A DNA stretch of 64,000 nt from assembly GCA_025800145.1 (NCBI GenBank), contig JAOXSH010000017.1, forward strand, positions 1 to 64,000. Reading direction: 5' to 3'. The notes beneath the pieces were generated by a model. That model was given only the letters and a program-made list of their open reading frames with translations, was not told where the DNA came from and did not search any database. How positions within the stretch are numbered: position 1 is the first letter of the stretch; each line of letters starts with the position of its first letter. This DNA is from Cohaesibacter sp. (GTDB taxonomy: Bacteria > Pseudomonadota > Alphaproteobacteria > Rhizobiales > Cohaesibacteraceae). A program made the translations under genes and the position numbers. This document shows, in pieces, positions 1-64,000 of this stretch.

Positions 1-142
1 CCTCATTGAATTGTCTTGACAATTCAATGCAAAAGGTTCGCATCAAAAAAGAAAATGCCCCGGCATTGTCCGATCGAGCCGACGCCTTGCCAGTAAACCA
101 TTTCAAGGCATCCTATGGGTCAATCTTTCATGCCGTTGGTAT
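1..142. repeat. MITE-like repeat family A, copy 1 (cut by window edge)
   Basis: This is the right part of a family A element. It shows the internal palindrome CATTGAATTGTC-TT-GACAATTCAATG, the shared stretch ending in AAGGCATCCTATGGGTCAAT, and the terminal inverted repeat ending CATGCCGTTGGTAT at 142. The same sequence recurs near 3719-3927, 14128-14357 (inverted) and 51570-51719. No transposase lies inside it, so it would have to be moved in trans. It abuts the coding region that starts at 145. Confidence 0.85.
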
Positions 143-144
143 GA

Positions 145-1143
145 TTGGTGCCATATCCTTTTACTATTGATGAAGGTGATTTTAAGGCTGATGGCATCAA
201 TCATGTTAAAGAAGAAAAAATCCACAAAACCTTTCATATTCATCAAAAATGGCTAGAAGGCTCGCAGAATGCTCAATGGCTTATCGATACAATCATTGAT
301 CTGGTCAAAAAAGCCCGAAGCACAAGCCACCCGATTAACGGCATCGTGCTGCCAGAATATTCTATAACCTGGGATATTTTTCAAAACCTGTCTCGCGCCC
401 TAGAAGCCGAATGTGAAACCCTAGAATTTCTGATTGCTGGTAGCTCAGATAATTGCCATGGCCAAAAAGGCAATATTGTGTTGGACCGAACTTTCAACTA
501 TGCAGACAGCAATGACACCCAAAAGAAAGTCGTTGAGGAGCTAACAATTAGCCGCCGCAAGCATCACCGCTGGTGTTTAAATGGCGAACAAATCCGCAGC
601 TATGGTCTGAAAGATACTCTGGACGACAATTCTTTGTGGTGGGAATCGCACCAAATTGGGTTACGGCGTGTTGTGTTAACAGAATTTCGCTTTGGAACAA
701 CCTATGTGCCGATCATCTGCGAAGATTTGGCAAGAATAGATCCATGCCATGATCAATTAAGATCAATGGGGCCAAATATTGTTTTTGCTCTGCTCATGGA
801 TGGCCCCCAAATGACAACCCGCTGGCCGGCAAAATATGCGCACAGCCTGGCAGACGACCCGGGCTGTTCTGTTCTGTCTTTAACCTCAAAAGCCTTGGTG
901 AATAGATCAAATATCTGGCGTGCAGAAGAGAAACAAAAGAAAGGCGAAAAGCCTACAGAACCAAACAATTCTATAGGATTATGGAAAGATAGTACAAGCG
1001 AACCAAGGGAAATTGAATGCCCGGATGGCTACAATGGCGTTGTGTTAATTCTTAAAGGTGAAGACTGCAAAATGAACACAATATGTGGTCGCAGAACCAG
1101 AGAGCACCTAGTTTGGAAATATCACAACCATATTAAACTATAG
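145..1143 (+). CDS. nitrilase (carbon-nitrogen hydrolase)-like protein, probably 5'-truncated
   Basis: The 332-residue open frame carries spaced motifs that fit the nitrilase-superfamily triad: Glu71 in VLPEYS, Lys139 in SRRKHHRW, and Cys192 in PIICEDL. The family hydrolyses or forms C-N bonds through Glu-Lys-Cys. The frame begins with TTG-GTG directly after a TGA at 142-144, the last bases of a family A repeat, and there is no in-frame ATG or ribosome site nearby. The original N-terminus was therefore probably removed or displaced by the repeat. Nitrilase domains also occur C-terminal to reverse transcriptases in defence systems (DRT type 1). Whether this was such a protein cannot be told because the upstream sequence is outside the window. 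The nitrilase fold is inferred from motifs only. Confidence 0.6.
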   Translation: MVPYPFTIDEGDFKADGINHVKEEKIHKTFHIHQKWLEGSQNAQWLIDTIIDLVKKARSTSHPINGIVLPEYSITWDIFQNLSRALEAECETLEFLIAGSSDNCHGQKGNIVLDRTFNYADSNDTQKKVVEELTISRRKHHRWCLNGEQIRSYGLKDTLDDNSLWWESHQIGLRRVVLTEFRFGTTYVPIICEDLARIDPCHDQLRSMGPNIVFALLMDGPQMTTRWPAKYAHSLADDPGCSVLSLTSKALVNRSNIWRAEEKQKKGEKPTEPNNSIGLWKDSTSEPREIECPDGYNGVVLILKGEDCKMNTICGRRTREHLVWKYHNHIKL

Positions 1144-1164
1144 ACAGCTCCAGCTCTTTACGCC

Positions 1165-2007
1165 TTAAAGCCCTGCTCTGTGCAGCAGTTTGCTGATGAG
1201 GGATTTGAGCGATGGGGCGTCGGCTTTTGCGTCTTTGTTTTTATCAATCTTGTGCTGATCTTCGGTGCGACCAGCGCACCAATAGCTGGAGAGATATAAG
1301 TTTTGCTTGGGCACGGCGCGTTCTGTTCTGTAATAGCTGCGCAAGGAGCGCATTGTATCAAATTCGCAAGCACTCCAAACGAACGGCACCCCTCCGTGCC
1401 ACTCAGCCGCCTTGATGGCATCAAACAGCTGGGTTTTTGAGCGATCAGGATGCGGATTGACCACCCATTGCAAGTCCATGCCTTGGGGCAAGGCAAGGTC
1501 GAGCTGATCTGCTTCAGAGGCAATTTCAAAAACCACATGGCCCTTTGCGCCATCGGGCACCCTTTCTAGGTTGCATAAAGCCGCCGGGAGGCCCGTCATA
1601 TCTGCGGCAATCAAATACCAATCAGCATCTGGCGGCACCATTTTGATGGTGCCCGGCCCACTGATCAGCATTTCATCACCGGGCTTTGCCTGCAAGGCCC
1701 ATTCTATGGCAATGCCGCCCGTGTCATTATGCAAGGCAAAATCGACAACAATCTGTCCCGCCGCCTTGTCATGAGCGCGAATGGAATAGGTGCGCATCAC
1801 GGGCCTTTTGGGGTTGGCGCGCGGCAAATCAGGAAAAATAAGCTTGATATAGCCCCCTTCCTTGCCCGCGGGAAAATCGGCCAGCTCCGGCCCACCAAAA
1901 ACAATGCGCCGCATATTGGGGGTGATCTCACAAACCGATTGCACAATCGCCGTTCTGCTTACTGATTTCGCCACGCTTTCATCCGCTTTTTTGGGGTTCA
2001 CACCCAT
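1165..2007 (-). CDS. siderophore-interacting protein (NAD(P)H-dependent ferric-siderophore reductase family)
   Basis: This 280-residue protein belongs to the SIP/ViuB flavoprotein family, which reduces ferric siderophores in the cytoplasm to release iron. The N-terminal half is the FAD-binding domain, with MRTYSIRAHD (the R-x-Y-S/T flavin motif) and the GGIAIEWALQAKPGDE stretch ahead of an SGPG motif. The C-terminal half is the SIP domain, with WYLIAADMTGLPAA and the late WSACEFDTMRSLRSYYR segment. Length is normal. I prefer ATG at 2007 over a TTG seven codons upstream. The gene stands alone; a ferric-iron transporter lies far away at 56106-59597. Substrate is unknown. Confidence 0.85.
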   Translation of the reverse strand: MGVNPKKADESVAKSVSRTAIVQSVCEITPNMRRIVFGGPELADFPAGKEGGYIKLIFPDLPRANPKRPVMRTYSIRAHDKAAGQIVVDFALHNDTGGIAIEWALQAKPGDEMLISGPGTIKMVPPDADWYLIAADMTGLPAALCNLERVPDGAKGHVVFEIASEADQLDLALPQGMDLQWVVNPHPDRSKTQLFDAIKAAEWHGGVPFVWSACEFDTMRSLRSYYRTERAVPKQNLYLSSYWCAGRTEDQHKIDKNKDAKADAPSLKSLISKLLHRAGL

Positions 2008-2124
2008 GAATACAATATCGCCACCCAAACCTGAGCCACAGAATCATAAATTCAGCATATTTTGAATGCGAAAGAAAGCCATATGCCTTGCTACAGCCTC
2101 AAACAATGCAGACCAGTTGCGCAC

Positions 2125-2994
2125 TCACACGAACAGATCCGTTGAAAGATATTTCAGTCCAGAATCGCAAATGATCACAGCAATTGTCTGTCCTTTGTGT
2201 GGGCCTTTGTGTGGGCCTTTAAGAAGGTCAATCGCTCCGGCCACATTGGCCCCGGCAGAAAAGCCTGCAAAAATGCCCTCATAGCACGCAAGATCGCGGG
2301 AGGTTTGACGCGCCCTCTCACCATCTATTTGCAAAAAACCATCCCACTTCATATCACGCAAGAAAGTGAGATCATCCATGGCATAGCCACCACCTTGGAT
2401 CGGATGATCGGATCGCGTCACACCAACGCCAGCAATGACAGCCGCACCTTCCCGCTCAATAGGGTAGCATTTGATGTTAGGATTTTGCGCCCGCAGATAT
2501 TTCGATGTGCCGACAAGTGTGCCACCAGACCCCACAAAGTCACAAAAAGCATCAATATTACCATCAGATTGCTACCACAATTCAGGGCCAGTCATCTGTT
2601 CATGGGCACCGGGATTGCCCGCTCTTTCAAATTGATCCGCACGAAAGGCATCGCGTTCGAGCGCAGCCATCATACGCGCCCGTTCCGGCGAGTTGCCCTT
2701 CGACATAACCGCGACAAAGGGATAGCCCTTCACACCGCAAATAATCGCAAGACCAGTACCCATATTGCCTGAAGTCAGCTCCACCACCGTTTGGCCCGGC
2801 TTGAGCGAGCCATCTTTTTCTACCGCCTCAATCACGCCAAGCGCAGCCCGGTCTTTTTAGGAAAAGCCGGGATTCAAATGATCGAGCTTGGCAAGGATCA
2901 CACCCTCACAGCCATAATGTTGCACCAGACGATCAAGACGCACGAGGGGCGTGTTGCCGATAGCACCGAGGATTGAATCAAGTGTTTTTGTCAT
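2125..2994 (-). pseudogene. cysteine synthase-type PLP enzyme with two in-frame stop codons
   Basis: Read from ATG at 2994, the frame gives a cysteine synthase/cystathionine beta-synthase family protein: GAIGNTPLVRLDRL, NPGFS-stop-KDRAAL (the Lys that binds pyridoxal phosphate), TSGNMGTGLA and GSGGTLVGTSKYL. Two codons are stops: TAA at 2859-2857 (codon 46, just before the PLP lysine) and TAG at 2574-2572 (codon 141). The frame is otherwise intact for about 289 residues with no frameshift. A 12-bp tandem duplication near the end gives GPHKGPHKG. The likely role was O-acetylserine sulfhydrylation or a related beta-replacement. As it stands the gene cannot make a full enzyme. Sequencing error is possible but less likely given a third stop in the next gene. 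Confidence 0.85.
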
Positions 2995-3008
2995 GGAATA
3001 TCTGCATC

Positions 3009-3545
3009 CTAATTCCAGTTAAGAACAACTTTACCGGACAAGCCGGATTTCATGGCTGCAAAGCCCTGCTCAAACTCATCAACACAAAGCTCATGCGTAA
3101 CGATCCGGCTGACATCAAGACCATTTTGCAGCATCGCGATCATTTTGTATCAAGTCTCGAACATCTCACGACCATACCCCCCCTTGATGGTGAGAGCCTT
3201 GAAGACGATCCGCGACCAATCCACGGGCGATTTGCCGAGCGGAATACCAAGAAGCGCAATCTTGCCGCCCATAACCAAAGCTTCCACCATTTGATCAAGC
3301 GCCTGTTGGTTGCCGGACATTTCCAACCCCACATCAAAGCCCTCTTTCAAATCAAGCTCATCAATGACATCGTTCAACTCTTCTTTGGCAACATTCAAAG
3401 GGCGAAGATTAGGCACAACATGCTCGGCAAGCTTCAGCCGATCATCATTGACATCGGTCATGACTACATTGCGTGCACCCGCATGGCGCGCCACCGCCGC
3501 AGCCATAATGCCAATTGGCCCTGCCCCTGTGATCAGAACATCCTC
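3009..3545 (-). pseudogene. tdh: L-threonine 3-dehydrogenase remnant (C-terminal half, nonsense mutation)
   Basis: The sequence matches the NAD-binding half of zinc-dependent threonine dehydrogenase: [20 protein letters not shown] (Rossmann glycine motif), FDVGLEMSG and [14 protein letters not shown] at 3152-3150 then replaces the Trp of the family's ETWYKM, after which the frame continues through [12 protein letters not shown] and [12 protein letters not shown] to TAG at 3009. The N-terminal catalytic zinc domain (about 165 residues) is missing. Upstream it is fused in frame to a kbl fragment, so an internal deletion removed the kbl-tdh junction. It is not functional as a dehydrogenase. Confidence 0.85.
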
Positions 3546-3668
3546 GCCCAACATAACCGGAATGATCGGATGGGTACCGGGCAACAAATCAAATCCCAGC
3601 TTTTCCAACCCTTCGCGCCAATAACGGGCATTGTCAAAAAGCTGCTTTCGAAGGGCTACGCCCTCTTC
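3546..3668 (-). pseudogene. kbl: 2-amino-3-ketobutyrate CoA ligase remnant
   Basis: About 41 codons read [17 protein letters not shown], then [20 protein letters not shown]. This is the segment of Kbl (glycine C-acetyltransferase, PLP-dependent) that precedes its last 60 or so residues. The 5' side is cut by a family A repeat at about 3669. The 3' side joins tdh in frame at the codons for L-G-E-D (3551-3540). In bacteria kbl and tdh form a two-gene threonine-to-glycine operon in this order, which explains the fusion as an internal deletion. Confidence 0.8.
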
Positions 3669-3927
3669 AAAACCGGCCTTTGGTGCTTTGAAATGGCTCA
3701 CTGAGCTGCGTTGTCTTTCTAGGGCGCGCCTCATTGAATTGTCTTGACAAGTCAATGCAAAAGGTTCGCATCAAACTAGGGCGCGCCTCATTGAATTGTC
3801 TTGACAATTCAATGCAAAAGGTTCGCATCAAAAAAGAAAATGCCCCGGCATTGTCCGATCGAGCCGACGCCTTACCAGTAAACCATTTCAAGGCATCCTA
3901 TGAGTCAATCTTTCATGCCGTTGGTAT
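3669..3927. repeat. MITE-like repeat family A, copy 2 (left end missing, two 57-bp units)
   Basis: The element runs from AAAACCGGCC through two tandem 57-bp units (3719-3775 and 3776-3832, each starting CTAGGGCGCGCC and holding the CATTGAATTGTC palindrome) to the terminal CATGCCGTTGGTAT at 3927. The first 27 or so bases of the left terminal repeat, seen intact in copies at 14128 and 51436, are absent where it meets the kbl remnant. Its right end supplies part of the TAA stop of the amidotransferase gene. Confidence 0.85.
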
Positions 3928-4637
3928 TATGGGGCGATGCTGTCGCGCAGAAAATCGGCAATCCATTGTGCGGCAATGGGCGTGTCATCGCGTTCTTGCA
4001 GACTTTTCAAAGCTTTATCTGCCCGCTCTGCGCCAATGCGCTCATAGCGTTTTTCAATCAGATGGCGATTAACCTCTGGGGTGAAATCGGGGTGCTGCTG
4101 GATGGCCAGATAGGTTTTGTCCTTGTAAAAGCCGCCAATGGGGCAGAAATCACTGGCCAAAAACAATTTGGCCCCTTGCGGCATTTTGCTGACCTGATCC
4201 TGATGCATGGAGTGGAGCATCAAAGCGCGCTGGGGCGCTTGCAACCAGTTTGGGCGATCCTTGAGCGAAATATCCATCAGACCAATACCCCAGCCCTTAT
4301 CGGAGCGTTCCGTCTTGCCGCCCAAAGCAGTGGCAATGGCCTGATGGCCATAGCAAATGCCGACCAATGGAATGGCTTTTTCGTCCAATTCGCGAATGAA
4401 GGCCAGCAATCTGTCCTGCCAGTCATATTGCTCAAACACCGAATATTTGCCGCCGGTGATCAAATAGCCATCATAATTCTCTGCCTTTGGTAAGGGATCA
4501 TTGACGGCGCTGGTGACATGCCATTTGGCCTCTGGCAACCAAGGAGAGATGGCCGCCTGAAACCGGTCGGGAGAGGGGGGGATAGAGGGCGTATCGCCAG
4601 CACTGCGATGACCGATATGAAGGATGCAAATATCCAT
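3927..4637 (-). CDS. class I glutamine amidotransferase-like protein
   Basis: The 236-residue protein has a class I glutamine amidotransferase fold. The nucleophile elbow is VGICYGHQAIATALGG, preceded by YDGYLITGGKYSVFE (GMP-synthase-like 'tGg' strand) and followed by QQHPDFTPEV, which carries the catalytic His and Glu. It most resembles stand-alone GMP synthase-domain proteins of unknown substrate. I start at ATG 4637 (MDICILHIGHRS, the first beta strand); the frame is open further upstream but that part does not look family-like. The TAA stop at 3929-3927 overlaps the end of a family A repeat, so the last codons may have been altered by the insertion. Confidence 0.7.
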   Translation of the reverse strand: MDICILHIGHRSAGDTPSIPPSPDRFQAAISPWLPEAKWHVTSAVNDPLPKAENYDGYLITGGKYSVFEQYDWQDRLLAFIRELDEKAIPLVGICYGHQAIATALGGKTERSDKGWGIGLMDISLKDRPNWLQAPQRALMLHSMHQDQVSKMPQGAKLFLASDFCPIGGFYKDKTYLAIQQHPDFTPEVNRHLIEKRYERIGAERADKALKSLQERDDTPIAAQWIADFLRDSIAP

Positions 4638-4994
4638 GGCTGATCTGTAAATCCTGTTATTGTTAGGGGCTGCTATGTCGCACATCCCTAAAAAATCATG
4701 CATTTGGATCATATCTTTGCCCAACAAAGAGGCCAAAAGCCCCGATCCCGGCGCTTTTGGCCCATGCATGAAAGGAGGAGCTCGTAACTAAAGCAATTAC
4801 AAAATAATGATTTTTGATACAAATTTATAAGCAAAACTTATGGAGCAAGAAGCTTCGACAATAAGATTGCGAGCCTGTTTGAAATGGTTAGCATTGGTTT
4901 AATTCCATGCAAAAAGGCCGATGATGGTCTTTATGGCAACCGGGCAGATCGGACCCCCGCTCTGATTTCAGGCCCGACATAACAGGTAGAGCAA
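4638..4994. other. intergenic region with a 10-bp hairpin
   Basis: This gap separates divergent genes. It contains a perfect inverted repeat, GGCCAAAAGC at 4731-4740 and GCTTTTGGCC at 4753-4762, with a 12-base loop and no T-run. That fits a leader hairpin or a dyad operator better than a terminator. No gene or clear promoter was recognised. Confidence 0.4.
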
Positions 4995-5882
4995 ATGGTG
5001 CATAAGTCATATCATGTCATCTCACAGGGACAGAAACAGGATTCTCTGACCCTTCATCAACCCGATCAGCTGGTCAGTCCCTTGATGCTCTCTTTCCCTC
5101 ACAGTGGCGATGTCTATCCCGATGATTTTGGCTATGATCCGGCTCTGAGCTATTCCGAGATCGATTTCCCATCCGATAAATATGTTGATGAATTGTTTGG
5201 CCGCGGCAATGAACTGGGTCTTGCTTCCATCAAGGCCAATTTTCCTCGCGCTTATCTGGATGTGAACCGCCATCAGCATGATATTGACGGGGCGATGCTG
5301 GAAGACGAAGAGGCGTGGTATGGCCGTTTGCAGCCAACAGCGGCCAAAACCGGCACAACGCTTTTTTGGGCGATTAGCAATGAAAAAGAGATATATCAGC
5401 GCAAATTGACCTTGAAAGAGGCCAAGGAACGTCTGGCGCGCTGTCATACGCCTTATCATCAGGCCATGACCAGCATGATCAATCGCATTCATGAACACTT
5501 TGGCTGTGCCTATATCATTGATTGCCATTCCATGACACAATTTGACAGCGTTTTGCGTGGCGGAGCGGAGCGCCCGCAAATCGATATTGGCACGCGCGAC
5601 GGCGAGAGCTGCTCGCAAGCCCTGGCGGAAAAGGTCGGAGAAGCCTTTGCCAGCCTTGGCTATGATGTGGGCGTCAACAAGCGCTTTCGCGGCGGCGAAA
5701 TCACCTTACGCTATGGCTGGCCTGAAATCGAGCAGCATATCCTGCAAGTGGAATTGCGGCGCGACCTTTATATGAATGAAGCAACGCGCGAAAGAAATGA
5801 GAATTTCGCCAAAGTGCAACAGGATTGTGCGGCTGTTATCGATGAGGTGAAAGCCTTTATCGAGGCCACTATGCTGCGCTAA
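4995..5882 (+). CDS. N-formylglutamate amidohydrolase family protein
   Basis: This 295-residue protein belongs to the N-formylglutamate amidohydrolase (HutG-type deformylase) family, metal-dependent hydrolases that give formate and glutamate. Visible hallmarks are LSFPHSGDVYP near residue 35, PSDKYVDELF near 60, the NFPRAYLDVNRHQHDIDG block near 80-97, and IDCHSMTQF near 175, which carries the metal-binding His and catalytic residues. Its start is ATG 4995, shortly after an AGG-containing stretch. It lies just upstream of a peptide-type ABC transporter and could process an imported N-formyl compound, but co-function is inference. Confidence 0.8.
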   Translation: MVHKSYHVISQGQKQDSLTLHQPDQLVSPLMLSFPHSGDVYPDDFGYDPALSYSEIDFPSDKYVDELFGRGNELGLASIKANFPRAYLDVNRHQHDIDGAMLEDEEAWYGRLQPTAAKTGTTLFWAISNEKEIYQRKLTLKEAKERLARCHTPYHQAMTSMINRIHEHFGCAYIIDCHSMTQFDSVLRGGAERPQIDIGTRDGESCSQALAEKVGEAFASLGYDVGVNKRFRGGEITLRYGWPEIEQHILQVELRRDLYMNEATRERNENFAKVQQDCAAVIDEVKAFIEATMLR

Positions 5883-5998
5883 AAAACAGGCCAGCTAAGG
5901 TAAAGGGCTGGTTTTAATGATCATCAATTTTTCCTGAAAAGTAGGACATATAAAAAATCAGGCCCCCTTTTCAGGGCCTTATTCAGTGGGAGATTTCA

Positions 5999-7597
5999 AT
6001 GACAGTGAGCAAATATACTCTGGTAACGATGGTGGGGCTGATGGCCCTTGGCACTGCCCCGATACAGGCCGATAGCCTGAAAATGGCTTATTCCTCTGCC
6101 CCTCGATCCATGGATCCCTATCCCTTTGGTGGCGCACCAACTGCGTCTTTGAAGGAACATGTTTATGAATCTTTGGTCAATCATGACGACAGCCCGTTGC
6201 TGGCTGAAAGCTGGAGCTGGACGGCTCCCCTGACCCTGACCGTAAAATTGCGCGAAGGCATCAAATTCCATAATGGGGCTGATTTCACCGCGCGCGATGT
6301 GGTCTATAGCTCTTGCCGCATGATGCATCGCATCGATGGCAAGCGCAATTTGCTCACCTCTTCCATGGGCCCAATCAAAGATGTGGTTGCCGAGGGCGAT
6401 CATGTGGTGCATTTCCATATGAAAGCGCCTTATCCACTCTGGACCCAGAAAATGAAATTCCTGTCCATTCTGTCCGCTTCTGGTGCCACAACACCAGAAG
6501 GCGCTATCAAATATGATGACAAGGGCGATTGCGGCATTACCAATTATCCAAAGCGCGATCAGTTTGATGCGGCCAAAGCCTCCATCGGCACCGGCCCTTA
6601 CAAGTTGGTCAGCTTTGACAAATCCGGCTCTGCCAAGCTGGTGCGCAACGACGCTTATTGGGGCGAAAAAGGTGCATGGGAAGACATCACCATCCGTTCT
6701 ATCTCCAATGCCGGTGCCCGTCTTGCAGGCCTTTTGGCCGGGGATTTCGATCTGATCGAAAACCCAACCACAGAAGATTTGGATGCACTGAATAATAATG
6801 AGCAATTCAGTTTCACCTCAGTGCCGTCCTGGCGGACCATTTTCCTGGTTTTGGATGTGAATAAAGAGGGCGCACCAGGCGTCAGTGCAGACAAGCCGGG
6901 CAATCCGCTCTCTGACATTCGGGTGCGTCAGGCCATGTCCATGGCGATCAACCGCAAGGCCATTGTTGACCGCCTGTTCCGTGGCAATGCCACCATTGCC
7001 AACCAGCTGGCACCCAAATATCGCAAAGGCGCACCGGAATTGCCAGAGCTGGAATTTGATCCGGCAAAGGCTAAGGAATTGCTGGCCGAAGCTGGCTATC
7101 CAAAAGGCTTTGAACTGAGCCTGTTTGCCCCAAGTGATCGCTATGCCAATGGCTCGCGCGTTGCTCAGGCTGTGACACAATATCTGTCCCGTATCGGCAT
7201 CAAGATTTCACTGAAAACCCAGCCATGGTCCGTCTTTGCCAAAGCCCGTAAAAACCGCGAAATGGGCACCTTCATGTATGGCTGGGGCCATCCACAAGGC
7301 CCGGCTCAGATGATTTCTTTCGCCCTTGCCTCTCGTGACAAGAAGCTGGGTCTGGGATCGTCCAACTATTCCAACTATTCCAACCCTGTCTTTGATAAGG
7401 CAATCAAGGCATGGGCCGTGGAAACCGACGAGAAAAAGTCTGATGCCTTTGTAAAGGATGCGATGACACAGGCCATGAAAGATTTGCCTGCCATCCCGCT
7501 TTACTATCAGCACACAATCTGGGCACACCGCTCTGACCTTGAAATTACAGGTCGTCAGGACGAGCGTACTCATGCTGCAATGGTCAAGAAAAAATAG
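5999..7597 (+). CDS. ABC transporter substrate-binding protein, peptide/opine family 5
   Basis: This 532-residue periplasmic solute-binding protein starts MTVSKYTLVTMVGLMALGTA with a signal peptide cut around residue 24. Family 5 (SBP_bac_5) marks are LTVKLREGIKFHNGADFTARDVVYS near 80, GTGPYKLVSFDK near 200, NPLSDIRVRQAMSMAINRKAI near 300 and AIPLYYQHTIWAHR near the end. It delivers a peptide-like ligand to the permeases at 7721 and 8707. A hairpin-rich 123-bp gap follows, as is common after binding-protein genes. A GGGAG ribosome site precedes the start. The ligand cannot be told from sequence. Confidence 0.92.
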   Translation: MTVSKYTLVTMVGLMALGTAPIQADSLKMAYSSAPRSMDPYPFGGAPTASLKEHVYESLVNHDDSPLLAESWSWTAPLTLTVKLREGIKFHNGADFTARDVVYSSCRMMHRIDGKRNLLTSSMGPIKDVVAEGDHVVHFHMKAPYPLWTQKMKFLSILSASGATTPEGAIKYDDKGDCGITNYPKRDQFDAAKASIGTGPYKLVSFDKSGSAKLVRNDAYWGEKGAWEDITIRSISNAGARLAGLLAGDFDLIENPTTEDLDALNNNEQFSFTSVPSWRTIFLVLDVNKEGAPGVSADKPGNPLSDIRVRQAMSMAINRKAIVDRLFRGNATIANQLAPKYRKGAPELPELEFDPAKAKELLAEAGYPKGFELSLFAPSDRYANGSRVAQAVTQYLSRIGIKISLKTQPWSVFAKARKNREMGTFMYGWGHPQGPAQMISFALASRDKKLGLGSSNYSNYSNPVFDKAIKAWAVETDEKKSDAFVKDAMTQAMKDLPAIPLYYQHTIWAHRSDLEITGRQDERTHAAMVKKK

Positions 7598-7608
7598 TCC
7601 CCGATAAA

Positions 7609-7697
7609 GCAAGCCGGGTTCCCATTGCCCGGCCTGCTTCTCCTCTTGATGTTGCAATACGGGGCGAAATAACCCTTTTTCGGGCTTGTTTCGCCCC
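7609..7697 (+). other. two hairpins between binding-protein and permease genes
   Basis: An imperfect hairpin lies at 7609-7640 (AAGCCGGG paired with CCCGGCCTGCTT). A stronger one at 7661-7697 pairs GGGGCGAAA with TTTCGCCCC around an inner CCC/GGG. They probably protect the binding-protein mRNA 3' end or attenuate downstream expression so that permeases are made in smaller amounts. No long T-run follows, so complete termination is unlikely. Confidence 0.6.
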
Positions 7698-7720
7698 TTC
7701 TTTAAACAAGGAATGAAACC

Positions 7721-8686
7721 ATGCTGAGTTTTATCCTCAGACGCCTTGGGCAGAGTTCTGTTCTTGTCCTGATTATGTCTGTTCTGGTCTTTGCAGGCAT
7801 GTATGTTGTCAGTGATCCGGTTGCGGTTTTGGCTGGCGATGATTTTACCGAGGAAGATCGTCAGGCTCTGGCCCGCGAACTGGGGGTAGACAAGCCTCTT
7901 ATCACGCAATATCTGGTTTTTCTATCCAATATTGCCAAAGGGGACTTTGGGGTTTCTTTTGTTTATAATCGTCCTGTTCTGGATTTGATTCTGGAGCGCT
8001 TGCCCGCCACGCTGGAAGTGGCCGTCCTTGCCATTAGCATGGGGCTGATATTGGGCATTCCGATGGGGATTTACTCCGGTCTGAACCGGGAGAAAAAAGC
8101 CACCAAAAGCATCAGCTTTCTGACAACGGTTGGCTATTCCATTCCCAATTTCTGGCAAGCCTTGCTGCTGATTTTGCTCTGTTCTGTGTGGCTGAAAATC
8201 CTGCCTGCCTCTGGCCGTGGCGACACCACAGATTTGTTTGGCATTCCGGTTTCCTTCCTCAATTGGGATGGTTTCTCCCATATGCTTTTGCCTGCGGTCA
8301 ATCTGGCCATCTATAAAATCTGTATGCAGACGCGCCTGTCACGATCGGGCACGCAAGAGGTGATGTATCAGGATTATATGACCTTTGCGCGGGCAAAAGG
8401 CATTTCGAAAATGCGCCGCATCAGACGCCATTTGCTGCGCAATATTCTGTTGCCGATTGTCACCATTACCGGTCTGGAGCTGGGCGGCCTGATTGCCTTC
8501 TCTACTGTGACAGAAACCGTTTTCTCTTGGCCCGGCATTGGCAAATTGCTGCTGGATTCCATTCATCATGCCGACCGCCCCGTTGTTGTGGCCTATTTGA
8601 TCGGCATCACGCTGATGTTCGTTACAATCAATTTTGTGGTGGATGTTCTCTACGCCCTGCTTGATCCAAGAATCCGCTATAAATAA
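7721..8686 (+). CDS. ABC transporter permease, DppB type
   Basis: This 321-residue inner-membrane permease has the typical start MLSFILRRLGQSSVLVLIMS, six membrane segments and the cytoplasmic coupling loop YMTFARAKGISKMRRIRRHLLRN, the EAA motif that docks on the ATPase. The N-terminal part contains the family's LARELGVDKPLITQYLVF segment. It pairs with the permease at 8707 and the fused ATPase at 9604. An ATG at 7721 follows AAGGAATGAAACC, a good ribosome site. Confidence 0.92.
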   Translation: MLSFILRRLGQSSVLVLIMSVLVFAGMYVVSDPVAVLAGDDFTEEDRQALARELGVDKPLITQYLVFLSNIAKGDFGVSFVYNRPVLDLILERLPATLEVAVLAISMGLILGIPMGIYSGLNREKKATKSISFLTTVGYSIPNFWQALLLILLCSVWLKILPASGRGDTTDLFGIPVSFLNWDGFSHMLLPAVNLAIYKICMQTRLSRSGTQEVMYQDYMTFARAKGISKMRRIRRHLLRNILLPIVTITGLELGGLIAFSTVTETVFSWPGIGKLLLDSIHHADRPVVVAYLIGITLMFVTINFVVDVLYALLDPRIRYK

Positions 8687-8706
8687 TCGCACGAAGGATA
8701 CGCATC

Positions 8707-9597
8707 ATGTCAAAGCAAGATCCGACCAGGCTTGAAAAGATCTGGAAAGCTTTCCGGGGCCATCCGATTGCGATTGCAGGATTGATCGGAATTACATTTT
8801 TCCTGTTGGTTGCATTTTTCGCACCGCTGTTAGCGCCACAAAATCCCTATGACCAGACCCAGCTTGATATTCTGGATGGTCTGCTTCCGCCCATGTCCCA
8901 GTTGGGCACCGGCCAGACAAGCTGGCTGGGCACCGACGCTCTGGGGCGTGATATTCTCTCTGCCGTTATGTATGGCCTGCGCATTTCGCTGTTTGTCTCC
9001 TTTGTTGCCGTGATTGTGGGCTCTGGTCTTGGGGTTTTCCTTGGCCTGTTGGCCGCCATGAAGCGCGGTTGGGTGGAAACCGTGATCATGCGTTCGGTTG
9101 ATCTGAAAATGAGTTTCCCCGGCATTTTGCTGGCGCTGATGTTGCTGGCTATGTTCGGCACCGGGGTGGACAAGGTGATTTATGCTCTGATCATCGGGGC
9201 GTGGGCCAGTAAGGCGCGGCTTGTGCGCTCTGTTGCCCTATCAGAGATGAAGAAAGAATATATTGATGCCGCACGTCTGGCTGGCATTGGCAATTTGCGC
9301 ATCATGCTGCGCTTTTTGTTGCCCAATTCCATTTCGCCGGTTCTGGTGGTGTTGCCCATGGCCATTTCCGGGGCAATCACCGCAGAGGCAACCCTGTCTT
9401 TCCTTGGGGTTGGCGTTCCGATCACCGAGCCATCCCTTGGTCTTTTGATTGCCAATGGCAATGACTATCTGTTGTCCGGCAAATGGTGGATCAGCATTTT
9501 TCCCGGTCTTGTGCTGGTGGCGATGGTTCTTTGTATCAATGTTGTTGCTGACCGCATTCGTGATCATGCAAACCCATATCTGCGCGGAAAGGAGTAA
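8707..9597 (+). CDS. ABC transporter permease, DppC type
   Basis: This 296-residue permease has the DppC-type N-terminal extension (HPIAIAGLIGITFFLLVAFF, then APQNPYDQTQLD and LGTDALGRDILSAVMYG) and the EAA coupling loop YIDAARLAGIGNLRIMLRF. The C-terminus VLCINVVADRIRDHANPYLR is typical. It starts 20 bp after the previous gene and ends 6 bp before the ATPase start, so it is translated as part of one operon. Confidence 0.92.
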   Translation: MSKQDPTRLEKIWKAFRGHPIAIAGLIGITFFLLVAFFAPLLAPQNPYDQTQLDILDGLLPPMSQLGTGQTSWLGTDALGRDILSAVMYGLRISLFVSFVAVIVGSGLGVFLGLLAAMKRGWVETVIMRSVDLKMSFPGILLALMLLAMFGTGVDKVIYALIIGAWASKARLVRSVALSEMKKEYIDAARLAGIGNLRIMLRFLLPNSISPVLVVLPMAISGAITAEATLSFLGVGVPITEPSLGLLIANGNDYLLSGKWWISIFPGLVLVAMVLCINVVADRIRDHANPYLRGKE

Positions 9598-9603
9598 AGG
9601 GCT

Positions 9604-11337
9604 ATGACACAGTCTGAAACAAAGTCTGTTGACCAGACCGCAGGCCCCCAGAGCCTGATGAAAGTCTCCGATCTGACCATTGCCTATCCAATGGAAGAGG
9701 GCGAAATTTTCCGGGCTTTGAAAAAGCTGTCCATTGATATCGCACCAGGCCAGATTGTTGGCATTGTGGGTGAATCGGGAGCCGGGAAATCAACCATTGG
9801 CAAGGCATCCCTTGGCTTGCTGGATGACAATGCCATTATCGAAACCGGCTCTGTGACGCTGGATGGTGCGGTCATTTCCGGTCTTTTGGAAGAGGGCTAT
9901 GACGCCATTCGTGGCAAGAAAATCGGCTATATCTATCAAAATCCAATGACAGCGCTCAATCCGGTTCTGACCATTGGTGAGCAATTGATTGAGGCGATTG
10001 AAGCCAATACCGAGAAGCGCGGAGATGACGCACGCGATTATGCCATCAGCCTTTTGGAAAAGGCCGAGGTGCCTTATGCCGAAGACCGCTTGAGCAAATA
10101 TCCCCATCAATTGTCCGGTGGTTTGTGTCAGCGTATTGTCTTTGCCATTGCCATTTCGGCAAAGCCGGATCTGATCATTGCTGACGAGCCAACCACGGCA
10201 TTGGATGTGACGGTGCAAAAGGCGGTTCTGGAGACCCTGCGCAGCCTTGCCAAGCAAGACAATATCGCCATCATTCTGATAACCCACGATATGAGCGTGG
10301 TCGCCAATATGTGCGATTATGTTTATGTGCTGCGCTATGGCGAGCTGGTGGAACATGGCCCAACCCGCCAGATTTTGACCGAGCCAAAAGAGGACTATAG
10401 CCGCGAGCTTATGGCCTCCATTCCACGGATCGATCATTATGTGGAGCGCTTTGCGGTGCCCGGCCTTGGCAATGTCAAGGATCGGACACGGGCCTTGGCC
10501 TATCTGATGGAACATAAAACCGATCAGACCATCCCCAAGGGCGAGCCTTTGCTTAAAGTGCGTAATATCTCCAAGACTTTTGTCAGTGAGGCGGGCATTT
10601 TCACTTCCGCTTCTCCGTTCAAGGCGCTGGATGATGTCTCCTTCGATGTCTATAGCGGCGAGACCTTGGGCATTGTAGGCGAATCCGGCTCTGGTAAATC
10701 CACCATTGGCCGCATCATTTTGGGCCTGCATGAATCGGATCCGGGGCATGAAATCCTCTATAAGGGGCGCAATATTGCCGAGCTGACCAGTCGTAAGGAC
10801 AGATTGGCCCATTGCATGTCTTTGCAATGTATCTTTCAGGATCCCTATTCCTCGCTCAATCCGCGCATGAGTGCAGGCAACAATATCACTTATGCCTTGC
10901 AATCTAACGGGCTGTTGAGCGGCTCAGCTGCCAGAGAGCTGGCAGGGGATTTGCTGGAGCTTGTGGGTTTGTCTCGCTCGGATGCCAGCAAAATGCCCCA
11001 TGCTTTTTCCGGTGGCGAGCGCCAGCGGATCGGTATTGCACGGGCTTTGTCTTTCCGTCCTGATTTCATTTTCTGCGACGAGCCAACCTCGGCACTGGAT
11101 GTGACCGTGCAGGCAGAATTGCTGAATTTGCTAAAGGATTTGCAAGACGAGCTGGGCCTGACCATGCTGTTTGTCAGTCACGATCTGGCCGTGGTGCGCC
11201 AAATGTGCGACCGGGTGCTGGTGATGAAGTCAGGCAAGGTGATGGAAGCAGGGCCTTGTGCCGAGGTATTGACCACTCCAAAGGATGACTATACCAAGAG
11301 CTTGTTGGATGCGATGCCGCGCATTGTCTTTGAGTGA
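9604..11337 (+). CDS. fused double ABC ATPase of the peptide transporter (DppD-DppF type)
   Basis: The 577-residue protein joins two nucleotide-binding domains. The first half has Walker A GESGAGKST near 60, Q-loop QNPMTALNP, signature LSGGLCQRI and Walker B LIIADEPTTALD. The second half has GESGSGKST near 360, FQDPYSSLNP, FSGGERQRIG and FIFCDEPTSALD. Each half ends with the oligopeptide-transporter C-terminal segment (EDYSRELMASIP; DDYTKSLLDAMP). It energises import through the 7721 and 8707 permeases. The first signature has Leu-Cys where Glu/Gln-Arg is more usual. The stop lies inside a 17-bp tandem repeat. Confidence 0.92.
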   Translation: MTQSETKSVDQTAGPQSLMKVSDLTIAYPMEEGEIFRALKKLSIDIAPGQIVGIVGESGAGKSTIGKASLGLLDDNAIIETGSVTLDGAVISGLLEEGYDAIRGKKIGYIYQNPMTALNPVLTIGEQLIEAIEANTEKRGDDARDYAISLLEKAEVPYAEDRLSKYPHQLSGGLCQRIVFAIAISAKPDLIIADEPTTALDVTVQKAVLETLRSLAKQDNIAIILITHDMSVVANMCDYVYVLRYGELVEHGPTRQILTEPKEDYSRELMASIPRIDHYVERFAVPGLGNVKDRTRALAYLMEHKTDQTIPKGEPLLKVRNISKTFVSEAGIFTSASPFKALDDVSFDVYSGETLGIVGESGSGKSTIGRIILGLHESDPGHEILYKGRNIAELTSRKDRLAHCMSLQCIFQDPYSSLNPRMSAGNNITYALQSNGLLSGSAARELAGDLLELVGLSRSDASKMPHAFSGGERQRIGIARALSFRPDFIFCDEPTSALDVTVQAELLNLLKDLQDELGLTMLFVSHDLAVVRQMCDRVLVMKSGKVMEAGPCAEVLTTPKDDYTKSLLDAMPRIVFE

Positions 11338-11395
11338 TCTGGGCCTTTGAGTAATCTGGGCCTTTGAATAATCTGGGCCTTTGAATAATCGGCTC
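11328..11395. repeat. 17-bp tandem repeat, about four units
   Basis: The unit CTTTGAATAATCTGGGC and its close variants repeat at 11328, 11345, 11362 and 11379. The first unit contains the last codons and TGA stop of the ABC ATPase gene. It looks like recent slipped-strand expansion at the 3' end of the gene. Confidence 0.8.
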
Positions 11396-11416
11396 TAACA
11401 AAGCGTGATGGTCTTT

Positions 11417-11459
11417 AAAAGGGAAGATGCCGTTGGTATAATGGGTGTCTTCCCTTTTT
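11417..11459 (+). terminator. rho-independent terminator of the peptide transporter operon
   Basis: AAAAGGGAAGA (11417-11427) pairs perfectly with TCTTCCCTTTT (11448-11458), with a run of five T at its end. The 20-base loop contains GATGCCGTTGGTATAATGG, a family A repeat end core. Confidence 0.8.
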
Positions 11460-11489
11460 GATAGAGACGAGGCGAGTTAGGGCAGGGGC

Positions 11490-12428
11490 GTGAATAAAAA
11501 AACCAAGCAGACCAAAATCAGCCGCCTGAAGCATATTGAGGCTTTTTCTGCGGTCATCACCCATGGCTCCATGTCAGCGGCGGCCACGGAATTGGGCATT
11601 TCCCAGCCAGCGGTTAGTCAATTGATCAAGCAATTGGAAGAAACCATTGGCGTGCCGCTTTTCATTCGGCGCAATGGGGCCATTTTTCCAAGTGCGCGGG
11701 CCGAAACTTTGCGCGATGATGCGGTGGATTTGCTGCATAAAATTGACAAGCTGCAGATGCAACTCAGCTATAGCCAGACCCAAATTCTCTCCACCATTCG
11801 GCTTTCAGCCAGCATGTCTTTTACCAATGAGATTTTGCCCATTTTGCTGGCTTATATTCACCAGCGTCACGAAGATGCGACCTTTTATGTTAATTCCCTG
11901 CCATTGGTGAATATGATTGAGGCTGTGGCCAGGGGCAATGTGGATTTTGCCTTCCATACCCAGCCTTTGCAGCATTCCAATATTTTGAACACCAAATTGG
12001 CCGAAGTGCCGCAAGTCTGCGTTATGCCCACCCATCATGCGTTGGCAGACTATGAGATCGTGCCTTTGCATGCTTTGTCGGGCTATCGGATCGCCTCACC
12101 CTCGCGGGCTGATCCCTCTTATCAATATTATATGGATCTGTTTCAAAAGCACAGGGTCCGCACAAAAACGGTGCTGCAATCGCCTTTTGCCAGTTTTGCC
12201 ATGAAAATGCTGCCCGTGCTGGATTTGCTGTCTTTTAACAATGCGCTGATTGCTGACATCATTTGCAAGGAAAATGCCGATCTTGTCTGGCGCCCCGTGG
12301 AAGGGCTGGATGCGGTGACGTCTTTTTATCTGGGCTGTGCGGATTGGCTGGGCGGCTCGGACACCTTGCATTTGATAGAAGAGGCTTTTTTGAGCAGCTT
12401 TAATCCTTTAATGGCGCAGTTCCGATAA
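11490..12428 (+). CDS. LysR-family transcriptional regulator
   Basis: The 312-residue protein has the LysR N-terminal winged helix-turn-helix, with SRLKHIEAFSAVITHGSMSA followed by ATELGISQPAVSQLIKQLEE at residues 11-50. It is followed by a substrate-binding domain of the periplasmic-binding fold. Translation starts at GTG 11490 behind GGCAGGGG. Lying directly downstream of the ABC transporter operon on the same strand, but behind a terminator, it is a candidate regulator of that operon or of the amidohydrolase gene. The inducer is unknown. Confidence 0.88.
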   Translation: MNKKTKQTKISRLKHIEAFSAVITHGSMSAAATELGISQPAVSQLIKQLEETIGVPLFIRRNGAIFPSARAETLRDDAVDLLHKIDKLQMQLSYSQTQILSTIRLSASMSFTNEILPILLAYIHQRHEDATFYVNSLPLVNMIEAVARGNVDFAFHTQPLQHSNILNTKLAEVPQVCVMPTHHALADYEIVPLHALSGYRIASPSRADPSYQYYMDLFQKHRVRTKTVLQSPFASFAMKMLPVLDLLSFNNALIADIICKENADLVWRPVEGLDAVTSFYLGCADWLGGSDTLHLIEEAFLSSFNPLMAQFR

Positions 12429-12581
12429 AATTTCAGGTTTTGTTAACCACAAAAGAAAAAAGGAAATCCAGCCGTAAGGTCTCTTGCCCAATCGGTCCAA
12501 ATCTTAACGCTTGTTCAATATTTACAAACTATAACAATGTGTTAACAAAGTGGAGCGTCACAATATTATGGGTATGGGAAG

Positions 12582-13931
12582 ATGAATGACTGGGGCAAAA
12601 ATTTTTCAGAGCGCGTAAAAGACTTTCACGATGATGAAAATGGCGTTGTTGCCGTTATCTTTGCTCTGGCTCTGTTGCCCATTGTCGCGCTTGGCGCGGC
12701 GGCCGTTGATTATGCCCGTGCTTCTAACAATAAAATGAATCTCAATGATGCGGCAGATGTGGCCGCGCTGGCCGGTGTGCGGGCCGCGAGCAATTATCTG
12801 GCCGAAAATCCCAGAGCGACCAAGGCACAATGGTCAAAAATTGCTATCAAACAGGCCAGAGAAATTTTCCGGGCCAACACGGTTGGCCTTAAAGATGTCA
12901 ATGTTGACAATCTGGACATCAATGTTGGACAGGAAAAGTTCAAAATTGATCTGTCTGTCAATTATACGGCTCAGTCCAAGACCTATTTTTCGAAATTTCT
13001 TCATGTGGATAGCCTGCCCATTTCCAACACCTCCAGCGCCAGCAACAGCTTGCCGGGCTATTTGCAGATCAATTTCATTGTCGATATTTCCGGCTCTATG
13101 GGCATTGGGGCAAGTAAATTAGATCAAAAGAAGTTACAAAGAAAATATGGCTGCACTTTCGCATGTCATTTTGATTATAGAGGAAGATGGCATAGTACGG
13201 TTGCCCAGAATAAAAGACACAAGACTGCTTCCTTGCGCATTGATGTCGTTCGAGAATCTGTAAAAAATATGGTCAGAACCTTTCAGAAAAACAGTACATT
13301 TTCTGGTCAATTTCAGGTTTCCCTTTATACGTTCAGTAATAGCTTACAATCAATTATGCCTGCGTCGAGCGATTTGGCCAAGGCAATCCGTAAAAGTAGG
13401 CAATTGGATATCAGCCCAAGCAATATGCAAGGGGGAAGCAATTTAATCCATTCGCTAAAGCAACTGGCAAACACAACCTCTAATGGTGGTTCTGGTTTGT
13501 CAGAACATAGCCGCAAGACATATACTGTTATTGTTACTGATGGGGTTGAGAATTCAGCGCAAATTCCGGTTCGGCGCAATGGAAAACAAAATGGGGCAGT
13601 CTATGATCGTAATTTCAAACATAGTTGGCCAAGGTATCGCGCGCATTCGTATGAATATATTCAGGGAATGGAAGAGGATGGCTGTTCTGTATTGCATAAA
13701 AAAGAACACAATATCATTGTGATGCTGACTGATTATGTCATTGATAGGCAAAATGATGCCCGCTATCGTTTCATCGGCAACACGCTCAAACCAAATATTC
13801 AAAAGAATATGGTCAAATGTGCTGGCGGTGAAAAGAATGTCTTTAATGTCAGCTCACCTCAAGACATTGCAGCAGCGGGCAAGAAAATTTCCAGCATTAT
13901 CAGCAATGAAGCCTTGCGGCTGGTGAGATAA
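12582..13931 (+). CDS. TadG-like protein with von Willebrand factor A domain
   Basis: The 449-residue protein begins with a Tad/Flp pilus-assembly N-terminus: DDENGVVAVIFALALLPIVA followed by a short helix with ASNNKMNLNDAADVAALAG, which anchors it in the inner membrane. From about residue 160 it has a vWA domain with the metal-adhesion motif FIVDISGSMG and the later TVIVTDGVENS. These proteins are found with type IVb pili, but no other tad gene is in the window, so it may act alone at the envelope. The middle and C-terminal part (13110-13800) is more AT-rich than its surroundings. Confidence 0.8.
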   Translation: MNDWGKNFSERVKDFHDDENGVVAVIFALALLPIVALGAAAVDYARASNNKMNLNDAADVAALAGVRAASNYLAENPRATKAQWSKIAIKQAREIFRANTVGLKDVNVDNLDINVGQEKFKIDLSVNYTAQSKTYFSKFLHVDSLPISNTSSASNSLPGYLQINFIVDISGSMGIGASKLDQKKLQRKYGCTFACHFDYRGRWHSTVAQNKRHKTASLRIDVVRESVKNMVRTFQKNSTFSGQFQVSLYTFSNSLQSIMPASSDLAKAIRKSRQLDISPSNMQGGSNLIHSLKQLANTTSNGGSGLSEHSRKTYTVIVTDGVENSAQIPVRRNGKQNGAVYDRNFKHSWPRYRAHSYEYIQGMEEDGCSVLHKKEHNIIVMLTDYVIDRQNDARYRFIGNTLKPNIQKNMVKCAGGEKNVFNVSSPQDIAAAGKKISSIISNEALRLVR

Positions 13932-14525
13932 TCTCTGTTTGGATCAAGGTGCAAAGCGGCCAGATTTGCAGCCGGCATACGTGATAGCAGGCAAGGTAAG
14001 CTCTCTATGCCTTGATTTCTATTACGCTTTATCCATCAAAAGGTGAGTCCTATAAGAAAGATTATGGAATTTTTTGAGGTTTTCAAAATCTCAAAAAGTG
14101 CCTCTTTTCGATGCGGGCGTTCGTATTATACCAACGGCATAAAAGATTGCCCCATAGGATGCTTTGAAATGGTTTACTGGCAAGGCGTCGGCTCGATCGG
14201 ACAATGCCGGGGCATTTTCTTTTTTGATGCGAACCTTTTGCATTGAATTGTCAAGGCAATTCAATGAGGCGCGCCCTAGAAAGACAACGCAGCTCAGTGA
14301 GCCATTTCAAGGCACCGAAGGCCGGTTTTATGGGGTAATCTTTCGTGCCGTTGGTATTAGCATATTGGAATTGATCTGCAGACTCCCATATGGGCCCGTG
14401 GCGATGAAAGGTCGCACAGAGAGGCCGGACACATGTCAGTATCTGACCAAATTGTTCACATCGATACGAGATTTTGCTTGCATTCGCAGGGGCGTCCACA
14501 CACGTCCAGTGACGTTGCTTTGCGG
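13932..14525. other. intergenic region containing a family A repeat
   Basis: This gap has no recognisable gene. Its only clear content is the complete MITE-like element at 14128-14357. 14358-14525 shows nothing I recognise and may be the outer end of the IS66-related element. Confidence 0.5.
14128..14357. repeat. MITE-like repeat family A, complete copy (230 bp, one internal unit)
   Basis: The left end is ATACCAACGGCATAAAAGAT at 14128 and the right end is the inverted match, TTTCGTGCCGTTGGTAT at 14357. The terminal repeats match over about 27 bases (through the CCCCATA motif). Inside are one 57-bp unit with the CATTGAATTGTC palindrome and the conserved GATCGGACAATGCCGGGGCA stretch, in inverted orientation to copies 1 and 2. 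No target duplication is certain. It has no coding capacity. Confidence 0.9.
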
Positions 14526-15122
14526 CTATTTTTTGGGTCTACGACGATTTGCAAGTCGTTTCATCCAAGCGTTGATACCTTCCGGGTCTATATCTTCTGG
14601 ATCGAAGATTTTTCCATACCATTCGAGCACCTGTTTGTGTTCTTCGTGGTGAGGATCGGTCATTGCTTCTAGGAATATTTCAAATCCGCCCGTGCCGCCA
14701 ACATCTTCAGGTGGAGTGCGCCATTTTCCTGTCAGGAATGATGGTAACCGCGATCCGATAGGTGCTTCAAATAGCTTGATCACTTCAACGCTATGTTGCC
14801 AATAGTCACCCATATCATAAACATAAGAGAATTCGGTGATTTCTCCATCCAGCAGCTTTGCAAGGCGCGTTGTTTTGGCGTTGTAAGTTTTTTCATCTTC
14901 GTACCAAAAATCATCCTCTTCGAGCGGCAAGCCATAGCGGCGGTCATTGATCTCGAATTCCCAAAGATGATAGTCGAACCATAAAAAGGTCGCCTGGATT
15001 GTGTCATGCAATCCTTTGAGGGTCATCGATAAAGGAACATCAACTTCCCTCCAAGGGGCATGATCGAGATCACGCAGTGTTATGCGGAGCCTGGCAGCAT
15101 CAAGTTTATTATCTATACTCAC
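14526..15122 (-). CDS. pRiA4b ORF-3-like family protein (IS-associated passenger)
   Basis: This 198-residue protein matches the pRiA4b ORF-3 family (IS1096 element passenger TnpR-like): [20 protein letters not shown] near the start, [24 protein letters not shown], the charged linker, and [20 protein letters not shown] near the middle. The molecular role of the family is not established; members sit next to transposases and plasmid genes. It starts at GTG 15122 behind AGGACCC and overlaps the end of the IS66 transposase remnant by 14 bp, the usual coupled arrangement. Confidence 0.8.
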
Positions 15123-16343
15123 AATTTGGGTCCTGTGCTATAACATTCCAAGGCAGAAGCTCATCAATCCGATTGATAGGATGATCAGTGATGCGGGTTA
15201 GAATATCGCGCAAATAGGCTTCTGGATCAAGACCGTTGATTTTTGCAGTCTTGATGAGAGAGAATGCTGGCGAACCGTTCATCACCCTTATCCGATCCGG
15301 CAAAAAGCCAGTTCTTGCGCCCTAAAGCGATGGGGCGAATGGCCTGCTCGGCCGCATTGTTGTCGGTCTCGATGCTTCCATCATCTAGAAAACAGCCAAG
15401 GGCCTGCCATCTCATGAGGGCATATCGGATTGCTCCGGCGGTATTGGATTTTCCGGGCAGCTTAGCAAGTTGAGGCTGCAGCCAATGATGCAGATCGTCA
15501 AAGATCGGCTTGGATTTTTCTTGTCGCGCAGAATAGCGGGTATCCGTTGGCGAACCGCGGATTTCTCTCTCGATGTTGTAGAGATCTCTGATCCGATTGA
15601 GGGCCTCCTCTGCAATTCGAGGTGACCCCTTTGTTGCCGTCAGATCATAGAATTTGCGTCTTACATGGGCCATGCAGGCCGCCTTTGAAGTCCTTGAGGT
15701 GGTGTTGCGGATGCTCACCTTTTCGATCCGGACTATAGAAGTAGCAAATTGTGGGCGGCGTGGTGTCGCCATAGGGCCGACCATCCCGTACATAAGTCCA
15801 GAGCCTGCCGGTTTGGTTTTGCCCCGCTCAATGGGTAAGGAGGGGCATCTCACCCTTGATATTGGTATCACATCCTTTGCAGATAAAGCGGGGCTGGACA
15901 TGGCGCACCACCTTGAAGCAGGCTGATACCATAGTCCAGTATCTCGGTCACAGTCTCGCCATTGCCGATGAAGTCAGAACCACCACAGACAGGACACTGG
16001 CAGATTGCCTCGTGGGTGATTGTTTGGCGTGGCAAATGATCCGGCAAAGGCTTGTGAAACGGTTTATTTTGCCTCTGGCCTTCTTCTTAACCTCTATTGA
16101 GGTAGACGATGATGCATCTTCAGCAGCTGCGGCTTCGATATCTTCCAAGGCCAATTCAAGCTGTTCAATGGTGCGCTTGATCTTCTCGGATGATTTACCA
16201 AAACGGGACCGTCGGAGAACTGCAAGCTCGGCAGTGAGCTTCTCGATCAGGCTATCCTGAGAGCGCAATTCTTATGCCTGTGCTTCAATGATGGCATGTA
16301 AGGATTCCATATCATCAGGCAAGGAAGAAGATGGTTGGCTCAT
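15109..16343 (-). pseudogene. IS66-family transposase TnpC, degraded
   Basis: Reading from ATG 16343 gives MSQPSSSLPDDMESLHAIIE, then a TAA at 16274-16272, then the family segment LIEKLTAELAVLRRSRFGKS and later frames with ACMAHVRRKFYD, the DDE-domain end [20 protein letters not shown], and the C-terminal [20 protein letters not shown]. These parts lie in different frames, so there are several frameshifts plus a nonsense codon. It is a dead transposase of the IS66 type; tnpA is absent and only part of tnpB remains. Confidence 0.9.
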
Positions 16344-16429
16344 ATTCCTATTATATCTGATTTGACCGATAAAACCAAAGGCATCTACGGCATATCCTGG
16401 GATATTCGATGGCTGTTCAAGCATGTCTG

Positions 16430-16694
16430 CGCGGCGGCGATGTCCAGGACGGACGAGGCAGTCTATACCCTCCCAGGGCATGGCCAAGTGCGCTGAAGTC
16501 AAGCGAGCAGTACCATCTGAAACAGATGGCCAGTGGAAACGACCTCGCTCAAGAACCTTGTGATAGAGGTAAAAACCCTGTCCATCCCACATCAGCAGTT
16601 TGATCCGGTCACCACGATGGCCACGGAACACAAACGCTGAGCCGCATGTCGGCTGTTGCCGCAATGTGGTCTGGACCAGGGCGCTCAACCCGTC
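16430..16694 (-). pseudogene. IS66 accessory protein TnpB, C-terminal remnant
   Basis: The frame encodes DGLSALVQTTLRQQPTCGSA, then FVFRGHRGDRIKLL and the YHKVLERGRFHWP segment, the conserved C-terminal half of IS66 TnpB (Orf2). Its first third is lost and it is fused in frame to the N-terminal part of a metallo-beta-lactamase-fold gene at 16695. It lies directly before tnpC, as in intact IS66 elements. Confidence 0.85.
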
Positions 16695-16943
16695 AATATG
16701 TTTGATTGTGGCATCTTCCAGATGATCATAATGATCGTGGGAAATCAGCACATAATCGACAGGCGGCAAATCGGCGCGGGTCAATATGGCGGGCTGAAAG
16801 CGGTTGGCCATGAAAAAAAACGGGCCGGCATTTTCAAAGACAGGATCTATGAGGATTGTCTTTTTGGCGATACGGATCAGATAGGAGCTATGACTGCCAC
16901 CTAAATTGGCGCAAGCCTGCAATCCAAGGGCAGACAAAGCCAT
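16695..16943 (-). pseudogene. metallo-beta-lactamase-fold hydrolase, N-terminal fragment
   Basis: The first 83 codons give a short hydrophobic start with a lipobox-like LQAC, followed by LGGSHSSYLIRIAKKTILID and the metal site LISHDHYDHLEDATI (H-x-H-x-D-H). This matches the UlaG/NAPE-PLD-like lipoprotein hydrolases. After KHI the frame runs straight into IS66 tnpB, so the remaining two thirds of the enzyme are gone. The TetR gene at 17078 is divergent and probably once regulated it. Confidence 0.75.
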
Positions 16944-17077
16944 AAGTATGATTATATTGATCAGGACATAGCTGCTTGTTTTTCATGGATTGTCAAACCT
17001 TGACTTTATGAGATATGTGTCTTGCGATTTGCTCTGTCTATTTTACAATGAAAGGCATTTTGTATAAGTGTTGAACG

Positions 17078-17635
17078 ATGAATGAGCGAGAAAAAAGCAT
17101 CGCTGCAGCGGCGATACGCATGTATGTGAGCAAAGGGGTGCGCCGGACCACGATGAGCGATGTTGCCGGTGAGGCCGGTGTGACGCGCCAGACGGTTTAC
17201 AACACATTTGCCAATACAGATGCTGTGTTGAGAGGCGCCATTCTGTTTTATGTTGATGAATTGTGGCAGAACATTCTAACCGAATGGGGTGATAGTGATG
17301 GTCTTGATCAGAAGCTGGATATTCTGTTGCATTATTTTGCGGTTGTGCCGTGGGATTTTTTAAACAGTTCTGAAGAAGCCGCACAGCTTGAGCGAGGCTA
17401 TAATGCGGCGGGCAGGGCTGCTGTCGAAGAGGCCAGACTTGTTTTTCAAGACGATATTGCAGCGCTTTTTATGCCTTGGCAGGAGCAATTGGCCTGTCAG
17501 GGCACGACGCCAAGGGCCCTTTCGGATTTTATCAGCGCTGCGATTGAAGGCATCAAATATAATAATGAAACCCGTCAGGATATGCTGTTGGCGGTTGCAG
17601 CGCTTAAAGCCTGTTTGATAGCTTTGACCAAATAG
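17078..17635 (+). CDS. TetR/AcrR-family transcriptional regulator
   Basis: The 185-residue protein has a TetR N-terminal DNA-binding domain with RTTMSDVAGEAGVTRQTVYN and NTFANTDAVLRGAI at residues 23-50, and an unclassified helical ligand-binding domain. It is transcribed away from the broken hydrolase gene across a 134-bp divergent gap, a common arrangement for a repressor of its neighbour. With the target gene destroyed its present role is unknown. Confidence 0.85.
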   Translation: MNEREKSIAAAAIRMYVSKGVRRTTMSDVAGEAGVTRQTVYNTFANTDAVLRGAILFYVDELWQNILTEWGDSDGLDQKLDILLHYFAVVPWDFLNSSEEAAQLERGYNAAGRAAVEEARLVFQDDIAALFMPWQEQLACQGTTPRALSDFISAAIEGIKYNNETRQDMLLAVAALKACLIALTK

Positions 17636-17656
17636 ACAAGTGATTCAAAAGAGGCT

Positions 17657-17968
17657 TCAAGCTGCGGAATTTGGGTTGCTGACCAAGTTCGCCCATTCCT
17701 TGCCAAGGTCTGTGAGCTGATAATAGAGGCGTTGGGTTCGGTCATCGCGTTTGACGATGGAAATGGCCCCAACCTCTTCCTCTAAATTGACGCATTCACG
17801 GATCACCAAAGCGTGGGCCAAGCCAAATTTTTTGGCAAAATCCCTGCTGTCATTGGCGATGTTCAGATCTGTTGCCAATATAATGGCAGCTGAGAGTGGA
17901 GACAGCTCTGTCTCCACGCTTTTCAAAAGCTGATCGATCAGCTCTAATATGATTTCTTGATCATTCAT
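17657..17968 (-). CDS. small protein of unknown function overlapping the molybdopterin oxidoreductase gene
   Basis: The 103-residue soluble protein starts MNDQEIILELIDQLLKSVET and has a middle FGLAHALVIRECVNLEEEVG and a C-terminal KRDDRTQRLYYQLTDLGKEW, which looks like the recognition helix and wing of a winged-helix domain. I do not recognise a named family. Its ATG overlaps the last 4 bases of the upstream oxidoreductase gene, so the two are translationally coupled and probably act together, as a regulator or maturation partner. Confidence 0.65.
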   Translation of the reverse strand: MNDQEIILELIDQLLKSVETELSPLSAAIILATDLNIANDSRDFAKKFGLAHALVIRECVNLEEEVGAISIVKRDDRTQRLYYQLTDLGKEWANLVSNPNSAA

Positions 17969-20259
17969 TTCGATGACAGACGAAATCTGACTTCGACAGA
18001 TTTGGACGCTGGGGTGAAGCTTTTATCGCCAAAGGTCTGGTGGGGAACAAGAATATTGAGTTCCGGGTAATATCCCGCCACACAGCCATAAGGGATGTCG
18101 TAGCTTACCAGCATGAAATTGTGGGCAATGCGCTCAATTCCATCATCATAACAGCCAATGATATCGACCCTGTCTCCGGCTTTGAAACCCAGTTTTTTCA
18201 TATCCTCGGGATTGATGAAGACCACCTCTCGTTCTCCATAAACCCCACGATAACGGTCATCCAGACCATAGACTGTGGTGTTATATTGATCGTGAGAGCG
18301 GAAGGTCTGCAAAATGAATGTTTGGTCATCCTTTTGATTGCGCTGCCATTCGGTTTGTTCGGGCAGATCATCGGTTGAGAAGGTTGCTTTGCCAGATGGT
18401 GTATTCCATTCCCGTTCAGCGGCAGAATTGCGCAAGCGGAAGCCGCGCGGTTTGCGGATTTGGGCATTATAATCGCCAAACATTGGCAGCACCCTGGCAA
18501 TCAGATCGCGGATCTTGTCATTGTCTTCGGCCATGGCGTGCCAATCAACCACGCCATTGCCAAGTGTTGCATTGGCTATACCTGAGATGATTTTGACTTC
18601 GGATTTCAGCACTTCCGATGCTGGTTTGTTTATGCCGCCAGAGCCATGCACCATGGACATGGAATCTTCAACGGTTACCAGCTGTGATTCCCCTTTAGAA
18701 TTATAGTCAATTTCGGTTCGACCCAAGCAAGGCAGAATATAGGAGACTTTGCCGGTCAAGAGATGACCATGATTAAGCTTGGTGGCGATATTGACCGTTA
18801 GATTCAGCTTGCACATGGCATCAGCAATCAGGGGGCTATCCGGGGTTGCTCTGGCAAAATTGCCGCCAAGGCCAATAAAGGCTTTGGCCTGTCCGCTCAT
18901 CATGGCGCCAATGGCGTCAATCACATTATGTCCGCGCTCGCGTGGCATGGGCACGCCGAGTTCCCTTTCCATGGCATCCATCAAGGCAGCGGGGGCTTTT
19001 TCGTTAATGCCAACGGTGCGGTCGCCCTGTACGTTGGAATGTCCGCGCACTGGACATAGGCCTGCACCGGGGCGTCCGATATTGCCCTTCAAAAACATGA
19101 AGCTGGATATTTCGCGGATGGTCTGGACAGAATGCTTATGTTGCGTGACGCCCATGGCCCAAGCGGTGATCACTTTATCTGCGGATATATAGAGATCTGC
19201 GGCTTCGCCAATTTGCTCACGGGTCAGGCCTGACTGATTTTCAATATGCTCCCAAGATGTCTCTTGAACGAGCTTTTTATACGCCTCAAAATCAGAGCAA
19301 TGGTCGCGGATGAAATCATGATCAAGAACAGGCTCTTTGCCTGCTGCTTGTGCTGCGTCTTCTGCGGCAAAGACAAGCTTTGCCATACCACGGAAAATTG
19401 CCATATCGCCACCAAGCAAGGGGCGGTAATAATCAGTTGAGGTGGAGCCTGAACCGCCTCGGATCATTTCCAGTTTCTTTTGTGGATCTGAGAAACGATG
19501 CAGGCCCTTTTCTTTTAATGTATTGAAGACAATGACCCGTGCGCCGCGTTCGGTTGCCTTGCGCAAATCGGCCAACATGCGCGGATGGTTTGTGCCCGGA
19601 TTTTGACCGACGACGAAAATGACATCTGCTTTTTCAAAATCTTCCAAAAGCACTGTGCCTTTGCCAATACCGATGGACTCGGTCAGCGCAACACCGCTGG
19701 CTTCGTGGCACATGTTGGAACAATCGGGGAAATTGTTTGTGCCATAGAGACGGACAAAGGTTTGGTAGAGGAAGGCAGCTTCGTTGCTTGCGCGGCCAGA
19801 TGTATAAAATTCGGCCTGATTGGGACTTTCTAGACTGTTCAGCTCTTTTGCAATTTCTGCAAAAGCGGAACCCCAGCTGACGGGCTCATAATGATCTGTC
19901 TGTGCGTTATAACGCATGGGATTGGTCAAGCGACCTTGATTTTCCAGCTCATAATCGCTCCATGTACGCAGTTCAGAGACCGAATATTTGGCGAAAAACC
20001 CGGGCGAGGTGCGTCCCTTTGTGGCTTCCCATGAGACGGCCTTGACGCCGTTCTCGCAAAATTCGAAAGATGAGCCATGTTCGGGATCTCCCCAAGCGCA
20101 TCCGGGGCAATCAAACCCGTCTGGTTGGTTGGCCTTGAGCATTATTCGAACCCCGGAAACAGGTTTGCCGCTGCCAAGGAGCTGATTTCCAACGCTTTTC
20201 AAAGCTCCCCATCCGCCTGCTGCTTTTGAGCTTTTTCCAATCGGGTTTTTCTTGGCCAT
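17965..20259 (-). CDS. FdhF/YdeP-type molybdopterin oxidoreductase
   Basis: This roughly 764-residue cytoplasmic protein is of the formate-dehydrogenase-alpha-like YdeP branch. It has FDCPGCAWGDPEHG near 50, the molybdopterin-fold segments VSWGSAFAEIAKEL, CSNMCHEASGVALTESIGIG and FVVGQNPGTNHPRML, and GRPGAGLCPVRGHSNVQGDRT. Only a Cys pair remains at the N-terminus, so the canonical four-cysteine iron-sulfur site looks incomplete, as in YdeP. I start at ATG 20259 (MAKKNPIGKSS) behind AAAGG rather than at the upstream GTG. It is transcribed with an OFA transporter upstream. Formate is a likely but unproven substrate. Confidence 0.85.
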   Translation of the reverse strand: MAKKNPIGKSSKAAGGWGALKSVGNQLLGSGKPVSGVRIMLKANQPDGFDCPGCAWGDPEHGSSFEFCENGVKAVSWEATKGRTSPGFFAKYSVSELRTWSDYELENQGRLTNPMRYNAQTDHYEPVSWGSAFAEIAKELNSLESPNQAEFYTSGRASNEAAFLYQTFVRLYGTNNFPDCSNMCHEASGVALTESIGIGKGTVLLEDFEKADVIFVVGQNPGTNHPRMLADLRKATERGARVIVFNTLKEKGLHRFSDPQKKLEMIRGGSGSTSTDYYRPLLGGDMAIFRGMAKLVFAAEDAAQAAGKEPVLDHDFIRDHCSDFEAYKKLVQETSWEHIENQSGLTREQIGEAADLYISADKVITAWAMGVTQHKHSVQTIREISSFMFLKGNIGRPGAGLCPVRGHSNVQGDRTVGINEKAPAALMDAMERELGVPMPRERGHNVIDAIGAMMSGQAKAFIGLGGNFARATPDSPLIADAMCKLNLTVNIATKLNHGHLLTGKVSYILPCLGRTEIDYNSKGESQLVTVEDSMSMVHGSGGINKPASEVLKSEVKIISGIANATLGNGVVDWHAMAEDNDKIRDLIARVLPMFGDYNAQIRKPRGFRLRNSAAEREWNTPSGKATFSTDDLPEQTEWQRNQKDDQTFILQTFRSHDQYNTTVYGLDDRYRGVYGEREVVFINPEDMKKLGFKAGDRVDIIGCYDDGIERIAHNFMLVSYDIPYGCVAGYYPELNILVPHQTFGDKSFTPASKSVEVRFRLSSK

Positions 20260-20482
20260 CTGCTTTACCTTTAACTTCACTCATCGCGAGGAACAGAATA
20301 TGTCAGACATAAGCGCATGAAAGCAGAGCCTCCATGCGCTTAGTTTTCAGCCGTTTTCGGGCAATAGATAAAAAGAAATTACGTATTTGCCCGAGGATTT
20401 CCAGCTATTTTTTGAGTTTTTAATTCAAATATTATAGCTGTGCCGCACAACATCAATTTGATGTCGTTTTTGCAAGCTTTTC

Positions 20483-22207
20483 TCACTCTCCCGGTGCCAA
20501 TTTCGGGTGAGTATTGTGAACATGATGGTGTTCGCCAACAGGTCTGATCATGAGATTTGCAAAGAATGCGATGATCAGCAGGCCTGCCATGGTGTACATG
20601 GTGGTGTTGTACAGGCTTGAGGTCGGGTCCAATGTTCCTGCCGGAGCGATTTCCAGCAATTTGGAAATGGTGACCGTTTTGGCCTCTACCAGATTTTGCA
20701 ATTGCTCGATGGGAGCGCCGAATTTTTCTGCAAAGACGGCAGGGTCGATTTTGGCAACCAGATCTGCGATGGCATTGTTTTTGGAAATATCACGCAGATA
20801 TGTGATGGCAAAGGGGCCAAGGACGCCAGCGGTTGACCATGCGGTTAGAAGACGCCCATGGATGCCACCGACATGCAAGGTGCCAAACATATCGGCCAGA
20901 TAAGCCGGAATTGTTGCAAAACCACCGCCATACATGGTGAAAATCACCATAGTTGCTGCATAGAAGCCAATCAGGGCTGGCATTCCGCCTATCGTGGTGA
21001 AATAGGGAATGGAGAGATAGAGAGCCGTTCCCAGAATGAAGAAGCAATGATAGGTATTTTTGCGACCGATAAAGTCTGATGTGGAAGCCCAAAAGAAGCG
21101 ACCAACCATATTGAAGACTGAAATCATCAACACATAGGTTCCGGCAAATGTGGCTGTGACAATTGCCAGATCGCTGAAAATTTCATTGATCATGGTTTTC
21201 GCGACGCCGATTACACCAATGCCAGCTGTCACGTTGAAGCATAGAACAATCCAGAGAAGCCAGAATTGTCGTGTTTTCATGGATTGATCAATATGAACAT
21301 GGCTGGAAGACACCATGCCACTTTTGGCAACAGGTGGGGTCCATCCTTTGGGCTTCCAGTCTTGCGCGGGGACGCGATACTGAAAAGCGGCAATCATCAT
21401 AACGCAGAAATAGACAATACCCAAAGTCATAAAGGTCGCGGCAGCGCCGGTATTACCGGTGCCGACACTATAGACACCAGCTTCTCCGCCAGCGGGAAGA
21501 TTTGCTGCCTGTGCTGCATTGGCAATCACCACTTCGACTTTTCCTGTTGCGGTTTCAGCAAAGCGGCGGCCGCCTTCGGTGATCAATGTGACAGCGCTTT
21601 CCGGGCCAAGATAGTCTGGTGCTTTGGAATAAAAATCCAGCAACCATTGTTTCAATGGCGCGCCAATGATGGCACCACCACCAAAGCCCATGATTGCCAT
21701 ACCTGTTGCCATACCGCGGCGATCGGGGAACCAGCGAATCAAGGTGGAGACGGGTGACACATAGCCAAAGCCAAGACCACAACCGCCAAACACACCATAG
21801 CCGAGATAGACCAGCCAGAGCTGGTGGGTGAGAATGCCGACAGAGCCAATGAGGAAGCCGCCGCCCCACAACAGGGCCGCAACAACGCCAACGCAACGGG
21901 GGCCGACTTTTTCTAGCCATTTGCCACCAAAGGCAGCGGCCAGACCAAGGCAGACAATGGCAACGGAGAAAATCCAGACAACGGATGAGAGGGACCAGTC
22001 ATCTGCTGCCGATGTTACTACACCCAATTGACGGGTGAGAGAGGGGTTGAAAACAGACCAGGCATAAACAGAGCCGATACATAGATGAATAGCCATGGAA
22101 GCCGGTGGGACCAGCCAGCGATTGAAATTGGGCTTTGCAACGATATTCTCTTTCATAAGGAATGAGAATGCGCCACCATTGGCCTCAGGTGGTGTATTTG
22201 CACTCAT
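20483..22207 (-). CDS. OFA-family MFS transporter (oxalate/formate antiporter type)
   Basis: The 574-residue membrane protein has 12 or more predicted helices and OFA marks: PPASMAIHLCIGSVYAWSVF near 35, PLKQWLLDFY, GLGFGYVSPVSTLIRWFPDR in the first half, and PAYLADMFGTLHVGGIHGRL in the second. A long loop of about 60 residues between helices 6 and 7 carries GKVEVVIANAAQAANLPAGG. The C-terminal cytoplasmic tail ends in a His-rich GEHHHVHN. It exchanges small carboxylates such as oxalate and formate. It sits between a two-component system and an oxidoreductase of the formate dehydrogenase type. Confidence 0.88.
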   Translation of the reverse strand: MSANTPPEANGGAFSFLMKENIVAKPNFNRWLVPPASMAIHLCIGSVYAWSVFNPSLTRQLGVVTSAADDWSLSSVVWIFSVAIVCLGLAAAFGGKWLEKVGPRCVGVVAALLWGGGFLIGSVGILTHQLWLVYLGYGVFGGCGLGFGYVSPVSTLIRWFPDRRGMATGMAIMGFGGGAIIGAPLKQWLLDFYSKAPDYLGPESAVTLITEGGRRFAETATGKVEVVIANAAQAANLPAGGEAGVYSVGTGNTGAAATFMTLGIVYFCVMMIAAFQYRVPAQDWKPKGWTPPVAKSGMVSSSHVHIDQSMKTRQFWLLWIVLCFNVTAGIGVIGVAKTMINEIFSDLAIVTATFAGTYVLMISVFNMVGRFFWASTSDFIGRKNTYHCFFILGTALYLSIPYFTTIGGMPALIGFYAATMVIFTMYGGGFATIPAYLADMFGTLHVGGIHGRLLTAWSTAGVLGPFAITYLRDISKNNAIADLVAKIDPAVFAEKFGAPIEQLQNLVEAKTVTISKLLEIAPAGTLDPTSSLYNTTMYTMAGLLIIAFFANLMIRPVGEHHHVHNTHPKLAPGE

Positions 22208-22524
22208 AAATATAGTCCTCCCATAACGTGATAAAACTGGAAGAACGGGCCTGTTTATGATCGCTGGCTTGTTTTTTGCTTTTTCTGTGCTTGTTTTTTG
22301 AAGATCTATAAATGGCCTGTTCTGATCCTAAGCATGGGCTGCTGTGCAGCTCTGCTTTTATAAAAACTTGGATCAATTGAATGTGTCAATGTAGAATATT
22401 ATTTAAAATCAAATACTTAATTATATTTTGTTGAATGAAATTAAAGTCAAATTGGCCAGTATTTCTATATGCGATAAGATGTCACAGGGACAAAATGTCC
22501 AGTTTTGATGGGATGGGGCTTTGA
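22208..22524. other. intergenic region upstream of the OFA transporter
   Basis: This AT-rich gap separates the histidine kinase stop from the transporter start. A 13-bp palindrome lies at 22488-22500, close to a second at 22531-22543. I searched by eye for a sigma-54 -24/-12 promoter (GG-N10-GC) towards the transporter and saw none that was convincing. Confidence 0.5.
22488..22500. promoter_or_regulatory. palindromic operator candidate 1, GGACA-N3-TGTCC
   Basis: GGACAAAATGTCC is a 13-bp palindrome about 285 bp before the transporter start. An almost identical dyad is centred 43 bp away, four helical turns, so both face the same side of DNA. This fits a pair of activator sites for the adjacent response regulator. 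No experimental basis. Confidence 0.5.
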
Positions 22525-24501
22525 TCAGTTGGACAAATTGTCCGCTTTTGGAAGCCAAATTGAAAAGCGTGATCCACAGCCCAATTGGCTGGATACGGTA
22601 ATGAAACCGCCTGCACGCTCGATCAATGATTTGCTGATAGACAATCCCAGCCCGGTGCCTTTGCCCGGTTTTGAGGTTTGGAAGGGGGCAAAAATTGTTT
22701 CGATTCGGGTTGGATCAATTCCGCATCCATTGTCTGCTATGATGATTTCCACCCCTTCACATTCTTGCCGCATGGATGGTTGCACCGAGATATCAAGCTT
22801 GCGGTTTGAACCTTCGCTTTCAAGGAGTGCGTGATTGGCATTGATCATCAGATTGATCAAGACTTGCTGTAATTCCACGCGATTGATGCGCACATCCGGG
22901 CTTGGGTCAAACTGGGTTTCCACTTCAATATCGGCTTCATGAAAGGAGCTTTGCACGAGGATTTGGCAATCCTCTATTACCGTTGAGATCTGGATCTGTT
23001 CTATAAGGCCAGAATAGTCATCGGGGCGGGCGAATTTTAGCAATTTTCCAACAATGATATTGATTCGGTTGATTTGCTCGTCGATCAGCGCAATTTCGGT
23101 TTTCACATCGGCTGATTTTTCGCCAAGGGTGAGGCGTAAAACATCCAGATTGCCTTGAATGACTGCGACAGGATTGTTGATTTCGTGAGCCACGCCTGCT
23201 GCAATCTCGCCAAGAGATGCCAGCTTTTCGGACATGACCAGCCTTTGATAGGTGGCTTCAAGCTCCTTGTTGGCATTGTGTAATTCCCTGGTGCGTATCG
23301 TTACCCTGTCATTGAGCTCATCCGCCCATTGCCTTAAGGCCTTGTCTCGTTCTTGAACCTGATCCAGAAGGCTGTCGAGATGGCCTGCAACCTCGCCAAT
23401 TTCATCTTTGGTGCGTGGTCCACCGATGCGCGCTTTTAAATCTCCGCTTTCGATTTTGCGCATGGTTTTGATCATGGTTTCAAGGGGGCTGAAAATCCCT
23501 TGGGCGAGCCAAAGGAACAGGGGGACAGAAATGCCGACAACAACAATGAATGCGATAAAGATGGAGAGGAAAGATGTATCCTTGATCTTTTGAAATGGCT
23601 CTTCCAGAAATCCGACATAGAGCATCCCTATGATTTGGTCCTGACTGTTGCGCAGTGGCAAATAGCCCGAAATATACCAGTCATTGACCACGAAGGCCCG
23701 GTCCAGCCATTTTTTTCCATCGCCCAGAACCGCATTTTTCACTTCTGCGGATACTTTGGTGCCCAATGCGAGGACATTTTTGAAGAGTTTTACATTGGTG
23801 CTGATGCGTATATCATGCAGGAAAAGCGTTGCCGTGCCGGTGCGATCATTTTCTCCCTGTTCGCTTTGATAGACAAGATTATTGATTGTGCTGATGAAAT
23901 CGAGATTGTTATTCAGCAACAGACCGCCATGCAACAGAGTGCTTTGCTGGCCTATATCGACTTTTATCGCGCTGTGCAGAACCATGCCCCTGTCTTCAAA
24001 TTGATCGGGCTTTGCTGCTTCTTTGAGCGGCAGGGGGACGAGGGATATTTTTGCCCGTTGCGGGAGCGATGGATCAATGACCTCCAGCTCTGAGGCGCTA
24101 TAAAGATCCAGTGCGGTGACATGCTGGCCCTGTTCCGCCTTGTTTATGAGGGCTTTGCTTGCCTTTAATGTTGGGTCTGTTTGCTTATCACGGATATAGA
24201 GAAAATCCAGTCCCAGCTCCTGACGCTTTTGCAAGAGGAAGCGTTGCATTGCGTCTGGGCTATCTTTGTTTGCTTCTTTGAATTTGGCAGAGCCTGCTAT
24301 GGCTTTTATCTCATCAGCGCGGGCTGCCATGATGCGTTGTAAATATTGTTCTGCAATGCGCAAATCACTGGTGACTTTTGAAATCAGCAGATCGTCATAT
24401 CTATCCGCCCAGCGCATGATGGTGATGGCCAGCAAGCCGGGCAGTAAAACAATCAATGGCAAAAGAGCCAGAACAAGAAGACGCAGACGAACGGATTTCA
24501 T
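22525..24501 (-). CDS. sensor histidine kinase with large periplasmic sensor domain
   Basis: From ATG 24501 the protein has about 658 residues. A first membrane helix (LLVLALLPLIVLLPGLLAIT) is followed by a periplasmic domain of about 280 residues, probably of the double-Cache type, and a second helix (FIAFIVVVGISVPLFLWLAQ). A HAMP domain, a coiled coil, and the kinase core come next: H-box LGEIAAGVAHEINNP, N-box LINLMINANHALL, DNGCGIDP and GKGTGLGLSIS. It resembles DctB-type kinases for small organic acids. The partner response regulator ends 57 bp upstream, so the two form one operon. Confidence 0.88.
   Translation of the reverse strand: MKSVRLRLLVLALLPLIVLLPGLLAITIMRWADRYDDLLISKVTSDLRIAEQYLQRIMAARADEIKAIAGSAKFKEANKDSPDAMQRFLLQKRQELGLDFLYIRDKQTDPTLKASKALINKAEQGQHVTALDLYSASELEVIDPSLPQRAKISLVPLPLKEAAKPDQFEDRGMVLHSAIKVDIGQQSTLLHGGLLLNNNLDFISTINNLVYQSEQGENDRTGTATLFLHDIRISTNVKLFKNVLALGTKVSAEVKNAVLGDGKKWLDRAFVVNDWYISGYLPLRNSQDQIIGMLYVGFLEEPFQKIKDTSFLSIFIAFIVVVGISVPLFLWLAQGIFSPLETMIKTMRKIESGDLKARIGGPRTKDEIGEVAGHLDSLLDQVQERDKALRQWADELNDRVTIRTRELHNANKELEATYQRLVMSEKLASLGEIAAGVAHEINNPVAVIQGNLDVLRLTLGEKSADVKTEIALIDEQINRINIIVGKLLKFARPDDYSGLIEQIQISTVIEDCQILVQSSFHEADIEVETQFDPSPDVRINRVELQQVLINLMINANHALLESEGSNRKLDISVQPSMRQECEGVEIIIADNGCGIDPTRIETIFAPFQTSKPGKGTGLGLSISKSLIERAGGFITVSSQLGCGSRFSIWLPKADNLSN
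22531..22543. promoter_or_regulatory. palindromic operator candidate 2, GGACAAATTGTCC
   Basis: This 13-bp palindrome, perfect apart from its central base, lies in the last codons of the histidine kinase gene, centred 43 bp from candidate 1. Conservation of a second copy inside a coding end suggests selection for DNA binding. Confidence 0.5.
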
Positions 24502-24557
24502 GACATCTCTGTGTGAATGTTGGCTGATGGGTTTGTATTTTGTTCTATATCTCCCAT

Positions 24558-25898
24558 CTATATGTCCCAAGAGCGGCATTTGCGGTCAATGGTTTTGCGA
24601 GAGACGCCCAAGCGGCGGGCGGCTTCTGCTCTGTTGCCATTACAGGCTTGCAGGGTATCGAGAATATGGCGTCGCTCGACTGCTGCCAGCGTATCGGTTT
24701 CTGTGAGGGCTGATGGAATTTCCAGTCCATATTCCAGATCATCATGGATCATGGAGCGCTCGATATGATTTCTCAATTCGCGGACATTTCCCGGCCATTC
24801 ATAGCGCAAGAATTTTGTTCTGACTGCGCTGGTAATTTCAGGCGGAGCAATATTGAAATCCTTCTTCATTTGATCAAGAAAGACTTCGGTCAAATCCATG
24901 ATATCTGCGGGGCGATCTTTGAGAGGGGGCAAATGCAGGTTCAGGACATTGAGGCGATAATATAAATCGCGCCGAAAAGAACCTTCCTCTACCATTGGTT
25001 CCAGATGTTTGGTTGTGGCAAAAATGAAGCGGATATCCAGAGGAATGTCTCGACTTGCGCCAATTGGTCTGACCCTTTGTGCTTCGATCACCTTTAATAG
25101 CGCAATTTGTGCTTGGGTTGAGAGTTCGTCCACATCGTCCAAAAACAGACTGCCCCCTTGTGCAGATAGCAGCAGGCCTTCTTTTTGTCCGTGGCCTTGC
25201 GCATAATGTGCTGCTCTGCCAAAGAGATCTTCTTCAAAGGTTTCCACGGCACCGGATGCGCAGGATAAATAGACAAAAGGCTTGTCTGCCCTGTCTGAGA
25301 TGGCGTGTAACATGCGCGCGGCCACTTCTTTGCCGACGCCAGATTCGCCCGTGATAAGAACATTGGATGGAATATTGGCAAAACGTTGGAGCTTGTCCTT
25401 GACTTCTGCAATCTGCGGGGACGAGCCGACCAATTGATCTTGCTGGCGCAGAATATTGGGGCCTGCCTGTAATTCATGACGCAATAGATTGTTTTCGCGG
25501 CGCAGGGCTGCATTATCCAGCGAGCGCGAGACGGCGTTTAAAATCTGGTTGGCTCGAAAGGGTTTGATTAGAAAATCAACAGCCCCTGCACGCAAGGCCT
25601 CAATCACGGTCTCCAATTCTGCATAAGCCGTTATTAAAATGGCATCGGAGAATAAGCCGATTTCGCGTTGCTCTTGTAACCAGTCAATGCCGCTTAATCC
25701 GGGCATGATATTGTCCAGAATAACCAGATCAAATTGTTCCTGATCCAGTTTGTCTGTTGCCTCCTTGGCATTGGCAGCTTCTTGCACCATGTGGCAATGC
25801 ATCTTCAATGTTTTGACCAAAAAATTTCGCATTCCCGGCTCGTCATCGACCACCAAAATTCGAGCATTTTGTAAAGAAGAGGAAAAAGGACTGGTCAT
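24558..25898 (-). CDS. NtrC-family response regulator lacking the GAFTGA motif
   Basis: The 446-residue regulator has a receiver domain with phospho-acceptor Asp62 (LVILDNIMP) and Lys112 (LIKPF), an AAA+ domain with Walker A GESGVGKE at 184-191, Walker B GGSLFLDDVDE near 247, arginine finger RRDLYYRLNVL, and a Fis-type helix-turn-helix at the end (EAARRLGVSRKTIDRK). At residues 231-236, where sigma-54 activators have GAFTGA, it has HYAQGH. It therefore probably does not engage sigma-54 in the usual way, like some NtrC proteins that work with sigma-70. It is encoded upstream of and with the kinase at 22525. Confidence 0.9.
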   Translation of the reverse strand: MTSPFSSSLQNARILVVDDEPGMRNFLVKTLKMHCHMVQEAANAKEATDKLDQEQFDLVILDNIMPGLSGIDWLQEQREIGLFSDAILITAYAELETVIEALRAGAVDFLIKPFRANQILNAVSRSLDNAALRRENNLLRHELQAGPNILRQQDQLVGSSPQIAEVKDKLQRFANIPSNVLITGESGVGKEVAARMLHAISDRADKPFVYLSCASGAVETFEEDLFGRAAHYAQGHGQKEGLLLSAQGGSLFLDDVDELSTQAQIALLKVIEAQRVRPIGASRDIPLDIRFIFATTKHLEPMVEEGSFRRDLYYRLNVLNLHLPPLKDRPADIMDLTEVFLDQMKKDFNIAPPEITSAVRTKFLRYEWPGNVRELRNHIERSMIHDDLEYGLEIPSALTETDTLAAVERRHILDTLQACNGNRAEAARRLGVSRKTIDRKCRSWDI

Positions 25899-26352
25899 GG
25901 GGTTATATGCATTGGCTTATTTGGAAGATGTTTTCTTTGATTGTGGCATAGTCTATCGCTTTTGATGAAGCTTTTTATCACATCGTGCCAAAGCCCGGTG
26001 ACTGCTTTTTCCATAGCAGCCCTGAATTGCCTTACTTTGAAAAGCCTTTCGAGCGGTAAAATTTCTCTTTGTTCTTTTTATGTTCTTATTTCATTTCGCC
26101 CTTTTGGGCTTTTTTGCTGTTCTGTTTTCTTTAAAAGCTGCAATTTGGAGAACAAATTCGTTTTGGGGGCTCTTTCGGGAGTGTCTTGTTCGAAAGGTGA
26201 ATTTTGAACCGGATTGTTTTTTTAAAGTCCATAAGCTGCAATTGTTGGCTGATCGCTTCGTCTCTATCTAACAATCAGGAAAGTTTGGCAAATCATGGGA
26301 CCAGTGTGTGATTTGTTCTCTTGCTTCTTTGAGACTATTTTGGGAGATCGGC
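25899..26352. other. intergenic region between divergent regulator and sulfur operon
   Basis: The gap should hold promoters for the response regulator (minus) and the DUF2849-cys operon (plus). A short GCCC-TTTT-GGGC hairpin followed by TTTTTT lies at 26098-26115 and could act as a weak plus-strand terminator or attenuator in the leader. No coding region was recognised. Confidence 0.4.
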
Positions 26353-26655
26353 ATGTTTGTTGTTACCGGCAATCGGTTGTTGGACGGAATTGTTGTCTTT
26401 CTGGCGCCTGCTATGCGCTGGGATGAGAATTTGCAGCAAGCGCGTTGTTATGAAGAGCAAGCAGAGGCCGAGGCCGCGCTTGAGGGGCAGCACAATCAAG
26501 GGGTCATTGATTTGGCTGTGATTGGCGTCAGCCGTACCAAGGAAGACGCGCCTTTGGTTGCGGATCGATTGCGCGAGCGCATTCGGGCGGATGGTCCGAC
26601 CATTGAGCCATTTGAAGGCTTGTCGCTTTCCAAGACATTTGATCAGGCCAGCTGA
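26353..26655 (+). CDS. DUF2849 protein of the sulfite reductase operon
   Basis: The 100-residue protein (MFVVTGNRLLDGIVVFLAPA, then WDENLQQARCYEEQAEAEAA) matches DUF2849, a small cytoplasmic family found almost only in front of alphaproteobacterial cysI. Its role is not known; an accessory or electron-transfer role in sulfite reduction has context support only. The start at ATG 26353 follows GGGAGATCGGC. A cysG siroheme synthase gene, often placed before it, is not present here. It lies 26 bp before cysI. Confidence 0.85.
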   Translation: MFVVTGNRLLDGIVVFLAPAMRWDENLQQARCYEEQAEAEAALEGQHNQGVIDLAVIGVSRTKEDAPLVADRLRERIRADGPTIEPFEGLSLSKTFDQAS

Positions 26656-26681
26656 TTGCCGGCACGCATAGGAGAAGTGTA

Positions 26682-28346
26682 ATGTATCGCTATGATGAGT
26701 TTGATGCAGACTTTGTGCGCCAGCGTGTGGCACAGTTTCGCAATCAGGTCGAGCGCCGTTTGTCCGGCGAATTGACCGAAGACCAGTTCAAGCCATTGCG
26801 TTTGATGAATGGTCTTTATTTGCAGCTTCATGCCTATATGCTGCGTGTTGCCATTCCCTATGGGACGCTCAATAGCCGTCAAATGCATAAGCTGGCTGAC
26901 ATTGCGACCAAATATGACCGGGGCTATGGCCATTTCACCACCCGTCAGAATTTGCAATATAACTGGCCGAGTTTGAAGGATACGCCAGATATTTTGGAAG
27001 AATTGGCGGATGTGGAAATGCACGCCATTCAAACGTCGGGCAACTGCATTCGCAATGTGACCACCGATCACTTTGCCGGGGCGGCACATGACGAGATTGC
27101 TGATCCCAGAGTGTATGCGGAGATCATTCGCCAATGGTCCAGCTTGCATCCAGAATTTACGTTTCTGCCGCGCAAGTTTAAAATTGCCATCAATGGGGCG
27201 CGGGCGGACCGTGCGGCCATTCAGGTACATGATATCGGACTGCAATTGGTTGAGCGCGCTGCTGGTGGCGTTGGTTTTGCGGTTTATGTCGGTGGCGGGC
27301 AGGGGCGTACCCCGATGATTGCCAAGAAGGTTGCAGACTCAATCGCAGAAGAGGATATCCTGAGCTATCTGGAAGCGATCTTGCGTGTTTATAACCGCTA
27401 TGGTCGCCGGGATAACAAATATAAGGCCCGTATCAAGATTTTGGTGCATGAGACCGGCTTGGAAGAGCTGAAAAGTGCGATTGAAGCAGAATGGGCCAAT
27501 ATCAAGGATAGTGTTCTGAAGGTGCCTCAGTCCGAGATTGACCGGATCAATGACTATTTCGCTATGCCATCTTTGAAAGAAGATGGGGAGGGAGCGTCCA
27601 AGCTTGCACTCACACGGGCGCAAGATGCTGGCTTTAGCCAGTGGGTGAGCCAAAATACCTTTGCCCATAAAGTGAAAGATCATGTCTGCGTGACCATTTC
27701 CCTAAAGCCCGTCGGTGGCGTGCCGGGCGATGCAACGGACAAACAAATGCATGTGGTGGCTGATTTGGGCGCGCAATATGGTTATGATGAGCTGCGCATT
27801 TCCCATGAGCAAAACATCATTTTGCCCCATGTGGCCAAGTCTGATCTCTATCCGCTGTATCAGGCTTTGGTGACGGCTGATCTGGCAGAAGCCAATGCCG
27901 GTCTTGTGACCGATATCATTGCCTGCCCGGGTCTTGATTATTGTGCTTTGGCCAATGCCCGCTCCATCCCGATTTCGCAAGATATTTCCAATCGTCTTGG
28001 AGCGATTGAGCGGCAAAAGGATATTGGTGCCTTGAAAATCAAGATTTCCGGCTGCATCAATGCCTGTGGGCACCATCATGTTGGACATATCGGTATTCTT
28101 GGTGTGGATCGTAAAGGCGAAGAACTTTATCAAATCACGCTTGGCGGATCGGCGGATGAGAATACCTCTATTGGGGCTATTCTTGGGCGTGGATTTCCTG
28201 CGGAGGAAGTCACGGATGCCATTGAAAAGGTGATTGATACCTATCTTGGTTTGCGTCTCTCTGAGGATGAGCCGTTTATTGATGCCTATCGCCGGGTTGG
28301 ACCTGCGCCTTTTAAAGAAGCGCTTTATCCGGCAAAAGCGGCATAA
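26682..28346 (+). CDS. cysI: sulfite/nitrite reductase hemoprotein
   Basis: The 554-residue siroheme enzyme reduces sulfite to sulfide in cysteine synthesis. Visible marks are TSGNCIRNVTTDHFAG near 117, FKIAINGARADRAAIQVHDI and the [4Fe-4S]-siroheme cysteines in CPGLDYCALANARS (C-x5-C) and KISGCINACGHHHVGHIG (C-x3-C). Genomic position between DUF2849 and cysH identifies it as assimilatory sulfite reductase rather than nitrite reductase. Electron donor (ferredoxin or a flavoprotein) is not encoded nearby. Confidence 0.92.
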   Translation: MYRYDEFDADFVRQRVAQFRNQVERRLSGELTEDQFKPLRLMNGLYLQLHAYMLRVAIPYGTLNSRQMHKLADIATKYDRGYGHFTTRQNLQYNWPSLKDTPDILEELADVEMHAIQTSGNCIRNVTTDHFAGAAHDEIADPRVYAEIIRQWSSLHPEFTFLPRKFKIAINGARADRAAIQVHDIGLQLVERAAGGVGFAVYVGGGQGRTPMIAKKVADSIAEEDILSYLEAILRVYNRYGRRDNKYKARIKILVHETGLEELKSAIEAEWANIKDSVLKVPQSEIDRINDYFAMPSLKEDGEGASKLALTRAQDAGFSQWVSQNTFAHKVKDHVCVTISLKPVGGVPGDATDKQMHVVADLGAQYGYDELRISHEQNIILPHVAKSDLYPLYQALVTADLAEANAGLVTDIIACPGLDYCALANARSIPISQDISNRLGAIERQKDIGALKIKISGCINACGHHHVGHIGILGVDRKGEELYQITLGGSADENTSIGAILGRGFPAEEVTDAIEKVIDTYLGLRLSEDEPFIDAYRRVGPAPFKEALYPAKAA

Positions 28347-28364
28347 TGGGAAAGGCATTGGACC

Positions 28365-29093
28365 ATGTCAGGACCATTAGAAGCAAAAGTCAGCCAGTTG
28401 AGTGAGGATGAACTTGCGGCGTTGAATGCCGATTTTGAAGGCAAATCGCCTCAAGCTATCTTGCAATGGCTGTCAGATCATCAGGACCGTACAGGTGGGC
28501 CGGTGCCGCTTGTTTCCAGTTTTGGAGCAGATAGTGTTGTCTTGTTGCATCTGATGTCTGGAATCAATGCTGGTTATCCGATTCTGTTCGTTGATACGCG
28601 CAAGCATTTTGATGAGACGCTTGCCTATCGCGATCAGATTGAGACGCAATTTGGCTTGACCAATTTGCGCTCCATTTCGCCAGATCCGGCCAAGCTGAAA
28701 GCAGCAGACCCCTTTGGGGCGCTGTGGATGCGTGATGCAGACGCCTGTTGTGATATGCGCAAAACCGTGCCGCTTGATTTGGCTATGGATGGTTATGTTG
28801 GCTGGATTACCGGACGCAAGCGCTATCAGACAGCAGAGCGTGCCACGATGGCAATTTTTGAACATGACAAAGGCAAGCTCAAGGTCAATCCGTTGGCCAA
28901 TTGGTTGGCCAAGGATGTGGCGGACTATGTGAGCAATCACAGCTTGCCGGGGCATCCGCTTATTCCAAAAGGCTTTTTATCCATTGGATGCGCACCTTGC
29001 ACCAGTCCTGTCAAAGAGGGTGAAGATGCACGGGCCGGACGTTGGAAAGGTCAGGACAAAACAGAATGCGGCCTGCATGTGGCCAAGGGGTAA
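28365..29093 (+). CDS. cysH: adenylyl-sulfate / phosphoadenylyl-sulfate reductase
   Basis: The 242-residue enzyme has the PAPS-reductase fold: VSSFGADSVVLLHLM near 50, GYPILFVDTRKHFDETLAYRD, and the catalytic C-terminal ECGLH. It also has the two cysteine pairs DACCDMRK and SIGCAPCTSPV, which bind a [4Fe-4S] cluster. This points to use of adenylyl sulfate (APS) rather than PAPS. It converts APS plus thioredoxin thiols to sulfite for CysI. The spacing to cysI is 18 bp. Confidence 0.9.
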   Translation: MSGPLEAKVSQLSEDELAALNADFEGKSPQAILQWLSDHQDRTGGPVPLVSSFGADSVVLLHLMSGINAGYPILFVDTRKHFDETLAYRDQIETQFGLTNLRSISPDPAKLKAADPFGALWMRDADACCDMRKTVPLDLAMDGYVGWITGRKRYQTAERATMAIFEHDKGKLKVNPLANWLAKDVADYVSNHSLPGHPLIPKGFLSIGCAPCTSPVKEGEDARAGRWKGQDKTECGLHVAKG

Positions 29094-29104
29094 AATGGGG
29101 TGAA

Positions 29105-29647
29105 ATGATGACGGATCAAAGCAAACAGGGTGCTGAAGCCACTCTTTATAGGCCACATGCTTTTCATATTGATGACTGGCAGATATTGGATAGTGAAGCC
29201 GCTTTGCCCACGAATGGCTCCTATTTTTTGGGGCTGGAGCGGGCTTTGGACTTATTGGCCAATGGCACGCTGTCTTTTAAGCTGGGTGTGATTGTCGATG
29301 CCGGAGAGGATGTCACCTTGCTTGGTGATTATCTGGATCAGATTGCCTCTATTGCCGTGCATTTTCCGGCCTTTTCCGATGGGCGTGCCTTCTCTTCTGC
29401 GCGCTTGCTGGCAGAGCGTTATGCTTATCGAGGAGAGGTGCGGGCCACGGGTGCCTATATTCTTGATCAAATGCCAATGCTGGTGCGTTGTGGTGTGAGC
29501 GCCTTTGATGTGCAAGATCCCAATGTTCGGGCCGGCCTGGAGCGTGGCGATTGGCCGGATGTGACCAATTATTATCAGCCAACGGGCAATGATGAGCAAT
29601 TGGTTAACAATCCTCGCCCATGGCTTCGTCGCTCTGTTGGGTTATGA
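29105..29647 (+). CDS. DUF934 oxidoreductase-like protein
   Basis: The 180-residue DUF934 protein is the usual last gene of cysI-cysH operons in alphaproteobacteria. Family features visible are GVIVDAGEDVTLLGDYLDQI, FPAFSDGRAFSSARLLAERY (the DGR strand) and RCGVSAFDVQDPNVRAG. Function is not established; an auxiliary role in sulfite reduction is inferred from context. I start at ATG 29105 behind GGGGTGAA; the longer open frame overlaps cysH and is less likely. A strong terminator follows. Confidence 0.88.
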   Translation: MMTDQSKQGAEATLYRPHAFHIDDWQILDSEAALPTNGSYFLGLERALDLLANGTLSFKLGVIVDAGEDVTLLGDYLDQIASIAVHFPAFSDGRAFSSARLLAERYAYRGEVRATGAYILDQMPMLVRCGVSAFDVQDPNVRAGLERGDWPDVTNYYQPTGNDEQLVNNPRPWLRRSVGL

Positions 29648-29671
29648 AAAGGGCGCTTTAAGCGCCCTTTT
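29647..29671. terminator. bidirectional rho-independent terminator between cys operon and moeA
   Basis: AAAAGGGCGCTT and AAGCGCCCTTTT form a nearly perfect 12-bp stem with A-run and T-run on either side. It lies between the convergent DUF934 and moeA genes and can serve both strands. Confidence 0.88.
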
Positions 29672-29684
29672 GTCTGTTCGTGCT

Positions 29685-30890
29685 TTACAGAATCAGGATT
29701 TTGCAGCGCTCTCCTTGCTTTGCCGCTGGTGCAAAGGGGGGGCGGATAATGAGGCAATCGGCATCTGCAAAGCGGGCCATCATGGCGCTGTCCTGTTTTG
29801 AAAAAGGATGGGCGATCCATTGATCGCTTTGCTCGTCTTTTTGCAATTTTGCGCGCAGATAATCCTGTCTTTGGTCATTTTCTGGCAGATCACTTGCCAA
29901 TGTCACTCTATGGCTTGGTTGGGGTTCGCTTTGGCCCAACATGGCGCGGATGAGTGGAGACAGGAAAATATGCGCGCAGACCATGGAAGAAACCGGATTG
30001 CCGGGCAGACCAATCACTTGCATCGAGCCGATTTTGCCTGCCATCAAAGGTTTGCCGGGTCGCATGGCAATGCGCCAGAAGTTTAGATCCATGCCTGCTT
30101 CTTTTAAAACATCCTGCACCAGATCGTGATCGCCGACTGATGCGCCGCCAATGGTGACCAAAATGTCAGCGCCCCAATCTTGCGCCTCTTGGATTTTGGC
30201 CGCTATCTCGGCTTTGTTGTCTTTGGCAATGCCAAGATTGAGGGTTTGTGCCCCCAGCTGTTCTGCTTGTCCTGCAACGCCGAAATTGTTGGATGAAATG
30301 ATCTGGTCTTGCGCAGGTGTTGCTCCGGGCGGGACCAATTCATCACCGGTTGCCAAAATGGCCACTTTAGGCTTTGTCAAAACCGGGATATGGGCATAAT
30401 TCATAGAGGCGGCGAGGGCGACTTTGCGTGGGGTCAGACTGCTACCTTTTTCAAGGGTGATTTCCCCTTCTTTAAAATCCAACCCGGCAGGACGAATGAA
30501 TTGGCCCTTTTTGACCGGCTCCAGCACATTGACGAAGGCACCGTCGCGTTCTGCATTTTCCTGAATGAGAATGGCATCAGCCCCTTGCGGTACAGGGGCG
30601 CCGGTAAAAATGCGCACCGCTTCCCAATTATGGATCTCATCGGGGAAAGAATGTCCGGCTGGCACTTCACCAACCACTTGCAGCTTTGTGGGAAGTTCCC
30701 TGATATTGTCGCTTTTAACCGCATAGCCATCCATGGCGGATGCATCAAAAGGGGGCTGGTTGCGGTTGGCTTTCAGATCTTGCGCCAAAGTGCGACCAAC
30801 TGCTTTTGAAAGGGAGACGTTTTCGGCCTTTGTCTTTGTTACGCCTTTAAGCAAGCTTTCTAATGCGTCTTCCACTTTCATCAGGGCCAT
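29685..30890 (-). CDS. moeA: molybdopterin molybdenumtransferase
   Basis: The 401-residue MoeA inserts molybdate into adenylylated molybdopterin in the last step of molybdenum cofactor synthesis. Visible are QPPFDASAMDGYAVKSDNIR near 45, VRIFTGAPVPQGADAIL, ATGDELVPPG near 180, TIGGASVGDHD and MRPGKPLMAGKIG followed by GLPGNPVSSMV. It is transcribed after moaC. The cofactor product would serve the YdeP-type oxidoreductase at 17965. Confidence 0.92.
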   Translation of the reverse strand: MALMKVEDALESLLKGVTKTKAENVSLSKAVGRTLAQDLKANRNQPPFDASAMDGYAVKSDNIRELPTKLQVVGEVPAGHSFPDEIHNWEAVRIFTGAPVPQGADAILIQENAERDGAFVNVLEPVKKGQFIRPAGLDFKEGEITLEKGSSLTPRKVALAASMNYAHIPVLTKPKVAILATGDELVPPGATPAQDQIISSNNFGVAGQAEQLGAQTLNLGIAKDNKAEIAAKIQEAQDWGADILVTIGGASVGDHDLVQDVLKEAGMDLNFWRIAMRPGKPLMAGKIGSMQVIGLPGNPVSSMVCAHIFLSPLIRAMLGQSEPQPSHRVTLASDLPENDQRQDYLRAKLQKDEQSDQWIAHPFSKQDSAMMARFADADCLIIRPPFAPAAKQGERCKILIL

Positions 30891-30938
30891 GGATAGGTGC
30901 CTTTCTTTTGATGATCATGCATTGTTGTGAGACGGATT

Positions 30939-31424
30939 TTATGGCTCCGCCTTCCAATGTCCGGATTTGCCGCCGGTCTTTTCCAAAAGGCGAATGTCTT
31001 TAAGGATCATGCCTTTGTCGGCGGCTTTTGCCATGTCATAAATGGTCAGACAGGCAACAGAGGCGGCGGTCAGCGCTTCCATTTCGACGCCTGTCTGGCC
31101 GCTCACCTTGGCCATGGCTGTGATGGTAAGGCCGGGGAGATCAGGGTCGGCTTCGATATCGATTGAGACCTTGCTCAGACCCAATGGATGGCAGAGTGGG
31201 ATCAGCTCATGGGTACGTTTTGCAGCCATGATGCCAGCGATGCGGGCAGTTGCCAATACATCGCCTTTCTTGGCATTGCCAGACAGGATCAGATCCAGCG
31301 TTTCGCGTTTCATTTGCACGGCCCCCTGGGCAAAGGCGGTGCGGGTGGTTTGCTCTTTTTGTGAGACATCGACCATATTGGCCGCGCCGGTTTCGTCCAG
31401 ATGGGTGAGGCGGTCTTGCGTCAC
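30939..31424 (-). CDS. moaC: cyclic pyranopterin monophosphate synthase
   Basis: MoaC (161 residues) makes cyclic pyranopterin monophosphate, the first stable molybdopterin precursor. Diagnostic segments are [36 protein letters not shown] and [20 protein letters not shown] followed by [11 protein letters not shown]. An AAGGAG eight bases ahead selects GTG 31424 as start; the ATG eight codons upstream has no such site. It lies between trpC and moeA, the usual alphaproteobacterial order. Confidence 0.93.
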
Positions 31425-31522
31425 GGTTGTTGCTCCTTCAATGGGCAAATGTCATTGGGTGTTTATGCCCTTTTATGCGGCTCTTGCCCTTGCTTTGGGT
31501 CAAATCCTATCCGTGATGGCAC

Positions 31523-32323
31523 TCAAAGCCCCAAAAGAGAGCGAGTGGCCTGTTCCACATCCTGTTGACGCATTAGACTTTCCCCAATCAGGAATGTGTT
31601 GATGTCGGCTTTTGTGGAGAGCCGCTTCAAATCATCGGGGGTGAAGAGGCCGCTTTCGCCGACTAGCAGCTTGTCGTCTGGCACATATTGGGCCAGATCC
31701 AGACTTGTTTGTAGGCTGGTTTCAAAGGTTTTGAGATTGCGATTGTTGATGCCAAGCAAAGGAGAGTTCAGGCAGGCAAGGGCGCGATCCAGCTCTTGCT
31801 TGTCATGCACTTCGATCAAGACATCCATGCCCAGTTCAAAGGCGGTCTCTTCCAGCACTGTTGCCTCTTCATCGGTAACTGATGCCATGATGATGAGAAT
31901 GCAATCGGCCCCCCAAGCTCTTGCCTCAAAGACTTGATAGGGCAGATAGAGAAAGTCCTTGCGCAGGGCTGGCAGGCTTACCTCGTTGCGGGCTGCAATC
32001 AAAAAATCCGGGTGACCCAGAAAACTTGGGCTGTCGGTCAGAACGGACAAACAGGCGGCGCCGCCTTTCTCATAGGCTTGGGCCAGATGGGAGGGATTAA
32101 AGTCTTCGCGAATCAAGCCTTTGGAAGGACTGGCTTTTTTGATTTCGGCAATCAGGGCATAATGTCCTGCATCGACTTTGGCCTTTAAGGCCTTATAGAA
32201 GCCGCGCGGGGTGTCATCCTGATCCGCAATTTTTGCTTTCAGATCCGCAAAAGAGACCTTGGCTTGAGCTGCCTTGACTTCTTCACGTTTGTAAAGTTCG
32301 ATTTTTTTCAGAATGTCGGCCAT
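31523..32323 (-). CDS. trpC: indole-3-glycerol phosphate synthase
   Basis: The 266-residue (beta/alpha)8 enzyme closes the indole ring in tryptophan synthesis. Catalytic marks are [16 protein letters not shown] near 56, [44 protein letters not shown] near 193 and [13 protein letters not shown] near 220. It follows trpD on the same transcript and leads into moaC. Confidence 0.95.
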
Positions 32324-32378
32324 GGGATCCGTTTGCGCTTCTTTGTGTGTTGTTCAGACGTTTTCGATGGGCTGGGAT

Positions 32379-33395
32379 TTATGTCTGATTGGAGACCTGC
32401 ACCAGATTTTCCAGAGCTTTTTGGGCCGCTCCGCTGTCAATGGTTTCCTGCGCCATCGCAATGCCATCGCGATAGGTGTCAACCTTGTCACCAATCAAAA
32501 GGCCTGCGGCGGCATTCATCACGACAATATTTCGATAAGGGCCTGCTTCGCCAGATAGTACAGCGCGCAGAGCAAGGGCATTCTCATCGCCGGTACCACC
32601 GCGAATGTCGTCCAGTGTGGCCTCTGGCATATCAACATCTTTGGGTGAAAGAGTGAATTGGGTGATCTCGCCATCTTTTAGCTGGATGATCTGGCTTTCG
32701 CCAGTGATGGAAATCTCGTCCAGTCCGCTTGCACCATGAACAATCCATGCCATATCTGACTTGAGATTTTGCAGGGTTTGGGCAAAGGGCATCAGCCAAT
32801 GGGGGTCAAAAACACCGATCAATTGGCGTTTGACACCCGCTGGGTTGGAAAGGGGGCCGAGCAGATTGAAAATGGTTCTGATGCCCATTTCCACCCGCGA
32901 GGGGCCGACAAAGCGCATGGCGGCATGATGATTGGGTGCAAACATGAAACCAATATTGGCGTCACGGATACAGCGGGCAACGCCATCGCTGTTCTGTGCC
33001 AGATCAACCCCAAGACTGGTGAGAACATCTCCAGAGCCTGAAAGGGAGGACAGGGCCTTGTTGCCATGTTTGGCGACAGGGATGCCAGCGCCTGCCATGA
33101 CCATGGCCGCACATGTGGAAATGTTATAGGTTTTGGTGCCTGTGCCGCCTGTACCGACAATATCAACGGCATTGGCAGGGGCTTCAACCGTTGACATTTT
33201 GGCGCGCATTTGTGAGACCGCGCCGGTTATTTCCTCAACTGTTTCGCCACGCAGGCGCAAGGCCATCAAAAAAGCCCCGATCTGGCTTGGTGTTGCCTTG
33301 CCGGACATGATGATGTCAAAAGCCTTGGCTGCCTCGCTTTGGGAGAGGGAAGCGCCATCGGCGATTTTTGCCAAAAAGGGTTTCATTTCATCCAT
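32379..33395 (-). CDS. trpD: anthranilate phosphoribosyltransferase
   Basis: TrpD (338 residues) transfers phosphoribosyl to anthranilate. It has the N-terminal helical domain ([20 protein letters not shown]), [17 protein letters not shown] near 82 for phosphoribosyl pyrophosphate binding, [17 protein letters not shown], and [16 protein letters not shown] followed by [16 protein letters not shown]. No trpG lies next to it here. It is separated from ppiD by a terminator. Confidence 0.95.
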
Positions 33396-33474
33396 GATGC
33401 TCTCTGCCTGCCGGATTGTTTTTTGATCGTTTCTTTAGGAGCCTATGTCCTAGTCAAGATGTACAAAATTCTGG

Positions 33475-33504
33475 ATAAAAAGAAAGCCCAAAACGGGCTT
33501 TCTT
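33475..33504 (-). terminator. rho-independent terminator of ppiD
   Basis: AAGAAAGCCC (33480-33489) and GGGCTTTCTT (33495-33504) pair perfectly around a 5-base loop. On the minus strand a T-run follows. It lies after the ppiD stop and before trpD, so the trp genes need their own promoter. Confidence 0.85.
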
Positions 33505-33531
33505 GCTTGTTGAAATTTTGAATTGATCCAA

Positions 33532-35427
33532 TCAGCGGATCAAGTGTTCCAGCAATGGCTGGTTGATCGAGATGCCAAGATCGCGCTGAAGACCGGCAAC
33601 CAGCTGCGAGAGCAGATCATTTTCTGCATTTTGGTTCAGCTGTTGTTTCAGGGCTTCATTCTCAAGACCATCAGCATTGAAGATCGGGGCTGAAACATTT
33701 GTCACTTTCAGCAGGATCTGGCTCTTCTCACCTGCTGCTGTTGCACTATATCCAGCAGGGCCGTTAAAGAGCTGATCAATGGCTGTTTGTGGCAAGGCGC
33801 TGTCTTGCGATTGGCGGGTTATGTCCGTTGCCTTGCTGACTTCGATTCCCTGTTCGCTTGCAATGTCAATCAGGCTTTTGCCGCCATCCAGATCTGCTTT
33901 CAACTTGGCCGCCAAATCCGTCAATTGGGTGCTGCGTTTGTCGGCTTTCCAAGCCTCAATGACTTTTGCCTTGACCTCTGTAAGGGGGCGGTCTTGTGCC
34001 GGGGTGATGTCGGTGACATTGAACCAGGCAAAGCCGGTATTGTCGATGTCGATTGGATCGGTTTCCAAATCGACATCACTGTCAAACACGGCTGTCAACA
34101 ATTTTTGCTGTTCTGGCAGATCGGTGACTGTTTCTTCGCTTTTCAACTCGCCTGTATTGGAAATAGAAGAGACAGGTCGCAGTTTGAGATTGAATTTGTT
34201 GGCAATCTCTTTCAGCGTTGCACCGCCTGCGCGTTCATCTTCTATGCTGTCAAACATATCCAGCACTTCACCATTGGCGCGATCGGCTGCGACTTCTGCT
34301 TTCAGAATGTCTTTAACCTCTTCAAATGGTCTGGATGCTTCGGGTTGAATTTCGGTAACGCGCAGCAGCAATTTGCCAAAGCGTCCATCGACCACATCGG
34401 AGACACTATTAACGTCCAGTGCAAAAGCCGCTTCTGCGGCGGCTGGGTCTGTTAGCTCTGCTTTGGTGAGAAGACCAAAGTCCGCATCTTCCTGCGTGAT
34501 GTTGCGCTCGCTCAGGATGTCATCAAAACTTGCGCCATCCTTGATTTTGTCAGAGGCAGCTTTCGCGTCTTCTTCGGAATTGAAGAGAATTTGCTGGACA
34601 CGCCGCTTTTCCGGGTTGCGGAAGCGGTTTGCTGCGGTCTCATAAACGATTTTTGCCTCTTCATCAGAAACGGCAGATGCATCGGCAATGTCGCCGGGCT
34701 CCAGTTTCAACAATTCGAATGTGCGGTATTCCGGCGCGCGGAAAGCCAGCTTTTTGTCAGTATAGTAGCTTTCCAGTTCGGTATTTGTTGGCTCTGAAAT
34801 CTCTGGCAATTTGCTTTCTTCAAGCACCAGATAGTCAGCAGAGCGCTTTTCATTGGCAAAGCGATGGAAGATTTTGAGGCTGGCCTTTGGTGCCGTGGCA
34901 AGACCTGCCAGACCACTGCCAATCTGGCGGCGGCCTTCCAAGGCGGCGCGGCTTATGACATAGCGGTCTTCTGTGGTGCCAAGACTGCGCAGGACCTGTT
35001 GCATGTAAGAGCGGTCAAAACGGCCAAGAGCCTGAAAGCTTGGCTCAGCAGAAATGCGTTTGGCCAATTCTTCCCTGGACAGGCCAACATTATATTTGAT
35101 TGCCAAATCATCAAGGGTGCCTTCGGCAATCATACGGCCCAAGACCTGATTGGGAATACCAAATGAAGCAGATTGGGCTGGGGTGAGGGTTTGTCCCAGA
35201 CGATTGGAGAGCAGGTTCAACTCTTTGTTCAGCTCGACCTGATAGTCGCGCGCATCAATTTCCGCATCGCCAATGGTGGCGACTGCCCCTCTGCCAAAGC
35301 CGTTGAAAATATCAGCGATACCCCAGACAGCGAAGCTGAGAACCAAAAGGCCCATAAAAATTTTAGCAACCCAACCGGCTGCCATTGTGCGCATAAATTC
35401 CATCATGGAAGGATATGTCCTTTTCAT
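33532..35427 (-). CDS. PpiD-like periplasmic folding chaperone (SurA N-terminal domain)
   Basis: About 631 residues, with an N-terminal membrane anchor (AKIFMGLLVLSFAVWGIADI), a SurA-like chaperone domain (YQVELNKELNLLSNRLGQTL), a parvulin-type rotamase segment with VQQILFNSEEDAKAASDKIK followed by DGASFDDI, and a long C-terminal region. It helps outer-membrane and secreted proteins fold at the periplasmic side of the inner membrane. The start could be M at 35427 or a later Met. It is divergent from tpiA, as in many rhizobia. Confidence 0.88.
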   Translation of the reverse strand: MKRTYPSMMEFMRTMAAGWVAKIFMGLLVLSFAVWGIADIFNGFGRGAVATIGDAEIDARDYQVELNKELNLLSNRLGQTLTPAQSASFGIPNQVLGRMIAEGTLDDLAIKYNVGLSREELAKRISAEPSFQALGRFDRSYMQQVLRSLGTTEDRYVISRAALEGRRQIGSGLAGLATAPKASLKIFHRFANEKRSADYLVLEESKLPEISEPTNTELESYYTDKKLAFRAPEYRTFELLKLEPGDIADASAVSDEEAKIVYETAANRFRNPEKRRVQQILFNSEEDAKAASDKIKDGASFDDILSERNITQEDADFGLLTKAELTDPAAAEAAFALDVNSVSDVVDGRFGKLLLRVTEIQPEASRPFEEVKDILKAEVAADRANGEVLDMFDSIEDERAGGATLKEIANKFNLKLRPVSSISNTGELKSEETVTDLPEQQKLLTAVFDSDVDLETDPIDIDNTGFAWFNVTDITPAQDRPLTEVKAKVIEAWKADKRSTQLTDLAAKLKADLDGGKSLIDIASEQGIEVSKATDITRQSQDSALPQTAIDQLFNGPAGYSATAAGEKSQILLKVTNVSAPIFNADGLENEALKQQLNQNAENDLLSQLVAGLQRDLGISINQPLLEHLIR

Positions 35428-35685
35428 CCGGGGCATGGTTTGTTGTCACGCCGCAGCGATGTCTTTCCAGTTTGGCGGATCATAGAAAGCTCGCGGCGCG
35501 CCTGCAAGCGTTGCTGGTTTAAAAGAGGGGACAAATCAGGGCAGAATTCAGGTTTATAACCAAAATGTGAGGAAAAAGCTTCGATGGTCCACTGCATTTG
35601 GCTGTAAGCCTAGTCACCGAGAGGCAAGTTTGATATTGCAGCGCATATGATTTTTTCAATGGACTTGTATGAAGGGGAATGCTCC

Positions 35686-36444
35686 ATGGGCGCTGCTATC
35701 AAGCCACTTGTCGCTGGAAACTGGAAAATGAATGGCCTGAAAGCGGCTGTTTCAGAGCTTCAAGCTCTGGTGGATGGATATGATGCCGATTTGGCGGCCA
35801 AAGTGGATAGCATGATTTGTCCCCCTGCCACCCTGATTGCCCAATTTGCAGATGTGACCGGCAATAGCGCTGTCGCCATTGGCGCGCAAGATTGTCATGT
35901 TAATGTTTCTGGTGCCCATACCGGTGATTTGTCCGCGCAAATGGTTGCCGATGCCGGGGCCGTGGCCATCATTGTTGGCCATTCAGAGCGCCGCGCCGAT
36001 CATGGCGAGGGCAACGAGGTGGTCAAGGCCAAAGCCGAAGCGGTTTGGGCACAGGATCTGGTTGCGATCATCTGCGTTGGTGAGACGGAAGTCGAGCGCA
36101 AAAGCGGTGAAACTCTTGATGTGATCAAGGCGCAATTGGCGGGATCTGTGCCAGCTGGTGCCACAGCTGCCAATTGCGTGATTGCCTATGAGCCTGTTTG
36201 GGCGATTGGGACCGGTTTGACGCCAACCGCGCAAGATGTGTCAGACGTTCATGCTTGTATGCGCGACGAATTGAGCAAGGCTTTTGGGGACGAGGGGGCT
36301 ACAATGCGTCTTCTTTATGGTGGATCTGTCAAACCATCCAATGCGTCCGAGCTGATGTCTGTTGCCAATGTTGATGGGGCGCTTGTTGGTGGTGCCAGCT
36401 TAAAAGCGGCTGATTTCCTTGGCATCATGGCGGCTTATAAATAA
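35686..36444 (+). CDS. tpiA: triosephosphate isomerase
   Basis: The 252-residue glycolytic enzyme interconverts dihydroxyacetone phosphate and glyceraldehyde 3-phosphate. It shows [36 protein letters not shown] (catalytic His), [12 protein letters not shown] (catalytic Glu) and [13 protein letters not shown] choose ATG 35686 behind GAAGGGGAA; an upstream in-frame ATG at 35647 would add residues not found in the family. Confidence 0.95.
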
Positions 36445-36648
36445 GCCTGTCTTTTATGTGTATTCTTTGCGGGTTTGGGGCTTGTAAGGGGCTTGCCTTT
36501 TACCCAAATGCATAAAATCGCATGGAAAGACTGGAAACCTTTGGCGGCTTGTTGTAGAAGACGCCAAAGATGAATGAAAATGCGATCGCGGTTTTGAGAG
36601 AAAATGGCTCAAAACTGCGATTTCGCTATGACTAGAGACGTAGAAAGC

Positions 36649-37032
36649 ATGGAATCGGTAATTATTGTCATCCACCTGCTTGTTGTGGCCGCGCTGGTTG
36701 TTGTGGTCCTGTTGCAGCGCTCTGAGGGCGGAGCTTTGGGCATTGGTGGCAGTGGTGGTGGCGGCGGCGGCGGTTTTTTGACCGGACGTAGTGCTGCTAA
36801 CTTGTTGACCCGTACAACGGCTATTTTGGCTGCTTGTTTCTTTGCGACTTCGCTGATTTTGAGCTTTTTGGCGCGTGTGAGCGACAGACCAAGTGATGTG
36901 TTGGATAATGTGCCAGCACAGATCGAGCAACAGTCTGGCGAACAAGGCCAAACAGGCTCTGGTGGCAATGGCATTCTGGATGAATTGCAGCAGCGCAGCC
37001 AGAGTGGGCCAGATGTTCCAACCTCCCAATAA
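36649..37032 (+). CDS. secG: preprotein translocase subunit SecG
   Basis: SecG (127 residues) is the small third subunit of the SecYEG channel. It has two membrane helices (SVIIVIHLLVVAALVVVVLL and a second near residue 60) separated by the glycine-rich RSEGGALGIGGSGGGGGGGF loop that is typical of the family, and a Gln/Ser-rich tail. The start is ATG 36649; the longer frame adds a non-family leader. A hairpin CTTTGGCG/CGCCAAAG at 36539-36568 lies in the gap after tpiA. Confidence 0.92.
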   Translation: MESVIIVIHLLVVAALVVVVLLQRSEGGALGIGGSGGGGGGGFLTGRSAANLLTRTTAILAACFFATSLILSFLARVSDRPSDVLDNVPAQIEQQSGEQGQTGSGGNGILDELQQRSQSGPDVPTSQ

Positions 37033-37309
37033 GATCGGGAAGGCCTCATGATTGTGAGGCATTGCAAGATAATTTAACCGGCTCTCATAGGCTTGTTTCA
37101 AGCTCTTTGTGGGGGCCGGTTTCTATTGTATGGCGCTGGATTGATTCTTGCCAGGTTGCCAAGAGCCTGGATGAGTGGGGATTGATGCGGCCTTTTCTTG
37201 GGATAATTCCAAATTTTAGGGGCGTTACCCCCGAAATGCGGAATTTTCTTTTGGATGGTTCGGGAATTGATTTGGCATTTTCCACCAAAGAGAAGTAATC
37301 TACGAGTCC

Positions 37310-38941
37310 ATGGCGCGATATATTTTCATTACTGGCGGTGTGGTGTCCTCGCTCGGCAAAGGGCTTGCGTCTGCGGCTCTTGGGGCGGCTCTACAGGCAC
37401 GTGGCTATTCAGTTCGGCTGCGTAAACTTGATCCCTATCTCAATGTTGATCCCGGTACGATGTCTCCCTACCAACATGGGGAATGTTTTGTGACCGATGA
37501 TGGCGCGGAAACAGATCTTGATCTGGGCCATTATGAGCGGTTTACCGGTCGTCCATCCAATCAGCAGGATAATATTACAACCGGACGGATCTATCAGAAT
37601 ATCATCACGCGCGAACGGCGCGGGGATTATCTGGGTGGAACCGTTCAGGTCATTCCGCATGTTACGGACGAGATTAAAAATTTCATTCTTGATGGCAATG
37701 AAGACTATGATTTCGTTTTGTGTGAGATTGGTGGCACTGTTGGAGACATTGAGGCTTTGCCTTTCTTTGAAGCCATTCGCCAATTGGGCAATGAATTGCC
37801 GCGCGGGCAGGCTATTTATATTCACCTGACCCTGATGCCTTATATTCCCAGTGCGGGTGAGTTGAAAACCAAGCCGACCCAGCATTCTGTCAAAGAATTG
37901 CGCTCGATTGGTATTCAGCCCAATATCTTGCTTGTGCGTTGTGATCGGGAAATTCCCGCTGGTGAGCGTCGCAAATTGTCCCAATTCTGTAATGTGCGAC
38001 CTGAGGCTGTCATCCAAGCGCTGGATGTGAAAAGTATCTATCAGGTGCCGCTGGCTTATCATGCGGAAGGCTTGGACAATGAGGTTCTGGCCGCTTTTGG
38101 GATTGATGGGGCGCCGAAGCCCAATTTCGAAATTTGGGAAGGCATTATGGACCGGATCAACAACCCGGAAGGGGATGTTGAAATTGCGGTCGTTGGCAAA
38201 TATACGCAATTGCTCGATGCCTATAAATCCTTGATTGAAGCGCTCTATCATGGTGGCATCGATAATAAGGTGAAGGTCAATCTGAAATGGATTGAATCGG
38301 ATGCCTTTGAAGATGGCAAAGATCCAGCAGAGCAACTTGGCGATGTGCATGGCATTTTGGTGCCGGGCGGCTTTGGCGAGCGTGGATCTGAGGGCAAAAT
38401 CGAAGCGGTTCGCTATGCGCGTGAGAATAAGATCCCGTATTTTGGCATTTGCTTTGGTATGCAAATGGCTGTGATTGAAGCGGCCCGCAATCTGGCCGGT
38501 CTTGAGGACGCAACCTCGTCTGAATTTGGGGATGCTCAGAATAGTGTCGTTGGCCTGATGACAGAATGGTCCAAGGGCAATGCAAGGGAAACGCGCTCGC
38601 AAGATGGCGATCTTGGCGGCACCATGCGTCTGGGCTCTTATGAGGCCTATTTGAAACCGGGCTCAAAGATTGCCGAGATTTATGGCTCTGAAATTATTCA
38701 TGAGCGTCACCGTCATCGCTATGAAGTCAATATTGACTTCAAAGAAAAACTCGAAGAATGCGGTTTGATCTTTGCTGGCTTGTCGCCTGACGGGGTGTTG
38801 CCAGAGACGGTTGAAATTGCTGAACATCCTTGGTTCGTTGCGGTGCAATATCATCCGGAATTGAAATCCCGGCCCTTTGATCCGCATCCGCTCTTCTCGT
38901 CTTTCATTGGTGCGGCGCTGGAACAGAGCCGTCTGGTTTAA
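37310..38941 (+). CDS. pyrG: CTP synthase
   Basis: The 543-residue enzyme aminates UTP to CTP with glutamine. The synthase domain starts [20 protein letters not shown] with the P-loop, followed by [20 protein letters not shown]. The glutamine amidotransferase domain holds [13 protein letters not shown] and the nucleophile Cys in [12 protein letters not shown], with the late His-Glu in [11 protein letters not shown] Cys replaces the usual Val in the HGEVFVTDDG segment. It is followed by a terminator. Confidence 0.95.
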
Positions 38942-38959
38942 GACAATGGAATTTTAGAT

Positions 38960-38990
38960 GGCAGGGGAGTCCCTGCCTTCTTTCTTTGTT
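38960..38990 (+). terminator. rho-independent terminator of pyrG
   Basis: GGCAGGG and CCCTGCC form a 7-bp stem with a 4-base loop, followed by a T-rich TTCTTTCTTTG. It lies 18 bp after the pyrG stop. Confidence 0.82.
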
Positions 38991-39075
38991 GCCATGCTTT
39001 TGCCGTTTTGGCCCTGTCATGGTGATGGCGAATATGCGGGCCAAGATTGGTCGCATCAGCACAAAGAGAGGCTTT

Positions 39076-39912
39076 ATGTCTGCACCCAATTCAATCGTTT
39101 CTGCCGGGTCTGTTCAATTTGGCAATGATTTGCCCTTGTCTGTTATGGCTGGCCCTTGCCAAATGGAAAGCCGTGATCATGCCATGGAAATGGCGGCAGC
39201 TTTAAAAGAGATCAGCGATAATCTTGGTATTGGCATTGTCTATAAATCCTCATTCGACAAAGCCAACCGAACCAGCCTGACGGCTGCACGCGGTGTTGGT
39301 CTGAACAAGGCGGTTGATGTCTTTGCCGAGATCAAAGATCGTTATGGCTTGCCCGTGGTAACAGATGTGCATGAGGTGCATCAGTGTGCGCCTGCGGCGG
39401 AAGTCGTTGATATTTTGCAAATTCCTGCTTTTTTGTGTCGTCAGACAGATTTGCTGGTAGCAGCTGCCAAAAGTGGTGCGGTGATCAATGTCAAGAAAGG
39501 CCAGTTTCTGGCCCCTTGGGATATGCAAAATGTGGTGACAAAGCTGACCGAAAGCGGCAATGCCAATGTTATGCTAACGGACCGTGGCACCAGCTTTGGC
39601 TATAATATGCTGGTGACGGACTTTCGCGGTTTGCCGATCATGGCACAGACCGGGGCGCCGGTCATTTTTGATGCAACCCATTCGGTTCAGCAACCGGGCG
39701 GGCAGGGTAGCTCGTCTGGTGGACAGCGTGAATTCATCGGCACATTGTGCAGAGCTGCGGTTGCTGTCGGGGTTGCTGGCCTGTTTTTGGAAACGCATCA
39801 GGACCCGGATAATGCCCCTTGTGATGGGCCCAATATGGTTCCGGTTCAGGACTTGCAGGATTTACTAAAGACACTTATGGCCTTTGATAAACTAGCCAAG
39901 CAAGCTTTATGA
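39076..39912 (+). CDS. kdsA: 3-deoxy-8-phosphooctulonate (KDO-8-P) synthase
   Basis: KdsA (278 residues) condenses phosphoenolpyruvate with arabinose 5-phosphate for lipopolysaccharide core synthesis. Marks are MAGPCQMESRDHAMEMA, YKSSFDKANRTSL, VVTDVHEVHQ, ILQIPAFLCRQTDLL, VNVKKGQFLAPWD and TDRGTSFGYNMLVTDFR. I choose ATG 39076 behind AAAGAGAGG. In related genomes eno follows kdsA; here a small membrane protein and repeats follow instead. Confidence 0.95.
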   Translation: MSAPNSIVSAGSVQFGNDLPLSVMAGPCQMESRDHAMEMAAALKEISDNLGIGIVYKSSFDKANRTSLTAARGVGLNKAVDVFAEIKDRYGLPVVTDVHEVHQCAPAAEVVDILQIPAFLCRQTDLLVAAAKSGAVINVKKGQFLAPWDMQNVVTKLTESGNANVMLTDRGTSFGYNMLVTDFRGLPIMAQTGAPVIFDATHSVQQPGGQGSSSGGQREFIGTLCRAAVAVGVAGLFLETHQDPDNAPCDGPNMVPVQDLQDLLKTLMAFDKLAKQAL

Positions 39913-39960
39913 TCCGTCCATTACTGCTATCTATATTCAAGATTTAACAAGTAAGCATTT

Positions 39961-39985
39961 GCACTGCGACGAATTGTTGCAGTGC
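39961..39985 (+). terminator. terminator-like hairpin after kdsA
   Basis: GCACTGCGAC and GTTGCAGTGC pair over 10 bp (one G-T) around GAATT. The following AGCTTTCTTG is only moderately T-rich, so efficiency is uncertain. Confidence 0.55.
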
Positions 39986-40087
39986 AGCTTTCTTGCTGGA
40001 CTTATGCGTTTTAATCCCTAGGGTGCGGTCAAATTTCTAAGGCAAATTTCTTACGCAATTTGCCATATCAAGCACCGGGATATGATT

Positions 40088-40270
40088 ATGAGCGCAGCGC
40101 AGAAAACTGAATTTACCCTATGGTCTTTGGTGACCACATTGATCGCCCTTTTGGCTTTGGCGGGTTGGGGCTTTGCCATTTTCAGTTTTGGCTATCCGGC
40201 TATTATCATTCCTGCCGTTACCCTTGCTTTCGGGGCTTTGTTTGCGCTGGTCTTTATGACGCGCGGCTAA
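40088..40270 (+). CDS. small two-helix membrane protein
   Basis: About 60 residues made almost wholly of two membrane segments (SLVTTLIALLALAGWGFAIF and IIIPAVTLAFGALFALVFMT). No family recognised. I favour ATG 40088, seven bases after a CGGGA ribosome site, over the ATG at 40082. The TAA stop overlaps the first base of a family A repeat at 40270. Confidence 0.55.
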   Translation: MSAAQKTEFTLWSLVTTLIALLALAGWGFAIFSFGYPAIIIPAVTLAFGALFALVFMTRG

Positions 40271-40430
40271 TATCAACGGCACGAAAGATTACCCCATATG
40301 ACTGGATTTTATTGGCTTTCTGGTAAGACGCTTTTGCTGCCATGGTCTGGTTGACCACAAAGCAAGAGCGACGCAGTCCAGAAAGCCAAGAAAATCCGGT
40401 CATATGGGGTAATCTTTCGTGCCCTGGTAT
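40270..40430. repeat. MITE-like repeat family A, short variant with about 50-bp inverted repeats
   Basis: The left arm begins ATATCAACGGCACGAAAGAT and the right arm ends TTTCGTGCCCTGGTAT. The arms match for about 50 bases (through CCCCATATGAC-GGATTTT-TTGGCTTTCTGG). The inner part differs from the 14128 type. As RNA or single-stranded DNA it would form one long hairpin. It begins at the stop codon of the small membrane protein gene. Confidence 0.85.
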
Positions 40431-40538
40431 AATATGGGTACACAGCTTATTCAAAGCATATATGCCATCCTCTCTCTTTGGCCATATGCATGTAAATGCT
40501 GATTTAAAAGGTCTGAATCAGCCTCTAAGGAGATTTTC

Positions 40539-41279
40539 ATGAAACGCTTTTGCATCACACTTGCCGCCATTCTAGCTCTGATCAGCACCCCCGCGATGGC
40601 AGGCAGTCATCAGGCCACCAATCATCAGGCCACCAATCATCAAGCGGGCACCCTTTCCATCAGCGGCACGGGCAAAGTGAACATGGTGCCGGATATCGCC
40701 ATCATCTATGTCGGGGTGGAATCACGCGCCCAAACCACCAAAGACGCACTGGCCGACAACAGCCGCAAAATGGCCGCCCTGTTTGCAACTTTGGAAAAAG
40801 CTGGCATCGACAAAAAGGATATGCAAACCAGCGATTTTCACATCTACCCCCAGATGCATTATCCCAACAAAGCCGGCCAAACCCCACCCAAAATCATTGG
40901 CTATATTGTCAACAATCAGCTGACCGTCAAAATCCGCGACCTTGCAAAAGGCGGCACCGTGCTCACCGCCCTTGTCGATGCAGGGGCCAACAATATGTCC
41001 GGCCTGCGCTTTGATGTGGCCAACAAAAAGGCAAAATTGGAAGAAGCCCGCATCGCCGCTTTGGCAGATGCCAAAGCAAAAGCCAGCCTCTATGCCGCTG
41101 AGCTGGGCAGCGAAATCAAGCGCCTGAAATCCCTGTCCGAGACCAGCCACAACGCCCCGCGCCCGGTGATGATGCGCGCCGCCGCAATGAAAATGGAAAT
41201 GGACGCCGCCGTCCCTGTTGCAGAAGGCTCCATGTCTTTCTCCATCACCATCAACACCGTCTGGGAGCTGAACCAGTAA
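40539..41279 (+). CDS. SIMPL (DUF541) periplasmic protein
   Basis: This 246-residue secreted protein has signal peptide MKRFCITLAAILALISTPAMA and then a SIMPL/DUF541 domain: LSISGTGKVNMVPDIAIIYV, RKMAALFATLEKAGIDKKDM, TSDFHIYPQMHYP and the C-terminal RAAAMKMEMDAAVPVAEGSM. The family is linked to oxidative-stress tolerance but has no defined activity. A 15-bp in-frame tandem duplication right after the signal peptide gives HQATNHQATNHQ. The TAA stop overlaps a family A repeat end. Confidence 0.85.
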   Translation: MKRFCITLAAILALISTPAMAGSHQATNHQATNHQAGTLSISGTGKVNMVPDIAIIYVGVESRAQTTKDALADNSRKMAALFATLEKAGIDKKDMQTSDFHIYPQMHYPNKAGQTPPKIIGYIVNNQLTVKIRDLAKGGTVLTALVDAGANNMSGLRFDVANKKAKLEEARIAALADAKAKASLYAAELGSEIKRLKSLSETSHNAPRPVMMRAAAMKMEMDAAVPVAEGSMSFSITINTVWELNQ

Positions 41280-41295
41280 TACCAACGGCATAAGA
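41279..41295. repeat. family A solo end (left-end orientation)
   Basis: ATACCAACGGCATAAGA starts on the last base of the SIMPL stop codon. An oppositely oriented end lies at 42672-42685, so together they bracket the gene at 41670. Confidence 0.75.
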
Positions 41296-41347
41296 CAATC
41301 CCCGTCTCCTGATTCAGATTCAGAACTTTAAGAAGAGACAAAAAACA

Positions 41348-41378
41348 AAGGCCAGTCAATCACTTGACTGGCCTTTTT
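41348..41378 (+). terminator. rho-independent terminator of the SIMPL gene
   Basis: AAGGCCAGTCAA (41348-41359) pairs with TTGACTGGCCTT (41364-41375) perfectly around a 4-base loop and is followed by TTT. Confidence 0.88.
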
Positions 41379-41669
41379 GATTCAAAAACCAAACAAGTTG
41401 ACTCTCATTCTCCCCTCACACCCTCACCCTCTTCCAAAGCTTCACCCAACACCCCCAAACCAGCCAATCCGCCAGAATAAATCCTGCCTCCAGTAGCACT
41501 CCAAAGAGCTAAAGCAGATTTGCTATACCTTTGCTTATTGTAAGAACCAAACAGAATGTTATGTTCAGAAAGCAAGAACACCCGTCCATAAGACTGCATC
41601 ATATAAGTCATTATTTCTACTCGTTGGTATAAGGTGTTGAAGGGTTAATAAAAGAGATTCTCAGATAGC
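41379..41669. other. non-coding stretch before the membrane/coiled-coil gene
   Basis: The stretch is C- and T-rich on the left and AT-rich on the right. A 69-codon open frame on the minus strand (41405-41611) has no recognisable family and an odd Gly/Glu-rich end. I do not call it a gene. Confidence 0.4.
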
Positions 41670-42632
41670 ATGACGACTAAATTCTCCTTCAGTGTTTTCC
41701 TACAATATTTCTTTGCTTTTATTACAAGCATATTATTTCTCGGCTTCATCCTCCTGGGATTGCTCAATCTTTTGCAGGGCTACGGACTATTGCTCGAGGA
41801 TATCATTGTTATTGAGTGGAGTAAGCCCATCGATTGGTTCTCAGGATTTTTTAATGCAGTAGCAGCAACTGCCACTCTCTTCATTGCTTTCTTGACTTAT
41901 CGATCATCAAAGCAAATTGAACTACAGTCAGAATCCGCTCTACAAGCTGTCGAAGCACAAAAGGCCGCCGTAAATGCTCAAATAGAGCAAACCAAAGCCG
42001 AACAAAAGCGAGACGATTTACGCAACTGGAAACAAGCAGAAGCACATAGAGCACGTCTGACAGTTTTGTTAGAAGCACTTTCTGATCATTGTGAGGAAAG
42101 CTTTCTTGCTTACCAAAATGTGTGGCGCCAAAAGGCGCCAGAAGGAGATCACAATCAATTGGCTTTCGCACCAGAAACGTCCCCTTATGACAATTTCAAG
42201 TCGCTTAGAACGCCTCAGGATGAGATAAAGGAAATAACCTCTGGAATGCCTTTCTACGATGAACCAATCGTTGAAAGGCTGGCTGAAATTTTTGCAGATT
42301 TTCAGGTTCAATATGCCCGAATGCAAGGCTTTCAACAATACAAAAACAATCAAAAACCAGCCGGGCTAATCTTTATACCGCATAAACATGCAGAAGAACG
42401 AGCTTATGAAATTTTCACGACTGGAATGAAAGTTAGCTCACTTTACGACTGGGCCAGAAAAAATGAAAATACCGAAACATTTGCTAAAAATTATAGCACT
42501 CCATTCTCCAAAGAATACATTGATAGAAAACTTGAGTTCTGCACATATAACGAAAGCTTTGTTAGAAATATTAGAAAACGCTTCACAGAACCCTATTTAA
42601 GGCAAAATAAAGCAGAGAATGAAGACGTATAA
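41670..42632 (+). CDS. two-helix membrane protein with coiled coil, unknown function
   Basis: The 320-residue protein has two N-terminal membrane helices (YFFAFITSILFLGFILLGLL and FFNAVAATATLFIAFLTYRS), then a coiled coil of about 50 residues (SESALQAVEAQKAAVNAQIE onwards) and a charged cytoplasmic domain with no motif I recognise. It is AT-rich with codon use unlike the housekeeping genes around it. It lies alone between inverted family A ends at 41279 and 42685. Both points suggest it was acquired. Membrane-anchored accessory proteins of this build occur in defence islands, but nothing in the sequence proves that. Confidence 0.6.
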   Translation: MTTKFSFSVFLQYFFAFITSILFLGFILLGLLNLLQGYGLLLEDIIVIEWSKPIDWFSGFFNAVAATATLFIAFLTYRSSKQIELQSESALQAVEAQKAAVNAQIEQTKAEQKRDDLRNWKQAEAHRARLTVLLEALSDHCEESFLAYQNVWRQKAPEGDHNQLAFAPETSPYDNFKSLRTPQDEIKEITSGMPFYDEPIVERLAEIFADFQVQYARMQGFQQYKNNQKPAGLIFIPHKHAEERAYEIFTTGMKVSSLYDWARKNENTETFAKNYSTPFSKEYIDRKLEFCTYNESFVRNIRKRFTEPYLRQNKAENEDV

Positions 42633-42671
42633 AATATCGTCTTATTGTCAAATATTATATCTTATCTCTTT

Positions 42672-42685
42672 CATGCCGTTGGTAT
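42672..42685. repeat. family A solo end (right-end orientation)
   Basis: CATGCCGTTGGTAT is the inverted match of the end at 41279. It lies 40 bp after the unknown membrane gene and directly before the rpoD terminator. Confidence 0.75.
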
Positions 42686-42693
42686 TAAACACA

Positions 42694-42718
42694 AAAACCC
42701 GGCACAAGGCCGGGTTTT
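42694..42718 (-). terminator. rho-independent terminator of rpoD
   Basis: AAAACCCGGC and GCCGGGTTTT form a 10-bp stem around ACAAG, with a T-run on the minus strand. It is about 55 bp after the rpoD stop. The A-run and T-run make it usable in both directions. Confidence 0.85.
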
Positions 42719-42733
42719 AAAATTTTGTCTCAG

Positions 42734-42760
42734 TGCCTGATTGAAAAGTCCTGAGCCAGC
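42734..42760. repeat. repeat family B fragment
   Basis: TGCCTGATTGAAAAGTCCTG followed by AGCCAGC is one arm of the family B hairpin seen complete at 50127-50281. It is followed by three copies of an 8-bp TATCTAGC repeat that reach the rpoD stop. Confidence 0.6.
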
Positions 42761-42771
42761 TATCTAGCTAT

Positions 42772-44811
42772 CTAGCTATCAAGGAAGCTGCGCAATTTGC
42801 GCGAGCGGCTTGGATGCTTGAGCTTGCGCAGGGCTTTGGCCTCGATCTGGCGAATCCGTTCGCGCGTCACCGAGAATTGCTGCCCGACCTCTTCCAGCGT
42901 GTGATCGGTATTCATGCCGATACCAAAGCGCATACGCAACACGCGCTCCTCACGCGGGGTCAGTGAGGCCAGAACGCGGGTTGTGGTTTCGCGCAGATTG
43001 GCCTGAATGGCCGCATCAATCGGCAGAACCGCATTCTTATCCTCGATGAAATCACCCAGATGCGAATCTTCCTCATCCCCGATCGGGGTTTCCAGAGAGA
43101 TTGGCTCTTTGGCAATTTTCAGCACCTTGCGCACTTTCTCAAGCGGCATCTGAAGTTTTTCTGACAATTCCTCCGGTGTTGGCTCGCGGCCAATTTCATG
43201 CAGCATCTGGCGCGATGTCCGCACAATCTTGTTGATGGTCTCGATCATATGCACCGGAATACGAATGGTGCGCGCCTGATCGGCAATCGAGCGGGTAATG
43301 GCCTGACGAATCCACCATGTGGCATAGGTCGAGAATTTATACCCCCGGCGATATTCAAATTTATCAACCGCCTTCATCAAACCGATATTGCCTTCCTGAA
43401 TCAAATCAAGGAATTGCAAACCCCGGTTGGTATATTTCTTGGCAATGGAGATCACCAAGCGCAAATTGGCTTCGACCATTTCCTTCTTGGCTTGGCGGGC
43501 TTCGCGCTCGCCCTTCTGCACAGAAGAAACAATGCGGCGGAATTCGCCAATCTCAAGGCCGGTCTCGGTTGCCAACATCTGGATATCTTCGCGCAAGTCA
43601 TCAATGCGCTCTGCCTCATGGGCGATAAACTCTTTCCAGCCACGCCCCGGCAATTGCGCCACGCGCTCATTCCAGATGGTGTCCAGCTCATGCCCCTGAT
43701 AATGTTTCAAAAAGTCAGACCGGTTGACACCATAAGCCTCGGCCAGACGCAACAAACGCCCTTCGCGGCCCACCAGTTGCTTGTTAATGTCATAAAGCTG
43801 GGAAACCAGCGCCTCGATACGATTCTGGTTCAGCGACAGGCTCTTCACCTCAATGATGATATCTTCCTTGAGCTTGTCATGGCGCTTTTCCTGCGAGGGC
43901 GACAGGCCCTTGCTCAACATGCGGTTTTCAACCAGCTGATCCTGCAAGCGACGCAGCTTTTTATAATCCTCGGCAATCTGATCAAAGATAGCCAGCACTT
44001 TGGGCTTTAACTCGCCCTCCATCGCGGCCAGCGACATGTTGTTGTCCATGTCATCATCTTCGTCATCATCCTCATCAGAGGAGCCTTCCTCTCCTTCACT
44101 TTTTTCCTCAGAAGGCTTGGAAGCAACAGCAGCAACAGGCGCAGCAGCAGGCCCGCTCTGGGATGCCACTGCGGCCCCACCATCACCCTCGCTGTCATCC
44201 TCGTCCTCGTCTTCCTCATCTTCATTGCCAGGCCCGGCATAAGTCGCTTCCAGATCGATGATGTCACGCAACAAAATATTGCCTTCAATCAATTCATCAC
44301 GCCAAATGATGATGGCCTGAAAGGTCAAAGGGCTTTCGCACAAACCGGCAATCATCGCCTCGCGCCCGGCTTCAATGCGCTTGGCAATGGCAATCTCACC
44401 CTCGCGCGACAACAGCTCAACAGAGCCCATTTCGCGCAAATACATGCGCACCGGATCATCGGTGCGATCCGTTGGCTCTTTGCCGCCCGTTGTCTTGGCA
44501 ACGGCGGTCGAGCCTTTAACCTCGGCAACGGCGGTCGAGCCAGAAGCGGCATTTTCGCTGTCTTCTGCCTCTTCCGATTCAATCACATTGATGCCCATGT
44601 CAGACAGCATGGACATGGTATCTTCAATCTGTTCCGAAGAGACCTCATCTGAAGGCAAAACTTCATTCAGCTCATCATAGGTCACATAGCCGCGCTTCTT
44701 GGCGGTCTTGATCATTTGCTTGACAGCAGAAGCCGTCAAATCAAGCAAGGGCGCGTCTCCCCCTTCGCTCGATTGGCTATTGTCGTCGTTCTGTGTTGCC
44801 TTCGTAACCAT
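42772..44811 (-). CDS. rpoD: RNA polymerase primary sigma factor (sigma-70)
   Basis: From ATG 44811 ([13 protein letters not shown]) the protein has about 679 residues. Domains in order are region 1.1, an acidic non-conserved insert (about 205-255, rich in Glu and Asp), region 2 with [20 protein letters not shown] and [20 protein letters not shown], region 3, and region 4 with [20 protein letters not shown] and [18 protein letters not shown], which binds the -35 box. Two near-identical short blocks ([18 protein letters not shown]) reflect a small duplication around 44501-44535. It directs housekeeping transcription. Confidence 0.95.
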
Positions 44812-45219
44812 TCCTGTCTCCACGAATGCGTCCCTGTGCATTCGTCCGCTGAAGGTTTTCCATGCCAGCCCGTTCCAAGGCTTTGCACAGCTTTGTCAGG
44901 ATTCTCAGACCAGTTTTACCAAAGGGGATCTTAAACGCCCCTTAACCGTGCGCAATCGCCCCCCGACCAATGGCCTGAAGAACGCCTCTATCCACAAAAG
45001 GATACACGGCCAGAAATCAACAAATCTCCGGTTTCCTGACCCAATACAAGTATGAGGCAGCAATCAATCATTTCTCGCCATATTGACAAATTGGCGCCTT
45101 GGTCTGCCGAACACTGATATTTAGCGCAGTGATTCGATTCGGCAACCCCTAATTCCAGAAAATCCGCCTGATTCGACGCTTTTTCGAATCATTTTCAAGG
45201 ATTTAGCAGAGTTTCAGCC
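44812..45219. other. intergenic region between dnaG and rpoD
   Basis: No gene was recognised. It should hold the rpoD promoter and leader. I could not pick a confident -35/-10 pair by eye. Confidence 0.5.
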
Positions 45220-47253
45220 TCAGCCGTCGCTCTTTTGCGCCAGCTCCGCCAGACAATCCGCAAGGCTGGCCTGTATGCCAGCACTTTTCATCTTGCCATA
45301 TTCATCGGTCAAGTCCTGATCATCGCGGGCATTTTCTTCGCGCCGGCGATGCACTTCCTGCGTCAGGGCCTGAATGCGCTCAAAGGCTTTTTCGCTGGCA
45401 TCCTGATCAGACAAGGCAAGCGCAGTCTCCTGCTCCAGATCAGACTGAATGTCGCGCACTTCCAAAACCGACAACCAATAAGACAGCAACCGCTCCAAAA
45501 ATACCCGCCCCGGCGAATAAGCCAATTGCGGCACTTTGGGGCGACCGGCCAACCGCCAGCCCGCCGGCTGCACAACCCGGCCCTTGGCATCCATCACCGC
45601 CTTGCCATGCAAATCATCCAACAATGGCTCCAGATCCGCCGGCGCTCTGGCATAAATGTCTGAATAATGCCCGATATCCTGATCCAAGATCAGATGCGCC
45701 AAAACCTGCTTGAATTGCTCCAATCCCGGTTTTTGAAAAGACAATGCCAAAATCTGCTCGGCAAAATTTTCAAAAAAGGCAGGCATATGCACGCAAAGGC
45801 CGAGAATATTTTCCTCATATTCGGTAAATTGCCCGGCAACCGGCAAACGCGATATCGCACCGGATGCAGACAAACCAGACGCCCCGGCGCCGCCTTTGCC
45901 AACCCCCATACGAGCCCCCAAACTGGTGCGCGCCCCACCAGCTCCACCACCGGCAAAGCTCTGCTCGCGCTGTTGGCGCGCTTGCTGCCAAAAATGATTG
46001 GACAGCGCAGATTTAAAGCTCATCTGATATTGCCGGGCAACCCGTTCGTCCTGAATGGTGCGCAGCAAATCCTCAATGCGCTTTTCAAGCGCGGCTTTGC
46101 GCTCTGGCGTATCGCTCGGCCCGGCCGCCAGCTCGCGCTGCCACACAACATCAGAAAGAGGCAGGGCCTTGCCCAGCAATTCCACAAAAGCCGACGCCCC
46201 CCCTTTGCCAACCACATCATCAGGGTCCTGTCCCTCTGGCATGAAAGCAAATTGAAAGGAGAAACCGGCTTTGAGCTGTGGCAAAATCCGCTCAATCGCC
46301 CGATTGGCCGCTGCCCGCCCGGCCCGGTCCCCATCAAAACAGATATAAGGCTCTGGTGCCAATTTCCAAAGTTGCGCAATTTGCGTCTCGGTAAAGGCCG
46401 TCCCCAATGAGGCCACCGCATAGCCAATGCCCGCCTGATGCAAGGCAATCACATCCATATAGCCCTCGGTGACAATCGCCGCCTTTGCCTCATAGGCCGC
46501 TTGCCGCGCCCGCTTGGCATTGAACAGCATATAGCCCTTGTGAAACAGCTTGGTTTCTGGCGAGTTGAGATATTTGGGCTTGCCGTCCGGGTCCAGACTG
46601 CGCCCGCCAAAGGCCACCACCCTGCCCCGCTCATCCTCAATGGGAATCATCAAACGATTGCGAAACCGATCATAAGTCGGGCGGCCATTATCGGGTTGGA
46701 TGACCAACCCCGTTGCCAGCATATCCGCTTCGCTCACCCCGCGCTGCAACAGATAGCTTTTCAAATGATCGCGGCTATTGACAGAAAAGCCAAAGCGAAA
46801 GGTCGAGAGCGTCTCTGCACTCAACCCGCGCTTTTGCGCATAGAGCCGGGCCTCGCGCCCCAGATCAGAGGAAAATTGCAACTGAAAATATTTGGTTGCC
46901 ATCTCCATGACATCATAGAGCGAGGCTTTTTCCTGCTCGCGCTTGCGGGCCTGCGGATCGGGCGATGGCAGGGCAATCCCGGCCTCTCCCGCCAGCCGCT
47001 CAACAGCTTCGGGAAAGGACAGTCCTTCCGTCTCCATCAAAAATTTAAAAATATCGCCATGCTTGCCAGACGAAAAGCAATGATAAAACTGCTTTTGGTC
47101 ATTCACCGTAAAGCTCGGCGTCTTTTCTTTGTTAAAGGGCGACAGGCCCATATATTCCCGCCCATGGCGGCGCAGCTTGACCTTGCGCCCCACAACATCA
47201 GAAACAGAGATCCGATCTCTTATATCATCCAGCAAACTTGGCGGAAATTTCAT
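45220..47253 (-). CDS. dnaG: DNA primase with degenerate zinc site
   Basis: DnaG (677 residues) makes RNA primers for replication. The N-terminal domain has the family framework (GLSPFNKEKTPSFTVNDQKQ, then FYHCFSSGKHGD), but three of four zinc ligands are changed: Ser38, Asn41 and Ser62 stand where Cys, His and Cys are usual; only Cys59 remains. The Toprim domain is intact with AIVTEGYMDVIALHQAG and CFDGDRAGRAAANRAIER. A C-terminal helicase-binding region follows. Loss of zinc ligands is also known in rhizobial DnaG, so the protein is expected to be active. It lies upstream of rpoD in the usual order. Confidence 0.93.
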   Translation of the reverse strand: MKFPPSLLDDIRDRISVSDVVGRKVKLRRHGREYMGLSPFNKEKTPSFTVNDQKQFYHCFSSGKHGDIFKFLMETEGLSFPEAVERLAGEAGIALPSPDPQARKREQEKASLYDVMEMATKYFQLQFSSDLGREARLYAQKRGLSAETLSTFRFGFSVNSRDHLKSYLLQRGVSEADMLATGLVIQPDNGRPTYDRFRNRLMIPIEDERGRVVAFGGRSLDPDGKPKYLNSPETKLFHKGYMLFNAKRARQAAYEAKAAIVTEGYMDVIALHQAGIGYAVASLGTAFTETQIAQLWKLAPEPYICFDGDRAGRAAANRAIERILPQLKAGFSFQFAFMPEGQDPDDVVGKGGASAFVELLGKALPLSDVVWQRELAAGPSDTPERKAALEKRIEDLLRTIQDERVARQYQMSFKSALSNHFWQQARQQREQSFAGGGAGGARTSLGARMGVGKGGAGASGLSASGAISRLPVAGQFTEYEENILGLCVHMPAFFENFAEQILALSFQKPGLEQFKQVLAHLILDQDIGHYSDIYARAPADLEPLLDDLHGKAVMDAKGRVVQPAGWRLAGRPKVPQLAYSPGRVFLERLLSYWLSVLEVRDIQSDLEQETALALSDQDASEKAFERIQALTQEVHRRREENARDDQDLTDEYGKMKSAGIQASLADCLAELAQKSDG

Positions 47254-47276
47254 AAAACAGTCTCAACAAAAGTCTC

Positions 47277-47318
47277 GGAGCCTGATTTAGAGCCTGATTT
47301 AAAAGTTCTGAGCCAGCC
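47277..47318. repeat. repeat family B fragment before dnaG
   Basis: GAGCCTGATTT occurs twice in a row and runs into AAAAGTTCTGAGCCAGCC, the family B arm. It lies about 25 bp upstream of the dnaG start. Confidence 0.55.
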
Positions 47319-47338
47319 TTACATGACAGCAAACAGGA

Positions 47339-47788
47339 TTACATCAACAGGGATTTTACAACAGCGCTGGCCTTGCCAAAATCCATCTGGCCGGGAAAAC
47401 GCTCTTTGAGCACCCCCATCACCTTGCCCATATCACGCAAGCCAGAGGCCCCGATATCGGCAATGGCCGCCTCAACAGCCGCCTTGACCTGATCCTCGTC
47501 CATCTGGCGGGGCAAAAATTCCTTGATGATGGCTATCTCGGCGCGTTCCTGCTCGGCCAGTTCCAGACGGCCCGCCTCTTCATAAATACGCATGGATTCG
47601 TCGCGCTGCTTGACCATTGTGGCCAGAATGTGCAGCAATGCGTCATTGTCCACACGCTCTCCGCCACTGCCACGCGCTGCCACATCCCGATCCTTGATCG
47701 CAGCACTCACCAGCCGCAATGTCGCCATACGGCGCTTATCCTGTGCCTTGATCGCCTTTTTAAGACCTTCTGTAATCTGCTCGCGCAT
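47339..47788 (-). CDS. GatB/YqeY domain protein
   Basis: The 149-residue helical protein has the YqeY domain (ITEGLKKAIKAQDKRRMATL, LRLVSAAIKDRDVAARG, ERAEIAIIKEFLPRQMDEDQ, DMGKVMGVLKERFPGQMD), which is the tail domain of the GatB amidotransferase subunit and probably binds tRNA. The role of the free protein is unsettled. ATG 47788 follows GAGGA with 7-base spacing. It lies between dnaG and divergent carA, as in many alphaproteobacteria. Confidence 0.88.
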   Translation of the reverse strand: MREQITEGLKKAIKAQDKRRMATLRLVSAAIKDRDVAARGSGGERVDNDALLHILATMVKQRDESMRIYEEAGRLELAEQERAEIAIIKEFLPRQMDEDQVKAAVEAAIADIGASGLRDMGKVMGVLKERFPGQMDFGKASAVVKSLLM

Positions 47789-47852
47789 GGGACTATCCTC
47801 ATCATCAATCAGCAAAGTGCCAGGCTCAAGACCCATTCATTTGGCACATTCT

Positions 47853-47950
47853 GCGAAGGCAGTTTTGCGTAAGGACAAGAAGGAAAATCGAGACAATGTG
47901 GTTCATTTTCAAGATTTTACGACGTAGTCATTGCGCAAAAATGCCCTCGC
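47853..47950. repeat. repeat family C hairpin, copy 1
   Basis: The outer arms are GCGAAGGCAGTTTTGCG (47853-47869) and CGCAAAAATGCCCTCGC (47934-47950). The inner arms are AAAATC (47884-47889) and GATTTT (47913-47918). The loop has ACAATGTGGTTCATTTTCAA and ACGACG follows the inner arm. The loop is shared with 62489-62577 while both stems differ in sequence. Confidence 0.75.
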
Positions 47951-47957
47951 GCTTCGG

Positions 47958-48056
47958 GTTTGTCTTGAACTATCCATCTATCAAACCAAGAGCTTTAAGC
48001 CGGGAACCACCCTTATTTTGCTCTTGGCCCTTCTATCTGAATAGTTCAAGACAAAC
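47958..48056. repeat. inverted repeat, 16-bp perfect arms
   Basis: GTTTGTCTTGAACTAT (47958-47973) and ATAGTTCAAGACAAAC (48041-48056) pair perfectly. Inside is a second stem CCAAGAGC/GCTCTTGG. It follows directly on the family C hairpin. No coding capacity. Confidence 0.7.
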
Positions 48057-48080
48057 ACAATAGGCTAAATGAATGTCTCC

Positions 48081-48120
48081 TGAGCCTGGGCTCATGACTT
48101 TTAAATCAGGCTCTAAATAC
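48081..48120. repeat. repeat family B fragment
   Basis: TGAGCC...ATGACTTTTAAATCAGGCTCTAAAT is one arm of family B, in the orientation of the right arm at 50127-50281. Confidence 0.55.
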
Positions 48121-48165
48121 ATGGACAAAGGTCTGATGGCAAGTCAGAGCCTGACCAATATGCAC

Positions 48166-48411
48166 TTATGCCGTTAGTATGGCCCGTAAAACCCCAAAAG
48201 ACAGACCAAATCCAGCACAGCTTGCAAAAATGCCCGCATCATGCCCGGCAACGCCCGCAAGAAACGGAAAAAATCCAAGAAAACGCCAAAGCATGGCCAG
48301 TGCCTCATTGACCTTTGCCCCCAATTGGCCTAGATCATCAAGCTTGAGAATAGCGTCTCCCTTCCTGCATGGATAAGGTAAACAAAACCGGGCTTGCCCA
48401 CTTGTTTTCAT
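48166..48411 (-). CDS. possible small hydrophobic protein
   Basis: An 81-codon frame reads LKLDDLGQLGAKVNEALAML then WRFLGFFPFLAGVAGHDAGI and further hydrophobic residues, which looks like a real membrane segment. No family was recognised. Its last codons and TAA come from a degenerate family A end (TATGCCGTTAGTAT at 48166-48179). It occupies the carA upstream region on the opposite strand, so it could also be chance. Confidence 0.3.
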   Translation of the reverse strand: MKTSGQARFCLPYPCRKGDAILKLDDLGQLGAKVNEALAMLWRFLGFFPFLAGVAGHDAGIFASCAGFGLSFGVLRAILTA

Positions 48412-48468
48412 GCCTTACACCCGCACAGGACGGTACCCGGATCAACAGCTAGCAGGACGCACAAAAAT

Positions 48469-49737
48469 ATGGCTCAAACCAACTCAACCGCTACGGATAC
48501 CTCACAATCTTCCATCGCCCCGGCACCCATCGCCCCGGCACCCATAGCCCCGGCACCATGGCAGGATATCAAACCAACTGCCCTGCTCGTTTTGGCCGAT
48601 GGCACAATCGTTGAGGGTCAGGGGATCGGCACCACAGGCTCTGCCGTGGCCGAAGTCTGCTTCAACACCGCCCTTACCGGGTATCAGGAAATTTTAACAG
48701 ATCCCTCTTATGCAGGTCAGATCGTCACCTTCACCTTTCCCCATATCGGCAATATCGGCACCAATGAAGAAGACACCGAAACCGTCGATATGTCCGCCCC
48801 ATCCGGTGTGCGCGGTGCCGTCATCAAAACCGACATCACCGAGCCATCCAATTATCGCTCTTCCAACCATCTGGACGCTTGGCTCAAACAGCGCGGCATC
48901 ATTGGCATTGCCAATATCGACACCCGCGCCCTGACCGCCTTGATCCGCGAAAAAGGCCTGTCCAACGCTGTGATTGCCCACGCACCTGATGGCATATTTG
49001 ACCGCGACGCCCTAAAAGCCGAAGCCGCCAAATGGGATGGTCTGGTCGGGGCTGATCTGGCAAAAGATGTCACAACCGGCAATCAATATGGCTGGACACA
49101 AACCCCATGGGTCTGGGATGAAGGCTATGGCGATCTATCCGATCCCGACTTCCATGTGGTTGCCCTTGATTATGGCATCAAACGCAACATTCTGCGCCTG
49201 TTGGCCGATCAGGGCTGCAAATTAACGGTGCTGCCTGCCTCTGCCAGTGGCGAAGAGATCCTCTCTTACAATCCCGACGGCGTTTTTCTGTCCAACGGTC
49301 CGGGCGACCCGGCCGCCACGGGCGACTATTCCGTCAAGGCCATTCAGGACGTGTTGAAAGCCGACATTCCGGTCTTTGGCATTTGTCTGGGTCACCAGAT
49401 GCTGGCTTTGGCATTGGGTGCCAAAACCAAAAAAATGCATCAGGGCCATCATGGCGCCAACCATCCGGTCAAGGATGAGACAACAGGCAAAGTGGAAATC
49501 ACCTCCATGAATCACGGTTTCGCCGTGGATGGCGACAGCCTGCCCGAGGGCGTGGAAGAAACCCACATTTCCCTGTTTGACAACACCAATTGTGGCCTGC
49601 GCGTCAGCGGCAAGCCGGTCTTTTCCGTACAATATCACCCAGAGGCCTCCCCCGGCCCACAAGACAGCCACTATCTCTTTACCCGCTTCACCAACCTGAT
49701 GCGCGAGAGAAAAGGCATGAATCTGGTCAGCGAATAA
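48469..49737 (+). CDS. carA: carbamoyl-phosphate synthase small subunit
   Basis: CarA (422 residues) supplies ammonia from glutamine for carbamoyl phosphate, used for arginine and pyrimidines. Visible are CFNTALTGYQEILTDPSYAG, IVTFTFPHIGNIGTNEED, LSNGPGDPAATGDY, the nucleophile in FGICLGHQMLALALGA, and SVQYHPEASPGP. The N-terminus carries three copies of IAPAP from a 15-bp tandem repeat (about 48514-48560), an odd extension. carB is not in the window. The TAA stop overlaps a family A end. Confidence 0.95.
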   Translation: MAQTNSTATDTSQSSIAPAPIAPAPIAPAPWQDIKPTALLVLADGTIVEGQGIGTTGSAVAEVCFNTALTGYQEILTDPSYAGQIVTFTFPHIGNIGTNEEDTETVDMSAPSGVRGAVIKTDITEPSNYRSSNHLDAWLKQRGIIGIANIDTRALTALIREKGLSNAVIAHAPDGIFDRDALKAEAAKWDGLVGADLAKDVTTGNQYGWTQTPWVWDEGYGDLSDPDFHVVALDYGIKRNILRLLADQGCKLTVLPASASGEEILSYNPDGVFLSNGPGDPAATGDYSVKAIQDVLKADIPVFGICLGHQMLALALGAKTKKMHQGHHGANHPVKDETTGKVEITSMNHGFAVDGDSLPEGVEETHISLFDNTNCGLRVSGKPVFSVQYHPEASPGPQDSHYLFTRFTNLMRERKGMNLVSE

Positions 49738-49753
49738 TACCAACGGCATAAAA
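49737..49753. repeat. family A solo end on the carA stop codon
   Basis: ATACCAACGGCATAAAA begins at the last base of the carA TAA. A second copy in the same orientation lies at 49847. Confidence 0.75.
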
Positions 49754-49784
49754 AGCGCGGCTCGCGGCTGTTGATATCAAACAC

Positions 49785-49818
49785 AAAACCCGGCCAGCCC
49801 CGCTGACCGGGTTTTTCT
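49785..49818 (+). terminator. rho-independent terminator of carA
   Basis: AAAACCCGGCCAGC and GCTGACCGGGTTTT form a 14-bp stem with one mismatch, followed by a T-run. Confidence 0.85.
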
Positions 49819-49846
49819 TTGCATGAACAACAATGGTCAAAGCATT

Positions 49847-49864
49847 ATACCAACGGCATAAAAG
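49847..49864. repeat. family A solo end, second direct copy
   Basis: ATACCAACGGCATAAAAG, same orientation as at 49737, 110 bp away. The space between holds the carA terminator. Confidence 0.7.
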
Positions 49865-50126
49865 CGCCCACTGCCTTGCCCGCGCCTGTCTTCTACATTG
49901 TCGCTTTCACGACGCCCCCGCCAACGCATATAAGCCCCTATCAATATTTTAAAACTCGCAACCCCACATAGGCTTTACCACAGCTTAGCAAGTCAAGGAC
50001 AGCTCACACAATATTTGCCCGATAAAACGAAAGAAGGCCCGCACAAGGCGGACCTTACTTTCATATTCAAACAGCGCAAAAACGCCGATCACATCTGGGC
50101 ATCAGCTTGATACACCCCCAGATCAG

Positions 50127-50281
50127 GATCTAAATGCCCGATTTAAAAGTCTCGATTGAGACTTTTAGGCTGCATCTCCAGCCCTCTCCCCCTCCCAAAC
50201 CACCCGTCATGGTACCCTCATGGGCGGTCTGCAAGGGGGAGAGGGCTGGCTCAGGACTTTTAAATCAGGATCTAAATCCTA
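50127..50281. repeat. repeat family B, complete hairpin element
   Basis: The left arm has GATCTAAATGCCCGATTTAA-AAGTCT and CCAGCCCTCTCCCC. The right arm has GGGGAGAGGGCTGG and GACTTTTAAATCAGGATCTA. The arms are inverted over much of the length, so the 155-bp element folds into one long hairpin. Fragments of it occur at 42734, 47277, 48081, 50951 and 55387. No open frame. Confidence 0.75.
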
Positions 50282-50523
50282 GAACCAAGAGCGGAAAAAC
50301 CGAGCCACAACACAGCGGAAACTTGCCACTTCATGCACATCGCAACGGCGACGAACACCAAGCGCTTCCCGACTTGCTACAAGATTGGCCAACATTGCCT
50401 ATCTCCTTCTTTCAGAGCCGATATAGGCTTCCCTGTTCACCATGGCATCAATTGTGAGCCTATTGCACCAAAACACCCATTGACCATGACAGCCCTCTAG
50501 GCTTTTATAAAAGCGAATAAACT

Positions 50524-50534
50524 GCACAAAGTGC
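50524..50534. promoter_or_regulatory. operator-like palindrome 1 (GCACAAAGTGC)
   Basis: First of three related dyads upstream of the XRE-type gene, centred at 50529. The next is centred 30 bp downstream. Confidence 0.55.
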
Positions 50535-50550
50535 GTTTATTTCATCAATA

Positions 50551-50565
50551 TGCGCACATTGTGCA
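50551..50565. promoter_or_regulatory. operator-like palindrome 2 (TGCGCACATTGTGCA)
   Basis: Second dyad, centred at 50559. Spacing of about three helical turns on both sides suggests cooperative binding of one protein. Confidence 0.55.
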
Positions 50566-50583
50566 TTTTTGTCAACTCTAAAG

Positions 50584-50598
50584 GCGCACTTTTTGCGC
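50584..50598. promoter_or_regulatory. operator-like palindrome 3 (GCGCACTTTTTGCGC)
   Basis: Third dyad, centred at 50591, 32 bp from the second and 51 bp before the preferred start of the XRE-type gene. Autoregulation is the simplest reading. Confidence 0.55.
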
Positions 50599-50648
50599 AA
50601 TGGATTGCTCGCGTGTCAAAAGAAGACGAAAAAACCCAAGAAGATCAT

Positions 50649-50888
50649 ATGCCTGCACCGCAATTTCGCGTATGGAGACGCAGTCTGGGATTGAAGCAAA
50701 AAGACGCAGCAGACCTGCTTGGGCTAAAAAAACGTATGATTCAATATTATGAAAAAGGCGCAAGAGACGGCAAAACGGTAACGATACCCAAATCAGTGCG
50801 CCTTGCCTGCTATGCCATCTCCATCGGCATCAGCGATTATGACGGCAAAGTGCCCCAAAAGCTGGATCTGAAAGACATTTCAGACTGA
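50649..50888 (+). CDS. XRE-type helix-turn-helix regulator
   Basis: The 79-residue protein is mostly a helix-turn-helix domain: FRVWRRSLGLKQKDAADLLG followed by KKRMIQYYEKGARDGKTV, in which QKDAADLLG and KRMIQYYEKG are the two helices. I start at ATG 50649 because the sequence upstream, although open to 50550, contains two palindromic operators. A single small regulator with its own operator array suggests an autoregulated repressor, perhaps left from a mobile element; partner genes are not apparent. Confidence 0.7.
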   Translation: MPAPQFRVWRRSLGLKQKDAADLLGLKKRMIQYYEKGARDGKTVTIPKSVRLACYAISIGISDYDGKVPQKLDLKDISD

Positions 50889-50950
50889 TCAGCACGTCAC
50901 AATTCAGACGATCAAGACACAACACTGAAAGCGAAGTTGGTGCAGCTGCG

Positions 50951-50970
50951 CTTTTAAATCGGGCACTGAG
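50951..50970. repeat. repeat family B fragment
   Basis: CTTTTAAATCGGGCACTGAG is a family B arm core in inverted orientation, between the XRE-type gene and DUF2306. Confidence 0.5.
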
Positions 50971-51023
50971 TGTTTGTGTCTTGAATGTATCAGGGTCTTT
51001 GTGTTGCTCTGTGGCAACCAACC

Positions 51024-51413
51024 TCACAGCCATTCCATCCAGCGCATCACCACCTGATTGAGAAAACGCCCCGGCCATAAAACGGCAATCAAGCCCGGCA
51101 CAACCAACGCCCCCCAATAAAGGCCCATCATGGCCTTGCGGTGCCGCTCAATCTGCCCCGATCGCGCATATCGATAAGCAAAAAACAGCATAACCAGCGT
51201 ATACAGCGCCAAGCCATGCAAGGGCGAGAGATAAAAGCCAAACAAGTGACTGGACAAACCAAAGGCAGAAAAAGCCACCACCAGCATCAACAAGGCCCAA
51301 AAGCGCCCGGCCAAGCGATGAAGGCCAGACCCCTTTGGCAAGGCAAGCAGCACAGCCCCCAAAATGAGCGCCCCCAAAGCTGCATATAAATGGATGCCAA
51401 CCATCAACCGCAC
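51024..51413 (-). CDS. DUF2306-like four-helix membrane protein
   Basis: About 129 residues with four membrane helices and the DUF2306 signature LHRLAGRFWALLMLVVAFSA after the first helix, and YRYARSGQIERHRKAMMGLY between helices 3 and 4. Function unknown; the conserved His residues could bind a heme or metal. GTG 51413 is preferred, eight bases after GAGGGAG. The ATG at 51437 lies inside the end of a family A repeat and is less likely. Confidence 0.75.
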   Translation of the reverse strand: MRLMVGIHLYAALGALILGAVLLALPKGSGLHRLAGRFWALLMLVVAFSAFGLSSHLFGFYLSPLHGLALYTLVMLFFAYRYARSGQIERHRKAMMGLYWGALVVPGLIAVLWPGRFLNQVVMRWMEWL

Positions 51414-51435
51414 AATCACGTCTCCCTCACGTCTC

Positions 51436-51719
51436 ATACCAACGGCCTGAAAGATTACCCCATAAAACCGGCCTTCGGTGCCTTGAAATGGCTCACTCAG
51501 AGCGTTATCTTTCTAGTGCGCGCCTCATTGAATTGTCTTGACAATTCAATGCAAAAGGTTCGCATCAAACTAGGGCGCGCCTCATTGAATTGTCTTGACA
51601 ATTCAATGCAAAAGGTTCGCACCAAAAAAGAAAATACCCCAGCATTGTCCGTCGAAAGATACCTTCTCAGTAAACTATTTCAAAGCATCCTATGGGTCAA
51701 TCTTTTATGCCGTTGGTAT
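51436..51719. repeat. MITE-like repeat family A, complete copy (284 bp, two internal units)
   Basis: The left end is ATACCAACGGCCTGAAAGAT at 51436, the right end TTTTATGCCGTTGGTAT at 51719. It has two tandem 57-bp units (51513-51569 and 51570-51626), which explains the length difference from the 230-bp copy. It lies between DUF2306 and asmA genes and enters both gene ends. Confidence 0.9.
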
Positions 51720-53610
51720 GAGGCACGCCGGGCTCTGCCTTTGGCAAAACAGTATCAGGAACGCCGGGCACGGTGACCGACTCAGTGCTGCTCAATCCAT
51801 CTAAGATGTCTGAGTTTTGCCGTAAAACGGGGCGGGACCATGGCCCGGTCAGCGAGAAGGCAAAATCCTCTTCTGGCGTTTCTTTCGAGTGGGTTGTGGG
51901 ATCATCGCTGCGATAGCGTATCAATTGGCCGCGAAAATCCAATATGCTAGTTTCCATCATGATAGAGCCGGTGCCGGACAAAGCCAGATTGCCAGCTGTC
52001 AGGCGAAGCCCCTCAAGACTGGCCTTGTGATCGCCCAACAGTGATGAAATAGACAAAACATCAAAACCAGTCCCCCCCTGATAAAGAGCATCCGGTGTGA
52101 GCGGCTGTTGCTCACTTAAAGCTTCCATAATGGCAACAAGGTTGAGGGAAGCAATCTGGCCATCTGTGAAGACCATGGAAAGAGAGCCACTGGCATTGAA
52201 AGCCGTTTCACGCAATGTTAGGCCATTTCCGCTCAAATCAAGCTCGGCCAGCATGGTGCCGGAAACAGGAGCCTCCTGTTTTACGGCTTTCAACAGCGAT
52301 CCGGCCAACACACCGCTGGCCTTGCCCCGTAAATGACTGGTCAAAAGATTTGGATCAGTCTCTGATGGCTTCATGTCCAAAGTGGCATCTAAACTGCCCC
52401 CATAGGCAAAGGATTCGCCAATGGATAAGGATAATTGTTGGTTGCGCGTCACAATAGAGGCCGCCGTGCGCCCCAATTCAATATCCTTAAACAGAATCTG
52501 CTGGGCTGAGAGACGGATGTCGATATCCATCAATCCCAGATCATGAGGTGTGATCGGTTGATCCAGCAGGGATGGCGCGCCATCCACTTGCTCCAGATAG
52601 GGGGTGAGATCCAGCTGATCATAGGCAAGCGTGCCTTGCAGCAAGGCGCGGGGGCTACGCAAATCAAGTTGCAAAGCCCCTTCCAACTGATTGCCATCCA
52701 GCATCAGCGCAATATCGGACAAGGCAAGAGAGGCGCCAATCATATTGGCCCGCGCTGTCAAATCCATGGCACCAAAATTCGCACCGGGCTTGATAGAAAA
52801 ACCAAGCCATTCCATTAAATAGCGCATGGACTGGGCTTTGAAGGTCAGATCCCCTTCCATTTGCAAATTGGAGAGCGTGGCAGCACTGCCTTCCAGCGTC
52901 AGCTCAAATTGATTGGATTTGGCTTCTAAAACCAGAGGAGACAGCCCACCTGTGATCAGCTCCATCGGCTTCTCTGATTGGGCCTGAACCAAGACATGTT
53001 CTCCTCGCCAGACCATAGAACCTGAAATCTCCGCAGAGCGTTCTGTATTGGGCCAGATGACGGACAGATTGGCGTCAAAAATCGTCTCGTCCCGCGCTTT
53101 TGTCTCGTCAATATATCGCACTTGCCCATTTTGAATGATGAAACGGCCCAAATCCACATTGTCAAAAGCAATTAAAGAGCCTGCCTCATTGGTAGAAAAC
53201 AGACTGCCCTTTTCCACGCCCCAGGATTTGGAACCATCTGTTCGCCTTTCAAGATGAAAGCGGGGGCGCACCAGATTGAAACGCCGTACTTCAAAATGAC
53301 CAATCAGCAACGGCAGCCAATACATTTCGGCGCGCAAATGATCCATGGCAACCAGCGCAGGCTCATCCTTGCCCAGATTGGAAACAATGCTGACATCCTT
53401 AAGCTTGACACTCAGATAGGGAAAGACCGTGATAATCGGCTCGCCCCGGACGGTAACAGGCAGGCCAGCCCAATCGGAAATCTGCTCCGAAATCTGTTGT
53501 TTGACCACTTTGCTATTGACCAGATAGGGACTGATCATAACAAGGCCAATCACAAAGACCAGAAGCATACCAAAGCCCCAAAGCATACGGATCTTGGTGG
53601 TTGCTGACAT
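51697..53610 (-). CDS. AsmA-family protein with repeat-derived C-terminus
   Basis: The 637-residue inner-membrane protein begins with a helix (MLWGFGMLLVFVIGLVMISP) and the AsmA start VTVRGEPIITVFPYLSVKLK DVSI pattern, and ends with the AsmA C-terminal domain (GLTLRETAFNASGSLSMVFT, ALYQGGTGFDVLSISSLLGD, GNLALSGTGSIMM). AsmA-like proteins are bridge-like lipid transporters that affect outer-membrane composition. The last seven or so codons (PHTNGIKD) and the TGA are encoded by the family A repeat end, so the native C-terminus has been replaced. Confidence 0.85.
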   Translation of the reverse strand: MSATTKIRMLWGFGMLLVFVIGLVMISPYLVNSKVVKQQISEQISDWAGLPVTVRGEPIITVFPYLSVKLKDVSIVSNLGKDEPALVAMDHLRAEMYWLPLLIGHFEVRRFNLVRPRFHLERRTDGSKSWGVEKGSLFSTNEAGSLIAFDNVDLGRFIIQNGQVRYIDETKARDETIFDANLSVIWPNTERSAEISGSMVWRGEHVLVQAQSEKPMELITGGLSPLVLEAKSNQFELTLEGSAATLSNLQMEGDLTFKAQSMRYLMEWLGFSIKPGANFGAMDLTARANMIGASLALSDIALMLDGNQLEGALQLDLRSPRALLQGTLAYDQLDLTPYLEQVDGAPSLLDQPITPHDLGLMDIDIRLSAQQILFKDIELGRTAASIVTRNQQLSLSIGESFAYGGSLDATLDMKPSETDPNLLTSHLRGKASGVLAGSLLKAVKQEAPVSGTMLAELDLSGNGLTLRETAFNASGSLSMVFTDGQIASLNLVAIMEALSEQQPLTPDALYQGGTGFDVLSISSLLGDHKASLEGLRLTAGNLALSGTGSIMMETSILDFRGQLIRYRSDDPTTHSKETPEEDFAFSLTGPWSRPVLRQNSDILDGLSSTESVTVPGVPDTVLPKAEPGVPHTNGIKD

Positions 53611-53963
53611 ATATTTCTTCCGTTGTGTGGGCTTTTCTCTATTTGGTAAAAGGGCGCACCTTTTATAAAAGACACTCTTCTTTGCGCCATAAGAGTATTT
53701 TACTGACGAGCCAATGCAAAGTCATATCCAGTTTGGACCTATCACTTTTTCACGCCAGTGTAACCAGCCATAGGCAGGATGTACAAAAAAAAGTGAGTTT
53801 GCCTGACCGATTTATGGATGGTGCACGCCATCTCTCTCAAGACAAAAAAGAAAATTGGCGCGACGAGAGGCAACGAGAATAATAAGAGGCCCAGCAAAAT
53901 GGGCCGTCATTAAACCACAAAACCCCGCAGCAAACATGCTGCGAGGTCTATAAGAAGAGGCAA
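53611..53963. other. intergenic region between asmA and CoA-transferase genes
   Basis: The region should contain the asmA promoter. It holds a hairpin GGCCC/GGGCC at about 53888-53905 and the CoA-transferase terminator. No gene was recognised. Confidence 0.45.
53919..53946 (-). terminator. rho-independent terminator of the CoA-transferase operon
   Basis: CCCCGCAGC (53923-53931) and GCTGCGAGG (53938-53946) pair with one mismatch; on the minus strand a run of four T follows. Confidence 0.8.
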
Positions 53964-54611
53964 TCAATCCTGAAGATCAATCACAAGGTCTGCTTCGGTC
54001 TTTGCCTGCACTTCCTCCACACTGACCTCAGGGGCCAATTCAATCAGGGCCAGAGCATCCTCGCGCACTTCCATGACGCCAAGATCTGTGATGATCAAAT
54101 CGACAACCCCTTTGCCGGTTAGCGGCAGGGTGCATTCTTTCAAGACCTTGGTTTCGCCTTTTTTGTTGGTGTGATCCATCACCACCACAATGCGTTTGAC
54201 TCCGGAAACCAGATCCATGGCACCGCCCATGCCCTTGACTAGCTTGCCCGGTATCATCCAGTTGGCCAAATCCCCGTTCTGCGCCACTTCCATAGCGCCC
54301 AGAACGGACAGATCAATATGACCGCCACGAATCATGGCAAAAGAGGCCGAAGAAGAGAAATAGGACGAGCGCGCCAACTCGGTTATGGTCTGCTTGCCGG
54401 CATTGATCAGATCAGCGTCAATATTTTCCTCTGTCGGGAAAGGCCCCATACCCATCATGCCATTTTCAGACTGCAAGGTAATGTCATAGTCAGAAGGTAC
54501 ATAATTGGAAACCAAGGTGGGGATTCCAATGCCCAGATTAACATAAAAGCCGTCTTCAAGCTCTTTTGCTGCGCGTTCAGCCATCTGTTCGCGTGTCCAT
54601 GCCATCGTCAA
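53964..54611 (-). CDS. 3-oxoacid CoA-transferase subunit B
   Basis: The 215-residue B subunit has FYVNLGIGIPTLVSNYVPSD, LQSENGMMGMGPFP (catalytic Glu in the SENG motif), and MVDLVSGVKR-type strands followed by HTNKKGETKVLKECTLPLTG. With subunit A it moves CoA between succinyl-CoA and acetoacetate or a related 3-oxoacid. It starts 8 bp after the subunit A stop. Confidence 0.92.
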   Translation of the reverse strand: MTMAWTREQMAERAAKELEDGFYVNLGIGIPTLVSNYVPSDYDITLQSENGMMGMGPFPTEENIDADLINAGKQTITELARSSYFSSSASFAMIRGGHIDLSVLGAMEVAQNGDLANWMIPGKLVKGMGGAMDLVSGVKRIVVVMDHTNKKGETKVLKECTLPLTGKGVVDLIITDLGVMEVREDALALIELAPEVSVEEVQAKTEADLVIDLQD

Positions 54612-54619
54612 AGTCTCCG

Positions 54620-55315
54620 TTAGCTGGCGCGCACAGTGCGCTGTTCGATGCGTTTTTCGTGATCGCCCTGAATGATGCGCTGAACATATACTTCAGGTGT
54701 GTGAATGGCCATTTTGTCAAGGCTGCCCACTGGAACAATTTCCTCAACTTCTGCCAAAGTCACTTTGCCCGCTGTTGCACATTCAGGGTTAAAATTCATG
54801 GCAGTCTTGCGATAGCTCAGATTGCCTTTTTCATCGCCTTTCCAGGCTTTGACAATAGCCAGGTCGGTTTTAATACCCCGTTCCAGAATATAGGTCTCAC
54901 CATCAAATTCTTTATGTTCCTTGCCCTCGGCAATGATGGTGCCAACGCCTGTCTTGGTATAAAAACCGGGAATGCCAGCCCCGCCAGCGCGCAAGCGTTC
55001 GGCCAAAGTGCCTTGTGGGTTAAATTCCAGCTCCAATTCCCCGGACAGATATTGGCGCATGAATTCCGCATTCTCGCCAACATAGGAAGAAACCATCTTT
55101 TTGATCTGGCGCGTTTGCAAAAGCAGACCCATGCCAAAATCATCAACACCACAATTGTTTGATACAACGGTTATATCTTTCACCCCGGTTTCGCGCAGGG
55201 CAAGAATAAGGTTTTCTGGAATCCCGCATAACCCAAAGCCACCCACGGCAATCGTCATGCCATCGAATACAAGCCCTTCCAGCGCGTCAGTGGCGCTGGT
55301 ATAAACTTTTTTCAT
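54620..55315 (-). CDS. 3-oxoacid CoA-transferase subunit A
   Basis: The 231-residue A subunit has [20 protein letters not shown] followed by [16 protein letters not shown], then [29 protein letters not shown] and [19 protein letters not shown]. It is the first gene of the two-gene operon and would serve ketone-body or 3-oxoacid degradation. Substrate specificity (succinyl-CoA:acetoacetate or 3-oxoadipate) cannot be settled from sequence alone. Confidence 0.92.
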
Positions 55316-55386
55316 TCTGCTCTCCCAAACGAAAGTCTTTTCATCCTGTTCAATCCCTGAAAAGACTTCTGATCTTGTTTCGGCTT

Positions 55387-55437
55387 AGCGCCCGATTTAA
55401 AAGTCTCTTATGAGGCTTTTAGGCTGCATATCCAGCC
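55387..55437. repeat. repeat family B arm
   Basis: GCGCCCGATTTAAAAGTCTC and TTTTAGGCTGCATATCCAGC match the left arm of 50127-50281 closely. The right arm is absent. Confidence 0.65.
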
Positions 55438-55903
55438 TCATATCCATGCCGGACCGAGGCAGTTTCGCAACTGCGATATGATTTTACAAGCCCCATCCTC
55501 TTATAAAATCGTCGATCAGAGCAAAGCGAGGCATTGCTTGCATCAAGAGGTTATATGACAGCATATTGCATCGCGAAATGTAGCATGCTGATAGGGGTAT
55601 GTTCGATTACGGTAAGGCATCCAAAATGCCTGCATTGGCCAAAAGATTTTATGGTTTTGAGCCGGGAGATTGCTGATATTATAATATTGGCCATTTAAAA
55701 AAGAAAAGCGGTTAACCCTACCAATTTTAATAGACCTTAGCGTGCAGTAAATATCATCTTAACCGAAATAATTGCATTTTCTTCAAATGTATTTGTACCT
55801 GTGTTACAATCAAAAACAACCTTAGGATTTATATCTTTCTGTTGGCTTTTCTTATTAGAGAATATCCTTTATTGAACAAATATATTATTTGTCTTTTGCT
55901 TTT

Positions 55904-56005
55904 AGAGCATGTTTCCGAAAAGTGTGTGCGGTTTTCGGACAAAAATATGCTTAAAAATAAAGATGAGAGCAATTTGAATAACGACGTGTTTATTCAAATT
56001 GCTCT
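55904..56005. repeat. pair of palindromic repeat units
   Basis: The first unit pairs AGAGCAT and CCGAAAA (55904-55921) with TTTTCGG and ATATGCTT (55932-55951). It resembles the AGCATG...CGGAAAAGTG palindromes scattered in rhizobial genomes. The second is a perfect 16-bp stem, AGAGCAATTTGAATAA (55966-55981) and TTATTCAAATTGCTCT (55990-56005). Confidence 0.7.
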
Positions 56006-56074
56006 AGAAAAATTGACCCATCTGGTTTGACAGAGTCAAGCGGCCAGCTATAAGGCTGCATCTTCCGCCCCCTT

Positions 56075-56101
56075 TGCCCGACTTTGTCGGGCATTTTTTT
56101 T
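56075..56101 (+). terminator. rho-independent terminator on the plus strand
   Basis: TGCCCGAC-TTT-GTCGGGCA followed by eight T is an excellent terminator for plus-strand transcription. The neighbouring genes on both sides are on the minus strand, so it points to an unannotated plus-strand transcript. A preceding small stem CCAGC/GCTGC at about 56044-56060 supports a small RNA. Confidence 0.75.
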
Positions 56102-56105
56102 GCGA

Positions 56106-57851
56106 TCAGGATTGTTCGGTATAGGATCGGCCAGATGTACGCGACAGCAAGATGACAGGCACAATGCCAACAAGCACAATAGCCAGCGCTGCAAGAGAAC
56201 CTTTTTCAAACGCTTCCAGCGAGGCCTGCCCATAAACCAGCGTTGCCAATGTATCGAAATTGAATGGGCGCAACAAAATCGTTGCGGGCAATTCCTTCAT
56301 CACATCCACAAAAACCAGCAAGGCACCAGAGATCAGGGCAGGGCGGATCAAAGGCAGATCAACCGCGACCAATGTTTGAAAAGGCGTGCGACCAAGCGTT
56401 CTGGATGCCGCTTCCAGATTGCTGGAAATGCGTTGAAGACCGGTCTCTCCCGCGCCATAGGACATGGCCATGAAGCGCACACAATAAGCATAGAGCATAG
56501 CAGCGCCAGAGCTGAGCAAAAGCAGCCCCACCGTCAGGCCAAACCAGCTTTTCATCGAGGCGGCAATCCAGTTGTCCAATAGGGCCACCGGAATGAGGAT
56601 GCCAACAGCCAGCACTGTGCCCGGCACCGCATAGCCAATGGAGCTCAAACGGGTGATGGCACTGACATATCCCTTATTCTGGATACGGGCCATATAGGCA
56701 AGGGCCGTACCAATAGAGGCGGTCAAAAGAGCAGCAATCAGTGCCAGACCCAAGCTGTTGAAGCAGGCCTGAACAAACTCCGCGCTGAGATTGTCTTGCC
56801 AATGATAAAAAGACGACCGCAGCAAAACCATTGTGGGCAACACAAAGCCCAGAACAATCGGCAAGGCACAGATCAGGATAGCCAGAGCAGAGCGCCAGCC
56901 TGTCAGCCAATAGCTCGGCAAAGCCTGATAACGGCGTGTGGTTACATGATAGCGTTGATGGCGCCGTCCCCTGCGCTCCAACCAGAGTAAAAACAAAACC
57001 ACAATCAGCATAACGCTGGAAATTTGCGCAGCACCTGCCAGCGATGAGCGATTTAACCAAGTGTCATAAACACTGAAAGTCAGGGTTTTAACGCCAAAAA
57101 ATTCAACAGCGCCAATGTCATTCAGGCATTCCATCATGGCAAGGGTGGCACCAACCACAATGGCGGGGCGGGCCAGTGGCAAAGCCACTTTGAAAAACAA
57201 CCGCAAAGGACCGGCTCCCAATGTGCGCGACACATCCAGCGAGCAGGCTGATTGCAACATAAAGCTGGCGCGAGTGGTGAGATAAACATAAGGATAGAGC
57301 ACCAGACTCATCACAACAATCGCGCCACCAAGACTACGAATCTCTGGAAACCAGTAATCGCGGGCCGTTTGGAAGCCAAAAAGCCAACGAATAAATGTCT
57401 GTGCAGGCCCGGTATAATCCAGCAATTCAACCGATGTATAAGCCACAATATAGGTCGGAATGGCCAATGGAACTAGCAAAGCCCATTGAAAGAATGAGTG
57501 TCCTGGAAAGCGACACATGGTCACAAGCCAAGCTGTTGAAACACCAAGCAAAATAGTAAGGGCACCAACCCCCAGCATCATCTGGGCTGTGGTCAACACG
57601 GCACGCGGTAAAACGGTGCGCACAAGATGGGGCCAAACATCGCCAGCATCACCCAAAGCCAAGATCAGCAATGAGAGAATGGGAGCCAGAACAAAAAACA
57701 GCAAAAGGGCAAGTAACGCCCAGCCAATCCAAGTGCGCAGATTGGCCGTCAGGATAGAGCGCCAAAGCTGGTCAAAAAGGCTGCTCTCTTTCACAGGATC
57801 ACCCAGCAGCTCAAGCTGAGTTTGCTTCACATCCGCAGCGATATCATGCAC
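56106..57851 (-). CDS. fbpB: ferric-iron ABC transporter permease
   Basis: The 581-residue protein joins two permease halves with about 12 membrane helices, as in FbpB/SfuB/ThiP-type transporters. EAA-like loops are ASFMLQSACSLDVSRTLGAG followed by PLRLFFKVALPLARPA in the first half and LEAASRTLGRTPFQTLVAVD in the second. It passes Fe(III) from the binding protein at 58563 through the inner membrane. Start is GTG 57851. The ATPase gene is not in the window. It is separated from fbpA by an unusual 711-bp structured gap. Confidence 0.88.
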   Translation of the reverse strand: MHDIAADVKQTQLELLGDPVKESSLFDQLWRSILTANLRTWIGWALLALLLFFVLAPILSLLILALGDAGDVWPHLVRTVLPRAVLTTAQMMLGVGALTILLGVSTAWLVTMCRFPGHSFFQWALLVPLAIPTYIVAYTSVELLDYTGPAQTFIRWLFGFQTARDYWFPEIRSLGGAIVVMSLVLYPYVYLTTRASFMLQSACSLDVSRTLGAGPLRLFFKVALPLARPAIVVGATLAMMECLNDIGAVEFFGVKTLTFSVYDTWLNRSSLAGAAQISSVMLIVVLFLLWLERRGRRHQRYHVTTRRYQALPSYWLTGWRSALAILICALPIVLGFVLPTMVLLRSSFYHWQDNLSAEFVQACFNSLGLALIAALLTASIGTALAYMARIQNKGYVSAITRLSSIGYAVPGTVLAVGILIPVALLDNWIAASMKSWFGLTVGLLLLSSGAAMLYAYCVRFMAMSYGAGETGLQRISSNLEAASRTLGRTPFQTLVAVDLPLIRPALISGALLVFVDVMKELPATILLRPFNFDTLATLVYGQASLEAFEKGSLAALAIVLVGIVPVILLSRTSGRSYTEQS

Positions 57852-58155
57852 ACGCTTTTCCGTTCTTCTTCTGTTTCATAATCATTGATGCGGGTAGGCA
57901 TCGCACTCCCACCGACAACAAGAAGGTGCCCGCCAGGAAGCGTTCTTAAAACATGATTGTCATACACAAATTATTGGATGACAGCAAGTATTGCATCTTA
58001 TTTGCAACTGCATCAAAAGCGTTGATTTGGGGCAAATTCACTGCACTTTTCCCCATCACACAGACTTGTGAATGCAGATTGCGATCTCTGTTAAACAGAA
58101 TGATGCAGAAATGGGGGGATCAGGCTTGCCTTTTTTAAAAAGCTGTGCGAAAGGG

Positions 58156-58186
58156 AAAAAGGTGCCACGTTAGACGTGACACCTTT
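58156..58186 (-). terminator. rho-independent terminator, minus strand
   Basis: AAAGGTGCCACGT (58158-58170) pairs with ACGTGACACCTTT (58174-58186) at 12 of 13 positions around TAG. On the minus strand it is followed by a T-run. It ends the fbpA transcript or a small RNA about 375 bp beyond the fbpA stop. Confidence 0.85.
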
Positions 58187-58189
58187 CCA

Positions 58190-58548
58190 TAAAGACGGAG
58201 GACCAGTCTGTCTTTATTGCCTGTGCCCACTATGCGCGAAGATGAGATCTGACGTGAGGACCAGTCGCCGTGAGATCATATCCCTTCGCAGCGGGACTTG
58301 CGGGAAGTGCGCTTAGATTATGGATGCAAGAGGACCAATTCTGCATCGAGGGAACCTAAAGCACGGTATTGGACTAACCTTGATGAGCGACATGTGATCA
58401 ATCTGCAGGACCAAGCAGAAGGTCAGTGTCTGTGCCGGACTAGGGCTGGGCAAGGCGTCCAATTCTTGAAATCTCTTTCCTCCAAAACTGTTTAAAGTTT
58501 CAAATGTTGATCAATGTTCGAGCGGCCCGACCAGAGAAGAGGCCGCTC
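58190..58548 (-). ncRNA. candidate structured RNA: hairpin array with a common UGGUCCU loop
   Basis: Four hairpins carry the same 7-mer in the loop, written on the plus strand as AGGACCA: 58190-58216 (stem TAAAGAC/GTCTTTA), 58246-58277 (GATCTGACG/CGTGAGATC, one mismatch), 58323-58347 (GATGCA/TGCATC) and 58402-58419 (TCTGC/GCAGA). The stems are unrelated in sequence, so structure and loop are what is kept. A fifth stem, GAGCGGCC/GGCCGCTC at 58520-58548, has GACCA in its loop. The minus orientation is favoured because the array follows fbpA and ends in a T-run terminator. Read on the plus strand the loops would show A-GGA, as CsrA-binding RNAs do. Function unknown. Confidence 0.55.
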
Positions 58549-58562
58549 AGAAATATTAGAAC

Positions 58563-59597
58563 TTAATTTGCACCGGCATCAAAATCGACGATATCGACCA
58601 ATTCAGATGCTCTCTTGCGGGCATCCGCAACTTTGTTCAGGGATAGTGGGTCTGCTTTGAAAGAGCCCCAACTTTGCACCAGCTCGGAAGCAGGAACCCC
58701 TTCAAGCACAGGATATTCATGATTGACTTCGCCATAAATTTTCTGAGCGTCAGCGGAAGACAAAAATTCCATCAATTTGACCGCATTGGCTTTATTTGGC
58801 GCATATTTTGCCAGCAACATACCGGAAATATTCACGTGAGTGCCGCGATCATTGGTGTTGGGGAACAGAATGCGGACAGAATTTGCCCAATCTTTCTGCT
58901 CTGGATCTTTGTCATTGGTCTGCATTTTGCCCATATAATAGGTGTTACCCAATGACAGATCGCATTCACCGGAATAAATCGCCTTCACCTGAGCACGATC
59001 ATTGCCTGTTGGCTTGCGTGCCAGATTGGCCTTGACGCCTTCAAGCCACTTTTGGGCCTTTGCCTCACCCTTATGGGCAATCATCGACGCAAACAGCGCA
59101 ATGGAATAGACATGTTGACCGGAGCGGGTGCAGAGTTTGCCTTTCCATTTCGGATCAGCCAGCTCTTCATATGTAATGGAATCCTGCTCTACACGATCAT
59201 TGGAAGCATAAATCACACGGGCGCGTGTCGTTAGGCCAAACCATTCGCCATCTTTGTCGCGATACTGAGATGGAATATTCTTTTCCAGAACATCAGATTT
59301 CAGCGGCTGGGCAACGCCAACCATTTTCGCGCCATGAAGACGACCAATATCAACGGTCATGAGAATGTCGGCTGGAGAATTTTCACCTTCTGCCTTGATG
59401 CGGGCTTCCAGACCTTTTTTTGCAAAAATCACGTTGGTTTTGATGCCCGTTTTCTCAGAGAAAGCCTTCAGGAGAGGTTCAATAAGAAAGGGCTGGCGGT
59501 AAGAATATACATTCACTTCACCAGAGGCCAAAGCAGGGGCGCTAAACGCCGAACACATGGCAAGGGCCGCAAAGCTTGCGGCAATAGACTTTCTCAT
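58563..59597 (-). CDS. fbpA: ferric-iron ABC transporter substrate-binding protein
   Basis: The 344-residue periplasmic protein has signal peptide MRKSIAASFAALAMCSAFSA and the FbpA/FutA fold: GEVNVYSYRQPFLIEPLLKA, KTGIKTNVIFAKKGLEARIK, ADILMTVDIGRLHGAKMVGV, SGECDLSLGNTYYMGKMQTN with the paired tyrosines that bind iron, and FPNTNDRGTHVNISGMLLAK. ATG 59597 lies behind GGAGAAGAGTA. An iron-control box lies about 190 bp upstream. It delivers Fe(III) to the FbpB permease. Confidence 0.92.
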   Translation of the reverse strand: MRKSIAASFAALAMCSAFSAPALASGEVNVYSYRQPFLIEPLLKAFSEKTGIKTNVIFAKKGLEARIKAEGENSPADILMTVDIGRLHGAKMVGVAQPLKSDVLEKNIPSQYRDKDGEWFGLTTRARVIYASNDRVEQDSITYEELADPKWKGKLCTRSGQHVYSIALFASMIAHKGEAKAQKWLEGVKANLARKPTGNDRAQVKAIYSGECDLSLGNTYYMGKMQTNDKDPEQKDWANSVRILFPNTNDRGTHVNISGMLLAKYAPNKANAVKLMEFLSSADAQKIYGEVNHEYPVLEGVPASELVQSWGSFKADPLSLNKVADARKRASELVDIVDFDAGAN

Positions 59598-59936
59598 TAC
59601 TCTTCTCCAATCAACGGGGTTAAAGGCCCCACCATCGGTCATCCGCCAAACGATCAGCTTCTTAAAAATTGGTTTGAAGCTGCGTTGTTTGCGAGACCAA
59701 AATGCTGCGAATGGTTCGCATTGTCAATGAAGAGAAACTAAAAAATCAGTAAGTTAGCGTCAATAGAGTTTATGGCAGTTTAGAATTTTTCAAAATATCT
59801 TGTATAAGCAGCTCATATTTATCCATTTTAATTTTTCTTCAGGCGAATAAGAGGGAAATTGTTTTTTGTTGAAAAAAACTCTCATATTTATTTTTGAGCC
59901 AAAATCACAAAAAAGTCTGCATACAAACACACAGAA
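59598..59936. other. fbpA upstream region
   Basis: This gap is AT-rich and holds the Irr box candidate. No gene or other clear signal was recognised. Confidence 0.45.
59779..59795. promoter_or_regulatory. iron-control element (Irr box) candidate upstream of fbpA
   Basis: TTTAGAATTTTTCAAAA matches the rhizobial ICE consensus TTTAGAA-N3-TTCTAAA at 13 of 14 fixed positions. Irr binds such boxes to control iron uptake genes. The position, about 190 bp before the fbpA start, fits. Confidence 0.5.
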
Positions 59937-60356
59937 TTAACGGGCAAAATGGGTCTTTAAAACAGAGATCACACGAATATCCTGAACCGCAGGATGGGCA
60001 AGAAGGGTCTCGCGCAAGTCATGCAGGGTATCTTCCTTGATGGTGACCACTTCCAGCAAAATATCAACCGGACCAGCCAGCGATTGCATGCGGATAATTT
60101 CCGGCATCGTGGCGAACCAGGGATGTAGCAAATCACAAGAAGGCTCAATTGTTGTGATCTGCAACAAAGAATGGCGGGCATGGGGGTGGGGACGCCGACG
60201 AATGGTAAAAGCTTCAATCGTGCCACTGTCTTTCAGCTTGGCCAAACGCTCTGTTGTGGCGGTGCGTGATAGGCCAATATCAGCAGCCAGCATTTTGATA
60301 CTGGCGCGGCTATTTTGTGCCAAAAGCAGCAAAAGCCGCTCATCAATATGATCCAT
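59937..60356 (-). CDS. Lrp/AsnC-family transcriptional regulator
   Basis: The 139-residue protein has the Lrp winged helix (MDHIDERLLLLLAQNSRASI, then ADIGLSRTATTERLAKLKDS) and the RAM effector domain (SLAGPVDILLEVVTIKEDTL, LLAHPAVQDIRVISVLKTHF). ATG 60356 follows AAAGG. Lrp-type proteins sense amino acids. The divergent cupin gene at 60520 is a possible target. Confidence 0.88.
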   Translation of the reverse strand: MDHIDERLLLLLAQNSRASIKMLAADIGLSRTATTERLAKLKDSGTIEAFTIRRRPHPHARHSLLQITTIEPSCDLLHPWFATMPEIIRMQSLAGPVDILLEVVTIKEDTLHDLRETLLAHPAVQDIRVISVLKTHFAR

Positions 60357-60370
60357 CGTCAATTGCCTTT

Positions 60371-60384
60371 CATGCCGTTGGTAT
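60371..60384. repeat. family A solo end
   Basis: CATGCCGTTGGTAT, in right-end orientation, lies 15 bp upstream of the Lrp gene start, in the divergent promoter region. Its partner end is not visible nearby. Confidence 0.65.
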
Positions 60385-60519
60385 TATCCGCGCACAAGCC
60401 CTGCATTATGCAAGGCGGCATAATCACTGTGTGATCTGACAGAATAACACTGGGTCCTGCCTGATCCCGCTCCTAGCATACAGATTGCTTTGGAACCATT
60501 CAGGAAGAAAGGAAACATT

Positions 60520-60846
60520 ATGCGCTATTATCGTGCGAAACAGTTTAATGCACAAAAAGCGTGGGACGCACAGGATATTGCCATCATTGAAGGGGCGAGC
60601 GTCCGGCTCCATTGGAGTGACCAGCCCTATATTTGGCATAAAAATGACGGGCAGGAAGTTTTCGTCGTGCTGGATGGATGCGTTGTGATGAAAAGCCGAT
60701 CTAAAGATGAGAGCGGTCATTGGCAAATCAAAGAGCGGCAGATGCATATTGGCGATATTTGCCATGCGCAAGAGGGGGATGAGCATGTGGCCCATCCGCA
60801 AGGCCCGGCCAGAATGCTGGTCATTGAGAAAGTTGGAACGGTTTGA
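60520..60846 (+). CDS. small cupin-fold protein
   Basis: The 108-residue protein is a single cupin barrel: VRLHWSDQPYIWHKNDGQEV, FVVLDGCVVMKSRSKDES, and the second motif GDICHAQEGDEHVAHPQGPA with likely metal-binding His residues. Substrate is unknown. ATG 60520 follows GAAAGGAAAC. It is divergent from the Lrp-type regulator, which may control it. Confidence 0.75.
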   Translation: MRYYRAKQFNAQKAWDAQDIAIIEGASVRLHWSDQPYIWHKNDGQEVFVVLDGCVVMKSRSKDESGHWQIKERQMHIGDICHAQEGDEHVAHPQGPARMLVIEKVGTV

Positions 60847-61230
60847 TCCAATCGCAAACCAACGTCTTAAAACAAGGCGCACAGAGAGGTGGATAAAAGA
60901 GAGGCGGATAAAATAGAAATCAAAACAAGAGAAGGAGTGCTGTTAAAGCACTCCCCTTCAATGAGTCCCCACAAAATTGAAGCTCTTGTCCTAATTGGAT
61001 TATGAAGCACAAATTACCGACATTTGGTAAATTTAACAAGTTTAAATATCCATGTCGTTCATAAATGCATCTGGAGCTGTGTTCAAAGCCGATACCAAGC
61101 TATGGGAACAGTGCAAGGTGCAAAGTCCACAGAGTGAGTAGAATATTTTGCTGATTATAAAAAACTTGCTCTTGCAGGAATTGCCGTTAGGCTCGCAGCT
61201 ATAAAGAGGATAACAAAGGCTAATTTTCAA
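60847..61230. other. intergenic region with a terminator-like hairpin
   Basis: GGAGTGCT (60934-60941) and AGCACTCC (60947-60954) form a stem with a short loop after the cupin gene, followed by CCTTC, so termination is plausible but weak. The rest, to 61230, shows no coding signal. Confidence 0.45.
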
Positions 61231-61833
61231 ATGCTTTCTGCCCCTGCTCCACGGGCTTGGCAGCGTATGCTGTCCGGTCGTAGACTTGATTTGCTGGATC
61301 CATCCCCCTTCGATATTGAGATTGAAGATATCGCCCATGGTTTGGCACGGGTTGCCAGATGGAATGGCCAAACGATCGGCAATGCTCCTTTCTCAGTCGC
61401 GCAGCATAGTCTGATTGTGGAGCAAATTCTTGACCATTTATATGACGATTTGCCAGCCCATGAGCGTTTGATGGCCTTGTTGCATGATGGGCCTGAATAT
61501 GTGATTGGCGATATGATCTCGCCGTTTAAAACCGCGATTGGCACGGATTATAAAAAGATCGAAGAACGCTTGGAGGTCGCCATTCATTTGCGCTTTGGCC
61601 TGCCTGCCCATCCGTGCGCCCGACTCAAGAAGCAAATCAAAAAGGCGGACCGGATCTCGGCCTATTTCGAAGCCATCCATCTGGCCGGGTTTGAGATGGA
61701 CGAAGCGGCAGATCTATTTGGCAGACCAAGCGCAATAACAGCGCAATGTCTGGATTTCACCCCTTGGGATACACAAAAAGCAGAGACGACATTTCTGGAT
61801 CGCTTTGCACAATTGGCAGCGCACATAGGATGA
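61231..61833 (+). CDS. HD-domain phosphohydrolase (YfbR-like)
   Basis: The 200-residue protein has an HD-domain metal site: FSVAQHSLIVEQILDHLYDD, then RLMALLHDGPEYVIGDMISP, with H, HD and a distal D in KKADRISAYFEAIHLAGFEM. It resembles the YfbR 5'-deoxynucleotidase group and phosphohydrolases of unknown substrate. Start ATG 61231 follows a weak ribosome site. It is followed by a protein tyrosine phosphatase-like gene on the same strand, 115 bp away. Confidence 0.8.
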   Translation: MLSAPAPRAWQRMLSGRRLDLLDPSPFDIEIEDIAHGLARVARWNGQTIGNAPFSVAQHSLIVEQILDHLYDDLPAHERLMALLHDGPEYVIGDMISPFKTAIGTDYKKIEERLEVAIHLRFGLPAHPCARLKKQIKKADRISAYFEAIHLAGFEMDEAADLFGRPSAITAQCLDFTPWDTQKAETTFLDRFAQLAAHIG

Positions 61834-61948
61834 AGGGGCGATACAGAGAGATAACACTGGACAGTGCTGATGTGACAAGACATCCTGTTGGCATCGGGAT
61901 ATGATCTGCCAAAACGATATGCTGCTTTGAAATACAGGATGATGCTTC

Positions 61949-62461
61949 ATGCTTTATGTTTGTTCGCTTGCCAGAATGCCGGAACTGGTCGAGAGACTTG
62001 GCGCAAGCCATCTGGTCAGTGTCCTTAACAGCGATATGGAAGTAAAGCGCCCGAAGCGCATCGATGAGAAGGATCATCTCTTTTTGGGCATGAATGATAT
62101 TGTTGTCGAAACGCCGGGCTTTGAAATGGGCAGCAAACATCAGGTCAAAACATTGATTTCTTTCATCCGCAATTGGGATCAGAGCGCCCCTTTGGTCCTG
62201 CATTGCTGGGCAGGGGTGAGCCGCTCCACGGCCTCGGCCTATATTGCCGCTTGCGCCCTGAACCCAGATATGGATGAGACGCAAATCGCCAAAGATTTGC
62301 GTCAGGCTTCCCCCTCTGCCACACCCAATCTTTTGCTGGTCTCGCTGGCCGATGACCTTCTAAAGCGTCAGGGGCGCATGGTGGCTGCCATTGAGGCCAT
62401 CGGCCGTGGGGCCTATTGTTATGAAGGCGATATTTTTGCAATGCCTCATATTAGGACGTAA
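61949..62461 (+). CDS. protein tyrosine phosphatase-like protein
   Basis: The 170-residue protein has a cysteine-dependent phosphatase P-loop LVLHCWAGVSRSTASAYIAA (H-C-x5-R-S) near residue 88 and an upstream Asp in the DMEVKRPKRIDEKDHLF region. It belongs to the small alphaproteobacterial 'tyrosine protein phosphatase' group whose substrate is not known. It lies between an HD phosphohydrolase and a histidine phosphatase. Confidence 0.8.
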   Translation: MLYVCSLARMPELVERLGASHLVSVLNSDMEVKRPKRIDEKDHLFLGMNDIVVETPGFEMGSKHQVKTLISFIRNWDQSAPLVLHCWAGVSRSTASAYIAACALNPDMDETQIAKDLRQASPSATPNLLLVSLADDLLKRQGRMVAAIEAIGRGAYCYEGDIFAMPHIRT

Positions 62462-62784
62462 ACTCATAAATCTGGTGCATTTGGTAGAGGCTTATTTTTT
62501 CTCTCACTAGGAATAAGGATGCAAACAATGTGCTTCATTTTCAAATCCTTACGACGACGTGAGAGAAAAAATAAGCCCTATCCGACGAACGTTTAAATGG
62601 TCGCGCTCTCGCTTTGTCCTCCCCTTGGGTTGGTGGGCGGCAAGGTGAAAAGAAAAATGTTTGAATGGGCAACCAGCCCATCAATTCCCGGGACTAAACA
62701 TCTAGTGCTGCACCAACGCCATGAGCGAACGTGGTTCCAGAGAGAGAATGCGCCCTAAAAAGCAATGAAAAGGCAAATGTAACA
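62462..62784. other. intergenic region with a family C hairpin
   Basis: The gap contains the hairpin at 62489-62577. A further weak dyad (ATGTTT/AAACAT with inner GGGC/GCCC) lies at about 62658-62702. No gene was recognised. Confidence 0.45.
62489..62577. repeat. repeat family C hairpin, copy 2
   Basis: The outer arms GGCTTATTTTTTCTCTCAC (62489-62507) and its perfect complement (62559-62577) enclose inner arms AAGGAT (62515-62520) and ATCCTT (62545-62550). The loop has ACAATGTGCTTCATTTTCAA, and ACGACG follows. The loop matches copy 1 at 47853-47950 at 19 of 20 bases, while outer and inner stems are different. Confidence 0.8.
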
Positions 62785-63369
62785 ATGGTTTCTTTCCCCA
62801 TCTATTTCATTCGTCATGGTCAGACGGATTGGAACAAGGAATTGCGCTTTCAAGGCCAGCAGGACATCCCAATCAACGAAACAGGGCGCGCACAAGCCAT
62901 GCGAAATGGCCGGGTTTTGGCGCAATCCCTGAAAGATCTCAAAGGCCTGTCTGTCTATGTCAGTCCTTTGGGCCGCACGCAGCAGACATTTGAGCTGGTT
63001 TTGGAGGCAGGGGGCTTTGAAAAGCCGGATGTGATCTATGACGAGCGCCTTTTGGAAATAAGTTTTGGCGATTGGGAAGGCATCACCCGTGATGAATTGC
63101 TAAAGCGCTTGCCGGGTCAGATTGAAGATCGTGACAAGGCCAAATGGTTCAACATTCCCCCAAATGGTGAGAGCTATGATATGCTGGCAGAGCGTGTGCG
63201 ATTATGGCTTGAGGAGCAAACGGGGCCCTGTTTGGTGGTCGCTCATGGGGGAATAATGAGAGTTTTGCGCTATTGGCTGGAAAATTTGCCAAAGCAGGAA
63301 GCCGTAAAATTCAGTCCTCCCCAAGATCAAATCCTTCATTGGGATGGCCAGCGCGTCAATTGGCTATAA
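62785..63369 (+). CDS. histidine phosphatase family protein (phosphoglycerate mutase-like)
   Basis: The 194-residue protein has the histidine phosphatase signature FPIYFIRHGQTDWNKELRFQ with catalytic His, a second arginine region (YVSPLGRTQQTFELVL), the acid/base region EISFGDWEGITRDELLKRLP, and LVVAHGGIMRVLRYWL with the second catalytic His. The substrate could be a sugar phosphate or nucleotide and is not predictable. I prefer ATG 62785 over the longer upstream start at 62731. Confidence 0.88.
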   Translation: MVSFPIYFIRHGQTDWNKELRFQGQQDIPINETGRAQAMRNGRVLAQSLKDLKGLSVYVSPLGRTQQTFELVLEAGGFEKPDVIYDERLLEISFGDWEGITRDELLKRLPGQIEDRDKAKWFNIPPNGESYDMLAERVRLWLEEQTGPCLVVAHGGIMRVLRYWLENLPKQEAVKFSPPQDQILHWDGQRVNWL

Positions 63370-63570
63370 GCTTATTTCAGAGAAAAATTACCCTTTTGCG
63401 GGTCATAAGTTCAATAATATCAAAGCCTTGAATATTTGATTCAAATTTTCATCAAATATGCTTAAAAACCGCGCCCCAAAACATAGAAACCGGCAATCTC
63501 TGCCTGCTATACCAAGGCAAGGATGAGACTCTCGCAACAGAGACAGATCGAAAGTCGGGGTATGGACGTT

Positions 63571-64000
63571 ATGAAAAAGGCAAACAAATCACTGCTCAAT
63601 GCAGTGTCTGCTTTTCTGTGCTGCAATATGGCTTTGATGCAGGCTCAACCTGTCGCAGCTTTTCAATTGTCTTCAAATCTGGCTAACCGAACCTTGGTTT
63701 GCAAAGGTGGATCGGAAAATAGAGGCGCAGATTACCGTTTTTTGACAAAAGCGTCTGTCATTGAGCGCGTCGACGGCAGATTTCCCAATCAAAAAGTATA
63801 TTTCCCCTTGGGGGCAGGGCATCAGGGGCAATTGCAAAGCCACTGGAGCTATGAAACCCTCAGTCAGGAAGACGGGCGCCATGTGTTGCTCTATGAGCGG
63901 CTTTCACTACGCTCCCCTGTTCAGACCCAGCATATATATCGCACTTACGAGCTCTTCTCTCAAAACAATAAGGTCTATGTCACCATTTATGATGGAGTGA
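63571..64000 (+). CDS. secreted protein of unknown function, cut by the window edge
   Basis: The frame is open from ATG 63571 to the last base of the window without a stop (143 codons). It begins with a signal peptide (MKKANKSLLNAVSAFLCCNM, cleaved near MQAQPVAA). The mature part has the segments TLVCKGGSENRGADYRFLTK and GQLQSHWSYETLSQEDGRHV and looks like a beta-rich periplasmic domain. No family recognised. A GGGG stretch 10 bases ahead favours 63571 over ATG 63562. Confidence 0.65.
   Translation, partial: MKKANKSLLNAVSAFLCCNMALMQAQPVAAFQLSSNLANRTLVCKGGSENRGADYRFLTKASVIERVDGRFPNQKVYFPLGAGHQGQLQSHWSYETLSQEDGRHVLLYERLSLRSPVQTQHIYRTYELFSQNNKVYVTIYDGV

Follow-up and report, generated by a model that had tools for sequence, protein, structure and literature searches.

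A structured RNA with four near-identical loops behind fbpA in Cohaesibacter is a candidate iron-sparing antisense regulator

Between the iron-transport genes fbpA and fbpB of a Cohaesibacter species, stem-loops of unrelated stem sequence carry the same loop, which raises the question of what the repeated loop serves. The region was analyzed within a stretch of 64,000 nucleotides, referred to here as the window. The motif AGGACCA was found at positions 58199-58205, 58257-58263, 58331-58337 and 58407-58413, each time inside a hairpin loop, as a preliminary description of the locus had reported. The minus-strand terminator that it placed after the array was likewise found, as a terminator-like stem, and the structured RNA ending there is about 316 nt long in the window and about 310-405 nt in relatives (Table 1). 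The stem of this terminator was absent from the listing of a consensus terminator scanner. The window contains eight copies of AGGACCA compared with 5.5 expected from shuffling; the total is unremarkable, and the clustering is unusual, with four of the eight copies being the array loops. In 1.2 Mb of the sister genome G012, four same-strand copies of TGGTCC within 300 bases occurred solely in its copy of the RNA (L465), and the same scan with a limit of 250 bases returned no place with four copies. A search of the whole window against 4227 Rfam families gave no match at the gathering score.

The view of the region as a hairpin array applies to the four loops. It does not apply to the hairpins as separate units, since P1, P2 and further closing stems of larger size enclose several of them. 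A fifth, GC-rich stem at 58520-58548, which had been counted with the array, was dropped: its loop reads CUGGUCG, not UGGUCC, and it lies between the fbpA stop codon and the conserved 5' boundary of the RNA and forms no conserved part of it. At the site of this stem, relatives have other hairpins (GCCCGGCTCTGGTCGGGC in G010).

Table 1. Features of the fbpA locus in the window
Feature	Position	Strand	Basis or conservation
Structured RNA, 3' part of the fbpA transcript	58150..58465	-	homologues after fbpA in 18/18 Cohaesibacter genomes
Closing stem P1, 5' arm GAAUUGG (conserved 5' boundary)	58459..58465	-	GAATTGG in 17/18, GAGATTGG in G017
Closing stem P1, 3' arm CCAAU	58368..58372	-	invariant in 18/18
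Hairpin H1, loop UUGGUCCU (octamer in the window RNA; UGGUCC invariant)	58402..58419	-	
Hairpin H2 within stem P2, loop containing UGGUCCU	58323..58347	-	
Domain II, with stem P2 enclosing H2 (approximate ends)	58308..58365	-	pairing in 18 genomes
Hairpin H3, loop containing CUGGUCC	58246..58277	-	
Hairpin H4, loop containing CUGGUCC	58190..58216	-	
Intrinsic terminator, stem 58158-58186 followed by TTTTTCCCTTT (T-rich tail)	58150..58186	-	covariation of the corresponding helix 9 in 14 other genomes
fbpA, periplasmic ferric-iron-binding protein (true start probably at 59597)	58563..59642	-	ORF; orthologues in 20/20 family genomes; name from the preliminary description
fbpB, ferric-iron ABC permease, next gene past the terminator in the window species	56106..57851	-	ORF; name from the preliminary description
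Candidate Fur-like operator of fbpA, inverted repeat TGCGAACCATTCGCA beside a TTGAC box	59706..59720	-	
ATTTTGAAAAATTCTAA, Irr-box-like (ICE) candidate	59780..59796	-	comparable stretches before fbpA in the genus, by eye

The distribution of the RNA was examined in the family, where all 20 genomes contain fbpA. In each of the 18 Cohaesibacter genomes the RNA follows directly after the fbpA stop codon and has a terminator-like end, in agreement with the earlier proposal that the array is, in minus orientation, a 3' region of the fbpA mRNA or an sRNA derived from it. No such RNA was found after fbpA in G018, which belongs to another genus of the family. In G019, also of another genus, the contig ends 234 nt after fbpA. 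The last 235 bases after this fbpA (L056) contain on the reverse strand, near the contig end, a hairpin with an AAGGUCC loop, possibly a remnant or precursor of the array. Among 397 genomes of the order, a triple-motif pattern matched 18/18 genomes of the genus, at the fbpA locus only, and 7 of the 379 others, where the printed matches resemble coding repeats; the reversed control of the pattern matched none of the 18 genus genomes. A covariance model of domain II, applied to 297 genomes of the order, gave 11 same-genus matches with E < 1e-12, which were all 11 drawn, and nothing convincing outside the genus, where four weak matches were obtained and the one inspected (L074) was coding-like. 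In a search of genome contigs the motif pattern matched four Cohaesibacter records (C. marisflavi, C. celericrescens, C. haloalkalitolerans and a Cohaesibacter MAG) and a coding repeat of Actinoplanes. At least 120 stretches of viral contigs fit the pattern and are supposed to be coding repeats.

Comparison of the homologous loci revealed both the loop motif and compensatory changes in the stems, the two features that the preliminary description had proposed to look for. UGGUCC is invariant at four places in 18/18 genomes. A hand-drawn structure of 70 base pairs was evaluated on 14 of the 18 sequences, leaving out the four of the window's own subgroup, whose 3' half is shorter and built differently. 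In this structure 91.7% of the cells were paired, a percentage that is favored by its having been drawn on one of the 14 sequences, compared with 34-45% in controls with the structure slid. Both sides had changed in 32 pairs versus 15.5 in shuffles, and none of 500 shuffles scored as high. In one alignment of the RNA, G017 is misaligned at its 5' end. For domain II all 18 genomes were compared: 96.3% of the cells of its 12 pairs were paired, and 7 of the 12 pairs showed double changes. The stems thus covary, as is expected of a structured noncoding RNA. Conservation in 18/18 genomes of the genus together with covarying stems places the array beyond chance, and the earlier suggestion of selection on both structure and loop was borne out. 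The heptaloop YUGGUCC was closed in 14/14 of the 14 sequences for H3 and H4 and in 12/14 for H1, and the pairs that carry this loop in H2 are weak or mismatched. The YUGG of the loop fits the YUNR U-turn known from antisense RNAs. In the minus-strand reading the structure contains 54 G-U cells versus 19 A-C cells, which indicates that the minus strand is the functional one.

The linker between domains II and III at 58294-58309 of the minus strand is CUUCCCGCAAGUCCC-like and conserved in part of the genus, and in nine other genomes it is CCCCUAGCGGUCC-like. It is possibly a second anti-Shine-Dalgarno segment. Nine genomes of the other subgroup have an additional GGUCC in the linker that precedes domain III. 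A coding RNA was also considered and rejected: on inspection by eye no ORF was common to all 18 RNAs, and their longest ORFs vary between subgroups.

The origin of the transcript was addressed next to the fbpA gene. The RNA starts just 21 nt (G016) and 23 nt (G006) past the fbpA stop codon. No sign of a promoter inside fbpA was seen, synonymous change not being lowered in the last blocks of the gene. A scanner found no sigma-70-type site in 57500-59500, a result that proves little for a consensus scan. The consensus of RNase E is RN↓WUU. The GAAUU at the 5' boundary of the RNA fits this consensus, which marks it as a possible processing site. Upstream of fbpA, inspection by eye showed TTGAC(T/A)(T/A)TG(C/A)GAnnnnTTCGCA at about the same place in 18/18 genomes and the perfect palindrome TGCGAA-N3-TTCGCA in 12/18. 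Farther upstream a TTTGGAAnnATTCTAA-like stretch that resembles an Irr box was seen by eye. As candidate Fur-like and Irr-like elements, these stretches would fit expression of fbpA and the trailing RNA at low iron.

Because the loop is the complement of AGGACCAG (AGGACC(AG)), which contains the Shine-Dalgarno core, gene starts were searched for this complement. The loop octamer pairs with AGGACCAG at -12.9 kcal/mol versus -3.5 kcal/mol with AGGAGAAC. One search used AGGACCAG-N1-9-ATG in 18 genomes and was evaluated among the matches listed; the other used RGGACCAG-N1-9-ATG in the window's own genome, G000. The neighborhoods of 172 distinct sites were inspected. Most motif-plus-ATG sites fall within coding sequence. 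A site was accepted as a gene start if the ORF had at least 80 aa, at most 60 open codons upstream and a Pfam match below 1e-5. Of these conditions, the limit of 80 aa was fixed beforehand, and the 60-codon and Pfam conditions were settled after the translations had been seen. A stricter rule also rejected starts whose motif was overlapped by a longer ORF in a different frame. This rule lost some recognized iron proteins and was set aside after these drops had been seen, and counts are given under both rules.

Iron or haem proteins accounted for 13 of the 24 Pfam-recognized gene starts in the four counted genomes, G008, G009 and G010 (AGGACCAG only) and G000 (RGGACCAG), the iron labels being our judgement of Pfam names. 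All five in G008 were of this kind: a sulfite/nitrite reductase (NIR_SIR), AlkB, a ferric-reductase-like protein, class I fumarase and a multihaem cytochrome. G009 contributed two of four (a 4Fe-4S protein and Edd), G010 three of seven (a cytochrome c, PaaA and a Rieske protein) and G000 three of eight (a cytochrome c, HemJ and a SoxX-like cytochrome). Proteins of the Fe-S, haem, diiron and Fe(II) types are abundant in the site-bearing set. On the strict list the remaining 11 of 24 were non-iron: CimA twice, HAGH, DctM, EamA, OsmC, SpoU, MCP, HyaE, MoaD and CbiX. HyaE, CbiX and MoaD are linked to metal cofactors, yet were scored non-iron. The names AlkB, Edd, HemJ, SoxX and CimA are finer than Pfam and reflect our reading of the sequences. 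The listed sites of the four genomes were read, in G008 35 of 38; the other three in G008 were C18:259 and, at C3:251650 and C3:251717, the antisense of the RNA itself. L305 and L309 entered the count via their scanned orthologues L277 and L212 (90% and 99% identical), and L251, L262, L264, L278 and L362 were dropped for want of a Pfam match. The start of L272 is unsure, its upstream frame being cut by the end of the stretch. G007 (13 stretches, some picked by eye), G015 (8 of 11 matches) and G017 (2 stretches) stand outside the count of 13/24.

As background, 40 random genes were taken from 363 with RGGANNNN ribosome-binding sites in 1.2 Mb of G012. A Pfam match was obtained for 38 of the 40, and iron proteins numbered one on the strict list (a ferrochelatase, itself an AGGACC site), two with UxuA and five on a lenient one. 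Comparison of 13/24 with 2/38 gave a Fisher P of 2e-5, with the background drawn from another species and called by another script than the counted sites. The idea had arisen from G008, and the other three genomes are therefore the fairer test. Without G008 the count was 8/19 versus 2/38 (P 0.0013), and P was 0.019 for 8/19 against the lenient background. The stricter start rule gave 9/18 (P 2.4e-4), and 5/14 without G008 (P 0.011). The scrambled motif RGGACAGC in G000 (30 of 41 matches, 28 distinct sites) yielded four gene starts, none of them for an iron protein. Bare AGGACC showed no general excess at ribosome-binding sites: in the G012 sample it occurred in 19 of 828 genes, close to the average for the 16 AGGANN words, and the genes that carry it include HemH and CtaE and are mostly non-iron. 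In G000 the motif-plus-ATG sites numbered 30, below the 41 of the scrambled motif. The signal is which genes carry the site, not the number of sites.

Conservation of single sites was followed across genomes. Class I fumarase has (A/G)AGGACC four bases before the ATG in 18/18 Cohaesibacter genomes. About ten of these 18 leaders are nearly identical and therefore represent fewer independent lineages; the remaining leaders have clearly different flanks. The enzyme was found in 7 of 34 other genomes searched, and AGGACC preceded the start in 0/7 of these outgroups, which include G018 and of which some have uncertain start codons. For the sulfite/nitrite reductase (NirA), AGGACC is present in 5 of 14 genomes and absent from the rest, the window's own included. 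In the window, the start of this gene (26682-27455, plus strand) has the ribosome-binding site AGGAGAAG, without the motif of the five relatives. AGGACCAG is kept for CimA in four genomes, for PaaA in two and for cytochrome c in two, with flanks that differ among the CimA genes and hardly among the PaaA genes. The citramalate-synthase-like CimA of the HMGL family (L217, L313, L359 and L381) is a non-iron enzyme with AGGACCAG at its ribosome-binding site. The citramalate pathway feeds Fe-S dehydratases.

Several functions other than antisense action were weighed against these results. A conserved protein might bind the YUGGUCC loop, so that the RNA would act as a sponge or scaffold in the manner of a Csr sponge with another protein. 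An identical loop on unrelated stems in 18/18 genomes is what a hairpin-binding protein would select, and four copies would suit a sponge. However, CsrA is absent, and such binding predicts neither the complement of the loop on the ribosome-binding sites of iron proteins nor the fumarase pattern, and we regard it as unlikely. The plus-strand version of this idea, a CsrA/RsmA sponge with A-GGA loops, had been raised in the preliminary description and finds AGGA within the plus-strand loops. It was rejected and its probability is close to nil: the CsrA family PF02599 had no match in any of the 20 family genomes, compared with matches in 3 of 14 control genomes, the terminator is on the minus strand, and the balance of G-U over A-C cells speaks for the minus reading.

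The RNA could also be a 3' element acting in cis only, which would stabilize the fbpA mRNA and separate its expression from that of fbpBC without any role in trans. When the following gene was judged by eye in the 18 genomes, the RNA lay between fbpA and fbpB in seven, with the terminator at its end, as this explanation would have it. The RNA is, however, also kept in ten genomes where the next gene apparently runs in the opposite direction (in G017 neither arrangement was found within 1 kb). A stabilizer, moreover, has no need of identical loops, and the target enrichment would be unaccounted for; a purely cis-acting element thus appears slightly less probable even than a protein-binding one. 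Large ornate RNAs are known to multimerize by loop-loop kissing, and the present RNA might fold or multimerize through GGUCC, which is self-complementary except for a central U-U. RNAalifold paired the loop of H1 with that of H4, and GGUCC with GGUCC would form four G-C pairs. Invariant loops, however, offer no compensatory change in support, the palindrome is imperfect and the target sites are left unexplained, which makes kissing the faintest prospect after the CsrA sponge.

As judged from sequence comparison, the fbpA transcript probably gives rise, at its 3' end, to a trans-acting, iron-sparing antisense RNA. The loop of this RNA is complementary to the ribosome-binding sites of numerous iron-using proteins, which suggests that the RNA shuts these proteins down at low iron. 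The predicted targets are rich in iron proteins and the complementarity lies at the ribosome-binding site, as in the iron-sparing class. Repeated presentation of UGGUCCU to a target RNA had been anticipated in the preliminary description, and the present prediction agrees with it and names likely targets, which that description had not done. In the proposed mechanism, low iron would derepress the fbpA promoter, and the RNA would either be freed from the fbpA mRNA, with cleavage by RNase E at GAAUU as a possible route, or act in place. Each loop, with Y-U-G-G-U-C-C arranged as a YUNR U-turn, would offer GGUCC for pairing. Pairing would mask the Shine-Dalgarno sequence and block translation of iron proteins, and iron would thereby be left for essential uses. 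With four loops per molecule, one RNA could silence several mRNAs or bind more avidly, and the coupling to fbpA would make iron import and iron sparing subject to one switch.

Iron-sparing RNAs are known from gammaproteobacteria, Neisseria and Firmicutes. RyhB, PrrF and NrrF are short RNAs with their own promoters, whereas the Cohaesibacter RNA is about 310-405 nt long, has several domains and lies behind fbpA. One anti-Shine-Dalgarno motif repeated several times, as observed here, is also a property of LhrC of Listeria and the CcsR 'cuckoo' RNAs of Rhodobacter. Their repeats, however, are spread over several gene copies, use UCCC/CCUCCUCCC motifs and have no link to iron. The proposed logic, in which low iron leads to silencing of iron-using proteins by an RNA, resembles that of RyhB, PrrF and NrrF as outlined in excerpts of two papers (PMC11005374, PMC9410917). 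IsrR of Staphylococcus, in the excerpted description, is an iron-sparing RNA that directs several exposed motifs, two of three of them in hairpin loops, against the Shine-Dalgarno regions of Fe-S enzyme mRNAs; it is set apart by C-rich motifs in place of a repeated UGGUCC loop, by Fur regulation and by its occurrence in Firmicutes (PMC9410917). FsrA of Bacillus subtilis is presented there as iron-sparing by Shine-Dalgarno pairing as well, and it differs in having a C-rich motif and three helper proteins and in belonging to another phylum (PMC9410917). RusT of Caulobacter crescentus is, as the present RNA would be under the proposed mechanism, alphaproteobacterial, trans-acting and induced by iron starvation, but according to excerpts of the 2024 paper it is controlled by NtrYX and its largest target class is transporters, e.g. 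TonB-dependent receptors; the same excerpts state that no sRNA of the Caulobacter Fur regulon is known (PMC11005374). No iron-sparing RNA of the present kind was found for alphaproteobacteria in the literature among the matches listed. The RNA described here is a concrete candidate for iron sparing in this class and comes with predicted targets. IsrR, RyhB and FsrA are described as acting in the manner proposed here, but its architecture, genomic home and seed differ from theirs. We lean, with less assurance than for antisense action as such, towards a multivalent regulator of iron sparing that represents a new RNA family. Import and economy would be fused in one transcript, four near-identical U-turn loops would be interchangeable seeds, and evolution would have brought the Shine-Dalgarno sequences of the regulon closer to AGGACCAG. 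Such an iron-sparing RNA would be the first of RyhB type described in the Hyphomicrobiales, and perhaps in the alphaproteobacteria. The suggested design is a convergence of many ribosome-binding sites on a single loop sequence, each copy of which can presumably serve any target.
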